Source: Natronolimnohabitans innermongolicus JCM 12255 (lineage in GTDB: Archaea; Halobacteriota; Halobacteria; Halobacteriales; Natrialbaceae). Taken from it: DNA of 59,869 nucleotides. The position numbers and the translations under genes are program-made. Shown piece after piece: positions 1 through 59,869 of the stretch. Location: positions 20,510-80,378 of the forward strand of contig NZ_AOHZ01000017.1 in assembly GCF_000337215.1 (NCBI RefSeq). The letters run 5' to 3'. Position 1 is the stretch's first letter, and each line of letters opens with the position of its first letter. Under the pieces are notes generated by a model, which saw only the letters and a list, made by a program, of their open reading frames with translations, was not told where the DNA came from and did no database searches.

Positions 1-37
1 AGCCCTGTCGAAGTCGGTGGAACATGGCACTGAGTGA
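1..37 (+). CDS. C-terminal tail of an IS1341/IS605-type TnpB (partial, 5' end outside window)
   Basis: Reading from base 2 gives ALSKSVEHGTE followed by a TGA at 35-37. This resembles the C-terminal ends of haloarchaeal IS1341-type TnpB (OrfB) proteins, which often finish in a short variable tail after a Gly-Ser-Pro-x-Leu-Lys-like stretch. Support comes from the perfect hairpin 10 nt downstream, which is typical of the right end of IS200/IS605 elements. Only 11 residues are visible, so the family call rests on the tail pattern plus the hairpin. Confidence 0.5.
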   Translation, partial: ALSKSVEHGTE

Positions 38-47
38 CGGCGCGTAT

Positions 48-67
48 CCACGGCCTGAAGGCCGTGG
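48..67 (+). mobile_element. Right-end hairpin of an IS200/IS605-type element, possible omega-RNA 3' region
   Basis: CCACGGCC (48-55) and GGCCGTGG (60-67) form a perfect 8-bp stem around a TGAA loop, just after the TnpB stop. IS200/IS605 elements carry subterminal hairpins at their ends, and TnpB guide RNAs (omega-RNAs) overlap the tnpB 3' end and run across the right end. The exact element boundary and guide start cannot be placed from this window. Confidence 0.5.
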
Positions 68-160
68 TATTGCGCCTGTTCAGCCTATAAACGTTTCGGA
101 CGGAGGTCGAACGCGCCGTCGGTCGGCGAGTTACTCACGTGTTAGAGACAGTCACCGGAG

Positions 161-200
161 TCAACGTTTTAGTGATGGGCTGTGATACACGACTGAGAAC
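161..200 (+). promoter_or_regulatory. Putative promoter of the chemotaxis operon
   Basis: A TTTTAG element at 167-172 lies about 30 nt before the cheW ATG at 201. This fits an archaeal TATA box with a very short leader. The rest of the 68-200 gap shows no other gene. The call rests on position and composition only. Confidence 0.3.
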
Positions 201-1046
201 ATGGCCCCGGACCTCTCTGAAAAGCTCCTCGGGATCGACATCGACGGCGCCGACGACCGAACGGACGAAGCCGGCGACGATTCGGACGACGACCAGGAGG
301 AACTCGAGCAGTTCGTCTTCTTCCAGCTCGGTGATCACCGTCTCGCCCTGCCGATTGCGGCCGTTCGAACGCTCGCGGAAGTGCCGGACGAGATGACTCG
401 CGTCCCGCGGACGCCGAACGCCATCGCGGGCATGATCGACCTTCGGGGCGAGATCACCGCCGTCGTCGAGCCGCGCGTCCATTTCCCCGAGATCGAGGCC
501 GACGAGGCGGCCGACAGCTCGGGTCGCGAGCGACTGCTGGTGCTCGATCGGCCGGCGGACGAACAGTCCGCGGCGATCCGCGCCGACGACGTCATCGGCG
601 TGGAGACGGTTCCGGTGAGCGACGTTCACGACGAGTCGACCGTCGAGGACAGCCCGCTTTCCGGGGACTCGCTCGAGCATCCGCTCGTCGACGCCCTCAT
701 CGAGCAAGCGCACGAGCGCCAGCCCGACGCCGAGACGGGCGTCTCGAGCCACGCGGCGCCGGTCGGCGGGGCGACCGACGTGAGTATCGAACCCGCCGAC
801 GGCGACGCAGACCGCGTTTCGGGGACTGGTGTGGGTGCCGGTGTCGATATAGGTACGGGATCGCTGACGGTCGACGACGAATCGGCGCATCCGCTCGAGG
901 CGGAAGACGACAGGGCGGTCGCAGGCGAGTTGGAGCCGACCGAGGCGGTCGGCGGCGCGACGCGAACGGTCGTCGTCGAAGCGACGCCGCTGTTGAACGT
1001 CGAACGGCTGCTCCTCGCTTCGGGACATCGAGAACAGCCCGTCTGA
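201..1046 (+). CDS. cheW: Chemotaxis adaptor CheW with a long internal linker
   Basis: CheW couples methyl-accepting receptors to the kinase CheA at the signalling array. The 281-residue protein starts with an acidic extension (about 35 residues). The CheW beta-barrel core follows (FVFFQLGDHRLALPIAAVRT, then the GMIDLRGEI loop and a VEPRVHF strand). A low-complexity acidic and Gly-rich stretch covers roughly residues 146-258. The last CheW strand (ATPLLNVERLL) comes only after it. Typical CheW is about 150 residues, so the insertion sits inside the domain before its final strand. First gene of the chemotaxis operon, 135 nt before cheY. Confidence 0.9.
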   Translation: MAPDLSEKLLGIDIDGADDRTDEAGDDSDDDQEELEQFVFFQLGDHRLALPIAAVRTLAEVPDEMTRVPRTPNAIAGMIDLRGEITAVVEPRVHFPEIEADEAADSSGRERLLVLDRPADEQSAAIRADDVIGVETVPVSDVHDESTVEDSPLSGDSLEHPLVDALIEQAHERQPDAETGVSSHAAPVGGATDVSIEPADGDADRVSGTGVGAGVDIGTGSLTVDDESAHPLEAEDDRAVAGELEPTEAVGGATRTVVVEATPLLNVERLLLASGHREQPV

Positions 1047-1109
1047 GCCGCCGTGTCGCCCGATCCGGAACGCGTCTCCTGACCGGGGTTTCCGTCCGGA
1101 AAACGTCAT

Positions 1110-1125
1110 TTATCACAACTGATAA
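1110..1125. promoter_or_regulatory. Inverted repeat upstream of cheY
   Basis: TTATCA (1110-1115) and TGATAA (1120-1125) form a perfect 6-bp inverted repeat with a CAAC spacer, in the 135-nt gap between cheW and cheY. It lies about 60 nt before the cheY ATG, upstream of a TATTTCTAT candidate TATA element (1152-1160). It could be an operator or chance in AT-rich DNA. Confidence 0.3.
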
Positions 1126-1181
1126 CCGAGAGACAGCATTTATGGTAGTAGTATTTCTATCAGCGGTTGGTGTACTACTGA

Positions 1182-1544
1182 ATGTCGACAGGGGTGCTCA
1201 TCGTGGACGACTCTCATTTTATGCGGAACTTACTGCGCCAGATTTTGGAACAGGAGTACCGCATCCTGGGAGAGGCGTCCAACGGCGCCGAAGCAGTCAA
1301 ACTGTACAAAGAACACGACCCCGACATCGTCATGATGGACATCGTGATGCCCAAATGCAACGGCATCAAGGCGACCGCGGCGATCAAGAAGATCGATCCG
1401 GACGCACGCGTCATCATGTGTACGAGCGTCGGACAGCGTGAGAAGATGAAACTCGCCGTGAAGGCTGGTGCTGACGGCTACGTGACGAAGCCGTTCGAAG
1501 AACCCAGCGTCAGAAAGGCCCTCACCGACGTCGCCGCGGCATGA
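1182..1544 (+). CDS. cheY: Chemotaxis response regulator CheY
   Basis: Single-domain receiver of 120 residues, the usual CheY size. The acidic pair is at Asp9/Asp10, the phospho-acceptor is Asp53 (in IVMMDIVMP), and the switch Thr/Ser and Lys are near residues 81 and 103 (VTKPFEEP). CheA phosphorylates it. In archaea, phospho-CheY acts on the archaellum motor through CheF-type adaptors, which are not in this window. The gene overlaps the cheB start by 4 nt (ATGA), suggesting translational coupling. Confidence 0.95.
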   Translation: MSTGVLIVDDSHFMRNLLRQILEQEYRILGEASNGAEAVKLYKEHDPDIVMMDIVMPKCNGIKATAAIKKIDPDARVIMCTSVGQREKMKLAVKAGADGYVTKPFEEPSVRKALTDVAAA

Positions 1545-2800
1545 CGCGAGTACTCGTTGTCGACGACTCGCAGTTTATGCGGACAGTCGTCGGTAACGCA
1601 CTCAGCGACGCCGGCTACGACGTCGAAACGGCAACGAACGGCTCGGAAGCGATCGACGCCGTCGCAGCGTACGATCCCGACGTCGTCACGATGGACGTCG
1701 AAATGCCCGAACTCGGCGGTATCGATGCCGTCGAACGTATCATGGCAACGAATCCGACGCTGATCCTCATGCTGAGCGTCCACACGGAAGACGGCGCCGA
1801 GGCGACGCTCGATGCCCTCGAACGGGGTGCCGTCGACGTCCTCCACAAGCCCGACGGCGCTGATTCCCGGACCGTGGCCGACCTCAGCCACGAGGTCGTC
1901 GACCGGGTCGACGAGCTCGCCGATGCGGATATCTCGTCGATCGCGCTCGCACGCGCCTCAGCGTCGGCGTACGCGACGCGGTCGAACGGCGATACAATCG
2001 ACGCAACCACCGATCGGGCGGTCGCGGGCGCTGCGAGCGAAACCGGGCCGCGAGCCGGATCCGGTGCCGGTGCCGGTCACGGATCGGCCACTGGAGACAC
2101 GCGTACGCGCCACGGTGGGTCGGCGTCGAGCGTCGGAACGGAACCCCGTTCCCCGGCGACCGATGACCGCGCCTCGAGCGAGGTCGAGTTGACCGCCGAG
2201 TGCGCGGCAAACCCCACCGTCATCATCGGCGCCTCGACCGGCGGTCCGAAGATCGTCGAACGGCTCTTCGAGCGGCTTCCCCGCGAGCTCGGGGCGAAGC
2301 TCTTCGTCGTCCAGCACATGCCCGCGGGCTTTACGAGTCGCTTTGCGGATCGACTCGACGAGCGAAGCGAGTACGACGTCGCCGAGGCGACCGACGGCGA
2401 GTCGGTTCACCCCGGCGAAGCGGTCGTCGCACCGGGCGACGCCCACCTCGAAATCGCGAACAACGTCAACGGTCGCGTGCGCGTTCGCCTCGACGACGGC
2501 GAGCGGCGCCACGGCGTCCGACCGGCGATCGACGTGACGATGGAGACGGCCGCCCGGCGGGTCGACGACCCGCTCTGTGGCGTCGTGTTGACGGGTATGG
2601 GCCGCGACGGCGCGGTCGGGATCGAGGCGATCAAAACTGCCGGCGGCCACACCGTCGCACAGGACGAAGCGACGAGTCCGGTCTTTGGCATCCCCTGTCA
2701 GGCGATTCAAACCGGTTGCGTCGACGTCGTCGCACCCGCAACGGGACTCGTCGAAGCGATCGTCGACGCGTTCGAGACGGACGGTGAGACAGATGACTGA
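1541..2800 (+). CDS. cheB: Protein-glutamate methylesterase/deamidase CheB
   Basis: Removes methyl groups from receptor glutamates and deamidates receptor glutamines, activated by phosphorylation from CheA. Residues 1-120 are a receiver with phospho-acceptor Asp52 (TMDVEMPELGG). Residues about 223-415 are the methylesterase with the catalytic triad Ser232 (IIGASTGGP), His259 (QHMP) and Asp356 (TGMGRDGA). The linker (about 125-222) is Ala/Gly/Thr/acid-rich and longer than in bacterial CheB. The gene overlaps cheY by 4 nt and cheA by 8 nt. Confidence 0.95.
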   Translation: MTRVLVVDDSQFMRTVVGNALSDAGYDVETATNGSEAIDAVAAYDPDVVTMDVEMPELGGIDAVERIMATNPTLILMLSVHTEDGAEATLDALERGAVDVLHKPDGADSRTVADLSHEVVDRVDELADADISSIALARASASAYATRSNGDTIDATTDRAVAGAASETGPRAGSGAGAGHGSATGDTRTRHGGSASSVGTEPRSPATDDRASSEVELTAECAANPTVIIGASTGGPKIVERLFERLPRELGAKLFVVQHMPAGFTSRFADRLDERSEYDVAEATDGESVHPGEAVVAPGDAHLEIANNVNGRVRVRLDDGERRHGVRPAIDVTMETAARRVDDPLCGVVLTGMGRDGAVGIEAIKTAGGHTVAQDEATSPVFGIPCQAIQTGCVDVVAPATGLVEAIVDAFETDGETDD

Positions 2801-5800
2801 GTATGTAACCGACTTCGTTCAGGAGAGCGAAGAACGCATTACGGAACTGAACAACGCGTTGCTCACCTTAGAGCGTAAGCCGACCGACGACGAGGCAATG
2901 GAAAACATCTTCCGCGTCGCACACACGCTCAAGGGGAACTGCGGAGCGATGGGACTCGAGTCAGCGAGCGACCTCGCACACGCGATCGAGGACCTCCTCG
3001 ACGCCGTCCGGAGCGGCGATCTCGACGTAACGCCGGAGCTAATGGACTCGATTTTCGACGCTGTCGACGAACTCGAGACGATGGTCGACGAGATCGCGAC
3101 GACCGGCGACATCGAGACCGATCCGTCGGCGACGATCGCGGCCCTTCGCGGGCACCTTGAGGACGAATCCGGAGACGTCGGCGGGTCGACGACGGTCGCC
3201 GCGCCGTCGACCGACGAAATCGACGCCGTCGTCGAGCAGTTCGAGCCGCCGGCTGACGACGACCACGAGGCCTATCTGGTCAGACTCGCCGTTGCCGACG
3301 AAACCGGCGTCAACCACGGCTCGGCCGTCGTCGACGCGCTGGTCGACGCGTTCGACCTGATCGGCACCGACCCGCCTCGCGACGCGATCGAAGCCGGGGA
3401 GTACGACGGTCGGTTCGACGCCGTCTTCGGAAGCGCCGTCGGTGAGACGGCGATCACGTCCGGACTCGAGCCGGTCGAAGAGGTCGCCGACTTCGAACTC
3501 GTTACCGTCTCCGACCGGTTCGCGGCGCTCGCCCAGGCCCAGACGGAGGCTGAGGCGGACGTGGACACAGAGGCCGAAACGGATCCGGACGCCACCGGAG
3601 ACGCGACAGCCGACGACGGACTCTCGAGCGAGGACGCCGCCGACCTCGAGGTCGACGACCTGCTCGACGAGTTCGACGAGTTCGACGACCTCGACGGCAT
3701 GGTCGAGGACCTCGACGACGACGACCTCGAGCCATTCGACGAGATGGGGGAAGCCGGCGCGTTCGACGACCTCCTCGAGGGCGACGAGATGGACGTCGAT
3801 CCGGTACTCGACGAGTCGGCTGCTCCGAACGGCGACGACCACGAGGGCGACGCCGCCGACTCGAGTGTGCCGGCGTCGTCCGCGGTTGCTGGCGACGAGG
3901 TGGCCGATCGATCCGACAGTTCCGGTTCTGATACCGAAACCGGGACCGGAACCGACGCCGACACCGACGCCAGCGACGACGTCGAGGACGCCAGCGCCGT
4001 CTTCGACGAACTCAAAGACGAAGTCGAGATGGTCGGTTTCGACGAGTTACAGGACGAACTCGACGACCTCGAGTTCGACGAGTTCGACAGCGACGACGAG
4101 GTCGGCATGGACGAACTCATCGGCGACGACGTCGACGTCGACGACGACTCGTTCCTCGAGGGGGCGGAGCCGACCGACGACGAACTCGACGAGTTGCTGG
4201 TCGACGAACCGACTGCCGAGGACGACGACGAGTTACTGACGGACGAATCTTCCGTCGCCGACTCCGTCGACAGCGACGACACGAGCGAAGCGACGGCCGC
4301 AGGCGACGCGTCCGACGACGCACAGCCGGCCGGCGACCGGTTCGGCGACGAACCCGGGGCGAGCGACGACTCGCCAGCGGATGATGACGCGGTCAGCTCG
4401 TCGGCAGTCGACGCAGCAGACGAAGCGCACGGCAAAGCGGAACACGAAGCGCACGGCGGAGACGAACGGACGACCCCGGCCGACGATCCATCGGTCTCGG
4501 CTGCCGAAGCGACCGACTCGACGGAAGAGAGCGATCCCGCGACCGACTTCGAGGCGGCCTTCGAAGACGAGTTCACGACGAATGACGAAGGAAACGTCAG
4601 TGACGAGGCCGGTGACGCGTTCTCTGCTGCAGATTCGACCACGGAGACGGACGTATCCGACGACGAATCCGCGGCCGGTGCCTTCGACGAGACCGCCGAT
4701 CCGTTCGGCGACGCAGAGTTCGACGAATCCGCGAGTGCGGAACTCGACGACGAGACTGACGCCGATTCCGCGTTCGAAGCAGCCTTCGACGACGAGTTTA
4801 CGGACGATAGCGGTGAGATGTCCGCCGACGAGTTCGCAGACGACGGCTTCGACGATGGACTCGAGGACGACGCGTTCGAGGACCTCGACGACGAGTTCGG
4901 TATCGACGTTGCAGACGACGTATTCGGTGACGACGAGTTCGACGATGCGCTTGCGGACGACTTCGAGGCCGACTTCGGTACCGGACTCGGTGACACTGGT
5001 TTCGACGAGTTCGGCGGTGGCGTCGAGACGTCGGAGACCGCAGAAAGCGCGACGGACGCGTTCGGCGCGGATTCGACGCTCGAGGGCGGTGACGATACCG
5101 AGGCCGGCGCCGACGCCGACACGGTCACCACCCGCGTCGACGAACCCGCCCTCGGCACGCCGGAGCTGACGATTCCGGACGGGCCCGACCGGCCGGACGC
5201 GAACCAGCGAAGCGACGAGGTGCAGTCGGTTCGGGTCGACGTCGACCAGATCGACTCGCTGCTCACCCTCGTCGAAGGGCTCGTCACGACCCGCGTTCGG
5301 CTCCGCCACGCGGTGACCGAACGCGACGGCGATGACGCCCCCCTCGAGACGGAACTCGACGATCTGGAGGATCTGACGACGGACCTTCAGGAGACGGTGA
5401 TGGACATCCGGCTCGTGCCGTTGCAGACGGTGACGAACCGGCTACCGCGGGTCGTCCGCGACATCGCTCGCGAACAGGACAAGGACGTTGCCTTCGAGAT
5501 CACCGGCGAAGAGATCGAACTCGACCGGAGCATCCTCGACCGCATCGGCGATCCGCTGATTCACCTGGTTCGAAACGCCGTCGATCACGGTATCGAACCG
5601 CCCGAGGAGCGAGCGCAAACGGACAAACCCGCCGACGGATCCGTCGAGGTCCGCGCCGAACGGTCGCGGGACCGCGTAACCATCACGGTCGAAGACGACG
5701 GCAGCGGCCTCGATCCCGATCGGCTCCGGTCCGAAGCCGTCGCCGCCGACGTCCTCACCGAAGACGAGGCCGCTGCGCTCCCGGACGACGAGGCCTACGA

Positions 5801-6347
5801 CCTCATCTTCCACCCCGGTCTCTCGACGGCCGACGAAGTGACCGATGTCAGCGGCCGCGGCGTCGGGATGGACGTCGTCAAGCGAACGGTCGACGACCTC
5901 GAGGGGACGGTTTCGATCGACAGCGACCCCGGCGAGGGAACGTCGGTGACGATGACGCTGCCCGTTTCCGTCGCTATCGACGACATCCTGTTCGTCGAGT
6001 GCGGCGGCGAGGAGTTCGGCGTGCCGACGAAGGCCGTCCAGGACATCGAACCGGCGAGCGCACTCGAGGCCAGCGACGGCGGATCGACCGTCGTCGATCC
6101 GGAGTCGGTGATCCGACTCGACGAGGTCCTCGAGACGCCACGGTCGGGTGTCAACGGCGACGGGATGCTCGTCCGGATCCGCGACGAGGTCAGACCCGTC
6201 GCGCTCCACTGCGATCACGTCCACGGCCAACAGGAAGTCGTCGTCAAGCCGTTCGAAGGCTTCATGGGCGACATTCCGGGACTCAGCGGTGCGACGGTAC
6301 GGGGGCGAGGGGAGGTAGTCAACATTCTAGACGTGAACACACTATGA
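2793..6347 (+). CDS. cheA: Chemotaxis histidine kinase CheA with giant acidic linker
   Basis: Autophosphorylating kinase that feeds CheY and CheB. The start is the ATG at 2793 (MTEYVTDFVQ), inside the cheB 3' end; the longer upstream in-frame reading is basic and out of character. Domains: P1/HPt with phospho-His44 (FRVAHTLKGN) at about 1-110; a P2-like region at about 148-250; a linker at about 250-800 made almost entirely of Asp, Glu, Ser, Ala, Phe and Gly; P3 dimerisation from about 810; P4 ATPase with N-box (LVRNAVDHGIEP), G1 (DDGSG) and G2 (GRGVGMDVVK); and a CheW-like P5 from about 1057. At 1184 residues it is far longer than typical CheA (about 650-700), all through the linker. Confidence 0.95.
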   Translation: MTEYVTDFVQESEERITELNNALLTLERKPTDDEAMENIFRVAHTLKGNCGAMGLESASDLAHAIEDLLDAVRSGDLDVTPELMDSIFDAVDELETMVDEIATTGDIETDPSATIAALRGHLEDESGDVGGSTTVAAPSTDEIDAVVEQFEPPADDDHEAYLVRLAVADETGVNHGSAVVDALVDAFDLIGTDPPRDAIEAGEYDGRFDAVFGSAVGETAITSGLEPVEEVADFELVTVSDRFAALAQAQTEAEADVDTEAETDPDATGDATADDGLSSEDAADLEVDDLLDEFDEFDDLDGMVEDLDDDDLEPFDEMGEAGAFDDLLEGDEMDVDPVLDESAAPNGDDHEGDAADSSVPASSAVAGDEVADRSDSSGSDTETGTGTDADTDASDDVEDASAVFDELKDEVEMVGFDELQDELDDLEFDEFDSDDEVGMDELIGDDVDVDDDSFLEGAEPTDDELDELLVDEPTAEDDDELLTDESSVADSVDSDDTSEATAAGDASDDAQPAGDRFGDEPGASDDSPADDDAVSSSAVDAADEAHGKAEHEAHGGDERTTPADDPSVSAAEATDSTEESDPATDFEAAFEDEFTTNDEGNVSDEAGDAFSAADSTTETDVSDDESAAGAFDETADPFGDAEFDESASAELDDETDADSAFEAAFDDEFTDDSGEMSADEFADDGFDDGLEDDAFEDLDDEFGIDVADDVFGDDEFDDALADDFEADFGTGLGDTGFDEFGGGVETSETAESATDAFGADSTLEGGDDTEAGADADTVTTRVDEPALGTPELTIPDGPDRPDANQRSDEVQSVRVDVDQIDSLLTLVEGLVTTRVRLRHAVTERDGDDAPLETELDDLEDLTTDLQETVMDIRLVPLQTVTNRLPRVVRDIAREQDKDVAFEITGEEIELDRSILDRIGDPLIHLVRNAVDHGIEPPEERAQTDKPADGSVEVRAERSRDRVTITVEDDGSGLDPDRLRSEAVAADVLTEDEAAALPDDEAYDLIFHPGLSTADEVTDVSGRGVGMDVVKRTVDDLEGTVSIDSDPGEGTSVTMTLPVSVAIDDILFVECGGEEFGVPTKAVQDIEPASALEASDGGSTVVDPESVIRLDEVLETPRSGVNGDGMLVRIRDEVRPVALHCDHVHGQQEVVVKPFEGFMGDIPGLSGATVRGRGEVVNILDVNTL

Positions 6348-6387
6348 CAGCACTCACTCATCCACAGTCAGACTCACGGAGGAACCA

Positions 6388-6993
6388 ATGACGCTAATGG
6401 TCGATATTCGAAAGCTGAGCTTTATCAACGAGATGGCGAAAGTCGGGACGAACGGCGTCGCCGACAACATGGGGAAACTCACCGGCGAGGACGCCCAGAT
6501 GGAGGTGACGAAGACGAACTTCATCGACGTCGACGACATCGGCTCCCAGCTCGATTCGGGCAAGCGCGTCGGCGTTCGCGTCCGACTGCTCGATCCGCCC
6601 CACGGCCATATCCTCATCCTCTTCCCCGAGGCGAGCGCGAAAAAGATCACGGCGATCATGCTTCGCGACGTCGTCGACGACATGTCCGACGTTTCGGGCA
6701 AGATGGCCAGAAGCGCCGTCGAGGAGATGGGGAACATGATGGCAAGCGGCTTCATCGACGGCTGGGCCGACGTGCTCGGCCGTGCGATCGACATCGCGGC
6801 GCCGCAGCTGGTCTACGCCCCGACAGGGGAGATCGTCACCCGGACGGCCGGACTCGGCGGCGACGACCTCGCGCTGTTCTTCGACTCGGACCTGACCGTC
6901 CCGAGCTACCAGATCGAAGCCGAGATCTACGCCTTCCCGGATCTGGAGGAGTTCGTCGAGATGGTCAACGGCATCGACGTCCAACACGCATGA
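6388..6993 (+). CDS. cheC: CheC-family CheY-P phosphatase (single domain)
   Basis: CheC proteins dephosphorylate CheY-P and bind CheD. The 201-residue protein contains one CheC domain with the expected active-site signature ExxNxxxSGF (SAVEEMGNMMASGF), followed by IDGWAD and a C-terminal half with the same fold. The second pseudo-symmetric site is not evident. A GGAGGA ribosome-binding site at 6378-6383 precedes the ATG at 6388, one of the clearer Shine-Dalgarno sites here. An alternative ATG lies at 6397. The stop overlaps the start of the next cheC by 4 nt (ATGA). Confidence 0.9.
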   Translation: MTLMVDIRKLSFINEMAKVGTNGVADNMGKLTGEDAQMEVTKTNFIDVDDIGSQLDSGKRVGVRVRLLDPPHGHILILFPEASAKKITAIMLRDVVDDMSDVSGKMARSAVEEMGNMMASGFIDGWADVLGRAIDIAAPQLVYAPTGEIVTRTAGLGGDDLALFFDSDLTVPSYQIEAEIYAFPDLEEFVEMVNGIDVQHA

Positions 6994-8243
6994 AACTCGA
7001 CGTCAACGCGCTCGGGACGTTCTATCGAATGGCCCGAGAGGGCGCCGGACTCGCCGCGGGTCGACTGACACACATGACTGGCGTCGAGACGCAAGTCGGC
7101 GTCACGAAACTCAACTTCATGCGCGGCCGCGAGATCGAACGCGATTTCGAAGACTCGAGGGAGAAAATCGGCGTCCGCGTCAACCTGACCGGCGCCATCG
7201 AAGGCTACTCGATGATCGTTTTCGACCGCGAGAACGCCCTTCGAACCGTCGAGACGCTTCGATCCGAATCCAACGAGCCGATCGACGTCGCCGGCGGCGA
7301 GTTCGATGAGATGACCGAAAGCGCCGTGACCGAGGTTGGCCACATCATGAACAGCGGCTTCATCGACGGCTGGGCCGACGTTCTGGAAACGGTAATCGAC
7401 GTTTCGACGCCCGAATTCGTTCAGGGGGAAACCGCCGAGCCGTTCTTCGGCGACGTCGACAGTGCCCCAGAAACCGACGACCTCGCCTTGCTCTTCCAGA
7501 GTCGAATCGAGACCGTCGGCGCCGAGGTCGGCTTCAACCACTACCTGTTCCCGAAACGAGAATCGATGGCGTCGCTGCTCGATCGCCTGCGGACCAGCGG
7601 CGGCATCGAGTACGACAAACTCGACGGCTTCGATCGGATGGCCGAACGCGGCGCCGAAGAGGTCGCCAAGACGGCGACGACGCTGACCGGCATCGACACC
7701 AGCGTCGAGATCCGCCGGCTGAACTTCGTCTCGCTCGAGGCGATCCCCGAGCAGGTGGCCGACGAGAAACTCGTCGGCGTCGCCTTCGAGTTCGACGGCA
7801 TGCCAAGCGGTTATCTCCTCTTCCTGTTCGACGAGGACTCCGCTCACGAGATCGTCGACGCGATGGTTCCCATGGAGGTCGACGAGGACGGCTTCGGCGA
7901 GATGGGGACGAGTGCGATCAAAGAGCTCGGCAACATCATGGCCAGTGGCTTCCTCGACGGCTGGGCGAACGTCCTCGACACGACGATCGATCACTCGACG
8001 CCGGAGTTCATCCACGACATGGGCGCTGCGGCGGTCGATCCCGTGATCATTCAACTCGGCGAGAACCAGGAGTTCGCCTTCGTCTTCGACACCGTCGTCG
8101 TCGCCGACGGCCGGGAGTTCGACTGCGAGATCTATGCGATCCCCGACGAATCCGATCTCGAGCGCGCGCTGAACGATCTCGACGTCGACCGAATCGAAGA
8201 GACGCCGACGACGGCGGAGTTCCAGGAAGTCAACAACACATGA
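6990..8243 (+). CDS. Two-domain CheC-family phosphatase
   Basis: A 417-residue tandem of two CheC domains, as in double CheC proteins of haloarchaea. Domain 2 keeps the phosphatase signature (AIKELGNIMASGF, ExxN). Domain 1 reads SAVTEVGHIMNSGF, with His where the catalytic Asn is expected, so domain 1 may have altered or lost activity. Both domains carry the conserved SGFxDGWA(D/N)VL motif. It overlaps the preceding cheC and following cheD by 4 nt each. A role in CheY-P removal or CheD sequestration is inferred from family and context. Confidence 0.85.
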   Translation: MKLDVNALGTFYRMAREGAGLAAGRLTHMTGVETQVGVTKLNFMRGREIERDFEDSREKIGVRVNLTGAIEGYSMIVFDRENALRTVETLRSESNEPIDVAGGEFDEMTESAVTEVGHIMNSGFIDGWADVLETVIDVSTPEFVQGETAEPFFGDVDSAPETDDLALLFQSRIETVGAEVGFNHYLFPKRESMASLLDRLRTSGGIEYDKLDGFDRMAERGAEEVAKTATTLTGIDTSVEIRRLNFVSLEAIPEQVADEKLVGVAFEFDGMPSGYLLFLFDEDSAHEIVDAMVPMEVDEDGFGEMGTSAIKELGNIMASGFLDGWANVLDTTIDHSTPEFIHDMGAAAVDPVIIQLGENQEFAFVFDTVVVADGREFDCEIYAIPDESDLERALNDLDVDRIEETPTTAEFQEVNNT

Positions 8244-8761
8244 AAACGTACGGAAGCGAACCGGGCGCGCCGTCGCCAGTCCAGGTCGGCATCTCCGAGC
8301 TGGTCGTCAGCGACGGCGACGATACACTCAAGTCATACGGGCTGGGATCGTGTCTCGCGATCGCCCTCTACGATCCGGACAGCGATATCGGCGGATTGGC
8401 CCACATCATGCTCCCCGACGGTGACGCCGTCGACAACAGCGACCGAAAACCCGGAAAGTACGCCGATACGGCAATTCGTGCGCTACTCCGGCGGATGGTC
8501 GAGCAGGGTGCCAGCTACACGACCGTCGAAGCGAAGATCGCCGGCGGCAGCGATATGTTCGAGTTCGAGAGTTTCGGCGACGGCGTCGGCCAGCGCAACA
8601 TCGCCGCCGCGAAAGATGAACTCGAGAAACTCGGCGTCCCGCTGATCGCCGAGGACGTCGGCGGCAGTCACGGTCGTACCGTCGAGTTTACGCCGGGGAC
8701 GGGGACGCTCGTCGTGAAAACGGCAGATGAAAGTGCAGACCACGGAGTGAAAGAACTGTGA
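8240..8761 (+). CDS. cheD: Receptor glutamine deamidase CheD
   Basis: CheD deamidates glutamines of chemoreceptors and partners with CheC. The 173-residue length matches the family. The catalytic Cys38 lies in LGSCLAIALYD and His55 in GGLAHIMLPD, with the downstream KIAGGSDMFEF motif and a C-terminal TGRT-like strand (SHGRTVEFTPGTG). The start overlaps the upstream cheC (ATGA), and the stop overlaps the GTG start of cheR (GTGA). Confidence 0.95.
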   Translation: MKTYGSEPGAPSPVQVGISELVVSDGDDTLKSYGLGSCLAIALYDPDSDIGGLAHIMLPDGDAVDNSDRKPGKYADTAIRALLRRMVEQGASYTTVEAKIAGGSDMFEFESFGDGVGQRNIAAAKDELEKLGVPLIAEDVGGSHGRTVEFTPGTGTLVVKTADESADHGVKEL

Positions 8762-9612
8762 CCGATGACGACGACTTCGACGCCCTCCTCGCGTTCGTCG
8801 AGGACGAACTGGCGTTCGCGACGAGCCACTACAACGACAGCTACCTCGATCGGCGCATCTCCTCTCGCATGCGACGGACGAACTGCGAGACGTACGCGTC
8901 GTACTTCGAGACGCTGCGAACCGACGCCGACGAACAGGAGGCGCTCCTGCAGGCGATGAGTATCAACGTTACGGGATTTTTCCGAAACCCAGACGTCTGG
9001 GACGGAATCCGTGAGGTCCTTCGATCGCTCTCCGAAAGCAACGACACCGTCCGCGTCTGGAGTGCCGCCTGTGCCGACGGCCGCGAGCCCTACTCGGTCG
9101 CGATGCTCGCCCACGACGATCCGGCGATCGATGCGGACGCGGTGCAGGTACTCGGAACCGACATCAGCGAACCGGCACTCGAAACGGCCCGAAGCGGCGT
9201 CTACGAGGAGTCGCGGACGGTCGATATCGCCGATCAACTGTCCTTTCTCGATCGGTACGACGCGTACGTCGAGCAGGACGGTCGGACGTTCCGGATCGAC
9301 GACGCCGTCCAATCGAACGTCTCCTTCGAGCGCCACGACCTGATCAACGACGAGCCGAAGACCGGTTTCGACCTCGTCATCTGTCGGAACCTGTTTATCT
9401 ACATCGACAACGAGTACAAGCGATCGATGCTCGAAACGATCGCGAAGTCGCTCCAGCAACAGGGCTATCTCGTTATCGGGAAAGCCGAGACGATTCCGCC
9501 GAATCTCAAGTCCGCCTTTACCGTTCGAGACGCCCGCCTGCGGATCTATCATCGCGACGCCGTCGAAACGACGAGTTTGACGAGCTCAGCTGCGAAATCG
9601 AACCGATCGTAG
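8758..9612 (+). CDS. cheR: Chemoreceptor glutamate methyltransferase CheR
   Basis: SAM-dependent methylation of receptor glutamates, opposing CheB. It starts at GTG 8758, overlapping the cheD stop; no ATG lies in a better place. The 284-residue protein has the N-terminal CheR helical domain (ITGF-like NVTGFFRNPDVW) and the SAM-binding domain (RVWSAACADGREPYSVAML, then GTDIS, then DLVICRNLFIYID). The C-terminus is complete. Last gene of the operon; the next gene begins 96 nt downstream. Confidence 0.95.
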   Translation: MTDDDDFDALLAFVEDELAFATSHYNDSYLDRRISSRMRRTNCETYASYFETLRTDADEQEALLQAMSINVTGFFRNPDVWDGIREVLRSLSESNDTVRVWSAACADGREPYSVAMLAHDDPAIDADAVQVLGTDISEPALETARSGVYEESRTVDIADQLSFLDRYDAYVEQDGRTFRIDDAVQSNVSFERHDLINDEPKTGFDLVICRNLFIYIDNEYKRSMLETIAKSLQQQGYLVIGKAETIPPNLKSAFTVRDARLRIYHRDAVETTSLTSSAAKSNRS

Positions 9613-9708
9613 TCCTCCAGCGATCGTTACTGTCCGTAACCGCACCCGTATTCCGAGCGGTGAAACGAACACCAGTTTACATACCGATCTGCCGACAACC
9701 AGTAGTCG

Positions 9709-10998
9709 ATGAGTACATTCGATCTCGACGCGTTCGTCGAGCGCGCGCGGACGCTCACCGACGCCGCGCCGCCTGCGACTCCCCGGGAGACGCGCGCCTG
9801 GCTCGTCGACCCCCTCCTCGAGACGCTCGGCTGGGATGTCCACGGAAACGCCTGTCTGCTCGATACGACCGTCGACGGCACCGACCTCGAGTACGTCTGT
9901 TCCGTCGGCGGCGTCCCCGCGCTGTTCGTCGCCGTCGAGCGCTACGGCGAGTCGCTGTCGAAAGCGCGGGCCGTCTCCCTCCTCGAGACGATGGCGTGGA
10001 CGGGCGTCGATCGAGCGATCTACACCGATGGCCGCGACGTCCTCTTGCTCGCCGGGACCACCGACGTCGACCGCCTGGCCTGTCACCTTCCAGAACTCAC
10101 AGCCCACGAGTCGGCCGTCGCACACTTTACGCGCGAGACCGTCGGCCAGCGCCTCGAGCGTCACGCTCGGCCGTACGTCGCCCGCCAACTCGCTATCGAA
10201 CGCACCGCCCTCGTCGACGCGATCGTCGCGGAACTGTCGGCCGTCACCGACCGCGGCGACGCCCACCGAGCCGAGTTCGAATCGGCCGCCGATCGATTCG
10301 TCGAGCGACTCGTCGCCTCCTTTTCGGACGACCGTACCGAACCGGTCGGCGAACTCGAGGCGGCGGAAACGGAGATTTCGATCGAGTTTTCCGAGTCTTC
10401 GATCGGCGACACCGCAACTGACCCCGACGACGAGTTCACTGGGTCAGCGTCGGGTACGGCGACTGAGCCGAATGGTGAGACCACCTCGTCGCCGGGTTCG
10501 ACAGCATCCGATTCGTCAGTGTCACCGGAGAAGACGGACGGTACCCAGTCCGACCACTCTCACCCTCGGCCGCCGGACGCGAGCGGAGACGCCGAGGGAG
10601 CCGACGAATCGGATCGCACTGGGTCGACCGATCGAACCGATACAGCGGACGACAGCGACGACAGCGAGTACGTCGTCCGCGTCTTCAACGACCGCGGTTC
10701 GATCGGCGCGGTGGGACACTCCCGGTCAGCACAGGCGCTCGTCAGCGCCGCCGAGTTCCTCTTCGAACGCGGTCTCTCCGGTATCACCGTCCCCTGGAGC
10801 CCGGACGACGACGCCGAGACTCGAGCCGCCCTCAACGAGTCGCCGACCCATCCCGACGGCACGCCGATGGGCAACCCACAGCAACTCTCGAACGGTCTCT
10901 ACCTCGAGACCGACGGCACCGTCGCCGACCACGCCGAGCGCGTCGAGGCGCTGGTCGCTCGAGCTGGGTTTCGGGCGATGCTCTCGGGTGACTGGTGA
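9709..10998 (+). CDS. Uncharacterised protein with HsdR-N-like N-terminal domain
   Basis: 429 residues. Residues 1-195 resemble the N-terminal nuclease-like module of type I restriction R subunits: RAWLVDPLLETLGWDV, then LEYVCSVGGVPALFVAVE, ending in an aspartate/Arg-rich helix region. The expected ExK lysine is missing (VERYG), so nuclease activity is doubtful. Residues about 196-318 are Ser/Thr/acid-rich low complexity. Residues 319-429 form a second compact domain of unknown function (YVVRVFNDRGSIGAVGHS onward). No methyltransferase or specificity subunit is nearby. It sits between the chemotaxis operon and the convergent pilus-like operon. Confidence 0.6.
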   Translation: MSTFDLDAFVERARTLTDAAPPATPRETRAWLVDPLLETLGWDVHGNACLLDTTVDGTDLEYVCSVGGVPALFVAVERYGESLSKARAVSLLETMAWTGVDRAIYTDGRDVLLLAGTTDVDRLACHLPELTAHESAVAHFTRETVGQRLERHARPYVARQLAIERTALVDAIVAELSAVTDRGDAHRAEFESAADRFVERLVASFSDDRTEPVGELEAAETEISIEFSESSIGDTATDPDDEFTGSASGTATEPNGETTSSPGSTASDSSVSPEKTDGTQSDHSHPRPPDASGDAEGADESDRTGSTDRTDTADDSDDSEYVVRVFNDRGSIGAVGHSRSAQALVSAAEFLFERGLSGITVPWSPDDDAETRAALNESPTHPDGTPMGNPQQLSNGLYLETDGTVADHAERVEALVARAGFRAMLSGDW

Positions 10999-11061
10999 CG
11001 ACGGGAGTCGGGGACTCGAGTCCGTGCAACCGGCACTGAAACGAAACCTATCGGACGTCGA

Positions 11062-11826
11062 TCAGAGCGTGACTTCGACGTCCACGACGGTCAGGACGAG
11101 GCGGTCGACATCGCTCTCTTCGCCGCAGGTCCATCCGTCATCGTCGCCGAGCATCGACTCCCACGCGACTCCGTACTCGTTGTCGTCATCAGTATCGGCA
11201 GTGATCGTCACTTCTCCCGGCTCGTCGTAGACGGTCGTGTCGTACTCCTCGACCGACATCGTTACACCAGTACCGGAACTGCTCTGGAAGGACCGCTCCT
11301 CGCCGGTGACGCTGACCAGCGAGACGACGGCTGTCGTTTCGCCCTCGCTACCGCGGTCCCGACAGGTGAACTGTGGCTCTCTGATGGGGACGCTTCCCGT
11401 ATCGTCGGCGCGGATGAGAGCACCGCCTTCGTAGGCGACGATTTCGCCGTCGTCTTCGTACGCGAATTCACCGAGTTGGATCGGATCTGGATTCTCCGTA
11501 TCGTCTAAGTCGACCGTGATCTCTGTCCCGCCGTCACCAGTCGTTATCGTTCCACCACGCAGCGTCAGCTCCCCGTAGCGTTCGTTGACGCCGTCGCTCC
11601 GCATCACGTCGTTGAAGTTGTCCGTCAGCGACTCCATCGCACGAACCGCGTTCGTCTGTTGCTCGTTCTCCTGGTAGCTGTTCATCGCGCCGAAGCCGGT
11701 TGTATAGAGGAAGCCGACGGAGCCGAGGATGATCGCGAAGATCAAGACGAACGCGACGACCTCGGAGATTCCGCGGGTACCGGGTCCGAGCGGCCTGTCT
11801 TCTACCGGGTCGTCTCGATTCATCAT
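11062..11826 (-). CDS. Pilin-like secreted protein (DUF7289-type)
   Basis: 254 residues. A short N-terminus with GTRG precedes one hydrophobic span (ISEVVAFVLIFAIILGSVGF), followed by an extracellular acidic beta-rich domain containing two Cys (FTCRDR and WTCGEE). This is the shape of an archaeal type IV pilin or pseudopilin with a type III-like signal. The family number is from memory. Last gene of the pilus-like operon; its ATG overlaps the upstream stop (ATGA). The gene ends 63 nt from the convergent HsdR-N-like gene. Confidence 0.75.
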   Translation of the reverse strand: MMNRDDPVEDRPLGPGTRGISEVVAFVLIFAIILGSVGFLYTTGFGAMNSYQENEQQTNAVRAMESLTDNFNDVMRSDGVNERYGELTLRGGTITTGDGGTEITVDLDDTENPDPIQLGEFAYEDDGEIVAYEGGALIRADDTGSVPIREPQFTCRDRGSEGETTAVVSLVSVTGEERSFQSSSGTGVTMSVEEYDTTVYDEPGEVTITADTDDDNEYGVAWESMLGDDDGWTCGEESDVDRLVLTVVDVEVTL

Positions 11827-12332
11827 CGATCTGCCTCCCTGATACTAATAGCACCGTCTTCGAGGTACACCTCGATCACGCCGCCTTCAGCCGTCGCATC
11901 GGGGTCGATCCCTTCGTGTGTCTCGAATGGAACGTACACAGTCACGTCCTCGCCATCCGAGGCGAGCTCGAGACACGAGGTCGAGTCGTCGATCAGCGGC
12001 GCCTCGTCGTCCGAACAGGTCTCGTGTAACACGACTGTATACCCCGAATTCGTTATCGTTCGCGGGTGTTCGACCTCGAGTGAGACGTCGTCTGCGGTTT
12101 CGGAGCCGTTCGCGATCCGATCGACGTTATCGATCTCACCCGCCAGCCGTTCGCCGACGGTCTCGAGTGCGACCTCGGTCGATCGCTCCCGCTCGGAGTC
12201 GAGCATCGTTCCGCCGGTCATCAGGAGCATGGCGATGAGGACCGTCGTGATGCCGATCGTCAGGGAGTGTGTGAGCGCGACCGAGAGGCCGCGGTCGGTT
12301 TCGTGGTCGGGGGTTCGAATCACGCGGGACAC
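11823..12332 (-). CDS. Pilin-like membrane protein (DUF7266-type)
   Basis: 169 residues. After a short charged N-terminus with TDRG, one hydrophobic span (LTHSLTIGITTVLIAMLLM) leads into an exported acidic domain with a Cys pair (ETCSDD, TSCLEL) that could form a disulfide. Architecture and operon position point to a minor pilin or pilus assembly component. The start overlaps the upstream gene by 13 nt and the stop overlaps the downstream start by 4 nt. The family number is recalled, not searched. Confidence 0.7.
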   Translation of the reverse strand: MSRVIRTPDHETDRGLSVALTHSLTIGITTVLIAMLLMTGGTMLDSERERSTEVALETVGERLAGEIDNVDRIANGSETADDVSLEVEHPRTITNSGYTVVLHETCSDDEAPLIDDSTSCLELASDGEDVTVYVPFETHEGIDPDATAEGGVIEVYLEDGAISIREADR

Positions 12333-12796
12333 CCCGGTTCGATCGTCAGCTCCCGATCGTAGTTGAGGTCGCTCGAGGTATACGATACGGAAACCGTGAC
12401 GTTCTCAGTCCCTTCCTCAACGTATTCGATGTGTATGTCTTTTGGCGACGAGTGAGCCGTCGCGTTCCGGTAGTGTTCGGCGAACGAGGAGATATTTTGT
12501 TTAATTATCGTATTGTTGACGTCCCCCTCTTTGTCTTCGTGCTCATCCTCGAGTCGCTCCAGCAAACAGCCGATTCCCTGTTCGATCTCGAGTTCGGTCA
12601 CCTCTGCGTCGCTCCCACTCTGTCCGGTATCGGCCGACGAGAGCGTCTCGGTGTAGAGGACGCCGTTGAAGACGACGACCACGCCGAGAATAATGAACGC
12701 GAGCGCGATCGCGCCGATGAGGATGACCTGACCGCGATCCGGTCGGCCCTCGCTCGAGCAGTCGGTCCGTCGGGTACGGGTTCTATCAGTTACCAT
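12320..12796 (-). CDS. Pilin-like membrane protein (DUF7261-type)
   Basis: 158 residues. A basic N-terminus ending in PDRGQ precedes a hydrophobic segment (VILIGAIALAFIILGVVVVF) and an exported acidic domain with two Cys (IGCLLE and the C-terminal PGCPA). The RGQ-hydrophobic junction recurs in the neighbouring genes and looks like a processing or topology motif. The gene overlaps its upstream neighbour by 7 nt and its downstream neighbour by 13 nt, so the five small genes are almost certainly one transcript. Confidence 0.7.
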   Translation of the reverse strand: MVTDRTRTRRTDCSSEGRPDRGQVILIGAIALAFIILGVVVVFNGVLYTETLSSADTGQSGSDAEVTELEIEQGIGCLLERLEDEHEDKEGDVNNTIIKQNISSFAEHYRNATAHSSPKDIHIEYVEEGTENVTVSVSYTSSDLNYDRELTIEPGCPA

Positions 12797-13449
12797 ACTG
12801 AAACGCGCACCTCCACGACGTTGTAGATCTCACTGCCACCCTCGGCCGGATCACCGGTCGCGGGCGGAATCGGATAGTCGTTGTCTCCATCTCCGTGAGC
12901 GTCTCGGAGCCGTTCTTCTTCGCCAGCGGTCAAGTTGTCTGACTCGTAAAGCGTCACGGTGTAACTCGCCGTCACCGCACCCGACTGCCCCTGCTTGACC
13001 AGCGGCCTGTCCACATCATGGACGAACTCCCCGCTCTCGTTCTGATAGATCAGTTCGACGTTGTAGCTCAGTCCGCGCTCGGAATACCGTTCGTACAGTA
13101 TCTCACCGAGTGCGAACTGTTCGGTGAACTCGCTGTCGTTCGCTACCTCGTAGTGGTACTCGTCGGCACCGACTCCGCCGTGGAACGTTCCTTCGGACTC
13201 GTTCCAGTACCGAACGAGCGTCGACAGATTTTCGCCTTCGTCTGCCGTCGCACCAAGAACGAGTGCATCCTGTGCTTCCTGCTCGAGTTGTGCCTGTACC
13301 GTCCGATCCGCGAGCCCACCGGTCGTCGGGGCGATCACGACCGACTGCATCGCAAACAGGATGGCCATGAGAACGATCATCGCCGAGACGAACCCCTCGA
13401 GGGTGTAGGCCTGTCCGCGGTCGGCGTCGGATTGTGTTTTGTCTCGCAT
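12790..13449 (-). CDS. Pilin-like membrane protein (DUF7288-type)
   Basis: 219 residues. The N-terminus ends in DRGQAYTLEG before one hydrophobic span (FVSAMIVLMAILFAMQSVVI); a Glu follows the RGQ junction by four residues, as Glu does near the start of mature type IV pilins. The exported part is acidic, without Cys. The start is the ATG at 13449, 4 nt after the upstream stop. The role is inferred from architecture and operon. Confidence 0.7.
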   Translation of the reverse strand: MRDKTQSDADRGQAYTLEGFVSAMIVLMAILFAMQSVVIAPTTGGLADRTVQAQLEQEAQDALVLGATADEGENLSTLVRYWNESEGTFHGGVGADEYHYEVANDSEFTEQFALGEILYERYSERGLSYNVELIYQNESGEFVHDVDRPLVKQGQSGAVTASYTVTLYESDNLTAGEEERLRDAHGDGDNDYPIPPATGDPAEGGSEIYNVVEVRVSVW

Positions 13450-13453
13450 AGTC

Positions 13454-14026
13454 TCACCAGGTCCTCACGACGAGTCGACACGTCGGTGCACAGTTCGGTG
13501 GATCGGTCTCCTCGAGCGCGCCGAGATCCGAAACGCGAACCAGCCGTGCCGAACTGGCCGCCGATTGATTCTCGTACACCGATCCAGCTTCCCACGCCGT
13601 CTGATTGGCCATCGTCGAGCCGTTCAGATACTCGAGTCGAACACTGACGCCGTCGCCAACCTCCCTATAGCCGAGTCGTTCGACGAGGGTATCGTCGTCG
13701 GCCTCGACGTAGGCGTCCTGAAAGAGCGTCCCGTCGATCGTGTTCGGCTCGTCGGACGCCGCGGAGAGATCCTCGACGGCACGGTCCGCGAGTCGATCGG
13801 CCTGTGCCGTCTCCGCGCCGGTGACCGACGAATCGTACGGCGTCAGAACCGTCGGCAGAAACGAGAAGACGAAGGCGATCGCCAGGATGAAAACGCCGAT
13901 ACCGATGGCGAAATCCTGCGTGGTCTGGCCGCGCTCGCGCAGCGAAATCGACACCGTCTGCGGGCGTCGAGTGCGGTCTGTCTCGCGGTTGCATTCGCCT
14001 CGAGTTCGTGTTCGCGTGCGGATCAT
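13454..14026 (-). CDS. Pilin-like membrane protein (DUF7287-type)
   Basis: 190 residues. The N-terminus is rich in Arg/Thr and ends in RERGQTTQDF before a hydrophobic span (AIGIGVFILAIAFVFSFLPT). The exported domain is acidic and ends with a Cys pair (PNCAPTCRLVV). First of five small pilin-like genes downstream of the platform protein, whose stop is 1 nt away. As with its neighbours, the family number is from memory and the pilin role is inferred. Confidence 0.7.
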   Translation of the reverse strand: MIRTRTRTRGECNRETDRTRRPQTVSISLRERGQTTQDFAIGIGVFILAIAFVFSFLPTVLTPYDSSVTGAETAQADRLADRAVEDLSAASDEPNTIDGTLFQDAYVEADDDTLVERLGYREVGDGVSVRLEYLNGSTMANQTAWEAGSVYENQSAASSARLVRVSDLGALEETDPPNCAPTCRLVVRTW

Positions 14027-14027
14027 G

Positions 14028-16100
14028 TTAGACGATCAGTGTCCAGCCGACGAGGGCGATCGTTGCGAGCGCGACCGAGTACTTCAGCCCGCTGAGGACG
14101 TCCGCGTCGCGGATGTAGCCACAGATGACCCCCGAGAGGATCGCCTGCATCGTCACGGCGTGGAAGAACAGCATCGACAGCATGTCGACCTGAATGTTCT
14201 CGCTCAGGTCCGCATCGGCGAGCGGCCCACCCATGCCCGCATCGACGTCCGATTCGGGGCTGCTCGACTCGAGGCCGGCCATCGTATCGATGAACTGGGT
14301 CTGCAGGATGCCGATCACCGCGAGGACGGTCATGAACGTCATGATGATGATCACGACCTGCATCCGCGTTCGGGACTTGCGCTCGCGCTCGATGTCGTCG
14401 TGGTTCTCGCTTGCGCGAGCCGCCGTCCGAAGGACGTCCGAAATCTGATTAGAGGCTTCCTGTGCCTCGGTGATCAGTCGGGTCGTACGAGCCAGTCTCG
14501 GGATGTGGTACTTGTTGTTAAACTCGATGAGCGCCTGCTTGAGACTCGTTCCGTACTTGACCTTGGTGTGCATGACCTCGAACTCGCGAGCCAGTTTCCC
14601 GTTGGTCGTCTCGGCGACCGATTGGAACGACTCGAGGAGGGTCAGCCCCGTTTCGTTCGAACTCGAGAGCTTTCGCAGGTCCTCCGAGAGCTGGCTAACG
14701 ACGGTGTTGCGGTGTCGAACGTTCCACTCACGGAAGACGGCGAGCGGAATCGCGATCACGTACAGGGGGACGTAGATGTAGATGAACGTTCCCCAGATGG
14801 TGTTCTCGACGAGGCCGTCCCAGCTCGTGGGTGCCGAGCCGTTCATCATCGCCGTGGCGACGATCACGAGCGACGCGGGAACGGTGAGCGCGAGCGTGAA
14901 AAGCGGATTATCGCGGAAGAAAATGTGCGGTCGCTTCAGGACTTCCATCGTCTCGTAGGTTCCCTCGCGGTTCTTGACGCGATCGAAGACACTGTGATCG
15001 CCCGTGAAGTTCTCGACGAGTCCGAGATCGAGCAGTCCGCGATCATGCTGTGTCTCGACTCGTTCGTCGCCGGTCCCCATCGTGAGGTAGCCGTCACCGG
15101 GCTCGTCGTGTTTGACGGTCGAAACCATCACGAGGAAGGCGAGCCCGATCAGCGGAATCAGCGCGTAGACGGTCATATAGAGCATCATATCCGAGACCTC
15201 CGCCTGCGGGATCATCTGCATCACGACCATAATGATGATCAACAGCAGGGGGAACAGCGACAGCGTCATATACATCTCGCCGAAGAGTTCGAGGGTTTCC
15301 AGCGTGAGTTCCTGTTCCTGCTTGGCCGTCCGCATGTGCTTTTCTTTCTTGTCCTCGAGGAAGCTCTCCATGTCGCCGCCGCTGTTGACGATCGAGAGCA
15401 TGTCGGTCAGAAACTGCGAGAGTTCGTCACTCGGCGTCTCGAGAGCCTGTTTCCGGATCGCGGTCCGGTAGTCGACGTCGAAGTACTCGGTCTCTTTGAC
15501 GATGCTCTGGAACTCCTTTGCGACCTCGCCGTAGGTGTCGTCGGCCTCGGCCATCGCCTCGATGATCTCGAGTTGGTTCAGGCCGCCGACCGACAGCGCG
15601 TACATGAACGAGACGGAGTCGGTCAGGAGCATGTTGATCTCGCGTTTGCGGGCCGACGCGCGCGAGTAGGGGATCGCGACCAGCGACCCGAAGCCGATCG
15701 CAAAGCCGATCGAACCGAAGATGAGTCCGGTCACGAAGACGAGCGCCGGCACGCGAGTCATCTCGATGAACTCGAGTACCGACTGATTGCTCACCGGGAA
15801 GCCGATAATCTCCTCGACCTGAACGAGCCCGGTCGCGAACAGCCCGTAACCGAGCAGCAGGCCGAGCAACCAGAGCGCCAGCCCGCTGATGAAGCCGATA
15901 CCCAGTGCTCGAGAGAGATAGAGTTCGACCGTATCGGTCATTCGGGCCTGAGCGAGCTTCGTCTCGACGTCGCCGACGAACTCGCTGTCCTCGCTGAACA
16001 GTCGGTCGTACAGCGGGTAGAAACTCTCTCCGAGGACGTCCGATCCGCCGCCGGAGAGGCCGCCGGAGCCGCCGCCGCTGCTATCGGTCTGAAGGCTCAT
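14028..16100 (-). CDS. Type II/IV secretion platform membrane protein (GspF/TadC/ArlJ-like)
   Basis: 690 residues with two T2SS-F type modules. Each has a cytoplasmic helical domain (for example MLLTDSVSFMYALSVGG and VSQLSEDLRKLSSSNETG) flanked by hydrophobic spans, ending in a C-terminal span. Platform proteins of this family anchor the assembly ATPase and guide pilin insertion in the membrane. The duplicated form is common in haloarchaeal pilus-type systems. Its ATG overlaps the ATPase stop by 4 nt (ATGA), so ATPase and platform are coupled. Confidence 0.9.
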   Translation of the reverse strand: MSLQTDSSGGGSGGLSGGGSDVLGESFYPLYDRLFSEDSEFVGDVETKLAQARMTDTVELYLSRALGIGFISGLALWLLGLLLGYGLFATGLVQVEEIIGFPVSNQSVLEFIEMTRVPALVFVTGLIFGSIGFAIGFGSLVAIPYSRASARKREINMLLTDSVSFMYALSVGGLNQLEIIEAMAEADDTYGEVAKEFQSIVKETEYFDVDYRTAIRKQALETPSDELSQFLTDMLSIVNSGGDMESFLEDKKEKHMRTAKQEQELTLETLELFGEMYMTLSLFPLLLIIIMVVMQMIPQAEVSDMMLYMTVYALIPLIGLAFLVMVSTVKHDEPGDGYLTMGTGDERVETQHDRGLLDLGLVENFTGDHSVFDRVKNREGTYETMEVLKRPHIFFRDNPLFTLALTVPASLVIVATAMMNGSAPTSWDGLVENTIWGTFIYIYVPLYVIAIPLAVFREWNVRHRNTVVSQLSEDLRKLSSSNETGLTLLESFQSVAETTNGKLAREFEVMHTKVKYGTSLKQALIEFNNKYHIPRLARTTRLITEAQEASNQISDVLRTAARASENHDDIERERKSRTRMQVVIIIMTFMTVLAVIGILQTQFIDTMAGLESSSPESDVDAGMGGPLADADLSENIQVDMLSMLFFHAVTMQAILSGVICGYIRDADVLSGLKYSVALATIALVGWTLIV

Positions 16101-19100
16101 GCGTCACCGTCCTCGTTGTGATCGTCTGGTTCGTCGTCGTGTTCGTCGCGTTCGGCGACGTCGGGATCACTGTCGGCCGCAGGATCCGACTGCGTGAAGA
16201 TCGAATCGTCCCCGTTGGGAGATTCGGCGGCATCGAACAGCGAGCCATCGTCGTCTCCGTCTCCGCCCTCGTCCCCGTCCCTGTCCTCGTCGTCTGAGAA
16301 GATCGATCCCGAATCGGATCCGAAAATCGAGTCCGAGCCGTCGGATTGCTGGTCGTGGTCTGTTGCGGTTGGTTCGGTCTGATCCGACGCTGTAGCCTCT
16401 GATCGCTGTTCGCCATCGGCTGTCGCCGGCTCGAACTGGTCGCTGAAGTCGCCGACGACGTCTTCGGCGGCGTCCGGATCGAAGATCGATTCGAACTCCT
16501 CGTCCGAAACCACGGACTCGCTATTAGAACGGTTCGCCGCCGACGAGTCGGCGTTCCCGTCCATCGCGTTCGTCCCGGCTCGGTCGTCGAGTTCGTCGAT
16601 CGTATCGACGATATCGTCGAAGAGTCCGCCGAGGGACGATTCGTCAGCAGTATCCGCGGACGCATTCGTCGTTTCTGTGGTTTCTGCCGCGTCGGTCACC
16701 GGTTCCAGCGTCTCCGACTCGTCGGCCGTCGGTGCCGGCGGTCCACTAACGCCATCGCTCGAGTCGGCCGCGTCAGTAGCTTCGGCCGCTTCCGCGGATT
16801 CTAACTGCGCAGCGGGCTCGGTCGCCATGTCGAAGCCGTCCGCTGTCGGTGCGTCAGGGCTGTCGTCGGTGTCGGTGGAGGCGGTCGATTCCGCTTCGGC
16901 TGCAGCCGTCGTCCCCTCCGCGGTCGCGGTGTCCGGTTCGTCGTCCGAGCCGACGTCGAAGCCGCTATCATCACTGAGCCAGGCCGGTTCGCTGTCTCCG
17001 GCTTCGTCTCCGCTGTCGGAGCCGACGCCGAAGTCGGTGGCGTCGTTGCCGAGTTCCCAGTCGTCGCTGGTTGCCGACTCGTCGATGCTCCCGCCGAACT
17101 CGAACTCTTCGGCGGCTGCGGAATCGACTTCGACCGTCTCCTCGCGGTCGACGTCACCGAGCGCACTCGCGAGTCCGCTGGGAACGTTCCCGCGGTACTC
17201 CTCGAACAGCGACTCCTCGGCGCGCTCTAAGATGTCCATCGAGAGGTTGTACGTCTCGTTGGTCGCCTCGGGTCGCGGAACGAGCTCTTCTTTCTCCTGA
17301 TCGACGTCGATCAGGACGCTTTCCATCTCGCGGAGGTCCTCGAGGCTATCCTCGAGTTGGCCGTTGGCGATCAGCGTCAGAATCGTATCGGGGTCGTTGA
17401 TGAACGCCTGTGCGGTCGCGGCGACCTCCGCGTACGTGTTCAGCTCGTTTTTGATGAGGTACGCGAGGATGACTTCCCGCTTGAACAGTTCCGCTTCGAG
17501 TTTCTCGTCGCTCCAGCCGCGGTCGAACTGGATCTCCGCCAAGGTGTTCGAGTCCCCCATCTTGAGGTACTCGTCGGTCTCGGCCTGCCACTGGTAGACG
17601 TCCTGGACGTTGATCTCGTCGTGTTCGGCCTCGTAGTGGTTGATCTCCGTGAGGGATTTGTTCCGGCGGACCTTCCGACCCTGCACGCGCGTCTGGGTCT
17701 GGATGGAGACCAGATCCAGCGCGGTGAACATCGTCTTCGAGACGTTGATCGGAGCGGTCGTAAACCGCTTGAGCACCTCGTCGACGGAGTCGGCGTGGAA
17801 CGTTGTGTACGTGGTGTGGCCCGTCGACATGACCTGAAACAGCGTTCGCCCCTCTTCACCGCGGATCTCACCCATCACGATGTAGTCCGGGCGCTGGCGG
17901 AGCGCGGCCTCGAGCAGGTCGAACTCGTCGACGTCGCCCTGCTCGTCGTCGGCGAACGACGGCCGCGTCACGGAGGCGATCCAGTTTCGCTGGGGCAGTT
18001 CGACCTCCCGGGTGTCCTCGATGGAGACGATCTTCGCGTTCGAGGGGATAAACAGCGAGACGGCGTTGAGCGAGGTCGTCTTCCCCGACGCCGTCCCGCC
18101 GGCGAAGATCAGGCTCTTGTGGTTCTCGATACAGAGCCAGAGAAACGCCATCTCGTCCAGACTGAAGGTGTTCCAGTTGATGAGGTCGATCGGCGTGAAG
18201 GGGACGTCCTTGAACTGACGAATCGTGTAGTTGGTCCCGTGGTCCGAGACCTCCTGGCCCAGGGTAAGCTGTGCGCGAGAGCCGTCGGGGAGCGTCGCGT
18301 CGACCTGCGGGAGGCGTTTGCTGATCCCCTTTCCGGAGCGCTGGGCGAGTTTGACGACGAAGTCGTCGAGTTCGTCCTCGCCGTGGTAGACGTTCGAGAT
18401 GATCTGTTCGTACTCCGAGTGGTAGACGAAGACGGGCGAGTTGTAGCCGTCACAGGAGATGTCCTCGACGTTGATGTCGTGTTTGATCCCGTCGATGCGC
18501 TCGTAGCCGATGAAGTTGCGCTTGAGCAGGTAGAGCAGCTTCTCGACCTGATACTCGCTTAGCGTGTCCGGGTCGTCCTCGAGGATCGCGGGCTCCGGCC
18601 TGACGGAGATTCCCTCGAGTTGGCTCGGACCCGACTTCTCGTCGTCCGTTTCGTCATCGTCGAGCAAGTTCCGGACGGTCTCGAGAAGTCCCTCTTTCGT
18701 ACTTCCCGAGTGCTTCTCGAAGAGGTCGTACCGCTTGAGCAACTGGCGCGTCTCGTCTTCGATAACCGTCCGTCGTCCGTCCTCGGTCGATTGCTCTTTG
18801 ATCCCCTCGTCGGAGTATTTGATCGCCGTTCTGAGTTTGCCCGAGAGAAACTCCTGTAGCTCCGTCTCGATCTCGTTGAGGTAGGGTTCGACCAGGTAGT
18901 ACTTCTTCTCGTTTTCCTTCTCGGAGTGGAAGATGACGACGTAGGCGTAGGGTTTGTGTACCCAGTAGCGTTCGACCTCCCGAAAGTGGGTCTTCTTGTC
19001 CATCGGGACGGCCTTTTCCAGGTCGTACCGGTTCGAGACGGTGGTGTTTCCTGCTGCCGTCGAGAAGAACTCGTCTTCCTCGATATCGTCCTGGACGTTG

Positions 19101-19732
19101 ACCGTCCGTTCCTCGACGAGGTCGGCGAGTTCCATCGCGGCTTCGTCGGCGGCGAACAGGCGCTGTTCTATGGTCTCCGGATCGAAACCAAGCGCCTCCG
19201 CTTCGTCGTGGTGGACGACATCGCCGTTCTCGTCACGCGGCCGGGAGCCGTCGTCATCGTAGTAGTACTCCCACTTGTAGTGTTCCCAGGTCCAGACGTC
19301 TTTGGTGACGGGTGTCGTCTCCGGGTCCGCGTACTCACAGAAAATTTCCCAGAGTTCGTCTGCGTTGTCGCCGGCCGTCGGAACGACCGTGCGCGGGATG
19401 TTGTCCGGGTGGTAGCCGAGATACGATTCGGGGGCGAACTCGACCTGCGCCCAGTCGTCGCCGCGTGGAACCGTGTGTTCAGGTGCTTCGTCGGTGTCGA
19501 GGCCGAGCTGGTCGTCCGCGGCCACGTCGGGTTCTTCGGGATACAGCACCGAAACCTCGTCGCTGTACCCGTATTCGTCCATAAAATCCTCCCACGTATA
19601 TTCACCGACGCGGGCACGACTCGAGTCCGGCCCACTTGCCTCGTGAGATTCGTTGTCCGCCGACTCGGTCTCGGATGCCTCCCCGTCAGAAAAGTCCCCG
19701 GCATCCGATCGGTCGGCCTCGTCAATAGCCAT
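16097..19732 (-). CDS. Type II/IV secretion system ATPase (PilB/ArlI/TadA-like) with acidic tail
   Basis: 1211 residues from the ATG at 19732, which has GGTGA just upstream; a longer reading from 19753 is possible. The secretion ATPase core lies at about residues 300-830: Walker A GGTASGKTT near 543, Asp box (SIEDTREVELPQ), Walker B IVMGEIRGEE, His box (STGHTTYTTFHADS). The first 100 residues are acidic. Residues about 850-1211 form a low-complexity tail of Asp, Ser, Glu, Ala and Gly with no recognisable fold. It powers assembly of the pilus-like fibre encoded downstream. Confidence 0.9.
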   Translation of the reverse strand: MAIDEADRSDAGDFSDGEASETESADNESHEASGPDSSRARVGEYTWEDFMDEYGYSDEVSVLYPEEPDVAADDQLGLDTDEAPEHTVPRGDDWAQVEFAPESYLGYHPDNIPRTVVPTAGDNADELWEIFCEYADPETTPVTKDVWTWEHYKWEYYYDDDGSRPRDENGDVVHHDEAEALGFDPETIEQRLFAADEAAMELADLVEERTVNVQDDIEEDEFFSTAAGNTTVSNRYDLEKAVPMDKKTHFREVERYWVHKPYAYVVIFHSEKENEKKYYLVEPYLNEIETELQEFLSGKLRTAIKYSDEGIKEQSTEDGRRTVIEDETRQLLKRYDLFEKHSGSTKEGLLETVRNLLDDDETDDEKSGPSQLEGISVRPEPAILEDDPDTLSEYQVEKLLYLLKRNFIGYERIDGIKHDINVEDISCDGYNSPVFVYHSEYEQIISNVYHGEDELDDFVVKLAQRSGKGISKRLPQVDATLPDGSRAQLTLGQEVSDHGTNYTIRQFKDVPFTPIDLINWNTFSLDEMAFLWLCIENHKSLIFAGGTASGKTTSLNAVSLFIPSNAKIVSIEDTREVELPQRNWIASVTRPSFADDEQGDVDEFDLLEAALRQRPDYIVMGEIRGEEGRTLFQVMSTGHTTYTTFHADSVDEVLKRFTTAPINVSKTMFTALDLVSIQTQTRVQGRKVRRNKSLTEINHYEAEHDEINVQDVYQWQAETDEYLKMGDSNTLAEIQFDRGWSDEKLEAELFKREVILAYLIKNELNTYAEVAATAQAFINDPDTILTLIANGQLEDSLEDLREMESVLIDVDQEKEELVPRPEATNETYNLSMDILERAEESLFEEYRGNVPSGLASALGDVDREETVEVDSAAAEEFEFGGSIDESATSDDWELGNDATDFGVGSDSGDEAGDSEPAWLSDDSGFDVGSDDEPDTATAEGTTAAAEAESTASTDTDDSPDAPTADGFDMATEPAAQLESAEAAEATDAADSSDGVSGPPAPTADESETLEPVTDAAETTETTNASADTADESSLGGLFDDIVDTIDELDDRAGTNAMDGNADSSAANRSNSESVVSDEEFESIFDPDAAEDVVGDFSDQFEPATADGEQRSEATASDQTEPTATDHDQQSDGSDSIFGSDSGSIFSDDEDRDGDEGGDGDDDGSLFDAAESPNGDDSIFTQSDPAADSDPDVAERDEHDDEPDDHNEDGDA

Positions 19733-20069
19733 TGACTTCACCCAAACTCTCATCCTTCAAAAAATTCATCCATACATTACCACTTCTGATAATCCCGAGT
19801 ACAGTGGGAAATACACGATGTCTCCGTAAACGTCGAAATTTGCTCGGCGTTCTATCCATATTGCTGTCACCTTCGTCTGCACCCATCCTTTCAGAGTAAT
19901 ACTATTTATATCATCGCACGAGGCTGCCGTGGGAACGAAAGACGTTACGCGGCGGTCGCTGGGTGCTCGTCGAGTGAACGACTGGCGGGCAACACCTATA
20001 CGATCGGCGAAAGTAGCAGTCTACCGATGCACGGTACCGCTGTGTCAGCAGGTATGGAAGGTGGTAGAC
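19733..20069. other. 337-nt divergent intergenic region
   Basis: Separates the ATPase operon (leftward) from the SDR gene (rightward). It is AT-richer than its surroundings. TATTTATA at 19903-19910 is the best rightward TATA candidate and would give a leader of about 135 nt before the SDR start. CCTATACG near 19994 is a second candidate. On the minus strand, an A/T-run near 19760-19768 could serve the ATPase gene. No gene is supported inside. Confidence 0.4.
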
Positions 20070-20837
20070 GTGAGTGATCGATTCGACCTCGAGGGACGCG
20101 TCGCGATCGTCACCGGCGGCGGTCGCGGTATCGGGCGAGCGATCGCGGTCGAACTCGCCAGCGCCGGCGCGGCGGTCGTTCCGTCGGCTCGCTCGAGCGA
20201 CGAGATCGAAGCTGTCGCCGGCGAGATCGAGCGCGAGGGCGGCGACGCCCTCGCCGTCGCGGCGGACGTCACCGATCCGGAGGCAGTCGCCGACGTCGTC
20301 GACCGGGCGGCCGACGCCTTCGGCGGCGTCGACGTCGTCGTCAACAACGCCGGGTTCAACCCCGACGACGCGCTCGGCCGGCCGGAAGACGTCTCGACCG
20401 AGGGCCTCGACCGCGTCCTCGACGTCAACCTGAACGGCGCCTACGAGGTGACTCGCACTGCGGCGTCCCACCTCCACGAGAACGGCGGCGGCTCGGTGAT
20501 CAATGTCGCGAGCGTCGGCGGGCTGGTCGGCCTCCCGCGCCAGCATCCCTACGTCGCCTCGAAACACGGCCTCGTCGGGCTCACGAAGAGCATGTCGCTT
20601 GACTGGGCGCCCGAGGTCAGGGTCAACGCCGTCGCCCCCGGCTACGTTTCGACGGAGCTGACCACGGACCTCGAGGCCGACGACCGACTCCGGCAGTCGA
20701 TCGTCGATCGCACGCCGCTGGATCGATTCGCCGAGCCGGAGGAGATCGCCGGCCCAGTCGTCTTTCTCGCAAGCGACGCCGCGAGTTACGTAACCGGCAC
20801 GTGTCTCGCGGTCGACGGCGGCTGGACCGCTCGGTAG
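20070..20837 (+). CDS. Short-chain dehydrogenase/reductase (SDR)
   Basis: NAD(P)-dependent oxidoreductase of 255 residues, a typical classical SDR length. Cofactor motif TGGGRGIG, NNAG motif, catalytic Ser and YxxxK (YVASKHGLVG), and C-terminal GTCLAVDGGW as in FabG-like enzymes. The start is the GTG at 20070 with AGGTGG about 7 nt upstream; the frame stays open to 19929 but that extension is basic and unlike the protein. The substrate is not predictable. The neighbouring acyl-CoA dehydrogenase suggests fatty-acid or beta-oxidation-type chemistry. Confidence 0.9.
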   Translation: MSDRFDLEGRVAIVTGGGRGIGRAIAVELASAGAAVVPSARSSDEIEAVAGEIEREGGDALAVAADVTDPEAVADVVDRAADAFGGVDVVVNNAGFNPDDALGRPEDVSTEGLDRVLDVNLNGAYEVTRTAASHLHENGGGSVINVASVGGLVGLPRQHPYVASKHGLVGLTKSMSLDWAPEVRVNAVAPGYVSTELTTDLEADDRLRQSIVDRTPLDRFAEPEEIAGPVVFLASDAASYVTGTCLAVDGGWTAR

Positions 20838-21023
20838 CCGGCGGGCGATTCTCTCGACCGCGTCGCCGTCTTTTCGTTTCCATCGGTAGGATTACGATCG
20901 TTTTCCCCGCTCGGTGGAAGCAAACACCGAAACTACGACTACAGGCGCAAATAGCTTTGGGAGAGTTCCACACCCACGGGAGTTCCCACTCACCCCTAAC
21001 GTCGTTCCGATTCGACGAGTCAC

Positions 21024-22265
21024 ATGGACTACGCTGACTCCGACCGAGCGCGGGAACTCGCCGACCGTGCCAACCGACTGATGGAAGAGGTCGTCCTCCC
21101 GATCGAACGAGAGCGCCCGGGGGGAATGGCCGTCTCGAGTGGCACCGTCGCCGAACTCCGCGAAGCCGCCCGCGAGTACGACATTTACGCGCCCCAGATC
21201 TCCGAGGAGTACGGCGGGATGGGCGTTGACTTCCGCGACGCGTTGCCGGTCTTCGAGGAGGCCGGCCGCAGTCAACTCGGCGCCACCGCCATGCGCGTCG
21301 ACGCACCCGACGAGGGTAACATGCACCTGCTCGAACTCGTCGGCGACGACCTGCAAAAAGAGACGTATCTCGAGCCCCTCGTCGAGGGCGAGATCGCTTC
21401 GGGCTTTTCGATGACCGAACCGCTGCAAGGGGCGGGATCGGATCCGAAGATGATCCAGACGACCGCGGAACGGGACGGCGACGAGTGGGTCATCGACGGC
21501 CACAAGTGGTGGACCTCGAACGGAATCGAGGCCGACGTCCTGATCGTCCTCGCGCGGACCGACCAGGATGCCCATCCCTACAACGGCTGTTCGCTCTTTC
21601 TCGTGCCGGCCGACGCCGACGGCGTCGACGTCGTCCGCGACGTGCCACACATGGGCGGCGGTCTTCGCGGTTCGTCCCACGCCGAGATCCGCTACGAGAA
21701 CGTTCGCGTCCCCGAGGAACACCTGCTGGGCAAACTGAACCAGGGCTTTACCCACGCCCAGGAACGGCTCGGCCCCGCCCGGCTGACCCACTGCATGCGG
21801 TTTTCGGGAATGGCTCAGCGTGCGCTCGAGATCGCGAAAGCCTACACCGACGAGCGCGAAGGATTCGGCTCGACACTTTCGGAAAAGCAGTCGCTCCGGT
21901 ACGAAATCGCCGACGCCGAGACGCGACTCCACGTGGCTCGGACTGCCATCCGTGATGCCGCCGACCGGATCGCCGCCGGTGAGGAAGCCCGAGTTCCCGT
22001 CTCCATGTGTAAGGTCTTTACCGCCAACGCCACGCAGGAGGCTATCGACCTCGCCGTCCAGTGTTGCGGGGCAAACGGCATCGGGAAGGACCTCCCGCTG
22101 GCGGACTTCTACGAATCCGTCCGCCAGTTCCGGATCGTCGACGGCGCCGACGAGGTTCACCGCCGCGTCATCGCCCGTGACGCCTTCGACGACGTAAACG
22201 AGGCGGAACTCGAGCCCCTGACCCGCTTCGGCGCGCCGAACACGCGCGGCGGGCGCGGCCACTGA
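21024..22265 (+). CDS. Acyl-CoA dehydrogenase family protein
   Basis: FAD-dependent alpha,beta-dehydrogenation of acyl-CoA or related thioesters. 413 residues with the standard order: N-terminal helical domain (ISEEYGGMGVDF), middle beta domain (SGFSMTEPLQGAGSDP and the GHKWWTSNG strand), and C-terminal helices with the GTDEI-like motif written DGADEVHRRVIARDAF. Length matches the family. Same strand as the SDR 186 nt upstream, so the two may act on related substrates. The specific substrate cannot be told. Confidence 0.92.
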   Translation: MDYADSDRARELADRANRLMEEVVLPIERERPGGMAVSSGTVAELREAAREYDIYAPQISEEYGGMGVDFRDALPVFEEAGRSQLGATAMRVDAPDEGNMHLLELVGDDLQKETYLEPLVEGEIASGFSMTEPLQGAGSDPKMIQTTAERDGDEWVIDGHKWWTSNGIEADVLIVLARTDQDAHPYNGCSLFLVPADADGVDVVRDVPHMGGGLRGSSHAEIRYENVRVPEEHLLGKLNQGFTHAQERLGPARLTHCMRFSGMAQRALEIAKAYTDEREGFGSTLSEKQSLRYEIADAETRLHVARTAIRDAADRIAAGEEARVPVSMCKVFTANATQEAIDLAVQCCGANGIGKDLPLADFYESVRQFRIVDGADEVHRRVIARDAFDDVNEAELEPLTRFGAPNTRGGRGH

Positions 22266-22739
22266 CAGTCACCGACCCACCAGCGACGACTCGCTCTTTC
22301 TCGATAGCAGGGGCGAACTCGAGAGATCATCTGATACTGTCGTGTGAGCGACTGTGACCGGTGTTCGTGGGGAGTAAGTGGGACTCGAGGAGAGGTTGAC
22401 TGGTGGTTTCGATGGTACGGTCGGTTAATATGATAACTGAATGAATTACTCGATTCGAGTACAGGATTAATTAGTCGCTGTACCACTCGAGTCCGTGCGC
22501 TCGGCACGTCACTGCGCCGAAAGACGGGCGTGGCGTGATTCGAGCCACGGTCGTTTCGCGTCGCTACATTCCCTGATTCGAACCTCGGTCCCGTCGGGCC
22601 ACTCACGTCCGTGCGCTCAGCGGTCTCTGGACCGAAAGACGGGCGTGGCGGGATTCGAACCACGGTCGTTTCGCGTCGCTTCACTCCCTGATTCGAATCC
22701 CGGGCCCGTCGGGCCACTTACGTCCGTTCGTGGCCACGA
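22266..22739. other. 474-nt gene-free region carrying tRNA-tail repeats
   Basis: No coding gene is supported. The first half (to about 22480) has an AT-rich patch near 22420-22475. The second half holds the tandem tRNA-Arg 3'-end relics described separately. An open frame crossing the repeats and the tRNA encodes a GGIRTHDQ-type peptide, a well-known artefact of reading through tRNA genes. Confidence 0.6.
22517..22737. repeat. Tandem relics of the tRNA-Arg 3' end (two units, about 115 and 100 nt apart)
   Basis: The tail of the tRNA-Arg gene (GACGGGCGTGGCGGGATTCG on the + strand) recurs at 22638 and, with changes, at 22523, spaced 100 and 115 nt from the intact copy at 22738. The two relic units match each other over about 100 nt, including CCACGGTCGTTTCGCGTCGC and CCCTGATTCGAA. 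Neither can fold as a tRNA. Tandem copies of a tRNA 3' end beside the gene are what serial integration and loss of tRNA-targeting elements would leave. Confidence 0.7.
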
Positions 22740-22812
22740 CGGGCGTGGCGGGATTCGAACCCACGATCAGAAGGTTAGGAACCTCCTGCCCTCTCCGCTA
22801 GGCCACACGCCC
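22740..22812 (-). tRNA. tRNA-Arg (anticodon CCU)
   Basis: The minus strand folds into a standard cloverleaf: acceptor GGGCGTG/CACGCCC, anticodon stem GGAGG/CCTTC with loop TTCCTAA (anticodon CCT, genomic 22779-22777), T-arm GTGGG-TTCGAAT-CCCGC, discriminator G. No CCA is encoded and no intron is seen. It reads AGG codons, which should be rare in this GC-rich genome. It begins 16 nt after the tatA stop on the same strand. Confidence 0.95.
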
Positions 22813-22828
22813 TACCGAGGAAAATATC

Positions 22829-23134
22829 TTAGTTGGTTTCCGTTTCCGTGTCCGTTTCGGTCTCGTCTTCCTGCGTGACGGGCTCGGTGTCGACGAATTC
22901 GTCGTTATCCTCGTCGAATTCGTCCTCCTCGAAACCGCCATCACGCATCTCCTCGAGCTCCGTTTCGACCTTTTCACGCCCCTTCTGGAATTCGCCCATG
23001 GCCTCGCCGGTCGACCGGGCCAGCTTCGGGATCTTGTTGGCCCCGAACAGCAAAATGGCGATGAAAAGGATGATCAGTAGTTCCGGACCCCCGGGTGCGC
23101 CGGGGATGAACAGCGGTGCGATTTCGGCTACCAT
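22829..23134 (-). CDS. tatA: Twin-arginine translocase subunit TatA/E
   Basis: 101 residues from the ATG at 23134 (MVAEIAPLF); an upstream TTG at 23161 is less likely. One N-terminal hydrophobic segment (PELLIILFIAILLFGANKIP) with the FGxxKIP hinge, an amphipathic helix (LARSTGEAMGEFQKGREKVE), then an acidic tail ending in Glu/Asp/Thr repeats: the TatA layout. Tat carries folded proteins and is the dominant export route in haloarchaea. Divergent from the peroxiredoxin gene; the tRNA-Arg follows on the same strand. Confidence 0.93.
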   Translation of the reverse strand: MVAEIAPLFIPGAPGGPELLIILFIAILLFGANKIPKLARSTGEAMGEFQKGREKVETELEEMRDGGFEEDEFDEDNDEFVDTEPVTQEDETETDTETETN

Positions 23135-23392
23135 CTCTGTCCAATGCTTGGCCACTGGCAATTATAACCTTTTTGGACCACTTAGTAAAGCAAGGATCGG
23201 CGAAAGTCCGTTTGAGCCGGACTACTAAGCTAATTACGCACTATATCACATAATATTATCTCAACAAGTGAGAAATCAGCTCGTCGACTTCCCTCGAGGC
23301 GATCTGCGTGACGGAGCGTTACCGACCGATACGCTGTGGTGCAGGTTCCGGGAACGAAACTGTCTTTCCCGTATATGCGCAAGACCGGAGTG

Positions 23393-23872
23393 ATGGTAGA
23401 AACTGGAGATACGGCACCCGATTTCACCGCACCGCTCGCAAACGGCGACGTCGACGAATTCTCGCTCTCGGACCACCTCGACGACGAGGCGCCGATCGTC
23501 CTCGCCTTTTTCCCGGGCGCGTTCACCAGCGTCTGCACGACCGAGATGTGTGCGTTCCAGGATCGTCTGAGTTCGTTCGACGACCTCGACGCCACCGTCT
23601 ACGGCGTCAGCCGAGACTCCCCGTTCACGCTCAACGAGTTCCGCGCCCAGAACGACCTCGAGTTCGGACTCATCAGCGACTACAACAAGGAGCTCATCGA
23701 CGACTACGACGTCGAGATGGACTTCGCCGACCTCGGCGTCTACGGCGTCGCCAAGCGCTCGGTGTTCGTCGTCGACGGTGACGGCGAGGTCACCTACGCG
23801 TGGGTCAGCGACGACCCGGGCGTCGAACCCGACTACGACGAGGTCGAGGCGGCCGTCGAAGACGCAGCCTGA
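23393..23872 (+). CDS. Peroxiredoxin (AhpC/TSA, BCP-like)
   Basis: Reduces peroxides through a peroxidatic Cys. The start is ATG 23393 (MVETGDTAPDF) with GGAG 7 nt upstream, giving 160 residues; the open frame extends to 23336 but the extra residues are not family-like. The peroxidatic motif FFPGAFTSVCTTEMCAF holds PxxxTxxC with a second Cys four residues later. A downstream GVSRDSPF and KRSVFVVD strand are typical. Soluble, no signal peptide. Confidence 0.92.
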   Translation: MVETGDTAPDFTAPLANGDVDEFSLSDHLDDEAPIVLAFFPGAFTSVCTTEMCAFQDRLSSFDDLDATVYGVSRDSPFTLNEFRAQNDLEFGLISDYNKELIDDYDVEMDFADLGVYGVAKRSVFVVDGDGEVTYAWVSDDPGVEPDYDEVEAAVEDAA

Positions 23873-23965
23873 AGCGACGACGCTTCCCACACCGTCGAAT
23901 CGACCGTCGCGAGCGTTGCAGACCCACCGTTCCTGTATCCACCGCCGCGGCGCGGTCGGCGCAGG

Positions 23966-23976
23966 GCTTTTTTACG
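23966..23976 (+). promoter_or_regulatory. TATA box for a leaderless HD-hydrolase transcript
   Basis: TTTTTTA at 23968-23974 is centred about 25 nt before the ATG at 23996. This is the spacing expected when transcription starts at or next to the start codon, as for many haloarchaeal genes. Confidence 0.5.
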
Positions 23977-23995
23977 ACGCAGTCGATACTCAGGT

Positions 23996-24811
23996 ATGAG
24001 CGATTCTGCCGGCAACGACGCTGCACGTCGTGTCTACCGTCCTGATGCAGACCACCACTTTCCCGATGCGAAACTAAACCAGGTCCTCGAGTTCGTTACG
24101 ACGGACGAGGAGATTCAGGCCTATCTCGAGGCCCAGAACATCAACGCGGTCGACCGCATGCGCTACAACGACCACGGCGCGAAACACATCGAGATCGTCC
24201 GGAACCGCGCGCTCTGTCTCTACGATCTGCTCAAAGCCGGCGACGTCGACTTTAACGGCGCGCGCCAGCAGGGACTCGAAGAGGCCGACGAAGCGGTCAT
24301 CATCGCGCTGGCGGCGACGTTACACGACGTGGGCCACGTCGTCCACCGCGACGAACACGCCTACTACTCGATTCCCCTCGCCGCGGATATCCTCGACCGG
24401 GTTCTTCCGGAGTTCTACGGCGCCGCAGACGCCGTTCGCGTGAAAGGCGAGGTCCTTCACGCGATCCTCTGTCACCACCGTTCGGAGACGCCGCTGACCA
24501 CCGAAGCCGGCGTCATCCGCGTCGCCGACGGTCTCGATATGGAGAGCGGTCGCTCGCGGATCCCTTACGAACACGGCGGCCGCGGCATCAACACGCTCTC
24601 GAGTCAGGCCATCGAGCGCGTCACCCTCCAGCAAGGCGAGAGCGTTCCCGTCATGGTCGAAATCGCCATGACCAACGCCGCCGGCGTCTACCAGGTCGAC
24701 AACCTGCTCAAGGCCAAACTCGAGGGGTCGGGCCTCGAAGAACAGATCCGCATCGTCGCGGTCAACACCAACGAAAACCGCGAGCAGTTGGTCGAACGCA
24801 TCGAACTCTAG
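23996..24811 (+). CDS. HD-domain phosphohydrolase
   Basis: 271 residues. The HD metal-binding signature is present: His in DHGAKHIEIV, the HD pair in ATLHDVGHVVHRDEH, then HAILCHH and the later Asp in VIRVADGLD. This set fits metal-dependent phosphohydrolases, including nucleotide phosphohydrolases and cyclic-nucleotide phosphodiesterases. The C-terminal 80 residues (VMVEIAMTNAAGVYQVD onward) resemble a small ligand-binding or dimerisation region. The substrate is unknown. Confidence 0.85.
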   Translation: MSDSAGNDAARRVYRPDADHHFPDAKLNQVLEFVTTDEEIQAYLEAQNINAVDRMRYNDHGAKHIEIVRNRALCLYDLLKAGDVDFNGARQQGLEEADEAVIIALAATLHDVGHVVHRDEHAYYSIPLAADILDRVLPEFYGAADAVRVKGEVLHAILCHHRSETPLTTEAGVIRVADGLDMESGRSRIPYEHGGRGINTLSSQAIERVTLQQGESVPVMVEIAMTNAAGVYQVDNLLKAKLEGSGLEEQIRIVAVNTNENREQLVERIEL

Positions 24812-24928
24812 TACCGGCTGCCACTCCGTTTCGGTACGGAGAGAAAACGTGTTGGTTACGGAGACCGCTTCGCCGTTTGCAACCAGAACGGGAACAACGT
24901 TATCACCGTTAGTCAACTGCACACAGTT

Positions 24929-26014
24929 ATGACCGCCCGGGGGACAGAGGCACTCATTCCAGCGGCTGTAGACACACTCCCGATCAACTTTGCAATCCTC
25001 GATGACGAAGGGACAATCCTGTATACGAACCGCGCATGGCAGGAGTTCGGGGAGGAGAACGATATCGAACTTCGACCGGATACGATCGGAACCAACTACC
25101 TCACGATCACCAGACAGGCGGAAACAGAGGAGGCACAGACTGCTGCCGCCGGGTTATCCGAGATTTTAACAGGGGAACGAGACGTGTTCGAGTTCGAGTA
25201 TCCGTGTCACACCCCAAACGAACAACGGTGGTTTCTCATGCGGGCAGCGTCGTTCACTACCGATGACCGGAAATACGTCGCTGTTGCCCATTTCGACATC
25301 ACTGGCCGGTACGAGTATCAGCGCCAGTTAGAACGATCCAACGAGCGCCTTCAGCAGTTCGCCTACGTCGCCTCCCACGACCTTCAGGAGCCGTTACGGA
25401 TGGTCACGAGCTACCTTCAACTGCTCGAGCGCCGCTATAGCGACGAACTCGACGACGACGCCGAAGAGTTCATCGAGTTCGCCGTCGACGGCGCCGAGCG
25501 GATGGAAGCCATGATCGAGGGGCTGCTTACCTACTCCAGAGTCGAAACACAGGGAGACTCCTTCGATTCGATCGACCTCGAAGCGGTGCTGGACGACGTT
25601 CTGACGGATCTCGGTATCCGGATCGACGAAACCGATGCTGAAATCACTGCTGACCCGCTGCCGACCGTCAGCGGTGACGCCAGCCAACTCCGCCAACTCT
25701 TCCAGAACCTGTTGGAAAACGCGCTCCAGTACAGCGGCGAGCAAAACCCTCGAGTGTCACTCTCTGCGACGCGTGACGGGGACGAGTGGATCGTTTCGGT
25801 CAGCGACGAGGGGATCGGGATCGATCACGACGATACGGACCGGGTCTTCGAGGTGTTTCAGCGACTTCATAGCCACGAGGAGTACGAAGGGACGGGAATC
25901 GGCCTCTCGCTCTGTCGACGGGTTGTCGAACGCCACGGTGGCGAGATCTGGGTCGACTCCGAGCCCGGCGAGGGATCGACGTTTTCGTTTACGCTTCCGG
26001 CAGCCGATACGTGA
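24929..26014 (+). CDS. PAS-domain sensor histidine kinase
   Basis: 361 residues, soluble, no membrane span. PAS domain at about residues 12-125 (FAILDDEGTILYTNRAW). HisKA with phospho-acceptor His150 (FAYVASHDLQEPLRMV). HATPase with N-box (LFQNLLENALQYS), G1 (SDEGIGID) and G2 (GTGIGLSLCRRVVERHGG). The ending SEPGEGSTFSFTLP is typical of haloarchaeal kinases. No response regulator adjoins, so the partner is elsewhere. TTATCA at 24900-24905 could be the TATA box. Confidence 0.93.
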   Translation: MTARGTEALIPAAVDTLPINFAILDDEGTILYTNRAWQEFGEENDIELRPDTIGTNYLTITRQAETEEAQTAAAGLSEILTGERDVFEFEYPCHTPNEQRWFLMRAASFTTDDRKYVAVAHFDITGRYEYQRQLERSNERLQQFAYVASHDLQEPLRMVTSYLQLLERRYSDELDDDAEEFIEFAVDGAERMEAMIEGLLTYSRVETQGDSFDSIDLEAVLDDVLTDLGIRIDETDAEITADPLPTVSGDASQLRQLFQNLLENALQYSGEQNPRVSLSATRDGDEWIVSVSDEGIGIDHDDTDRVFEVFQRLHSHEEYEGTGIGLSLCRRVVERHGGEIWVDSEPGEGSTFSFTLPAADT

Positions 26015-26049
26015 CACCCTTTCTGCGGATTTTCCATGCGGTATTCGCG

Positions 26050-26079
26050 CTCCGTACTCAGCCCCTTCTGAGAACGGAG
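26050..26079. terminator. Stem-loop between convergent genes
   Basis: CTCCGT-A-CTCAG (26050-26061) pairs with CTGAG-A-ACGGAG (26068-26079): 11 pairs with a single A/A mismatch around a CCCCTT loop. It lies between the kinase stop and the convergent wHTH gene. No T-run follows, so it may be a processing or insulating structure rather than an intrinsic terminator. Confidence 0.4.
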
Positions 26080-26184
26080 CCGCGCTGACGGTGACGTCGT
26101 CCTCGTCGTACGACGCGGCGTTCCCTCGTCATCGGCGGCGCGGATGCAAAAGAGCACAGCCGTCTTCGGACTCGTCGATGCCGC

Positions 26185-26409
26185 TCACCCGAGTTCGAAG
26201 CCGTCGGTCGTCCGCTCGAGGTAGCCGCGGTCGCGCAGCGTCCCGGTGATCGAGAGCACGGTTCCCTTCTTGACCCCGAGGTCCGCACAGAGCTCCTCGG
26301 CCGTCACGACGCCGTTGGCCGCGACGTAGAGGTAGACCAGCTTCGCTCGCGGCGACTCGAGGTCGTCCGGAACCGTTACAGTCGACTGTAATCCGCCGTC
26401 GGATTCCAT
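26185..26409 (-). CDS. Small winged-helix transcriptional regulator (MarR/TrmB-like)
   Basis: 74 residues, just one winged-helix domain: SPRAKLVYLYVAANGVVTAEELCADL (helices 1-2), KKGTVLSITGTL (recognition helix), GYLERTTDGFEL (wing). The ATG at 26409 is preceded at -26 by TTTTAAT on the minus strand, so the mRNA looks leaderless. A 9-bp inverted repeat straddles that TATA box, which suggests negative autoregulation. DNA-binding family only; the target is not deducible. Confidence 0.8.
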   Translation of the reverse strand: MESDGGLQSTVTVPDDLESPRAKLVYLYVAANGVVTAEELCADLGVKKGTVLSITGTLRDRGYLERTTDGFELG

Positions 26410-26423
26410 ACGCCACCTCTATG

Positions 26424-26461
26424 TTCGACGATATTAAAACTCCGTATCGTCAATCGTCGAA
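26424..26461. promoter_or_regulatory. 9-bp inverted repeat enclosing the wHTH TATA box
   Basis: TTCGACGAT (26424-26432) and ATCGTCGAA (26453-26461) are perfect inverted arms separated by 20 nt. The TATA element of the leftward wHTH gene (about 26431-26440, read on the minus strand) lies between them. The centre is about 33 nt from the wHTH ATG. The layout suits an operator bound by a dimeric repressor. Confidence 0.5.
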
Positions 26462-26551
26462 ATAGTCGCCGTGAGGGGTTCTACCTGCGGATCAACGTCG
26501 CTTCGAACGGACTCAGAGCGCTTTTGGGTGTCGGGCGTCTCCACACTGCGC

Positions 26552-26746
26552 ATGGACCTCCAACTGATCGTGCTGGGGCTGTTAACCGGCCTTCTCACGG
26601 GTGCGTTCTTCGCACTGTTCGACGTTCCCATTCCGGCTCCGCCCGAACTACCGGGGCTCATGGGAATCGTCGGTATCTACCTGGGCTATCGGCTGATCCA
26701 GTTTTGGGACATCAGCGTCGATGTGTTCGATTCTATCGGCTTCTGA
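26552..26746 (+). CDS. XapX-domain small membrane protein
   Basis: 64 residues from ATG 26552 (MDLQLIVLGLLTGLLTGAFF); the frame extends upstream to 26471 but that part is not membrane-like. Two hydrophobic spans flank a Pro-rich loop (DVPIPAPPELPGLMGIVGIYLGY), the signature of XapX proteins. The function of the family is unknown. It is divergent from the small wHTH and shares its regulatory region. Confidence 0.85.
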   Translation: MDLQLIVLGLLTGLLTGAFFALFDVPIPAPPELPGLMGIVGIYLGYRLIQFWDISVDVFDSIGF

Positions 26747-26792
26747 CGAGCGGGGTCTCGTCGGTCGTCGAAAACGGATTTGTCGTGTGGTA

Positions 26793-28097
26793 TCAGGGCG
26801 CAACGTCGAGATCGGCGGCGAACTCCCGCGCTCGAGCGCGGATCTCCTCGGCGTCTGCGACGACGACCTCGCCGTCTCGTTGCAACACCTCGCCGTCGAC
26901 CATCGTGAACCGCACGTCGTCGCCGTGGGCGGCGAAGACGAGATGCGAGAGCACGTCGTGGAGCGGCGTTGCGCGGGTGATATCGGTCTCGAGGCCGATG
27001 AGGTCCGCCTTCCAGCCCTCGCGTACGTTTCCGACTCGATCGAAGCCGGCGGCTCGAGCGCCGTTTACGGTCGCCATCTCGAAGACCGTCGGCGCGGGCA
27101 GCGCCTGGGGCTCGAGTCGATCGACCTTCTGCAGTAGACTCGCCTGCCGCATCTCCGTGAAGGGATCGAGCGTGTTGTTACACGGCGGGCCGTCGTTGCC
27201 GAGCGCGACGGTAATTCCGCGATCGAGGTAGTCGTGAACCGGCGCGACGCCGCTCGCGAGCTTCATGTTCGAGGAGGGGCAGTAGGTGACGTTCGTGCCG
27301 GTCTCGGCGAGGATCTCCCGCTCGGTCTCGTCGGTCCAGACGCAGTGGGCGAGGACGACGTCCTCGCCGGTCAACCCGACTTCGTTCAGCCAGTGGACGT
27401 TCCGTCGCCCCGTTTCTTCCTCGACCGTCTCGATCTCGTCGCGGTTCTCGCTGGCGTGAGTGTGGATCATCACGCTCTCGTAGGCGTCGGCGAGCTCTCG
27501 CGTCCCGCGGAGGCAGGCCTCCGTACAGCTAACGGCGAACCGCGGCGTCAGTGCGTACCTGATCCGGCCGCCCTCGACGCCGTGGTAGCGCCGGATCAGT
27601 CGCTCGCTCTCCGAGAGCGCGTCGTCGGTATCCTCGAGCAGGCCCGGCGGGGCCTCCTTGTCCATCATCACCTTTCCGAGTCGCCCCCTGATGCCGAGGT
27701 CGCGGGCCGCCTCGAAGGCCTCGTCGGCGTGGTGGACCGACAGGTGGTCGATGCAGGTCGTCGTCCCGCTCTCGATCATCTCGAGGTAGCCGAGTTCGGC
27801 AGCCGCTCGCATCTCCTCGGCCGACAGCGAGGCCTCCATCGGCAGGACGTAGTCGAACAGCCACTCGAGCAACGCGGTGTCGTCGGCGATGCCGCGACCC
27901 AGACTCTGGACCGAGTGGACGTGTGCGCCGACGGTTCCCGGCGCGAGGAGGTCGTACTCGTCGCGTTCGTGGTCTGGATACCGCTCGAGACACGTCGATC
28001 GGTCTCCCACGGCGACGATTCGGTCGTCCGCGACGACGACCGCACCGTCGTGGATGACGGTTTCGGCGTCGACGATGACCGTCCCCGATAGCAACAT
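26793..28097 (-). CDS. Amidohydrolase, 5'-deoxyadenosine/S-adenosylhomocysteine deaminase-like
   Basis: 434 residues with the metal ligands of the adenosine deaminase-type amidohydrolases: HxH (AHVHSVQSLGRG), His in MIHTHASENRDE, His in VLAHCVW, and Asp in VALGNDGPPCNN. Members deaminate 5'-deoxyadenosine, SAH, MTA or 8-oxoguanine-type substrates. DadD-type activity, which salvages the radical SAM by-product, is a plausible but unproven reading. ATG at 28097; a small membrane-protein gene lies 86 nt upstream on the same strand. Confidence 0.85.
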   Translation of the reverse strand: MLLSGTVIVDAETVIHDGAVVVADDRIVAVGDRSTCLERYPDHERDEYDLLAPGTVGAHVHSVQSLGRGIADDTALLEWLFDYVLPMEASLSAEEMRAAAELGYLEMIESGTTTCIDHLSVHHADEAFEAARDLGIRGRLGKVMMDKEAPPGLLEDTDDALSESERLIRRYHGVEGGRIRYALTPRFAVSCTEACLRGTRELADAYESVMIHTHASENRDEIETVEEETGRRNVHWLNEVGLTGEDVVLAHCVWTDETEREILAETGTNVTYCPSSNMKLASGVAPVHDYLDRGITVALGNDGPPCNNTLDPFTEMRQASLLQKVDRLEPQALPAPTVFEMATVNGARAAGFDRVGNVREGWKADLIGLETDITRATPLHDVLSHLVFAAHGDDVRFTMVDGEVLQRDGEVVVADAEEIRARAREFAADLDVAP

Positions 28098-28183
28098 ATC
28101 GATCCAGTAGCCGCCGTGTGCCCTTATCGCTGTGCATCCGCCGGCCGCCCGAACAGTAACTGCTCACGACGGCTTGCGACGGC

Positions 28184-28372
28184 TCACGACGATCCGATCG
28201 CGGCCGACGCCTTCGAGAGGCCGTACGCGAGCGTGATGATGATCGTGAAGGTAATGTAGCCCACGCCGAGTGGCAGGACGAGCAGCGGGAGCCACTCGTA
28301 GAAGAGGTATCCACCGACGGCGAGCAGCGGCACGAGAACGAGGTTTACTCGGACGAATCGAGCGATACCCAT
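28184..28372 (-). CDS. Small two-span membrane protein
   Basis: 62 residues, nearly all hydrophobic: FVRVNLVLVPLLAVGGYLFY, a short WLP turn, then LLVLPLGVGYITFTIIITLAYGL. One basic residue patch (ARFVRVN) at the N-terminus suggests inside orientation. I do not recognise the family. Codon use fits the genome and the frame is free of competing genes. It may be cotranscribed with the amidohydrolase downstream. Confidence 0.6.
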   Translation of the reverse strand: MGIARFVRVNLVLVPLLAVGGYLFYEWLPLLVLPLGVGYITFTIIITLAYGLSKASAAIGSS

Positions 28373-28478
28373 CTAGCCGAAGCCAGTGGGAGCGCGCATA
28401 TAGCCCTGCTGGTGTCGGCTCGCGGTTGCGTTCGAGAACGTCGTTGCAAAAACGGGATCGCCGGCGAGTCGGCGGTCG

Positions 28479-30317
28479 TCAGTAACTGCGGACCTTCGGC
28501 TCGTAGGTCTTGTCCTGTCCCTCGAGGATGACGGGCCGGTAGAAGATCTTCGGCTCGCCGTCTTCCCAGGAGATGAGCGTGTGCTTGAGCCAGTTCTCGT
28601 CGTCGCGCACCTGGTTCTCCTGGCGCCAGTGGGCGCCGCGGAACTCGTTTCGCACGAGCGCGCCGAGCGCGATCGTCTCGGCGACGTCGATCAGGTTACG
28701 CGTCTCGATGGTCTGCTGGAGGTCGGTGTTGAACGTCCGCGACGGATCGTCGACGTAGACGTCCTGATACTCCTCGCGACACTCGCGGATGATCCGCAGC
28801 GCCTTCTTGATGCCCTCTTCGGTCCGGAAGACGTTGACGTAGTCGGTCATCGCGTTCTGGAGTTTCTGACGGATCTCGGCGTGCTGGACGCCGTCGTCTT
28901 TGTCCATCAGGGTGTCGACGCGCTCGCGGGTGCGTTCGACAGTCTGTTCCAGGACGCCCTCGGCGTCGGCGGCGACGCCGCCGTCCGCCGCGACGCCACC
29001 GGCGGTGTCGAGGCCGGCGTTGCCCGGTTGGACGGGAAGTTCGGTGTCGGTCTCGTCCTCGACGTCGTCGCCATAGCCGGTTCGGATCTCGGGTTCGCCG
29101 AGGTCGTCGCCGGCCGCGTGGCGACCGGCGCGCTTGCCGAAGACGATCAGTTCGGGCAGGGCGTTCCCGCCCAGGCGGTTGCCGCCGTGGACGGAGACAC
29201 AGGCACACTCGCCGGCCGCGTAGAGACCGCTGATGTTGGTCTCGCCGTTCTCGTCGGTTTCGATGCCGCCCATCGCGTAGTGCTGGCCGGGCTTGACCGG
29301 CATCGGTTCGACGAGACCGTCGACGCCCTCGAAGTCCTCCGCGAGGTGAAGGATATTTTCGAGGCGGTCTATGATGCGCTCCTCGCCGAGGTGGCGCATG
29401 TCGAGGTGGACGTACTCGTCCTTGACGCCGCGGCCCTCGTTGACCTCGGTCAGTTCGGCCCGCGCGACGACGTCCCGGCTGGCGAGTTCGCCGGAGTTGT
29501 TCGCGTAGCCGTACTCGAACATGAAGCGCTCGCCCTCGTTGTTGTAGAGGATTCCGCCCTCGCCGCGGACCCCCTCGGAGATTAACACGCCCGTGGAGGG
29601 AAGGGAGGTTGGGTGGAACTGGATGAACTCCATGTCCTCGAGGGGCGCACCCGCACGATACGCCATCGCGTGGCCGTCGCCGGTACAGGAGACGGCGTTC
29701 GTGGTGTGGTCGAACGCCTGCCCGGGACCGCCGGTCGCGAGGACGACGCCGTCGTTCGCTTTGAAGCCCTCGACCTTGCCGGTCTGGACGTCGTAGGCGA
29801 CGATGCCGTGGCACTCGCGGTCGTTCGGGTCGTCTTCGTCGGTGACGGCGAGGTCCATGACGTACCACTCGTCGTAGACCTGAATCCCGCGCTTGACGAC
29901 CTGCTCGTACATCACGTGCAGCAGGTGGTGACCGGTCTCGGCGCCGGCATACGTGGTTCGCGGGTAGGAGAGGCCACCGAACGGACGCTGGGAGACGCGA
30001 CCGTCGTCCTCGCGGGAGAAGGGCATCCCCCAGTGCTCGAGTCGGATGGTGTCCTCGGGGGCGTCCTGTGCGAGGGTCTCGACCGCCGGGGCGTCGCCCA
30101 GGTAGTCCGACCCTTTCATCGTGTCGTAGGCGTGGAGTTCCCAGTCGTCGCCCTCCTGGAGCGCGGCGTTGATGCCCCCTTCGGCTGCACCCGTGTGACT
30201 GCGAACCGGGTGGAGTTTCGAGACGAGTGCGACGTCTGCACCCGCCTCGTCCGCTGCGACCGCAGCACGGAGGCCGGCGCCGCCGGCGCCGACCACGATA
30301 ACGTCGTGTTCGTACAT
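28479..30317 (-). CDS. sdhA: Succinate dehydrogenase flavoprotein subunit
   Basis: Oxidises succinate to fumarate with covalent FAD. 612 residues. FAD motif VGAGGAGLRAAV at the N-terminus, FAD-linking His in RSHTGAAEGG, GGINAALQ loop, active-site Arg/His region in VHLDMRHLG, HGGNRLGGNALPE, and the C-terminal capping helices (RNEFRGAHWRQEN). A low-complexity Gly/Ala/Asp insertion sits near residue 435-455. Last gene of sdhCDBA; only 1 nt separates it from sdhB. Confidence 0.97.
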   Translation of the reverse strand: MYEHDVIVVGAGGAGLRAAVAADEAGADVALVSKLHPVRSHTGAAEGGINAALQEGDDWELHAYDTMKGSDYLGDAPAVETLAQDAPEDTIRLEHWGMPFSREDDGRVSQRPFGGLSYPRTTYAGAETGHHLLHVMYEQVVKRGIQVYDEWYVMDLAVTDEDDPNDRECHGIVAYDVQTGKVEGFKANDGVVLATGGPGQAFDHTTNAVSCTGDGHAMAYRAGAPLEDMEFIQFHPTSLPSTGVLISEGVRGEGGILYNNEGERFMFEYGYANNSGELASRDVVARAELTEVNEGRGVKDEYVHLDMRHLGEERIIDRLENILHLAEDFEGVDGLVEPMPVKPGQHYAMGGIETDENGETNISGLYAAGECACVSVHGGNRLGGNALPELIVFGKRAGRHAAGDDLGEPEIRTGYGDDVEDETDTELPVQPGNAGLDTAGGVAADGGVAADAEGVLEQTVERTRERVDTLMDKDDGVQHAEIRQKLQNAMTDYVNVFRTEEGIKKALRIIRECREEYQDVYVDDPSRTFNTDLQQTIETRNLIDVAETIALGALVRNEFRGAHWRQENQVRDDENWLKHTLISWEDGEPKIFYRPVILEGQDKTYEPKVRSY

Positions 30318-30318
30318 A

Positions 30319-31200
30319 TTACCAGAATTTCAGGTTCTTCTTGACTGCCTCCCGCTTGAGCTCCTGAATGTGCTCGGTGAGCGGAATGTCTTTCGGACAC
30401 ACCTCGGTACAGGAGAACTGGGTCTGGCAGCGCCAGACGCCGTGTTCCTGCTCGAGAATGCGGAGCCGGTGCTCCTTGACGTCTGCGGGTTCGCGGTTGT
30501 CCATCGCGAACCGGTAGGCCTTGTTGATCGCCGCCGGACCGAGGTACTCGTTGTCGCCGGCCGCGATGTTACACGAGGACATACACGCGCCACACCAGAT
30601 ACAGCGCGTGGACATCTTGACCTTCTCGCGGTTCTCGCGGCTCTGGCGTTGCTCCTCGAGGTCGCTCGCGTCGGGCGTCTCCTCGTTCTGGAAGTACGGC
30701 TCGACGGTGTGCATCTGGTCGTAGAAGTGGTCCATGTCGACGACCAGGTCCTTGACGACCTCCTGGTGGGGCAACGGCTCGATGCGGATCGGCTGGCTGA
30801 GGTCGGCGATCTGGGTCTTACAGCCCAGTCGCTGTTTGCCGTTGACGAAGAAGGCGTCCGATCCACAGACGGCCTGCCGACAGGAGTGTCGGAAGGTCAG
30901 CGACGAGTCGTAGGTGTCGCGTGCGTACATGACCGCGTCGAGAACGGTCATTCCCTTCTCGAAGGGAACGTGGAAGTCGTCGAACCGTGGCTCCTGTTTG
31001 CCCTCGACCTCGGGGTCGTAGCGGAACACCTTGATGAGAACCGACTCCTCCTCGAGTTCCGATTCGGGCGTCGTCTGCTGGTCGATGTCGCCGCCCTGTT
31101 TTTCCTTCTCGTCGACGGGCGACTCCGCGCCCCGCATCTCGGGGTCTTCCGGTGCTTCCTGGCTCTCCGGTTGCTCTGGTTCTTGCTGTTGCGTACTCAT
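30319..31200 (-). CDS. sdhB: Succinate dehydrogenase iron-sulfur subunit
   Basis: Passes electrons from FAD to the membrane quinone. The start is the ATG at 31200 (MSTQQQEPEQPES), giving 293 residues; the frame extends to 31269 but overlaps sdhD. The acidic, Gln-rich first 60 residues are extra relative to bacterial SdhB. 2Fe-2S site CRQAVCGSD...LGC (Asp at the third ligand, as in E. coli SdhB); [4Fe-4S]/[3Fe-4S] motifs CIWCGACMSSC and CQTQFSCTEVCP. Confidence 0.96.
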   Translation of the reverse strand: MSTQQQEPEQPESQEAPEDPEMRGAESPVDEKEKQGGDIDQQTTPESELEEESVLIKVFRYDPEVEGKQEPRFDDFHVPFEKGMTVLDAVMYARDTYDSSLTFRHSCRQAVCGSDAFFVNGKQRLGCKTQIADLSQPIRIEPLPHQEVVKDLVVDMDHFYDQMHTVEPYFQNEETPDASDLEEQRQSRENREKVKMSTRCIWCGACMSSCNIAAGDNEYLGPAAINKAYRFAMDNREPADVKEHRLRILEQEHGVWRCQTQFSCTEVCPKDIPLTEHIQELKREAVKKNLKFW

Positions 31201-31201
31201 A

Positions 31202-31564
31202 TTACCATCCCGCCATTTCGATTGCAACCCAGATACCCTGGGCGATGAGTCCGACGCTCGCGATAACAAGCACCGCGAGCACGACTTTCTTTTGCGTTCC
31301 CTCGAGTCCCTGGTTAATCAAGGCGTTGTAGACGCCGTTGACGCCGTGGAACGTCCCCGCGATGAGAAACAGGACCATCGTCAGGAAGTAGCCGACGTTC
31401 TCCATTCGCGCCTGCGTGCCGGCGAATGTGACGTCCGCAGCGTGGTTGACGAAGTGCAAGAGGAAGAAGTGGAACGCGAGCACGACGACGAGAAACGCCG
31501 CCGTGATACGCTGCAGTAGCCACGCGGTTCCGCCCGGCGCGAACGAGGAGTATCGTTCAGCCAT
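31202..31564 (-). CDS. sdhD: Succinate dehydrogenase membrane anchor subunit
   Basis: 120 residues with three hydrophobic spans (FLVVVLAFHFFLLHFV, FLTMVLFLIAGTFHGVNGVY, VVLAVLVIASVGLIAQGIWV). His residues in the first and second spans are candidates for heme and quinone contacts. Start at 31564 overlaps the sdhC stop by 1 nt (TAATG). Third-span C-terminus EMAGW. With SdhC it anchors SdhAB to the cytoplasmic face. Confidence 0.93.
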   Translation of the reverse strand: MAERYSSFAPGGTAWLLQRITAAFLVVVLAFHFFLLHFVNHAADVTFAGTQARMENVGYFLTMVLFLIAGTFHGVNGVYNALINQGLEGTQKKVVLAVLVIASVGLIAQGIWVAIEMAGW

Positions 31565-31959
31565 TAGATCGTCACCCCGTCCATGAAGGTCGGCACGCTG
31601 GCCACGGCGATGATCCCCGTCAGGATCAGCGAGGCGTAGAAGCTCTTATCCTGCGCCTCGAGCCCGACACCGAGGTCGACCATCAGCAGACGCAGGCCGT
31701 TCAGGATGTGAAAGACCGCGACCGCGAGCAGGCCGACCTCGAGCACGCGGATAATAAACAGCGACTCGAGACCCTGAATGGTGTTAGTGTAGGCCTCGGG
31801 ACCGGTTAACGCACTACTCAACACGGCGATGTGGGTAAACAGGTAGCCGATAAGCATCCACCCGGTGAACTTGTGGAAGATCCACGCCCACATGCCGGCC
31901 GAGAACTCCTTCCAGCGACCGAAGTCCTCGATGAGACCGCGATTGTAAGACTGACTCAT
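31564..31959 (-). CDS. sdhC: Succinate dehydrogenase cytochrome b-type subunit
   Basis: 131 residues from ATG 31959 ([16 protein letters not shown]); the longer frame to 32109 lacks family character. Three membrane spans ([54 protein letters not shown]). His in [10 protein letters not shown] and in the second span (VFHILNG) fit heme b ligation. First gene of sdhCDBA. Confidence 0.95.
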
Positions 31960-31984
31960 ACGCTCATGTGGACGGTTAGACCGC

Positions 31985-32010
31985 TGGGGTATAGAAGTTA
32001 CTTTTATCTC
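31985..32010 (-). promoter_or_regulatory. Putative promoter of sdhCDBA
   Basis: On the minus strand GATAAAAG (about 32000-32007) lies roughly 45 nt before the sdhC ATG, and a CTTCTATACC stretch (about 31989-31997) lies closer. One of the two probably serves as TATA box. The rest of the 180-nt gap up to 32139 has no gene. Confidence 0.35.
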
Positions 32011-32139
32011 TCCTGTTTCGTTTTTCGTGCACCATCGGAACGCGAGAAACCATTCGGTTTCGTCGGTGAATCCCGGATTCAGCTGCGCTGAGACGCGTCG
32101 AGAGTCCACTCTCCGACGGCGGAAATCGGCGAACCCGCG

Positions 32140-33285
32140 CTACTCGGTCTCGGATCGGTCGCCGTGTCGTTCGTCGTCACCGTCGTCATCGTCGTCCGCG
32201 CCCGTCGGTCGCAGTTCCGAGCGCGAGCGCTCGGTCGTTCGTTCGCGCTCGAGGGCGATCTGCGTGTCCGGCGAGAGGCCGACCAGATGGCAGAGGGGGT
32301 TGCCGGGGTAGACGACGGGGTTCTCGAGAACGCCGACGACGAGACCCGTAAAGGGGGCCTCGACGGTGACGATGTCGTCTTCTTCTTTGAACGGATTCGT
32401 GATCGTACAGATCACTTCGCCCTCGCGGACGAACTCGCCGCGGCCGTGTTTCATGTCGACGATGCCGCCGGCGTCGGCGCGGATCCAGGTCTTCTCGTCG
32501 TCGTCGTCGATGACGGTTCGCCAGCCGGGCCAGTGGACCGACGAGTCGGGGTGACAGCCGAACTCGGCGAGGACGCTGGCGACGCCGGTCAGCGCGCGAT
32601 CGATCAGGCGCCGCTGGAAACGGTGTGCTTCCCCCATCTCGACGGTGATCGTCGGAACGCCAGCCTGCGTCGCCTCGCGTCGCAAGGTGCCGGAGGGGCC
32701 CTCGCCCGCGATGATGACGTTCGAGCTGAACGCCCTCGCCAGGCGATTGACCGTTCGGTTTTCCGTGTTGGCTCGAACGTGGAGCATGTTCGTCCGACCG
32801 CGCGTGGAGGTATGAAAGTCGATTCCCAGATCGCAGGGTTCGATGAAGTTCGTAAAGATACGGTGAGCCATTCGCCTGGCGCTGGTCGATCCTTCTCGGC
32901 CGGGAAACGAACGGTTCAGGTCCCGGTCGTAGATCGGCAGATACCGTTCCTGGGCGAGAAATCCGGGGACGTTCATCACCGGCAGGCAGACGAGCGTCCC
33001 GTGAAGCGCCGAGTGATCCCAGTCGTGGGCCACCTCGCGGACGACCTCGATTCCGTTGAGTTCGTCGCCGTGGGCCGCAGCGGAGAGGAACACGGTCGGT
33101 CCCGGATGCTCGCCGTTGACGACCGTCACCGGAACCCTAACCGGATCGCCGAGATAGGTCTCGCTGATTCCGTAGCGGATGTTGGCCGACTCGCCGGGAT
33201 CGACCCGACCACCGTTGTACGTAAATGGCTCGGCCTCGCGGTCGGACGCACCGGTCTCGCGCGGTTCGTCCATGTCGTCGCTCAT
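32140..33285 (-). CDS. Succinylglutamate desuccinylase/aspartoacylase family protein (M14-type)
   Basis: 381 residues, zinc-dependent deacylase or peptidase fold. Metal and substrate motifs: HGDELNG (His/Glu ligands), RDLNRSFPG, FHTST (third His ligand) and the catalytic-type Glu in VEMGEAHRF. The C-terminal third holds a beta-rich extension (VDMKHGRGEFVREGEVICTI). The last 35 residues are a charged disordered tail. AstE/AspA relatives with unknown substrates are common in archaea. Confidence 0.85.
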   Translation of the reverse strand: MSDDMDEPRETGASDREAEPFTYNGGRVDPGESANIRYGISETYLGDPVRVPVTVVNGEHPGPTVFLSAAAHGDELNGIEVVREVAHDWDHSALHGTLVCLPVMNVPGFLAQERYLPIYDRDLNRSFPGREGSTSARRMAHRIFTNFIEPCDLGIDFHTSTRGRTNMLHVRANTENRTVNRLARAFSSNVIIAGEGPSGTLRREATQAGVPTITVEMGEAHRFQRRLIDRALTGVASVLAEFGCHPDSSVHWPGWRTVIDDDDEKTWIRADAGGIVDMKHGRGEFVREGEVICTITNPFKEEDDIVTVEAPFTGLVVGVLENPVVYPGNPLCHLVGLSPDTQIALERERTTERSRSELRPTGADDDDDGDDERHGDRSETE

Positions 33286-33480
33286 ACTGCACTCTCCGCC
33301 GGCAGCAATGTGAATCTTCTCCCCTCGACGCCGTGAGGGCGTGGCGAGGCGTCACTCGACTCGAGCGCGCAGGCGCCGGTGTGGATTTTACGCCGAAACC
33401 CCTCGTTCCGTCGAACCGAAGACGGGGAAAAACTCACCCCGTGGGCATACGTTTTGTAGGAAGACGTGGTAATGCCGGGC

Positions 33481-34230
33481 ATGGAGATTCGTGAAGCCAC
33501 CGACGACGACGTCGAGACGATTCGGTCGATCGCCCAGCGCTCGCTCGAGTCGACGTATACGGACTTTCTCGACCAGGAGACGGTCGACGACGCGATCGAG
33601 CAGTGGTACGGCGACGCGTTTGGCGACGACCTCGCGGACAAGCACTCGCTGATCTTGCTCCTCGAGCGCGACGGCGAAGTCGTCGGCTTCTCTCAGAGCG
33701 ATCTGGTCGGACAGCGCCACGGAACCGGGCGAATCCTCTGGCTCCATATCGATCCCGACCACCGCGGGGGCGGCATCGGTGTTCGCCTGCTCGTTCGGAC
33801 CCGTGAACAGCTCCTCGAGAAGGGCGCCGACGACATTCAGGCGTTCGTCCTCGCGGACAACGAGGGCGGCAACGAGTTCTACGCCCAGAACGGCTTCGAA
33901 CAGGCCGGCCAACGCGAGGTCGAGATCGGCGAGGAGACGTTCACGGAGAACGTCTACGCGGAAGGAGCGATCGACGAGGAGGGCTGGGGCACCGTCGACG
34001 AACTCGAGGTCGACGGCGAAACTGTCTTCGTGAGCTACGGCGAGGCGGCTCGGGGCGCCAAATCGCCGTTCTACCGCGCCTACGAGACTGAGGACCGCGA
34101 GGAGCTGTACGGCTGGTTCTGTGGCAACTGCGACTCCATGGACAACAGTATGGACACGATGGGCCGCATCGAGTGCAACAACTGTGGAAACCGGCGGAAA
34201 GCGACGCGCTGGGACGCCTCGTATCTGTAA
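33481..34230 (+). CDS. GNAT acetyltransferase fused to a C-terminal zinc ribbon (DUF5816-like)
   Basis: 249 residues from ATG 33481 (MEIREATDDDV); ATG 33472 and GTG 33466 are in frame too. Residues 1-160 are a GNAT fold with the acetyl-CoA loop written DPDHRGGGIGVRLL. Residues about 180-249 end in a zinc ribbon with two CxxC pairs (WFCGNCDSMDN and IECNNCGNRRK). The C-terminal domain number is from memory. The ribbon suggests nucleic-acid or protein contact. Confidence 0.85.
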   Translation: MEIREATDDDVETIRSIAQRSLESTYTDFLDQETVDDAIEQWYGDAFGDDLADKHSLILLLERDGEVVGFSQSDLVGQRHGTGRILWLHIDPDHRGGGIGVRLLVRTREQLLEKGADDIQAFVLADNEGGNEFYAQNGFEQAGQREVEIGEETFTENVYAEGAIDEEGWGTVDELEVDGETVFVSYGEAARGAKSPFYRAYETEDREELYGWFCGNCDSMDNSMDTMGRIECNNCGNRRKATRWDASYL

Positions 34231-34317
34231 GGCTGGTGGCCGGGTAGCGCCGTTTTCGCTCGAGTCGTCGTCTCCGGTTTGCACCCACCTCTCGTTTGCT
34301 TTTGTCGCCCGTTGGCT

Positions 34318-35634
34318 TCAGTTCTCGAGTCGATCGACGAACCGATCGAACGCGCCGCTCTCGGGGTGAACGTGGGCGTAGGTCCCCATCGACTCGTACT
34401 CGACCAGCCCGTCGTGGTCGCCGTCGATCCCGTCGCCGCGGACGGTCTCGAAAGCGAAGCGGGCGTCACCGTCGACGTCGGCACTCGAGTAGTGGAACTC
34501 GTGGCCGCGGATCGTCTCGCCGGCGGTCGCGGTCAGCGTTCCGTCCGTCGCCTCGAGTTCGACGTGATCGAGCGCCCGATAACGGTCGTGCATCTCGACG
34601 TCGGCGGGCAGGATCCCGGCCATCTCGTGGCGCTCGCCCTCGGCGGTCGTCAGCGACTGACTCATCGCCATCAGCCCGCCGCACTCGCCGAGAACGGGAC
34701 GCCCGTCGCTGGCCAACGCGCCGAGTTCCGCGAGCGTCCCCGCCGCCTCGAGTTCGGCGGCGTGGAGTTCGGGGTAGCCGCCGGGCAGGTAGACGCCGTC
34801 GCAGTCGGGTACGGGATCGCCGGCGACCGGCGAGAACGTGACCAGTTCGGCCCGGTCCCCGAACCGCTCGAGCGTCGCGGGATAGCGAAAGCAGAAGGCG
34901 GCGTCGTCGGCGACGGCGACCGTCGTCGCCGCGGAACCGGTCGACGCGACGGTGTCGGTGGACTCGTCGGGCGCAGGGGGGTCGCTCGCCACCGCGGCCA
35001 GCCGCTCGGCCTCGAGCGATTCCGCGGCCTCTCGCAGCGCGTCGGTCGGAACCGCGGCCTCGTCACCCATCTCGAGTCCGAGGTGGCGGTCGGGGATCTC
35101 GAGGGCCGGATTCCGCGGGATGCGTCCGAAGAACTCGAGGTCGTCGGGCAAGGCGTCGCGGATGCCCTGCTCGTGGCGACCGCCGTGGGCGCGCTGGGCG
35201 ACGATTCCGGCGACCTCGATATCGCGGCCGATCGTCTCGGCGTAGCGCTGAAAGCCAAGCGCCGTCGCCGCGACGCTCTCCATGCCCGCCTTCGCGTCGA
35301 CGACGAGGACGACCGGAACGTCGAGGGCCTCGGCGACCATCGCCGTACTCGAGCCGTCACCGTCGTACAGCCCCATGACCCCCTCGACGACGCAGACGTC
35401 CCCCTCGCCGCGGTGATAGTTTCGCCTGAGTCCGTCCGCGCCACAGAGCCACAGATCAAGCGTCCGGGACGGGCGGCCCGCGACCGCCTCGTGGTGGCTC
35501 GGATCGATGAAATCCGGGCCAGCTTTGGCGGGCTGGACCGAATAGCCGGCGTCCTCGAGCGCCCGAATGATCGACAGCGTCGCGACCGTCTTCCCGACGC
35601 CGGAGCTGACGCCGCCGAGAACGAATCCGTTCAT
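34318..35634 (-). CDS. cbiA: Cobyrinic acid a,c-diamide synthase
   Basis: ATP-dependent amidation of the a and c side chains of cobyrinate with glutamine as nitrogen donor. 438 residues from ATG 35634 (MNGFVLGGVSSGVGKT, P-loop at once); the upstream extension is not family-like. Dethiobiotin synthetase-like N-terminal half and a glutamine amidotransferase C-terminal half with nucleophile Cys in VLGECGGLMAMS and GGYPELHA. Part of the cobalamin region though separated from cobN-cbiC-cbiE by small genes. Confidence 0.94.
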   Translation of the reverse strand: MNGFVLGGVSSGVGKTVATLSIIRALEDAGYSVQPAKAGPDFIDPSHHEAVAGRPSRTLDLWLCGADGLRRNYHRGEGDVCVVEGVMGLYDGDGSSTAMVAEALDVPVVLVVDAKAGMESVAATALGFQRYAETIGRDIEVAGIVAQRAHGGRHEQGIRDALPDDLEFFGRIPRNPALEIPDRHLGLEMGDEAAVPTDALREAAESLEAERLAAVASDPPAPDESTDTVASTGSAATTVAVADDAAFCFRYPATLERFGDRAELVTFSPVAGDPVPDCDGVYLPGGYPELHAAELEAAGTLAELGALASDGRPVLGECGGLMAMSQSLTTAEGERHEMAGILPADVEMHDRYRALDHVELEATDGTLTATAGETIRGHEFHYSSADVDGDARFAFETVRGDGIDGDHDGLVEYESMGTYAHVHPESGAFDRFVDRLEN

Positions 35635-35739
35635 TGTGATTGCGTTAGCACAACTCGACTTGAATCCGTCGGTGGCGGCAGCACACCCGAGCGACCGCAA
35701 TCGAATTGGCGCTACTGTGCGTTCGCTCGAGCACCTGCC

Positions 35740-36330
35740 ATGTCCGACTCGAGTACGGCGTCGTCGAGTACGACGTCACCGATCCCTGCGCTGAAAGAAC
35801 GCGCCGGCGTCGTCAACGCGCTCGTCGACGGCGCACAGACGCTCCTCGTTCGCCACCCGACGCTGGATCCGGGAACGATCGACGAGCGGTTCGCCCTGTA
35901 TCCGGCCTACAGTCACCAGGTGCCTGCCCGGTACCAGCCCAGATACGAGGAGTACTACCACCGGGCGAGTGCGAAGCCCGACGACGGGGTTCCCGTCCGC
36001 GCCGTCGCCGACGTCCACGAGGAGTACACCGTCCCGGTCTCGAGTTCGGAAGACGCGCTCGACGCCCTCGCTCGCCACTACGTCTACACGCCCGACGGCC
36101 TCCGGGACAAGTACGATCCCGACGGGGAGTTGCGCGTGTGCTTGCTGCGGGTGTCCGAACTCGAGAACCCGACGCTCCTCGAGGAGCGGGGCAGTTACCG
36201 GGGCTGTCGCGCCTGGATCGAACTGGCCGACGACGTCGAGGTCGACCCCGCATCAGCGACGCCCGTCCTCGACGACGCGACGTTCGCCGAGCGGCGGGCG
36301 GCGGTTCGAGACGCACTCGATCGGGCGTGA
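35740..36330 (+). CDS. DUF1802 family protein
   Basis: 196 residues from ATG 35740 (MSDSSTASSS), the only start that avoids a long reading antisense to cbiA. The body begins IPALKERAGVVNALVDGAQTLLVR and has the conserved FALYPAYSHQ and YQPRYEEYYH stretches of DUF1802. No catalytic motif is known. Divergent from cbiA over 105 nt. Confidence 0.8.
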   Translation: MSDSSTASSSTTSPIPALKERAGVVNALVDGAQTLLVRHPTLDPGTIDERFALYPAYSHQVPARYQPRYEEYYHRASAKPDDGVPVRAVADVHEEYTVPVSSSEDALDALARHYVYTPDGLRDKYDPDGELRVCLLRVSELENPTLLEERGSYRGCRAWIELADDVEVDPASATPVLDDATFAERRAAVRDALDRA

Positions 36331-36436
36331 TCGCCGGACGGCTGTCGGGCGGGTGAGGACGCGAGTTTCGGAAACAGGCTCCCACCCCGCCGACGGACTT
36401 AACCGAAGTGATCCGCTACGACCAGTCCCTCGAACT

Positions 36437-36601
36437 ATGACCGACGACACCGACTCCGAGACCGAACGGCATCTTCGCGAGGCGCTGCGCCACCTCGGCG
36501 AGGCACAGGACGGCGACCTCCGGAAGACGAACGCCATCGCGCTCGAGGAAGTGTCGAACACCGTGTCGACGGTACTGCGCGAACACGAAGAGAAGCCGTA
36601 G
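36437..36601 (+). CDS. Small acidic haloarchaeal protein, function unknown
   Basis: 54 residues (MTDDTDSETERHLREALRHL...). Predicted all-helical with heptad-like hydrophobics in REALRHLGEA and ALEEVSNTVSTVL, so it may dimerise as a coiled coil. Acidic composition fits the genome. I do not recognise a family. ATG follows CGAACT with no strong ribosome-binding site. Confidence 0.55.
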   Translation: MTDDTDSETERHLREALRHLGEAQDGDLRKTNAIALEEVSNTVSTVLREHEEKP

Positions 36602-36752
36602 ACGGGGTTCTCGAGCCGTCTTCGAGACGGACGTATTCGGATCGTTCTTCGAAGATTCGTTCCCTCCGACGGGACAACTGTTCGATCGAACGAGAGATCG
36701 CCGATCAACGAACGGTATGGTTTAACATGCCACGACGCGTACGGACGCCGTG

Positions 36753-36974
36753 ATGAGCCCCGAAGATACTCAGCCGCCAGCCGCGAGCGAACTGCGCAAC
36801 AAAGAGGAGACCGAACTCCCGATCGGCGAGGTGCGAGAACCCGAGAGCCGCGGCGTCGCCATGTGGCGGTGTCGGGACTGTGGCGAGATGGGGCACCTCG
36901 AGGAGGAGTTGCCGCCGTCGTGTCCTGGCTGTGACGCGCCCCGAGAGGATCTGTACTACTGGGAAGAAGATTAA
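36753..36974 (+). CDS. Rubredoxin-like zinc-ribbon protein (DUF7130-type)
   Basis: 73 residues from ATG 36753 (a GTG at 36750 precedes it in frame). The C-terminal half carries two Cys pairs, WRCRDCGEMGHL and PSCPGCDAPRE, in a rubredoxin-like order ending DLYYWEED. Likely binds Fe or Zn and may carry electrons. The family number is recalled, not searched. It sits between cbiA and cbiE, though on the opposite strand to both. Confidence 0.7.
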   Translation: MSPEDTQPPAASELRNKEETELPIGEVREPESRGVAMWRCRDCGEMGHLEEELPPSCPGCDAPREDLYYWEED

Positions 36975-37100
36975 TCGCGAGAGCCCCTCGACGCGGACGT
37001 CGCTCTGGTGTCGCTGCGACGCGGACCCGCCAACCGCCGAGCGACGCCGTGGCTCTCGGTCGGTGCGCCCTTCGTTCCCGAAAACCCGGCCGACGACAGC

Positions 37101-37889
37101 TCAGGGAACCGGCTGCCTGACGGCCAGCACGATCAGATCCGAAAACGGCGTCTCGTCCGGCCCGTCGCCGCCGGCGTGTTCCGACAAACTCGCCAGCGTG
37201 AATCGGTGAATTTCCTCGTCGTCGTGGGTCAGCTTCTCGAGCACCAGCGCCTCGAGGTCGGGGTCGGCGCCGTTCTCGAGCAGAAACGCGGCGATATCGC
37301 CGGGCATCCGATCGTACGGCCGCGGCAACACGAGCAGGTGACGGTCGTCGACCGCGGCGGCCATGCGCTCCATGTCGGCCTCGAGGTCGCCGCTTTTGTG
37401 GAGCGTGACGAACTCGGTGTCCTCCATCGGCGTTCGGGCGCGGCTGGCGGCCATCTGTAGGGACGAAATGCCCGGAACGACCCGGACGGGGACGTCAGGC
37501 GCCTCACGCCGTACCGCATCCTGGACCTTCCCGACGAACTGATACCCCGAGTGGTTCGGATCGCCCATCGCGACCGCCGTCCCGGAGTCGCCGGCCGCGA
37601 CGCGCTCGCCGAACGCCTCGAGCGCCTCGGCTTCGTCGTTGTACCCGCAGGTCAGTAGATCGGCGTCGGTCAGGTCGTCGACGAACTCGACGACGGTCGT
37701 AAAGCCGACGACGACGTCGGCTTCCTCGATCGCGCGCCGACCGCGGGGCGTCAGGAACTCCTGGTTGCCGGGCCCGACGCCGACGGCGTAGACGGGGTCG
37801 TCGGTCTCTTCATCGATGTCAGGCTCCGCTTCGGCGGCCGCGAACGTCGCCGGATCCGGACCCGCCTCGAGGTCGTACTCGCCGCTCAT
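37101..37889 (-). CDS. cbiE: Cobalt-precorrin-7 C5-methyltransferase CbiE
   Basis: SAM-dependent methylation of the corrin ring. 262 residues; an acidic 30-residue N-terminal extension precedes YAVGVGPGNQEFLT (SAM motif 1). Then VAMGDPNHSGY (GDP loop) and VVPGISSLQMAASRARTPMEDTEFVTLH, which fits CbiE better than CbiF or CbiH. CbiH-type assignment is the main alternative. ATG overlaps the cbiC stop by 4 nt. Last gene of cobN-cbiC-cbiE. Confidence 0.8.
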   Translation of the reverse strand: MSGEYDLEAGPDPATFAAAEAEPDIDEETDDPVYAVGVGPGNQEFLTPRGRRAIEEADVVVGFTTVVEFVDDLTDADLLTCGYNDEAEALEAFGERVAAGDSGTAVAMGDPNHSGYQFVGKVQDAVRREAPDVPVRVVPGISSLQMAASRARTPMEDTEFVTLHKSGDLEADMERMAAAVDDRHLLVLPRPYDRMPGDIAAFLLENGADPDLEALVLEKLTHDDEEIHRFTLASLSEHAGGDGPDETPFSDLIVLAVRQPVP

Positions 37890-38644
37890 GCGTCCTCCTG
37901 TGAGGCGCGTGCCGCTCGAGTCTCGGCCGGAATAGCCAGCTCGAGCCCGTCGGTTCGAACGTCTTTCGCGACGTGGATCAGCTCGTTTGTCAGCGCGGCA
38001 GCGAGGCCGCTGCCGCCGCGGCGACCGACGTTCGTAATCGCCGGCACGTCGTACTCGGCGCTGATCTCGCGGATGCGCGTTCGGCTCTCCTCGGCCTTGA
38101 CGAAGCCGACGGGAGTCGCGACGACGACCGCTGGTCGGGTGCCGTTCTCGATGCAGTCCGCGAGCGCGAACGCTGCGGTTGGTGCGTTGCCGACCACCGC
38201 GATGGCGCCGTCGTAGACGCCCTGCTTGTCCAACTCGAGCACCGAGGCGGCGGTCCGGGTCATCCCCGTCTCCGTCGCTAGTTCGGCGCCGTTGCCGATC
38301 GCCTTGCGCTTCTCGCAGTCGTGGCCTCGAGAGGTGATTCCGGCCTTGGACATCGTGATGTCGGTGACGATGGTGGCCTCGTCGAGGACCGCTCGAGCGC
38401 CGGCGCGGACGGGCGCGTCCTCGTCGTCGCCGACGTCGTCGCTGCCGGTGAACTCGATCAGGTGCTGGAACTCGATGTCGCCCATCGAGTGAACCGACTT
38501 CTGGCGGATCCGATCCGCGAGGGTCTCGTCGGGGACGAACTGGCGAACGATGTCCATGCTCGTCTCCGCGATATCCATCGCGTTCTGCGTGGTCGCGCCG
38601 AGGTCGGCGTACTCCCGTTCGTACTCCTGGTCAGCCTCAGTCAT
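37886..38644 (-). CDS. cbiC: Cobalt-precorrin-8 methylmutase CbiC
   Basis: Moves the methyl group from C11 to C12 of the corrin. 252 residues, slightly longer than usual through an acidic N-terminus. Conserved stretches: VHSMGDIEFQHLIEF, IVTDITMSKAGI (as VTDITMSKAGITSRG), and GNAPTAAFALADCIE with TPVGFVKAEESR. The start overlaps cobN by 8 nt; the stop overlaps cbiE (ATGA). Confidence 0.93.
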   Translation of the reverse strand: MTEADQEYEREYADLGATTQNAMDIAETSMDIVRQFVPDETLADRIRQKSVHSMGDIEFQHLIEFTGSDDVGDDEDAPVRAGARAVLDEATIVTDITMSKAGITSRGHDCEKRKAIGNGAELATETGMTRTAASVLELDKQGVYDGAIAVVGNAPTAAFALADCIENGTRPAVVVATPVGFVKAEESRTRIREISAEYDVPAITNVGRRGGSGLAAALTNELIHVAKDVRTDGLELAIPAETRAARASQEDA

Positions 38645-41600
38645 CGTTCGTCACCCCCGGGCTGACGGCCTCGTTCGTCGTTCTGGCCTCGAGGTCGCCC
38701 TCGACCTCGAGATTCAGGTCGCGCAGGCGGTCGACCGTCTCGTCGTCGGCGTCCCAGAGGTCCCGTTCGACGGCCTCGAGCAAGGTGTCCGTGATAGACT
38801 CGAGCGCCCACGGGTTGACGTCGCGCAGCCACTCCTGACGGTCGTCGTCGAAGGCGAACTTCTCGGCGACCTCGTTCCAGAGGGTGTCGCTGACGACGCC
38901 GGTCGTCGCGTCCCAACCGAGCGTTACGTCGACCGTCGTCGAGAGGTCGCCCGCGCCCTTGTAGCCGTGGTCCTCCATGGACTCGAGCCAATCGGGGTTC
39001 AACACGCGAGCGCGCATCGCCTTGCGGACCTTCTCCTCGTTCGTGTAGACGTCGACGTTGTCCGGATCCGAGGAGTCGCCGACGTAGGAGGCCGGCTCCT
39101 CGCCGGAGATTTCGCTGACGGCGGAGATGAAGCCGCCGTGGAAGGCGTACCAGTCCGAGGAGTCGAACTCGTCCTGTTCCATCGTGTCCTCGATCTTGAC
39201 CGTCGCGTCGACGCTGGAGAGTCGGCGCTCGAAGGCGTCGTGGGCGTCGGAAACCCGTCCGCGCGATCCCATGGCGTAGCCGCCCCACTGGACGTAGACG
39301 GAGGCGAGATCGGCGCGGTCGTCCCAGTTGCCCTCGTCGACGGCCTTGTTCGTCCCGGCGCCGTAGCCGCCGGGCTTCGTGGTGAAGACGCGGTGCAGCG
39401 CGGCCTTCCGGGCGTCGGACTCGTCGAGCCCTTCTTCCTCCCGTAACTGCTCGGCCTCCTCCTCGACGTGTTTTTTCACGTAGTTCAGCTCGTGGGGTTC
39501 ATCGAGGTCGACCACGGCGTCGACGGCGTCGTGGATGACGCCCGCCGCGGCGGGGAAGGCGTCCCGGAACAGCCCGGAGACGCGCGTCGTCACGTCGATC
39601 CGGGGTCGGTCCAGTTCCTCGAGGGGAATCGGCTCGACGTCGTCGATCCGACCCGCGTCGGTCCACTGCGGTTCGACGCCCATCATCGCGAGCACCTGGG
39701 CGATCGTCTCGCCGCGGGTGCGAACCGTCGGGGTCCCCCACGCGACGACGCCGATCTCCTCGGGGTAGGCCCCCGATTCAGAGTGATGGCGCTCGAGGAC
39801 GCCCTCGGCGACCTCCTTGCCCACCTGCCAGGCAGCCTTCGCAGGGACCTTCCGCGGATCGAGCGTGTAGAAGTTTCGCGCCGTCGGCAGCAGGTCGACG
39901 CCGCCGCGGGTCGGGGCGCCGGAGCCGCCAGGCGGGACGTACTCGCCCGACAGGGCGTCCGCAGTTCTGGGTATCTCGTCTTCGGCGCCCTGTACGCGGG
40001 GCTGGGCCTCCTCGCAGATGTACGCAAGCACCTCGCGGAGGTCGTCGTGGGCGCCGGATTTGGCTCGGGCGTCGCCGATCGTTTCGAGGTCGACCACGAG
40101 CAGGTTCATGTTCACCTCGTCGTCAGGGCCACCCTCGAGTTCGGATTCGGGAACGTCGAACTCGTGCTCGGCGAGCGTCTCGATCAGGTCGACGCTGGTC
40201 TCGTAGACGATATCGGCGGCCTCGGCGTAGGTCATCCCCAGCGCGTCGTCGTACTCGCCGGGCGCGTTCAGCATCGTCTCGTAGTCGACGCCGAGCGCGC
40301 CGGCGACGCTCTCGCGCAGGCTCGGCGCGCCGGGGTTCTCGAGGCGCGTCAGCGCGACGAGATACTCGACGAGCCGTTCGTCCGCCGGCGGCTCGGACAT
40401 CGTGTGCAGCCCCAGCCGGATCTGGGTGGTCTTGACGTCGGTGAGGTACTCGTGGATGCGCTCGACGAGGGCGTCGATCTCGAGGTCTGCGCCGTCCACG
40501 TCACCCTCTGCGAGGGTCGAACCCGCTTCGTCCGGGCCGCGAACGTCGGCCTTCTCGCTGATTTCGCCGGCGATCCCCAACTCGACCGCCAGATCCAGTT
40601 CGTCGACTGTCTCGCGGATCAGCGCCTCGAGGTGCTCGCCGTCGTCCGCGCGGGCGTCTTCCATCCCCGCCTCGCGGTACTGGTTCGCGAGTTCCTCGAG
40701 TTCCGAGAGCTCGTCGTACGTGCCGGCGTTTCGCATCACCGGCGTCAGGTAGTCGACGATGGCGGCGTAGGAGCGCCGTTTCGCCTGGGTCCCCTCGCCG
40801 GGGTTGTTGACGATGTAGGGGTAGACGTTCGGAATGTCGTCGATCAACTGGTCGGGCGCGCTCTCCCCGTCGAGGCCGACCGTCTTGCCGGGGAGCCACT
40901 CGAGGCTGCCGTGGGTTCCGAGGTGGACGACCCCGTCGGCCTCGAACTCGTTGCGCAGCCAGCCGTAGAATGCGTAGTAGTCGTGTGGCGGCTGCAGATC
41001 CGAGTCGTGGTAGACTTTCGAGGGGTCCATCCCGAACCCGCGCGGCGGCTGGACCGTGACGAGGACGTTTCCGAACTCGACGCCGGGGATGGCGAACGGG
41101 CGGTCCGGGACCGCTCCCCATTCCTCGACGATGTTCTCCTGGAAGCGGTCGTCGGCCTCCGCGAACCACTTCGCGTAGGTATCGGGCGAAACCACGTCGA
41201 TCGAGAGGTCGCGGACGTCCTCGGGGGCGACCCAGCGGTCCTCGAGCGTCAGCTGCGAGGTGAGTTTCTCGACGAGCGACTGCCCGCTGTCGGGCATCTC
41301 GCCGCCTAAATCGTAGTTTCGCGTCTCGAGTTCGGAGAGCAGATTCACCGTCGACTCGGGCGAATCGAGCCCGAACGCGGTACCGATCCCGTCGTCGCTC
41401 GGCGGGTAGTTGTGGAGGACGACGGCGATCCGTTTCTCCTCGTTGGGCGTGTGCCGGAGTTCGGCCCAGTTGACCGCCAGCCGCGTCGCGTGGTCGATGC
41501 GGTCTTCGATCGGGAAGTGGTGTTTCGGCGCGGAGCCGATGCCGGCCTCGTCGTCGGTTCGCTCCTTGCCCGAGATGGGATGGGTGATGACGTTGCCGTC

Positions 41601-42533
41601 GAACTCCGGCAGCGCCACCGAGAGGGCGAGTTCGAAGCCCATCACGCCCGTGTCGCTGGATTCGTAGCGCGAGCGCGAGCGCATCGTCGTCACGGTCTGG
41701 AGGACGGGGACGCCGAGGCGGTCGAGGAAGACGTCTTCGGCCGAATTGCCTTCGTCGCTGGCGCTGCGGCCGCGTTCGTCCATCGAGAGCGAGAACATAA
41801 AGGACGAAAGCACGGCGTCGGCGACGGGGTCGCCCGCATCGTCGATGAGCCAGGTGTCCGTTACCCACTCGGCGTCTTCCTGCTCGTCCGTATCGGTCGC
41901 CGGGTTGCAGAAGATCGGCAGCGCGTTGGCCCCCTGCTCCTCGAGCGCGCGGACCTGTGCGTCGACGTAGCGGGTGTTTTCGTGGGTCCAGTGAGACTCG
42001 TAGAACCAGACGGCCACGGTGGGCTTCTCGGGGTCGTGGGTCTCGAGCAGTTCCTCGTAGCCGACGCCGGGGTAGTCGGGGTGGTAGACGCCTTCGGTCG
42101 GCAGTTCGGTGGGGTCGTCGTACTCGAGGGACCGGCCCTCGTACTCGGCGGCCAGGAACCGACACAGGTTGGCGACGTTGATCGTCCCGCCCTTCTCGAG
42201 GTAGTCGTAGACCCGTTCTCGGTGGTCGTCCGAAACCGTCGTATCCTCGAACGCGAACGCGTCCCCGGTCGCCTTCACGATCAGCGGGACGCCTTCGTCC
42301 TCGAGCGCGTTGGTCGCGTACTCGTAGCCCGGCATGCTGTCTTCGGCGCCGTGCAGCCAGAAGACGGCGGCTGCGGCGTCGGTCAGTTCCTCGACGAACT
42401 CGTCGATGTCGGCTTCCCCCTCGAGGTCGCTCTCCGAGCGAACGACCAGCTCGATTCCCTCGAGGCGGTCGGCCGCCTGGCCGATCGAGCCGAGTTCGTT
42501 CTCCGTCGCGGTGTAGATCCCGATCGTTGTCAT
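38637..42533 (-). CDS. cobN: Cobaltochelatase large subunit CobN
   Basis: 1298 residues, the normal CobN/ChlH size. It is the catalytic subunit that binds the tetrapyrrole and receives cobalt, driven by the AAA+ ChlI/ChlD-type partner. Recognisable parts: MTTIGIYTATENELGSI start, ESHWTHENTRYVDAQVRALE, HLGTHGSLEWLPGKTVGL, and NNPGEGTQAKRR (typical of the family). The C-terminal stretch GAGTNKAVDEG is also family-like. First gene of the leftward operon; its ATG is 34 nt from the divergent chelatase ATPase. Confidence 0.95.
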   Translation of the reverse strand: MTTIGIYTATENELGSIGQAADRLEGIELVVRSESDLEGEADIDEFVEELTDAAAAVFWLHGAEDSMPGYEYATNALEDEGVPLIVKATGDAFAFEDTTVSDDHRERVYDYLEKGGTINVANLCRFLAAEYEGRSLEYDDPTELPTEGVYHPDYPGVGYEELLETHDPEKPTVAVWFYESHWTHENTRYVDAQVRALEEQGANALPIFCNPATDTDEQEDAEWVTDTWLIDDAGDPVADAVLSSFMFSLSMDERGRSASDEGNSAEDVFLDRLGVPVLQTVTTMRSRSRYESSDTGVMGFELALSVALPEFDGNVITHPISGKERTDDEAGIGSAPKHHFPIEDRIDHATRLAVNWAELRHTPNEEKRIAVVLHNYPPSDDGIGTAFGLDSPESTVNLLSELETRNYDLGGEMPDSGQSLVEKLTSQLTLEDRWVAPEDVRDLSIDVVSPDTYAKWFAEADDRFQENIVEEWGAVPDRPFAIPGVEFGNVLVTVQPPRGFGMDPSKVYHDSDLQPPHDYYAFYGWLRNEFEADGVVHLGTHGSLEWLPGKTVGLDGESAPDQLIDDIPNVYPYIVNNPGEGTQAKRRSYAAIVDYLTPVMRNAGTYDELSELEELANQYREAGMEDARADDGEHLEALIRETVDELDLAVELGIAGEISEKADVRGPDEAGSTLAEGDVDGADLEIDALVERIHEYLTDVKTTQIRLGLHTMSEPPADERLVEYLVALTRLENPGAPSLRESVAGALGVDYETMLNAPGEYDDALGMTYAEAADIVYETSVDLIETLAEHEFDVPESELEGGPDDEVNMNLLVVDLETIGDARAKSGAHDDLREVLAYICEEAQPRVQGAEDEIPRTADALSGEYVPPGGSGAPTRGGVDLLPTARNFYTLDPRKVPAKAAWQVGKEVAEGVLERHHSESGAYPEEIGVVAWGTPTVRTRGETIAQVLAMMGVEPQWTDAGRIDDVEPIPLEELDRPRIDVTTRVSGLFRDAFPAAAGVIHDAVDAVVDLDEPHELNYVKKHVEEEAEQLREEEGLDESDARKAALHRVFTTKPGGYGAGTNKAVDEGNWDDRADLASVYVQWGGYAMGSRGRVSDAHDAFERRLSSVDATVKIEDTMEQDEFDSSDWYAFHGGFISAVSEISGEEPASYVGDSSDPDNVDVYTNEEKVRKAMRARVLNPDWLESMEDHGYKGAGDLSTTVDVTLGWDATTGVVSDTLWNEVAEKFAFDDDRQEWLRDVNPWALESITDTLLEAVERDLWDADDETVDRLRDLNLEVEGDLEARTTNEAVSPGVTNDD

Positions 42534-42567
42534 CGCGTTTTTAAACCTCTATTGTATTATCGCAACT
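42534..42567. promoter_or_regulatory. 34-nt divergent promoter between cobN and chelatase ATPase
   Basis: TTTTTAAA (42538-42545) is centred 26 nt before the + strand ATG at 42568. TATTAT (42555-42560, ATAATA on the minus strand) is centred 24-25 nt before the cobN ATG at 42533. Both genes can therefore be leaderless, and each TATA box sits inside the other promoter's start region, so transcription in the two directions may compete. Confidence 0.6.
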
Positions 42568-44817
42568 ATGGTTGCAGAGTCCGAGGACAAAAAGCTGTCG
42601 TCACTCCCCGTGCCGGCCATCGTCGGGCAGGCGGAACTCAAGCGCGTCCTGTTCGCCGTCGCGGCCAACGACGGCCTCGACGGGGCCCTGATCGTCGGCG
42701 AGAAGGGGACCGCGAAGTCGACCGCGGTTCGGGGACTCGTCGACCTCCTCCCCGAACAGCGAGCCGTCGCGGACTGTCCGTACGGCTGCGATCCGGACGA
42801 ACCGAGCGCACAGTGTGCGTCGTGTCGAGAGCGAGACTGCGAGGAACTGCCGGTCGAAACCCGCCCGGTGCCGCTCGTGATGCTCCCGCTCGGGGCGACT
42901 CGAGACCGCGTCGTCGGCACGCTTTCAGTCGAGGACGCCCTCGCGGGCGAGTCGTCGTTCGATCCCGGCCTGCTCGCGCGGGCCCACCGCGGGGTCCTCT
43001 ACGTCGACGAGGTGAATCTGCTCGACGACCACCTCGTGGACGTCATCCTCGACGCCGCCGCGAGCGGCGTCAACACGGTCGAACGTGACGGCGTCAGCGT
43101 CTCCCATCCCGCCGACTTCACCCTGATCGGCACGATGAATCCCGAGGAGGGCGACCTCCGGCCCCAGCTTCGCGACCGATTCGCCCTCCAGGCGACCGTC
43201 GAGGGCTGTCGAGCGATCGACGACCGCGTCGCGATCATCGACCGCGCGCTCGAGCGCGACGATACCGCCGGCGACAGCGACCCGTGGACCGAGTACGCCG
43301 AGGAGACCGCTGCCCTGCGAGCGCGGATCGTCGACGCCCGTCGTCGACTCGACGACGTTACGCTCCCCGACGACTTCAAGCGAGAGATCGCCGAACTCTG
43401 CCTCGAGGCCGGCGTCGACGGCCACCGGGGTGACGTGGCGACGGCCAGAACCGCGATGGCCCTCGCCGCGCTCGAGGGGCGGACGACGGTCGTCGAGTCC
43501 GACGTTCGCGAGGCCGCGAGCTACACGCTTCCCCACCGGCTTCGGAGCACGCCCTTCGAGGACGAACCCGATCTCGAGGACGTCCTCGAGGATCGGTTCG
43601 AGGGGGACGCCGACGACGGCGAACGCGGCGACGACGGTGACTCGACCGGCGATGGCGGCGGGACCGCCGACGGCGACGACGAAGCCAGCGGCGAGAGCGA
43701 GGCGAACGACGGCGGTGAGACGGGAAACGCGACCGGCGGCGAGCGCGGTGACGGCCCCGAACCCGAACCCGGCGACGACGGACCCGACGGCGAGCGCGAA
43801 CCCGGCGACAACGGCGAAGATGGTCCCCACGACGAATCCGAACCGGAGACCGACCCCGGCAGCGATCGCGAACCGACCGACGGCGGACCAGCGCCCGCCG
43901 AAGCCGGCGGTGGGAACGACGACGCGAGCGATGGAACGGACTCGAGCGACGACCACACCGACGAGGCCGACGAGGACGAACGGGCACAGCCGCTCGTCCC
44001 CGGCCAGCGACGCGGCGCCGTCGCCGAGGCCGGCGAGGCGCGAGCGCCCGACCTCGAGACCCGCGACGTCGACTCCGACGGGCGCGAAGGGACGAACGCG
44101 GGCGGTTCGCGCGCGAGTACGACGCCGAGCGCCGCCAACCGCGGCGCTCGCGTCCGGACCGAGCCCGCCTCGGGCGACGGCCCCATCGACGCCGCCGCGT
44201 CGGTTCGATCGGCCGCGACGCGAGGGGAGTCCCGCGTTCGAAAGCGGGATCTCAGACGGTCGGTTCGGATCGGCGAGACGTCGGCGACCATCGTGTTCGC
44301 CGTCGACGCCAGCGCCTCGATGCGGCCCGCGATGCGGACCGCCAAGGGAGTCGTCCTCGAACTCTTGCGCGACAGCTACGAGCACCGCGACGAGGTCGCC
44401 GTCGTCGCCTTCGCCGGCGAGGACGCCGAGGTGCTCTTGCCGCCGACCGACAGCGTCTCGCTGGCCGCGCGCCACCTCAAAGAACTCCCGTCGGGCGACC
44501 GGACGCCGCTTCCCGCGGGCCTCGAGACGTCGCGAGCGATCCTCGAGCGCGCCGAGACGGACGCCTCGGTCGTCGTGCTCGTCACGGACGGCCGGGCGAA
44601 CGTCGCCGACGGGAGTCCCACCGACGCGACGCGCCGGGCCGCGCGGGGGCTCGCCGCCGACGGTGCGACGGTAATCGTCGTCGATGCGGGCGACGACTCT
44701 CGGGCCGGTCTCTCCGCGCTGGTCGCCGACGAAACCGACGGAGAGCTGGTCCCCCTCGAGTCGCTCTCGGTCGAGACCGTACGAGCGGCGGCCGATCGGG
44801 CCGCGGCCGACGAGTGA
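42568..44817 (+). CDS. Chelatase ATPase/VWA fusion (ChlI + ChlD type), partner of CobN
   Basis: 749 residues combining the AAA+ (ChlI/CobS-like) and VWA (ChlD/CobT-like) subunits. Residues 1-330: AAA+ with Walker A GEKGTAKST (44-52) and Walker B GVLYVDEVNLLDD; an inserted Cys set (70, 74, 83, 86, 91) may bind zinc or an Fe-S cluster. Residues about 345-540: very acidic, Gly-rich low complexity. Residues about 560-745: VWA with MIDAS start VDASASM and LVTDGRANVADG. Faces cobN from the shared promoter. Confidence 0.9.
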   Translation: MVAESEDKKLSSLPVPAIVGQAELKRVLFAVAANDGLDGALIVGEKGTAKSTAVRGLVDLLPEQRAVADCPYGCDPDEPSAQCASCRERDCEELPVETRPVPLVMLPLGATRDRVVGTLSVEDALAGESSFDPGLLARAHRGVLYVDEVNLLDDHLVDVILDAAASGVNTVERDGVSVSHPADFTLIGTMNPEEGDLRPQLRDRFALQATVEGCRAIDDRVAIIDRALERDDTAGDSDPWTEYAEETAALRARIVDARRRLDDVTLPDDFKREIAELCLEAGVDGHRGDVATARTAMALAALEGRTTVVESDVREAASYTLPHRLRSTPFEDEPDLEDVLEDRFEGDADDGERGDDGDSTGDGGGTADGDDEASGESEANDGGETGNATGGERGDGPEPEPGDDGPDGEREPGDNGEDGPHDESEPETDPGSDREPTDGGPAPAEAGGGNDDASDGTDSSDDHTDEADEDERAQPLVPGQRRGAVAEAGEARAPDLETRDVDSDGREGTNAGGSRASTTPSAANRGARVRTEPASGDGPIDAAASVRSAATRGESRVRKRDLRRSVRIGETSATIVFAVDASASMRPAMRTAKGVVLELLRDSYEHRDEVAVVAFAGEDAEVLLPPTDSVSLAARHLKELPSGDRTPLPAGLETSRAILERAETDASVVVLVTDGRANVADGSPTDATRRAARGLAADGATVIVVDAGDDSRAGLSALVADETDGELVPLESLSVETVRAAADRAAADE

Positions 44818-44915
44818 GGAACAGGGGAAGACGTCGTATCGTCGTCCGGATTCGGGGGATCGAGACTGGATCGTTGGGTCAACGCCTTTCCGTTCGCCCG
44901 TCGCACCACTCGCGT

Positions 44916-46229
44916 ATGCAGCGCACTCCACGGGTGCTCGTCGCGGGCGGCGGCCTCGCCGGCCTCGTCGCGGCGCGCCACCTCTCCGGCGGCGGCGCCG
45001 ACGTCACGCTATACGAGCGTCGCGACGCCGTCGGCGGCCGCGTCCGCACGATCGAGCGCGACGGCTTTCGATTCGACCGGGGCTTTCAGGTGCTGTTCCC
45101 GGCCTATCCCGCCGTCCGGCGAGAACTCGACCTCGAGGCGCTCGACCTGCGGCGGTTCACCTCGGGCGCGACCATCGCTCGGCCGAATCACCGTTCGGTG
45201 CTCGCCGATCCGCTGGACGCCCCGCGGACGCTCCCGGCGACGCTGTTCAACCCCGATATCACGGTCGGCGACCGACTCCGCGTCGCACGGCTCTGGGCGT
45301 CCCTCCGGCGCCTCGAGCCCGAGACGTTCTTCGACGACCTCGAGGGCGACGACGAGTCGATCCAGCAGTTCCTCCGCACTCACGGCTTTTCGGAAGGATT
45401 TATCGCGAACTTCGTCGCGCCCTTCTACGGCGGTATCACCCTCGATCGGTCGCTGTCGACCTCGCGGCGCGTCTTCGAGTACACCTTCCGGGCGCTCGCG
45501 GCCGGCGGCGCCGCGGTGCCGGCGACGGGAATGGAGGCGATTCCGACCCAGCTCGCCGACCGCGTTCGGGAGTTCGGCGCGACGATCGAAACCGACCGCG
45601 AGGTGACGGCCGTCGACGCTGGGACCGACTCGAGCGCGAGCGACGGCGACGCCGTGACGGTGACGACCGCCGACGGCGCCGCGGAGTGGGACGCCGTCGT
45701 CGTCGCGACCGATCCGCCGACCGCCCGCGAGGTGACCGAACTCGAGTCGATCCCCACCGACGCCCGGAGCTGCGTGACGCAGTACTATGCGCTGGTCGGA
45801 CGGGGGGCGCTCGAGACGAGCAAGCGACTGCTCCTGAACGCGGCCGGCGACGGGGGGCCGAACCACGTCGTCCCCCACAGCGCGGTCGCGCCGTCGTACG
45901 CGCCCGAGGGAACGACGCTGCTGAGTGCGACCTATCTGGGTCGGCCGGACGCGACCGACGACGAACTGGCCGAGCGGACCCGGACCGCCCTCGAGTCGTG
46001 GTATCCCGAACGCGTCTTCGACGACCTCGAGGCGGTCCACACCGAGCGAATCGAGTTCGCGCAGTTCGCTCAGCCGCCGGGGGTCCACGAGGGGTTGCCG
46101 GACGCCAGGGACCCGGAGGGCGCCGTCTACCTGGCCGGCGACTACACGCGCTGGTCGTCGATCCAGGGGGCGATGCGAAGCGGGCGAGATGCGGCCCAGG
46201 CGGCGCTCGAGGATCTCTCGAACGGATAA
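44916..46229 (+). CDS. FAD-dependent amine-oxidase/phytoene-desaturase-like oxidoreductase
   Basis: 437 residues from ATG 44916 (MQRTPRVLVAGGGLAGLVA); the frame extends to 44814 but that part is basic. FAD motif GGGLAGLVAARHL and LYERRDAVGGRVRT, then the C-terminal GDYTRWSSIQGAMRSGRDAA, which is a standard end for amine oxidase-type flavoproteins. Relatives act on carotenoids, protoporphyrinogen or amines; the substrate is not shown by sequence. Confidence 0.88.
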   Translation: MQRTPRVLVAGGGLAGLVAARHLSGGGADVTLYERRDAVGGRVRTIERDGFRFDRGFQVLFPAYPAVRRELDLEALDLRRFTSGATIARPNHRSVLADPLDAPRTLPATLFNPDITVGDRLRVARLWASLRRLEPETFFDDLEGDDESIQQFLRTHGFSEGFIANFVAPFYGGITLDRSLSTSRRVFEYTFRALAAGGAAVPATGMEAIPTQLADRVREFGATIETDREVTAVDAGTDSSASDGDAVTVTTADGAAEWDAVVVATDPPTAREVTELESIPTDARSCVTQYYALVGRGALETSKRLLLNAAGDGGPNHVVPHSAVAPSYAPEGTTLLSATYLGRPDATDDELAERTRTALESWYPERVFDDLEAVHTERIEFAQFAQPPGVHEGLPDARDPEGAVYLAGDYTRWSSIQGAMRSGRDAAQAALEDLSNG

Positions 46230-46360
46230 GCCGTCGCTTTCGATCGGGAGCGGCTCGGGTGGTATCGAACCGTCACGAACCGGTCGCTCTCGAGTGAGTA
46301 GCGTTCGTGAGAAAGATCGGTTATCACGTCGTCAGCAGCTACCGACGGCGTAAACCGGTG

Positions 46361-46555
46361 TTACTGGCGGACGACGTTCGTCGCGCGCGGGCCCTTGGGG
46401 GCCTGTTCGATGTCGAATTCGATGTCCGTTCCCTCGGTGAGGTCCTCGCCGCCGACATCTTCCATGTGGAAGAACACGTCGTCGTCAGCGTCGTCCGTCT
46501 CGATGAAACCGTAGCCGCCCGTGTCGTTGAAGAAGTCAACCGTTCCGTTTGCCAT
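46361..46555 (-). CDS. cspA: Cold-shock domain protein
   Basis: 64 residues, a single OB-fold RNA chaperone. RNP1 written GGYGFIET and RNP2 written DVFFHMED, start MANGTVDFFND, end KGPRATNVV. More acidic than bacterial CspA, as usual in haloarchaea. A minus-strand TATA (AATACTTATC, about 46584-46593) lies some 30-35 nt before the ATG, giving a short leader. Confidence 0.95.
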   Translation of the reverse strand: MANGTVDFFNDTGGYGFIETDDADDDVFFHMEDVGGEDLTEGTDIEFDIEQAPKGPRATNVVRQ

Positions 46556-47036
46556 TGCGATTAGGAAATGACCAGGATACGGGATAAGTATTGCGAATGC
46601 GTCCGGAAAGTGGCGGCTGTTTTAGACAAATATCCACACGAAGGCGGTGTTGGGGAGATTCTTCCGACATGGATTTGGTTCTGTCCGCAACATCGTCCGA
46701 ACCATCACAACAACCGACTACTTCCGACGGATCCACACTTTCTCCCGTCGGCGTTCGTCGACCGGCACCGGCCCTTCCCGCGGTGTCCCGCGACCACAGC
46801 GCGAGGGCAACCGACCGCCACGACACCTCTAGTGGACGCCGCCGACCATCGCGTCCACGGCAGTGGCGTTCGAACGCCGCGCGTCGCCAAGACGGAAGAG
46901 CACCGAAACGGCACTCGACGCCGATGAACTCGAGGTACTGACGGAGCGTCCCGGTAGGCAGCCGTTCCGAACCGACACCCGACTGGGTGTTACAGAAATT
47001 CGAGGAGAAAGCTCACGACTTGAGTCGTGGGAGAAG
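46556..47036. other. 481-nt intergenic region with cspA promoter and an IS200/IS605-type hairpin
   Basis: The cspA promoter occupies the left 45 nt. The middle has no convincing gene on either strand, although a frame near 46863-47010 reads protein-like (STETALDADELEVL) and may be a decayed gene end. At the right lies a hairpin of the IS1341/IS605 right-end type, described separately. Confidence 0.45.
47012..47031. mobile_element. Orphan right-end hairpin resembling haloarchaeal IS1341/IS605 elements
   Basis: CTCACGAC (47012-47019) and GTCGTGGG (47024-47031) pair over 8 positions (one G-T) around TTGA, followed by AGAAGTCAC. This matches the common haloarchaeal IS1341-type end (a CTCACGACT-AGTCGTGGG-type hairpin), from memory. 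No tnpB frame adjoins, so it looks like an element remnant. It ends 5 nt before the metallophosphoesterase stop and could act as its terminator. Confidence 0.5.
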
Positions 47037-47762
47037 TCACAACAGCCGTCGACACTCTCCCAGCGCCGGAAACCACAGCGGCTCCCCGCTCGAGTCGTCC
47101 CACACCGCCGGATGGAACGCGTCGGCGTCGGTCACCAGCGGCGACTGAAAGTCGCGGGTGCGCATACCGTTGACCGTCGCACCGGCAGCCAGCGTCGTGA
47201 ACGCGGGCAACACGATTACGTCGGCGCCGGCGTACGCGTTCGGCCCGTAGAGAAAGCAAGGGACCGTTCGGCCGTCGACGGAGAGCGCGGGGTGGTCGTG
47301 GCCGACGACGTAGCGCGTTACGTCCGCATCCGCGTCCGCGTCCAGTTCGGGCCGCTCGTGGCCGTGACAGACTACCGTCTCGTCGTCCGCGAGCCGATAC
47401 GCCGGCGCCGTCTCGCCGTCGAAGACCGACTCGAGCAGCGGGTCGTGGTTGCCGGGCGTGACGACGAGGTCGGCGCCGGCGTCGGCGACGCAATCCTCGA
47501 GGGCGGCGAGATCGTCCTCGACGCCCCGCGGGAGTCGACGAAAGGAGTGGAGGAGGTCGCCGGCGACGACGACCGTCCGCGGAGCGGTACGAGAGAGGAG
47601 GTCGGCGAGTCGCTCGCGAACGTCGGTGCCGTCGTCGATGGGGGCGTCGATACGCGAGTCCGCGGCGCGGCCGAGGTGGACGTCGGCGACGACGAGGGCG
47701 TCAGCTCCGGGAACGTACAGCGCGCGCTCGACGGGCGAAACGGGGAGGTCGACGTCGGTCAC
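47037..47762 (-). CDS. Metallophosphoesterase (calcineurin-like)
   Basis: 241 residues from the GTG at 47762, which overlaps the artA stop (GTGA). Binuclear metal motifs in order: VVADVHLG (DxH), VVAGDLLH (GDxxH-like), VVTPGNHDP (GNHD), VCHGHE, and VVGHDHPALS (GHxH). The family includes archaeal and bacterial phosphoesterases with nucleic-acid or nucleotide substrates. Start choice follows the coupling to artA. The C-terminus (CRRLL) ends beside the hairpin at 47012-47031. Confidence 0.88.
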   Translation of the reverse strand: MTDVDLPVSPVERALYVPGADALVVADVHLGRAADSRIDAPIDDGTDVRERLADLLSRTAPRTVVVAGDLLHSFRRLPRGVEDDLAALEDCVADAGADLVVTPGNHDPLLESVFDGETAPAYRLADDETVVCHGHERPELDADADADVTRYVVGHDHPALSVDGRTVPCFLYGPNAYAGADVIVLPAFTTLAAGATVNGMRTRDFQSPLVTDADAFHPAVWDDSSGEPLWFPALGECRRLL

Positions 47763-48811
47763 TGCTCGGCGCGGCGGTCGTGTTCGGCGCCGCCGTCCGC
47801 GCGGACCTCCGACTTTCCGAGCGCGTCGAAGAGGTCGTACTCGGTGCCGGTGACGACGAACAGGACTTCCTCGAGCGGTTTGAGGATCTCGGGGAGGATT
47901 TTGATCAGCAGGTAGGTGATCCCGACGAGGGCGACGACCGACAGCGCCTGCGAGATGTAGTTGTGCGCGACGAGATAGGAGACGCGGTCGGCCTCGGCGC
48001 CCATGTACGTGGTCATAAACGAGACCAGCCAGTCCTGCTGGAACCAGCCCCACGGCGAGGCGAGACCGATGAAGACGTTGCGCAGGAGGTTGAGGAACCA
48101 GATGACGCCGACGGCCATCGCGAAGGCCGCGACCTTCCGGCGCAGCGGCGCCTTCACGGCGGCGATCAGCCCGCCGAAGATCGCCATGCTTCCGAGCCCG
48201 GTACAGGCGAGGATGATGTAGGTGGTCCGTCCCGTGACGGTTTCGTCGGAGTCGAAAGCGAAGCGACTCTGGTAGCCGTTCGATCCCTCTTCGATGCCGG
48301 GGCTGTGGCCGAGCAGTTCCATCCCGTAGTGGGTCTGGGTCGCGGTCGTCTCGATCAGCCACTGTCGGACGACCGGGATCGTCTCGGCGGGGAGGTAGAT
48401 CACGCCCATCAGCGCGATCGCCTTCGTCAGCAAGAACAGCGAGTCGCGGCCGTTCCAGAGCAGGTAGCCGGTGTAGGCACACAGCGGGAGGGCGATCAGC
48501 GCGAGGATCGTCTGGAGCGGGCTCTGGACGTCGTAGTAGTAGTACGGCGCCATCGTCGCCCAGAAGACGCCGAAGGAGAGCCAGGCGCCGGTCCCGAGAT
48601 ACCGCGCCGGCTCGGCGACGCCCCGCCAGCGAAGGAGCAAGGCGGTGAGGAAGGCGCCGATCGAAACCCACGCGAGGAGATCCGTCGCGCCGACCGAGCC
48701 GAGTACCGCCGGCATCGACACCGGCGTCAGCGTCGACGCGCCCGTCAGCGTCGTCTCGAGGCCGCCGACCGACGCCGCGTCGGTCGCCGAAAATACGGTC
48801 GGCATAGTCAT
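47759..48811 (-). CDS. artA: Archaeosortase A
   Basis: Membrane transpeptidase-like enzyme that processes PGF-CTERM proteins such as the S-layer glycoprotein and links them to lipid. 350 residues, multiple membrane spans. Catalytic Cys203 in YIILACTGLGS and Arg244 in NLLRNVFIG, 41 residues apart; a downstream basic residue (Arg276 or His283) would complete the site. About 60 C-terminal residues are cytoplasmic and charged. ATG at 48811; alternative ATG at 48805. Divergent from the wHTH regulator. Confidence 0.93.
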   Translation of the reverse strand: MTMPTVFSATDAASVGGLETTLTGASTLTPVSMPAVLGSVGATDLLAWVSIGAFLTALLLRWRGVAEPARYLGTGAWLSFGVFWATMAPYYYYDVQSPLQTILALIALPLCAYTGYLLWNGRDSLFLLTKAIALMGVIYLPAETIPVVRQWLIETTATQTHYGMELLGHSPGIEEGSNGYQSRFAFDSDETVTGRTTYIILACTGLGSMAIFGGLIAAVKAPLRRKVAAFAMAVGVIWFLNLLRNVFIGLASPWGWFQQDWLVSFMTTYMGAEADRVSYLVAHNYISQALSVVALVGITYLLIKILPEILKPLEEVLFVVTGTEYDLFDALGKSEVRADGGAEHDRRAEQ

Positions 48812-48903
48812 GGCGAACTGACGTACCCCCTCGCTATCAACTTGACGCCTCGCGGTTCGGCCGGCACCGAACGCGTTCGCGTCGAGTCGACCGACGACCG
48901 GGC

Positions 48904-48914
48904 CACTTTTTGGG
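48904..48914 (+). promoter_or_regulatory. TATA box of the wHTH gene at 48937
   Basis: A CTTTTTGG element at about 48906-48913 lies some 27 nt before the ATG at 48937, consistent with a leaderless transcript. It shares the 125-nt gap with the divergent artA promoter. Confidence 0.4.
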
Positions 48915-48936
48915 CTACTCGTGAAAGTCTCGAGGT

Positions 48937-49716
48937 ATGGTCGACGTCCTCGACAACAAGCGGGTCGCGACGCGGTTTCGGATCCTCGTTCAGATCGCCG
49001 ATCGTCAGCCCGCAGTAAGCCAGGGAGAGATCGCCGAGGAAGTCGGTGTGACGAGTCAGGCCGTCAGCGAGTACATCCGCGAACTGGTCGACGACGGCCT
49101 CGTCGAGAAGGAGGGACGCTCGCGGTACCGCGTGACCCCCGAGGGCGTCGATCGGTTGTTCCAGACGTCCGACGACATTCGCCGATTCGCCGACCACGTC
49201 ACCGGCGACGTGCTGGACGCGATGAGCGAAGCGGCCTACATCGCCACCGACGACATCGAGGAAGGGGAGACCGTCTCCCTGTTCGTCCGCGACGGGCTGC
49301 TCCACGCCGAACCCGGCGACGAGGGACCGGCAACCGGCGTCGCGACGACCGACGCCGAGGCCGGAACCGACGTCGGCGTCAACAGCTTCGAGGGCGTCAT
49401 GGATCTCGAGCCGGGGACGGTTACCGTGTTGCAGGTTCCTGCGGTTCGGACGGGCGGCAGTCGCGCGGTCGACGACGACGTCCTCGCCGACCACTGTGAG
49501 AAATCGGATCTCGTCGTCGCCGCCGGCGTGGAAGCCGTCGTCGCCTGTCGACAGTCCGGAAACGATCCGGCCGTTCCGTTCGCCGCCGGCGAGGTCGCCG
49601 CCGAGGGCGCCGAGCGCGGACTCGAGGTAACCGTCGTCGCGACGACCGACGCGGTCGGTCGCGTCACGGACACGCTTCGAGAAGCCGACGTCACGTACGA
49701 AGTTCTCGAGGGCTGA
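48937..49716 (+). CDS. Winged-helix regulator with C-terminal sensor domain (DUF7839-type)
   Basis: 259 residues. Residues about 10-75 form a winged helix (RFRILVQIADRQPAVSQGEIAEEVGV, then TSQAVSEYIRELVDDGLV). The remaining part, beginning ADHVTGDVLDAMSEAAYI, is a conserved alpha/beta domain without DNA-binding character, ending with EADVTYEVLEG. A MarR-like HTH fused to a ligand-binding type domain is the likely reading. The DUF number is recalled. Divergent from artA, a neighbourhood that other haloarchaea share as I remember it. Confidence 0.75.
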   Translation: MVDVLDNKRVATRFRILVQIADRQPAVSQGEIAEEVGVTSQAVSEYIRELVDDGLVEKEGRSRYRVTPEGVDRLFQTSDDIRRFADHVTGDVLDAMSEAAYIATDDIEEGETVSLFVRDGLLHAEPGDEGPATGVATTDAEAGTDVGVNSFEGVMDLEPGTVTVLQVPAVRTGGSRAVDDDVLADHCEKSDLVVAAGVEAVVACRQSGNDPAVPFAAGEVAAEGAERGLEVTVVATTDAVGRVTDTLREADVTYEVLEG

Positions 49717-49753
49717 CGGCGGCTATCCGGCCCACCGCGCCCGCACCTGCCGA

Positions 49754-50665
49754 TCACGAATCGCGTCGATCGTAGATCTGGACCGCGCGGTCGTGGCGCT
49801 TCGAGAGCCCGTGGGGATTTCGCCGCGTGGAGCGGTCGGCCCAGCGAGCCCGGAGTCCGCCGCCGAGTCCGCGCACGATGTTAGCGGCGACGGCGACGCC
49901 GTCGGCGATCCAGCCGGTCGGCGTCTTGCTCCCGCCGAGAACGTCGCGTGCGCTCTCGAATCCGTCGCGAAGCGAACTCCCCGCGAGCCGAGCGACGACC
50001 GTCGGCCGGAGGCCGTAGTTCTTCGAGAGTCGATACGCCCGCGATCGATACGTCCCGCCCCAGTTGCGGTCGGCCCGGCCCCCGTCGGTACCGACCTCGC
50101 AACGGGCGGCCATCTCCGCGTTCCAGTCGACCTCGAACCCGAGACCGGCCACGCGGTGTGCACAGTCGCGCGCGCCGCCGACCTCGAGGCGTTCGTCGAA
50201 CCCGTCGAGGGCCTCGAGGACGGTGCGGTCGAACGCGACGTTGTCCCCGTCGAAGTGGGTGACGCTTCGTCTCGCGACCGTCTTTGGCGTCCGAAGGCTG
50301 TGATCGAGATCGCTGCCCGTAACTGGACCGGTGACGACGTCGACGTCCGTTTCGTCGCCGAGCGCGCCCTCGATGGCGCCGTACCAACTCGGCTCGACCG
50401 CGTACTCGCCGTCGATGAAGGCGACGACGTCGCCCGTCGCGGCTCGCAGCCCCGCGTTGCGCGAGACGTTGGCGTTTCGCTCCGATATTTCGACGAGAAC
50501 GTCGACGTCGGAACGGTTGCGGACGACGCCGGTGGTTCCGTCCGAGGACGGACCGTTGACGACGATCACTTCCGTCGACGCCGGTGTCCGTTCGGTGAGC
50601 GCGTCGAGCGACGAGAGTAACTGCTCTCGGTCGTTGAGCGTCGATACGACTACCGAGAGCTCCAT
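49754..50665 (-). CDS. Family 2 glycosyltransferase
   Basis: 303 residues. GT-A fold start MELSVVVSTLNDREQLLSSL, then EVIVVNGPSSDGT, NANVSRNAGLRAATGDVVAFIDG (DxD-like position written IDGEY), and HFDGDNVAFDR with the GGARDCAHRVAGLG loop. One possible hydrophobic region near the C-terminus (GWIADGVAVAANIVRGLGG) could anchor it. Transfers sugar from a nucleotide or dolichol donor; a role in S-layer or surface glycosylation near artA is inference. Confidence 0.85.
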   Translation of the reverse strand: MELSVVVSTLNDREQLLSSLDALTERTPASTEVIVVNGPSSDGTTGVVRNRSDVDVLVEISERNANVSRNAGLRAATGDVVAFIDGEYAVEPSWYGAIEGALGDETDVDVVTGPVTGSDLDHSLRTPKTVARRSVTHFDGDNVAFDRTVLEALDGFDERLEVGGARDCAHRVAGLGFEVDWNAEMAARCEVGTDGGRADRNWGGTYRSRAYRLSKNYGLRPTVVARLAGSSLRDGFESARDVLGGSKTPTGWIADGVAVAANIVRGLGGGLRARWADRSTRRNPHGLSKRHDRAVQIYDRRDS

Positions 50666-50783
50666 ACAGGGTGGTAGCGCCCATCGATAGTAAAAATAGG
50701 GGGGTTTGGCCGCGCCACACGGTCGGGACAGTCGACTGTACGGATCGGCTGCGAAACGCTGGACGACGACTGCCGTACTCGAG

Positions 50784-51491
50784 TTACCGGACGTGGGTGT
50801 TCCAGTAGGAGACCGACGCGAGGTGGTCGGTGACCGGCAGCTTGCCGATCGCCGTATCGAGTTTCCGGATCGGCGACGCGAGCCCGTTGGGGATCGATCG
50901 ATAGAGTCCGTAGGGAACGATGAAGTCGTCTTCGACGTCGACCAGCGTCAGCTCCGTCTTCGCGAGCAAGATCGCGATTTCGCTGCGCGAGTACAGCCGC
51001 GACCCCATCGGCAGCGCCCAGTTGTAGACGCTGCGCGCCGAGAATCGATTGAACGTATCGAAGACGATCTGGTCGCGAGAGACGCGGCGCATCTCTTTTA
51101 AGAAGGCCTCCGGATCGTCCGCGAGGTGGAAAAACCGCATCGCGATCACGGTATCGAAGTGATCGTCCGGGAACGGCAGCCGCCCCGCGTCACCCCGAAG
51201 GAACTCGAGGGTTCCATCCAGATCGGCGTTCTGGGCCTTCTTTCGCCCCTGCTGTAACATCGCCGCCGAAATATCGAGTCCAACGACGTCGGCGCCTTGC
51301 TCGGCGAGCATCACGGTAAATCGCCCGGTACCACAGGCGATTTCGAGGATGTTCCGGTCCTCGACGGGCATGATGGCCTCGAGGACGGCCTCCTTCTCCC
51401 GGCGGTCGATCAGCTGCCCGCCCTGGGAGAAACGCTTGTCGTCGTACTCCTCGGCGACGTCGTCGGCCTGGTACCACTCCTGTCCTTTCAC
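50784..51491 (-). CDS. Class I SAM-dependent methyltransferase
   Basis: 235 residues. SAM motif I ILEIACGTGRFTVML with VVGLDIS, motif II region GDAGRLPFPDDHFDTVIAM, then FHLADDPEAFLKEMRRV. Typical Methyltransf_11 arrangement. C-terminal third is unique (VPYGLYRSIPNGLASPIRKL), the usual place for substrate specificity. Substrate unknown; same strand as the glycosyltransferase 118 nt downstream. Confidence 0.88.
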   Translation of the reverse strand: MKGQEWYQADDVAEEYDDKRFSQGGQLIDRREKEAVLEAIMPVEDRNILEIACGTGRFTVMLAEQGADVVGLDISAAMLQQGRKKAQNADLDGTLEFLRGDAGRLPFPDDHFDTVIAMRFFHLADDPEAFLKEMRRVSRDQIVFDTFNRFSARSVYNWALPMGSRLYSRSEIAILLAKTELTLVDVEDDFIVPYGLYRSIPNGLASPIRKLDTAIGKLPVTDHLASVSYWNTHVR

Positions 51492-51815
51492 ACTGGGCGA
51501 AACTACAGGAGCGGGAGGATAAAACGATACTGGAGTCTATCGGCGAGCGAACGTGTCCCGGACTGACACGCGCGCTCGCGAGTGAACGCTGAGACGGCGA
51601 GTCGTGATTCGCTGTCGGCGATGCTCGGTGGACGATTGTCGGGAAAACGCGATCGTCGACGCCCGTTTCGGGGACGAAATAGGGGACTGCACCGGTTGCT
51701 GTTCGGCGGGGATCGAATGTTGTGTTATACCACCATTAATACTCCTTATACAAACTGAACTATTCGTATCCACATATAGGGAAGCTTTACCATCAGCGAT
51801 TCCGCTGGCATAGGT
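51492..51815. other. 324-nt intergenic region
   Basis: Divergent gap between the methyltransferase and a small wHTH gene. The right part (51715-51800) is strongly AT-enriched, holding TTATAC, TTAATACTCC and CATATAGG stretches. The CATATA near 51772-51777 is a plausible TATA box for the wHTH gene with a leader of about 16 nt. No gene is supported. Confidence 0.4.
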
Positions 51816-52097
51816 ATGAGCATGAGTACTGCCGAGGACCGTGCCGGTGCTGCCGAGGAACTCCTCTCAGAGGACGAATACCGCGACCGTCTCCGCGACC
51901 TGCCGCCGAGTGCGAAACTCGTCGCCAAGGTGCTCGAGACCGACTCGCCGCTCTCGCAGGGCCAACTCGCCGAGGAATCGCTGCTTCCCGACCGAACCGT
52001 CCGCTACGCGCTCAACCGACTCGAGGACGTCGGACTCGTCGGCTCCCGATACAGCTTCCGCGACGCGCGCAAGCAGGTCTACTACCTGAAACACTGA
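51816..52097 (+). CDS. Small winged-helix regulator (MarR/TrmB-like)
   Basis: 93 residues. Acidic N-terminus, then SAKLVAKVLETDSPLSQGQLAEES (helices 1-2), LPDRTVRYALNRLEDVGLV (recognition helix) and SRYSFRDARKQVYYL (wing). DNA binding is clear; the target is not. A second in-frame ATG lies at 51822. A GC-rich stem-loop follows 22 nt after the stop. Confidence 0.8.
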   Translation: MSMSTAEDRAGAAEELLSEDEYRDRLRDLPPSAKLVAKVLETDSPLSQGQLAEESLLPDRTVRYALNRLEDVGLVGSRYSFRDARKQVYYLKH

Positions 52098-52119
52098 TAC
52101 GGGTTACTGTCCGTCAGGT

Positions 52120-52155
52120 CCGGCGCACCCGCGACCCGGGCGGCGGGTGCGCCGG
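52120..52155. terminator. GC-rich 13-bp stem-loop after the small wHTH gene
   Basis: CCGGCGCACCCGC (52120-52132) pairs perfectly with GCGGGTGCGCCGG (52143-52155) around a 10-nt loop. It begins 22 nt after the wHTH stop. The stem is very stable; without a following T-run it may act as a 3'-end processing or stability element. Confidence 0.55.
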
Positions 52156-52319
52156 GACATCGGGACAGCAATCCGTATGAGTCGATTCGCGAGCGACGTC
52201 TCAGTACCGCGACGACTGGCGACTCGGTTCGTGCCCACGCCGACCTGGGGGAACGGGAGGGGTGGACGACCGGCCCCAGTCCCGACACGCATTTTTCGGT
52301 CCGCTTCGATCCTCGAGCC

Positions 52320-53108
52320 ATGGAACTCACTCGCTGTTCGGTCTCGGTTCCCACGCGCGCGCCGACGGGGCAGACGAACGCCTATCTCCTCGGTGACGAC
52401 CCCGCGGTCCTCGTCGATCCCGCGGCGCGCACCGACGACCTCGACCGACTGGTCGCCGACCGCGAGGTCGAGCACATCCTGCTCACGCACCCTCATCGGG
52501 ATCACGTCGGCGCAGTTACCGAGTACGCCGACGAGACGGGTGCGACCTGCTGGGCTCGATACGGGCGCGAGGACCGGTTCGCCGACGCGACCGGCCGCGA
52601 GCCCGACCGAACGTTCACGGCCGGAACGACGCTCTCGCTCGGCGAGGGACGCCTGCGGATGCTCGACGCTCCCGGTCACGCGCCCGACCACGTCGCTGTC
52701 GAAGCCGGTCGCGGCGGTCCGATTCTGTGCGGCGACTGCGCGTTCCGCGAGGGGAGCGTCGTCGTCGGCGCGCCCGAGGGGGACATGCGCGCGTACGTAT
52801 CGACCCTTCGGCGGCTATGGACGACCGACCCGCCGGCGCTCTGGCCGGGCCACGGTCCCGTGATCGAATCGCCGCGGGAGACGCTCGAGCGACTGCTCGC
52901 ACATCGAACACGTCGAGAACGAAAGGTCCTGGCGGCCGTCGACGAGGGGAACGAAACGCTCGCGGCGATTCTCGAGTCCGCCTACGAAAAGGATCTCTCG
53001 GGGGTTCGCGATCTGGCCGAAGCGACGGTCGTCGCACACCTCGAGAAACTCGCCGTGGAGGGTCGACTCGAGTGGGACGGCGAGCGCGCTCGGTCGCGCA
53101 CGGATTGA
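52320..53108 (+). CDS. MBL-fold metallo-hydrolase
   Basis: 262 residues. Zinc site signature HPHRDHVGA (HxHxDH), then the His in DAPGHAPDHV, Asp in CGDCAFREG, and His in LWPGHGP. The C-terminal third is a winged-helix-like region (VLAAVDEGNETLAAILESAY, then VVAHLEKLAVEGRL), as in LACTB2-type nucleases and hydrolases. Ends with a basic-acidic tail. Substrate unknown; glyoxalase II-type or RNase-type activity are the alternatives. Confidence 0.88.
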   Translation: MELTRCSVSVPTRAPTGQTNAYLLGDDPAVLVDPAARTDDLDRLVADREVEHILLTHPHRDHVGAVTEYADETGATCWARYGREDRFADATGREPDRTFTAGTTLSLGEGRLRMLDAPGHAPDHVAVEAGRGGPILCGDCAFREGSVVVGAPEGDMRAYVSTLRRLWTTDPPALWPGHGPVIESPRETLERLLAHRTRRERKVLAAVDEGNETLAAILESAYEKDLSGVRDLAEATVVAHLEKLAVEGRLEWDGERARSRTD

Positions 53109-53163
53109 CACGCCCGAGGCCGCGGAGCGACTGACTTTTCCGCCTCGACGGCCATCCTCCGGT

Positions 53164-53910
53164 GTGCAATCGCTCGAAGCCGAACTCGAGACCGCCCGGG
53201 ACCTCGCCGTCGACGACCTCGCGGACGCCATCGAGTCGATCGGCTTCGAGTGTACCCGCTGTGGGGCCTGCTGTACGGGCCACGGCGACGAAGAACACAC
53301 GGCGACGGTGTTTCCCGACGAAGTGCGCGACCTCGAGGCGAGCGACGAGTACGACGACGACTCCGGCTGGCGCGACGTCGCCCGTCCGATGCCCTACGGC
53401 CTGTCCGAGAACGAAGACGGCGACCTCGAGGGAGAGACCTTCGAGTGGGCGCTGCAGACGGACGGCTGTGGCGACTGCGTCTTCTACGCGGAGGACGACG
53501 ACGGAACCGGCGCCTGCGTCGCCCACGACGATCGGCCGCTGATCTGTCGGACCTATCCGTTCAGCATTGCGCTCGCGGGAACCAGCCAGCCGATGGGCGA
53601 ACCCGTCGACAGCGTTGCGCTTCCGGCGCGACGAGACGCCGACGACGGCGGCGAGGAGGGCGTCGTCCGCGCCCACGAGTGCGAAGGACTCGGGCGCGAC
53701 ATCTCCCGGGAAGACGCCGAAGATCTGGCGCGCGCGCTGAAGGAGCGAGCGGTTCGCGAACTCGAGGAGGCGATCGCCGTCCGGGACGAGTACGCGCCCG
53801 CGGATCCCGACCCCGGCGAGGTCGTCGTTCACGACTCCGAGGGAGCGAAGCGAATCGACGGGACGCCCCGCGAGGACCGGTCGAACGGGTCGCAATCGAA
53901 CCGGCGCTGA
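53164..53910 (+). CDS. YkgJ-like cysteine-cluster protein
   Basis: 248 residues, GTG start at 53164 (a Met start is absent at this position). The Cys cluster reads FECTRCGACCTGHG, DGCGDCVFY, GACVAHDDRPLICRTYPFSI and AHECEGLG, the pattern of UPF0153/YkgJ proteins that may hold a zinc or iron-sulfur site. The C-terminal 90 residues are acidic helices plus a charged tail. Function unknown. Confidence 0.85.
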   Translation: MQSLEAELETARDLAVDDLADAIESIGFECTRCGACCTGHGDEEHTATVFPDEVRDLEASDEYDDDSGWRDVARPMPYGLSENEDGDLEGETFEWALQTDGCGDCVFYAEDDDGTGACVAHDDRPLICRTYPFSIALAGTSQPMGEPVDSVALPARRDADDGGEEGVVRAHECEGLGRDISREDAEDLARALKERAVRELEEAIAVRDEYAPADPDPGEVVVHDSEGAKRIDGTPREDRSNGSQSNRR

Positions 53911-54006
53911 TCGGCGGATAACCGCCTCACGGAATCGGCCCCGGAATCGAGAGGGGACCAGCACGAAACCGATAGGAAATTGACCCGCTTCTTCGAAGCC
54001 GTCAGC

Positions 54007-54771
54007 ATGGATCTCGACTGGGACGGAATCACCCACGTTACGAAGGTCGATCCGGCCAAGCCGCTGCCGCCCACGCTTGACGTCCTCGCAGGAACCGATC
54101 TGGTGATCGTCGGCGGCTCCGACGACGTCACCGAACGCAACACGATAGAGACCATCGATGCGCTCGAGGACGCCTTTCCGTCGCTGCCTGTTCTCCAGGA
54201 GCCGTACGACTCGGATCACGTCTCCTCCGAGACGATCGATGCGGTCGACGGAGTCGCGGTGCCGGCGGTCTACAACGGCAACCGCGAGCACTTCGTCGGG
54301 AAGCACGTCGACCTCTTCACCGAGGTTGGGCGCAAACCCGACGAGATTCTCGGAACGAGCATCCCCCTCGTCGGCAACCGGATCACGTCGAAGGCCGTCG
54401 ACGCGATCGGCGATCTCACCGAGAAACTCGTCGGCGAGGGCTACGTCGTCCAACACCTCGACTCGGCTGCGGCGGACGTGTCGGGCGTCGAGGAGCGGTA
54501 CACGCCCGACCAGGTCGCGGGCGCCGCCCTCGCGACGGAGGCGTTCTACGGCTTCCCCGTCTTCTACGTCGAGTACTCGGGCACCTACGGCGGCCCCGAA
54601 GACGTCGAGGCCGCCGCTCGCTACCTCGAGGAGACGACGCTGGTCTACGGCGGCGGAATCGACAGCCGAGCGAAAGCCCAGGAGATTCTCGAGGCCGGCG
54701 CGGACGCCATCGTCGTCGGCGACTGCTTCCACGACGATCCGGAGACGTTCCGCGAGACGATTCCGCGGTAG
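54007..54771 (+). CDS. Geranylgeranylglyceryl phosphate synthase-like
   Basis: Builds the first ether bond of archaeal lipids by joining geranylgeranyl diphosphate to sn-glycerol-1-phosphate. 254 residues from ATG 54007 (MDLDWDGITHVTKVDPAKPL). TIM-barrel motifs: DLVIVGGSDDVTE, then YVEYSGTYGGPED and LVYGGGIDSRAKAQEILEAGADAIVVGD, which form the phosphate-binding loops. Start chosen over a TTG at 53980 that lacks family residues. Confidence 0.9.
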   Translation: MDLDWDGITHVTKVDPAKPLPPTLDVLAGTDLVIVGGSDDVTERNTIETIDALEDAFPSLPVLQEPYDSDHVSSETIDAVDGVAVPAVYNGNREHFVGKHVDLFTEVGRKPDEILGTSIPLVGNRITSKAVDAIGDLTEKLVGEGYVVQHLDSAAADVSGVEERYTPDQVAGAALATEAFYGFPVFYVEYSGTYGGPEDVEAAARYLEETTLVYGGGIDSRAKAQEILEAGADAIVVGDCFHDDPETFRETIPR

Positions 54772-54789
54772 CGTTCCCGTCACTTACGG

Positions 54790-55197
54790 TTATCCGGGGG
54801 TTTCGTCGGTCGGCGCGGGATTACGTCGTTCATCTCCGCGCCGGCGGCTGGTTCGAACCGAAACCGTCGGGCCGTCGTCACCGAACGCGATCAGTACGCG
54901 CTCGAGAACGGCACGATACTGCTTGTAGTGATTTCCGTCGGCGTCGATCGAGAGCTCCGACGCGACGAGTCCGGCTCGCTCCAGTCGGTCGAGCCGTCGG
55001 TACGCCGTCGGCTCCGCAATCGACGCGGCGTCGGCGACGCGCTGTGCGGTCATCGGCTCGGCGCGTACTGACTCGAGTATCCGCCGGGCGTACCGATCGC
55101 CGAGTAACTCGAGGAGCGTCTCGGATTGCGCCACCGAATCCGTATTCGTATTCGTGTCAGTATCGTCATCTGTGTCAGAACTCCCACTCGAGCGCAT
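54790..55197 (-). CDS. ArsR/HTH-type transcriptional regulator
   Basis: 135 residues from ATG 55197 (MRSSGSSDTD); the frame extends to 55251. An acidic, Thr-rich N-terminus precedes LLELLGDRYARRILESVRAEPMTAQRVADAASI (helices), AEPTAYRRLDRLERAGLV (recognition helix) and a short wing (HYKQYRAVLERVLIAF). The C-terminus is basic-acidic and disordered. Divergent from a second HTH gene; a shared operator between them is suggested. Confidence 0.78.
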   Translation of the reverse strand: MRSSGSSDTDDDTDTNTNTDSVAQSETLLELLGDRYARRILESVRAEPMTAQRVADAASIAEPTAYRRLDRLERAGLVASELSIDADGNHYKQYRAVLERVLIAFGDDGPTVSVRTSRRRGDERRNPAPTDETPG

Positions 55198-55250
55198 GCT
55201 CCCGACGGACGGGGCGTATGGGCCAAACGCTTCGCACGGAACAGTTCGCA

Positions 55251-55280
55251 AGTTTAAGTGGGTTCCCGACGACGGAACCG
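55251..55280. promoter_or_regulatory. Divergent promoter region with GGTTCC/GGAACC inverted repeat
   Basis: GGTTCC (55261-55266) and GGAACC (55274-55279) are perfect inverted arms with a 7-nt spacer. TTTAAG at about 55253-55258 lies some 38 nt before the + strand ATG at 55293. A dimeric regulator, possibly one of the two flanking HTH proteins, could bind here. Confidence 0.45.
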
Positions 55281-55292
55281 TAGGGCCGGGAG

Positions 55293-55952
55293 ATGAGGGC
55301 GATTCGAATCGCGATCACGCACACGGAGGCGACGATCCATCCGATCCACTCGCTGATCTGTACGACGGACGGACTGTCGCGGGAACGCATCCTCTACATT
55401 ACCGTCGCCGACGGCGTCGAGACCACGATCAACTACGTCGAGGGGGAGCCGGAGGTGTACGAAACCGCGCTCCGCCGAAAGACCGTGGTCGACGAGTACG
55501 AGGTGTATCCGGACGGATCCGACGGCTGCTACTCCTACATTCGGAACGAACTCGGCGCCTACAACAGCGCGCTCGCAACCGCGCTCCAGCGCGAGACGCT
55601 CGCGGTGATCCCGCCCATCGAGTACCTGCCCGACCGACGGATGCTCGTCTCGCTCGTCGTCACGGAACGCGACTTCCGAGACATTCTCGAGGAGATTCCG
55701 GACGAACTGACGGTCGACGTGATCGGCGTCGGCTCGATTCCGCAGATTCCGCGCTCGCAACTCACCGCGAAACAGCGCCGAGCGATGCGGACCGCCTGGG
55801 AGAACGGCTACTACGAGATTCCCCGAACGGCGACGCTCGAGGAGGTCGCGGCCGAACTCGACTGTTCGGTGTCGACCGCCTCCGATCTGTTGCGCCGCGG
55901 CCAGGCCAGTCTCGTCGCCACTGCGCTCGGCGTCGATGACTCCGTGCAGTAA
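55293..55952 (+). CDS. Bacterio-opsin activator-like HTH regulator
   Basis: 219 residues. N-terminal alpha/beta domain with no recognisable sensor motif. The C-terminal part has the HTH_10 type helix-turn-helix (ATLEEVAAELDCSVSTASDLLRRGQASLVA) preceded by LTAKQRRAMRTAWENGYYEIPR, as in Bat-family haloarchaeal regulators. The targets are unknown. Divergent from the ArsR-like gene. Confidence 0.85.
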   Translation: MRAIRIAITHTEATIHPIHSLICTTDGLSRERILYITVADGVETTINYVEGEPEVYETALRRKTVVDEYEVYPDGSDGCYSYIRNELGAYNSALATALQRETLAVIPPIEYLPDRRMLVSLVVTERDFRDILEEIPDELTVDVIGVGSIPQIPRSQLTAKQRRAMRTAWENGYYEIPRTATLEEVAAELDCSVSTASDLLRRGQASLVATALGVDDSVQ

Positions 55953-56059
55953 GTGATTCGAGACGATCGACGTCGATCCACTCGCGTGCTGTGTCGAATA
56001 GCGACAACTGAAAACCGGAAACGAAGCGGCGAGGAGCCGCGAGACGCGGCGTGACGCCG

Positions 56060-56467
56060 TTAAAAGGTCTCCTCGATGATTTCGCCGACCGCGAAGTTCG
56101 ATTTGACCTCGGTGACTTCGACTTTGACGCGTTCGCCGACGTCGGCGCCGGGGACGATGATGACGTAGCCGCGCTCGACGCGAGCGATGCCGTCGCCCTG
56201 CTTGCCGATGTCTTCGATCTCGACGTAGCGCGTTTCGCCGACGTCGACCGGCGGCTGCGGTTCTGACGGCGCCGTCTGCGGTTGGCTCGTCGTTTCCCCG
56301 TCCGCCGTCGCCTCGTCCTCGCGAGAGATCAGCGCGACGCGATAGACCTCCCCCGGGTCGATGTCGCCGGTTTCGACTTCTTGACGTGGTACCTCGATGA
56401 CGTATCGGTCCTCCTCTGCCGAGACGTCCGCACTGAACAGACACAGGAGTTTTTCAGATATCTCCAC
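56060..56467 (-). CDS. TRAM-domain protein
   Basis: 135 residues, start GTG at 56467 (MEISEKLLCLFSAD), the usual haloarchaeal N-terminus for this family. Residues about 75-135 are a TRAM domain: RYVEIEDIGKQGDGIARVERGYVIIVPGADVGERVKVEVTEV, ending with a NFAVGEIIE strand. TRAM domains bind RNA; small TRAM proteins act as RNA chaperones. Residues 1-70 carry an acidic beta-rich part and a Thr/Gln linker. Confidence 0.9.
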   Translation of the reverse strand: MEISEKLLCLFSADVSAEEDRYVIEVPRQEVETGDIDPGEVYRVALISREDEATADGETTSQPQTAPSEPQPPVDVGETRYVEIEDIGKQGDGIARVERGYVIIVPGADVGERVKVEVTEVKSNFAVGEIIEETF

Positions 56468-56603
56468 AGGTAGACCCTCAGTTTCATCACTGAAGCGCCT
56501 CCATAATAGTTCTACCGACAGAGAGTCACCAACTCACGGCTATTGGCGGATATTCCGGCGAACTCGGTCCATCTTCCGAGTGAGCGGTCCACGGTTTCGA
56601 CCG

Positions 56604-58337
56604 TCAGTCCGCGCCTCCCGGCTCGAGGGCGCCCGCCGTCGCGACCCCCTCGAGGTCGACCGCCGTTCCGAGATCCGCGTCGGCGACGGAGTCGTAGGGT
56701 CGATTGACGACGATGTCACCGGCCGTACTGCTGCCGATGCCCGGAATCGCCGTGAGCTCGTCCATCGAGGCCGCGTTGAGGTCGAGGGGGTAGGGGACGC
56801 CGGTCACGGAGCGATAGCCGTGGTCGACGACCGCGACGTCGATCGTTCGCCCCAGTTCTCGCTCGCCGGGGATACCCACGAGCAGCGGGTAGGTTCCCAG
56901 CTGGCGGCCGAAAGTCGTCCCATCTTGGTGGTACTCGAGGTGGACGTTCGGCAACACGGTTCCCGGCGGAGCGACGCGGGCCAGCATCGGGTTGTCGATC
57001 TCCTCGCGAACCTGCCGCTTGTACCGCTTGAAGAGCTTCTTGTGCTCCCGTGCGATCTCGGCGCCCGTCTCGCTCATCTCCGTCCCGGCGAAGGACATCA
57101 CCTGCCGGATGTTGATCCGTCGGAGCATGTATCCCTCGTCGTAGACCCGGTTGAGAAAGTCGAGGTTGCGCTCGTAGGTCTCCTCACGTTCGCCCTTGAG
57201 ACCGTGCAAGAGGTTGATTCCGGGCAGCAGTTTGGGAAGTCGACGCGGGGCGTCGTCGCCGAAGGTGGGCCCGTCCGCGTGATCCTCACCGGGTCGCCAG
57301 CCCCCTTCCTCGTTGACGATTCGGACAGCCTCGAAACACTCCTCGGCGGAGACGTTCAGGTTGTTTTCCTCCTGGACCACCGGGTCGGCCGACTCGAGGC
57401 CGAACGCGGCGGTGTCGCCGGGCGTGTTGTGTTCGGCGATGATCCGGATCCCCTCCCGAGACTTCTCGGGCCACTCGACGATCGTGATTGGGTTCATGTT
57501 GTCGAGGTGGAGCGTCTCGAGATCGGGTGCGACGTCGCGGATCCCGCCGTAGAGCTGTCTGAGCGCGTCGGGATTTGGCGCCTCGCCGTCGCCGCCGTAG
57601 GCGAGGATATCCGCCTGGCGACCGATTCGAAAGTGGGTGACGCCGCGGTCGGAGAGGGCGTCGACCTCGCCGACGACCGACGGCGGCGGTCGGAACTCGG
57701 GGTTGCCGTAGAGCGGCTCGGTGCAGAACGAACACCGATAGGCACAGCCTCGAGAGGTCTCGAGTTCGGCGATGAGGTGGTCTGGGTGGTTCGGATGCTG
57801 TTCGACGACGAACGCGCCCTCCTGGGCCCACCGCGACACCTCGTCGATATCGCGCATCCGGTTGTTGAACCCCTCGAGGCCGCTCTCGACCAAGTCGTAG
57901 ACGGCGGCCTCGACGTCGCCTTTGGCGACGAAGTCGAAGTCAAGATCCTGGCGTTCGGTCTCGGTCGCGCCGGCGTTTTCCTCGCCGACGCCGAACTTGA
58001 CGGGGCCGCCCATCAGGCTCGTCCCGTTTGCGGTCCAGGCCAGTTTGCGCACCTCGTCGGGTTCGGCCGGCGTTCCGCCGACGTACTTCCCGGGGACGGT
58101 CATCCCGCCCAGGTAGATCATGAGGTCGGCCTCGTCGACGTCGCGCCAGCGGTTGGTCTCCTCGCGCAGGCCGTCGATCGTATGATAGGTGATCTGCTCG
58201 CGGGGAACGCCCGCGTCGACGAGCGCGCCCGCCGCGTAGCGGGGGTACGTCGAGATGTACGGCGGCACCCCGAAGTGTGCGGGCTCGTCGACGTAGCCGT
58301 CGACGATCGTCACCGAAAGCGTCTCGGGGTCGGTCAT
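56604..58337 (-). CDS. Radical SAM protein with C-terminal helix-hairpin-helix (COG1031-like)
   Basis: 577 residues. Residues 1-190 form a Rossmann-like domain of the type that precedes radical SAM cores. The Fe-S motif CAYRCSFC (CxxxCxxC) follows ETSRG near residue 195-205. A barrel region (LDNMNPITIVEWPEKSREG) comes next, and a C-terminal HhH (LNAASMDELTAIPGIGSSTAGDIV) ends the protein. Known as a conserved archaeal protein of uncertain reaction; the HhH suggests a nucleic-acid substrate. Confidence 0.88.
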   Translation of the reverse strand: MTDPETLSVTIVDGYVDEPAHFGVPPYISTYPRYAAGALVDAGVPREQITYHTIDGLREETNRWRDVDEADLMIYLGGMTVPGKYVGGTPAEPDEVRKLAWTANGTSLMGGPVKFGVGEENAGATETERQDLDFDFVAKGDVEAAVYDLVESGLEGFNNRMRDIDEVSRWAQEGAFVVEQHPNHPDHLIAELETSRGCAYRCSFCTEPLYGNPEFRPPPSVVGEVDALSDRGVTHFRIGRQADILAYGGDGEAPNPDALRQLYGGIRDVAPDLETLHLDNMNPITIVEWPEKSREGIRIIAEHNTPGDTAAFGLESADPVVQEENNLNVSAEECFEAVRIVNEEGGWRPGEDHADGPTFGDDAPRRLPKLLPGINLLHGLKGEREETYERNLDFLNRVYDEGYMLRRINIRQVMSFAGTEMSETGAEIAREHKKLFKRYKRQVREEIDNPMLARVAPPGTVLPNVHLEYHQDGTTFGRQLGTYPLLVGIPGERELGRTIDVAVVDHGYRSVTGVPYPLDLNAASMDELTAIPGIGSSTAGDIVVNRPYDSVADADLGTAVDLEGVATAGALEPGGAD

Positions 58338-58597
58338 AGCGTCGGGTAACGTCTCGAGTGGTAAAACGATGACTACACAACTGCATCGCTATCGCGGACT
58401 CGTCGGCGTGACGGGGACTGGATCGACGCTCGTCACAGCAGCGGCGGCTTCTCGAGATCCGACTGTGAAGACGCCACTCCGAGCTGACGGTTCCATCGCC
58501 AGCGTATGGGGCAACTAGACGCATCGAACGACGTTCGCTTACGTCTCGGAAGTGACGGGTGAATACGTATTTCTGGTACTGCGTGGTAGCACTCAGC

Positions 58598-58969
58598 ATG
58601 GACAATGAGTGGCTGCGTGCGATACTCGAGACAACCGAGGAGGTGGAGCGTAACACAGCCGCTGACCACCTCCTGTGGGTGCTCTCGGACCGGTATACTC
58701 GGTACGTCCTGGCGTCAGTCGTGGACGAATCGACGGTAACGCTCGAGGCGCTTACGGATGTGGTGGCCGGACTCGAGGCTGCAGAAACGGGGTCGATCGT
58801 GACGTCAAGCGATCACGAACGAATCCGGCTCTGGCTGTATCACGTCGTCCTCCCGAAACTCGACGACGTCGGCTACCTCGAGTTCGACAGCGAGGCCCAA
58901 ACCGTCGAAACGGACGAGATTCCGCCGGTCTTCCGCGAGCTACTGGAGAACAGGAACGACGAGGTCTGA
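58598..58969 (+). CDS. DUF7344-type winged-helix-like regulator
   Basis: 123 residues from ATG 58598 (MDNEWLRAILETTEEVERN). The core LLWVLSDRYTRYVLASVVDESTVTLEALTDVV followed by RIRLWLYHVVLPKLDDVGYLEFD matches the haloarchaeal DUF7344 pattern, a likely HTH. The number is recalled, not searched. It lies 5 nt before the DICT protein on the same strand, so the two are probably cotranscribed and may work as a sensor-regulator pair. Confidence 0.7.
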   Translation: MDNEWLRAILETTEEVERNTAADHLLWVLSDRYTRYVLASVVDESTVTLEALTDVVAGLEAAETGSIVTSSDHERIRLWLYHVVLPKLDDVGYLEFDSEAQTVETDEIPPVFRELLENRNDEV

Positions 58970-58974
58970 TACAG

Positions 58975-59703
58975 ATGGAGAACCTCCGGGACCAGTTCGA
59001 CAGCGTCGCCGAGCGACGCCAGCTCCTCGAAGTTCACACGGACCGCGACCGAATTGCCTCGGAACTCGAACAGCAATTCTCGACGCGGAACGTTCGCATC
59101 GTCCGCAAGCCGGCGTTGTCGGTAAAGAACCCCGACTTCGTGATCGTCCGGGACGCTGATCGCGAGTTTCGCGCTGCGGTCGGGGTCGAGCATCTCGAGG
59201 CGATGCTCTCGCCTGAGATCCACCCCCCGTGGCGAATCGGCAACGGGGACGACGATGCCGCCGAGCGGTTTCGATTCCTCGAGAACACGATTTTCACTTC
59301 CTACGATCGACGGCAACTGCTGGCCGTCAGCCGCGAAATCGAGGAGCGAGCCTGGCGAACCGGCTCGGGAGCGATGTTCATCGGCTTTCAGAACACGGCA
59401 GCTTTCAGGACGCAGCTCCCGGTCTACGAACGGCTCGTTCGGGAGTGCGATCTGACCGTAACGGTTTTCGTCGAAAACGAATGGCGCGGGGAGACAGTCG
59501 ACGGAATCGACGTGGTGTCCGATGCGGCGAGTGAGATCGGCGCGTTCTGGTTCGTGTTGTTCGACGGCGGTGGAAGCGATCTGAAGAAGTGCGGACTGCT
59601 CGCAGAAGAGCGCGAAGAGGGCCAGTATTACGGATTCTGGACGGACGAACCCGAGCGAGTGGACGAGATGATCGCGTATCTCAAGTCGTTGAGAGGCTTC
59701 TGA
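58975..59703 (+). CDS. DICT sensory-domain protein
   Basis: 242 residues from ATG 58975 (MENLRDQFDSV). The DICT (sensory) fold is suggested by RRQLLEVHTDRDRIASELEQQFS, FVIVRDADREFRAAVG and SGAMFIGFQNTAAFRTQLPVYERLVREC. DICT domains are found in sensory proteins, often linked to cyclic-nucleotide or light signalling. No extra catalytic domain is present. Its partner is probably the DUF7344 protein just upstream. Confidence 0.75.
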   Translation: MENLRDQFDSVAERRQLLEVHTDRDRIASELEQQFSTRNVRIVRKPALSVKNPDFVIVRDADREFRAAVGVEHLEAMLSPEIHPPWRIGNGDDDAAERFRFLENTIFTSYDRRQLLAVSREIEERAWRTGSGAMFIGFQNTAAFRTQLPVYERLVRECDLTVTVFVENEWRGETVDGIDVVSDAASEIGAFWFVLFDGGGSDLKKCGLLAEEREEGQYYGFWTDEPERVDEMIAYLKSLRGF

Positions 59704-59729
59704 TCGTCGGTCGTCGGAGAACAGGAGGC

Positions 59730-59742
59730 GTCTGACGCAGAC
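59730..59742. terminator. Small stem-loop after the DICT gene
   Basis: GTCTG (59730-59734) and CAGAC (59738-59742) pair around ACG, 27 nt after the DICT stop. It is short and may be chance. Confidence 0.25.
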
Positions 59743-59778
59743 AACCGAGGAAGCCACGCACGTTCGAACCGAGACACG

Positions 59779-59868
59779 GCTAGTACCCTCCCAAGCGTCG
59801 ACTGATGGGGCGAATCGGACCACACCGCATGATTCGCCCCATCAGTTCAGGCTTGGGAAGCCACTAGC
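59779..59868. repeat. 90-nt near-perfect palindrome at the window edge
   Basis: Arm 59779-59816 and arm 59831-59868 are 38 nt each and match as inverted repeats at 32 of 38 positions without gaps, around a 14-nt centre. The inner 16 positions are perfect, including CTGATGGGGCGAATC against GATTCGCCCCATCAG. Flanking blocks are CCCAAGC/GCTTGGG and GCTAGT/ACTAGC. It could be abutting ends of a mobile element, a MITE, or a large transcribed hairpin. Sequence beyond 59869 is needed. Confidence 0.7.
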
Positions 59869-59869
59869 A

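Follow-up and report, generated by a model that had tools for sequence, protein, structure and literature searches.

A CTAG-flanked palindrome of haloarchaeal genomes, probably a small mobile element, is enriched at stop codons

What kind of sequence is a long palindrome that closes a stretch of contig: an artefact of assembly, a structured RNA, or an element that moves? The question was raised by the end of a 59,869-nt stretch of DNA from Natronolimnohabitans innermongolicus JCM 12255 (the whole stretch is called the window here), where the initial annotation had described a 90-nt palindrome with 38-nt arms. The palindrome is present exactly so: its arms (59,779–59,816 and 59,831–59,868) match at 32 of 38 positions (84% complementary) and are separated by 14 nt (59,817–59,830). 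For the stretch of 88 nt from 59,780 to 59,867, both DNA and RNA folds give z scores of -7.4 to -8.6 against 200 dinucleotide shuffles, none of which (0/200) is as stable on either strand. A search of Rfam with the palindrome gave no match above the gathering score, only sub-threshold animal microRNA hairpins. The location after a DICT-domain gene was also described correctly: this copy lies 76 nt downstream of the TGA of the gene, hence away from any stop codon, and a PQQ-type beta-propeller gene lies beyond it on its other side. The features to which we refer below are as follows.

58,975–59,703, plus strand: DICT-domain gene (context, outside the element; Pfam PF10069, 30.9 bits against a cut-off of 23.8), with the start taken from the sequence
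59,780–59,867, minus strand (the canonical strand of the element): element, 88 bp including the CTAG at each end, with homologous full-length copies
59,780–59,783, no strand: CTAG, first end (target or duplicated site); CTAG stands at both ends in 172 of 237 distinct element-plus-flank sequences
59,864–59,867, no strand: CTAG, other end, on the same basis of 172 of 237
59,831–59,842, minus strand: apical-stem half, canonical 26–37, with partner 59,805–59,816 and compensatory changes
59,805–59,816, minus strand: apical-stem half, canonical 52–63, with compensatory changes
59,817–59,830, no strand: variable loop, canonical 38–51; pairing of 38–44 with 45–51 is unconserved in 53 copies
59,847–59,850, minus strand: conserved mismatch block, canonical 18–21, facing 59,797–59,800
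59,797–59,800, minus strand: opposite side of the conserved mismatch block, canonical 68–71, from pair counts in 53 copies

The functional limits of the element are the CTAG at 59,780–59,783 and the CTAG at 59,864–59,867, and in arrays it repeats with a period of 84 bp. Its canonical strand, the minus strand of the window, reads CTAGTGGC...GGTACTAG, and model coordinates 1–88 correspond to G000:C17:80289-80376.

A palindrome at the edge of a sequence could be a by-product of the way in which the sequence was put together, and the flanking sequence, which the initial annotation had proposed to obtain, shows that two assembled pieces were indeed joined at the window edge. A single N follows directly after position 59,869 in the contig, and the 89 nt on its left are identical to the 89 nt on its right; a second one-N join of this kind, with an overlap of 90 nt, occurs at contig C4. 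Because the 89 nt are identical on both sides, the apparent second copy past the N is the same copy assembled twice. Two overlapping contig ends are set side by side here, which duplicated the copy and did not create the palindrome. Against an assembly origin of the palindrome itself, full copies are found inside N-free contigs of this and other genomes, including single-contig chromosomes; we consider such an origin extremely improbable and reject it, the artefact holding solely for the apparent second copy. The tandem copies on contig C61 are genuine, with no N between them and with sequences that differ. Thus, the palindrome is real, recurs elsewhere and is conserved, although the edge at which it was noticed is an assembly join.

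A genome-wide search, another step suggested at the outset, identified a dispersed repeat. In the 4.59-Mb genome of the organism, blastn found 12 full-length places, or 10 once two scaffold duplicates were collapsed, and the genome carries at least 10 copies. Across a set of 61 genomes (this one, 36 relatives from the same family and 24 from other families in the order), blastn found the element in 14, all of its own family. With a covariance model, 29 of the 293 genomes searched from the order proved to carry it, of which 26 belong to the same family and three to two other families; copy numbers from this model are floors, with at most 15 candidates scored per genome. A pattern scan of the GTDB collection returned 50 stretches, all from Natrialbaceae going by record titles: Natrarchaeobius, Natrialba swarupiae, Salinadaptatus, Natronolimnohabitans, Natronobiforma, Halostagnicola, Halobiforma and Natronorubrum, which we take to be members of that family, and one MAG. 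Some relatives hold far more copies. One (G001) has about 50, and in another (G014, one contig of 3,788,356 bp) about 0.73 Mb examined gave 128 hits from loci some of which overlap slightly: 66 of subfamily A, 26 of B, 20 of C (about 110 bp) and 16 partial. Six of 72,556 plasmid records have the element, all six haloarchaeal; no viral or phage copy was found in IMG/VR by exact pattern or in 50,697 phage records by blastn.

Two observations on the subfamilies can be added. Copies of C (L103, L107, L109, L110, L112, L113, L116, L117 and L119) resemble the others in their ends but differ in their interior, where additional ACTAGT motifs occur, and B-type copies with CTAG ends occur outside the home family, in a genome of another family of the order (L335 and L336 of G210).

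Comparison of 53 non-redundant copies shows a hairpin of unequal parts. Its base is conserved in sequence, and so are its mismatches: among the 53 copies a pair is formed at 7/82 in five, at 18/71 in two, and at 20/69 and 21/68 in none, with pair 19/70 inside the block forming. The mismatched blocks had been attributed to drift, a reading contradicted by their retention in nearly all copies. The apical stem (26–37 with 52–63) varies in sequence yet keeps its pairing, and the loop is unconstrained. A fold with relatives, as had been recommended, yielded clear covariation of the apical stem: in an alignment of 40 of the 53 copies (13 were omitted by eye as more divergent or odd-ended), changes on both sides occur in 17 of 33 pairs, and 113 cells covary against 35.5 in shuffles, a level that 0 of 500 shuffles reached and that lies far above slid controls. 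All 53 copies agree, the apical stem being 87% paired (0/2000 shuffles). Repair in which one arm serves as the template for the other can produce such covariation too, with no selection involved, though it would not keep the mismatches.

Information on how the element comes to lie where it does is provided by its flanks. CTNAG occurs on both sides in seven of the 237 element-plus-flank sequences, on the left only in none, on the right only in four and on neither side in 226 (Fisher 4e-11), and the central base is equal on both sides in five of the seven double cases, two of which are supplied by a single tandem (L040) with CTGAG at all three of its junctions. Independent ends owned by the element would not covary in this way, which argues that the target site is duplicated; the four right ends with CTNAG, against none on the left, are a counter-observation. 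Going by the flanking sequences, the element targets CTAG and only occasionally CTNAG, and the targeted site flanks it left and right. CTAG is uncommon in genomes of this kind, and in the window it is depleted (nine seen against 44 expected from trinucleotides). Neighbours in arrays share exactly 4 nt at 54 of 57 junctions, in all orientations (20/14/12/11). Further, in G014, subfamily A is often solitary (30 arrays), and B and C are nearly always joined to A, in many orders, as expected if B and C insert into the CTAG ends of A.

Other insertions were seen at or beside copies. An IS630-like insertion of 1056 bp with duplicated TA splits the CTAG of a palindrome copy in G063 relative to G094; it is a two-frame insertion at L159 1576-2660 (compared with L158 of G094), with ends TAGTAGGCG / TAGTAACCG. 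A second family of imperfect palindromes of about 90 bp, of the type CTATAGTAGCCACTG...CAGTGGCTACTATAG, abuts element copies at L005, L006 and L003 (about 1415-1500), and this second palindrome, with CTATAG ends, adjoins copies in contigs C18, C6 and C4 of the organism's own genome; it looks like an IS630-type MITE. G063 and G094 differ at a further place, where G094 (C15:220279-224902; L162, L153) has about 4.5 kb between two copies and G063 (L156) has a single copy, which points either to a composite insertion or to loss of the stretch when copies recombined.

A further bias concerns genes. Of 136 clusters of copies, 65 have a stop codon no more than 6 nt away and none falls in a called gene, whereas the 459 other CTAG sites of the same loci include 176 inside genes and 34 at stops (Fisher 2e-24 for stop enrichment against all 459, and 5e-15 against the 283 outside genes). 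The stops involved number 71, since a cluster may adjoin two genes at their stops (e.g., L154), and 58 of the 71 are TAG. These figures come from loci chosen by BLAST or by pattern, which are not a random sample, with genes called by a simple codon-usage caller made for this analysis; clusters near locus ends, duplicates and clusters with N within 30 nt, the window copy among them, are excluded, and a variant with a 650-nt margin kept 142 clusters and dropped 22 as too short.

Orthologous genes that lack the element terminate at the same codon. The empty orthologous stop contains CTAG in the comparisons of G005 with L172, G005 with L011 and G075 with L007, and in several other relatives it is TGA or TAA. 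Such sites either had CTAG formerly or reflect a looser rule, and they count against a strict one. Empty sites come from other genera, with flanks about 75–90% identical, and the exact number of duplicated bases is therefore something that we infer; the search found no strain-level pair differing only by the element. No empty site was obtained for the window copy, whose left flank is conserved to the end of the DICT gene and whose right flank matches elsewhere.

An association with gene ends could also mark a terminator or stability hairpin in RNA, maintained at 3' ends by the cell and spread by selection, not mobility. The median distance of clusters to gene 3' ends, 19.5 nt against 145 nt for 5' ends, suits such a structure, as do the conserved pairing and the excess of G-U over A-C on the canonical strand (36 against 15 apical cells). 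However, the element shows no bias of orientation toward genes (33 vs. 38, p 0.64), so that a DNA hairpin fits better than an RNA made from one strand. Further, 17 of the 136 clusters lie between divergent genes, arrays share CTAG, and the distribution is patchy (29 of 293 genomes of the order), all of which makes an RNA maintained in this way very unlikely. A structured RNA under selection had been one suggestion of the initial annotation; its conserved base pairing is borne out, and the hairpin is probably read as DNA. The other suggestion, two inverted element ends, was right in pointing to a dispersed and probably mobile repeat, but the palindrome is a complete small element and not two ends of a larger one.

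IS630- and IS5-type MITEs duplicate TA or TNA, and the element is like them in being short, in its inverted repeats and in a duplication consistent with TA or TNA, whose exact length is inferred. It could thus be a classical MITE moved by an IS630- or IS5-like DDE transposase, the hairpin being a by-product of long terminal inverted repeats. The pattern of site duplication, the IS630-like element inserted into the palindrome's CTAG (G063 vs. G094) and the palindrome of about 90 bp with IS630-like CTATAG ends beside copies in the organism's own genome all speak for this. No parent with matching ends was found in the loci examined, however. The flanks of PF01609 transposase loci (best 30 of 59 matches) and of 30 ISH3 transposase loci show other ends and none the element's; G001 has no convergent end pair at 0.6-3 kb, the pattern search there giving whole elements or lone ends only; and in about 0.73 Mb of G014 no lone ends flank a gene. 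We therefore reject a parent insertion sequence among the PF01609 and ISH3 transposases examined. Unlike MITEs, moreover, the whole element is one hairpin with a covarying stem and fixed mismatches. The covarying apical stem is unexplained by plain end recognition, and IS630 gives CTATAG here where the element gives CTAG. A MITE of this kind is nevertheless quite possible, if doubtful.

REPs are linked to HUH RAYT transposases, and IS200/REP movement leaves no target duplication. A second possibility is that the element is REP-like and that an HUH transposase of Y1 or RAYT type moves it in the form of a single-stranded hairpin, a reading that suits the long imperfect hairpin, its fixed mismatches and compensatory changes, and the occurrence of clusters. 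The Y1_Tnp distribution does not suit it. G001 has no Y1_Tnp match despite about 50 copies, G014 has three matches only, partial or stop-broken, and among 30 Y1_Tnp loci scanned a copy is adjacent in one only, with a weak match of 19 bits (L087). The duplication of CTNAG is likewise unlike IS200/REP movement. On these two grounds we reject such movement as the leading model and judge the HUH reading unlikely, although the location at 3' ends and TAG stops is as in GTAG REPs, as far as these are covered in the available text of PMC3733652.

The element can be compared with several families of small repeats. ERIC/IRU and Yersinia palindromic sequences are imperfect intergenic palindromes of 100–170 bp in enterobacteria; the element is likewise an intergenic imperfect palindrome, and taxa and sequences differ. 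Bacterial REPs measure 20–40 bp with a GTAG or CGTC tag at one end, and GTAG REPs and BIMEs are high-copy, clustered extragenic palindromes near gene 3' ends whose termini often supply a TAG stop (PMC3733652, available text). By that account, the element is like GTAG REPs in being extragenic (0/136 in genes) and near 3' ends (65/136 at stops), and unlike them in its length of 88 bp, in having CTAG at each end, in duplicating its site, in lacking an HUH link and in being archaeal. The SMR-A and SMR-B repeats of Haloquadratum walsbyi are non-coding, 80–110 bp long and present in tens of copies, with terminal inverted repeats unrelated to known transposons; they insert into other mobile elements without target duplications, SMR-A targeting palindromes of IS605-type elements, and the movement of transposase-less small repeats in haloarchaea was termed enigmatic in 2011 (PMC3119063, available text). 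Compared by that description only, the element resembles SMRs in being short, non-coding, too small for a transposase, bounded by terminal inverted repeats, present in tens of copies and haloarchaeal; it differs in duplicating CT(N)AG (CTNAG on both sides in seven of 11) and in targeting CTAG, stop codons and its own ends. A literature search, covering some sources by partial text, found no description of a CTAG-flanked palindrome, which is not proof of absence. We call the element a REP/SMR/MITE-like non-autonomous mobile palindrome and file it simply under mobile palindromic repeats, since it has no REP tag or HUH link, shows a target duplication, which SMRs lack, and as a MITE would be without a known parent.

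Taken as sequence, the element is shown to be a long hairpin with up to more than 100 copies per genome, the copies nesting in one another's CTAG ends and so building mosaic arrays. The palindrome of the window is probably a non-coding, non-autonomous mobile palindrome of haloarchaea, dispersed at CT(N)AG and enriched at stop codons. Movement would depend on an enzyme supplied in trans that recognises the hairpin by its conserved basal part and the mismatches fixed there; a copy would go in through staggered cleavage at C^T(N)A^G, with duplication of TA or TNA (equivalently, CTAG or CTNAG). Both ends would rebuild CTAG, and a TAG stop would remain a stop after insertion, for genes on either strand, as the site is palindromic. 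Because both ends rebuild CTAG and the stop survives, CTAGs at stop codons would be safe harbours and gene interiors would not. Any putative effect on neighbouring genes, as a 3' hairpin acting in termination, would be secondary.

More tentatively, and with considerable doubt, we suggest a new archaeal mode of mobilisation, in which a trans-acting enzyme would read the folded DNA hairpin (fixed mismatches, covarying stem), insert it by a staggered cut at CT(N)AG with duplication and home to TAG stops. If true, it would join hairpin recognition as in REPs to duplication of the DDE kind, and a tetranucleotide strongly avoided in haloarchaea would serve as a safe harbour. Because the family offers many nearly identical copies and a defined target, together with clean variants of the site and empty sites at orthologous positions, the mobiliser can be searched for and tested. 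In the annotation of Natrialbaceae genomes, the element accounts for many strong palindromes, for tandem hairpins and for some of the assembly breaks. For the biology of these archaea, it would represent a simple route to a harmless parasite, which aims at a rare palindrome often retained as a stop codon and restores that stop on both strands.
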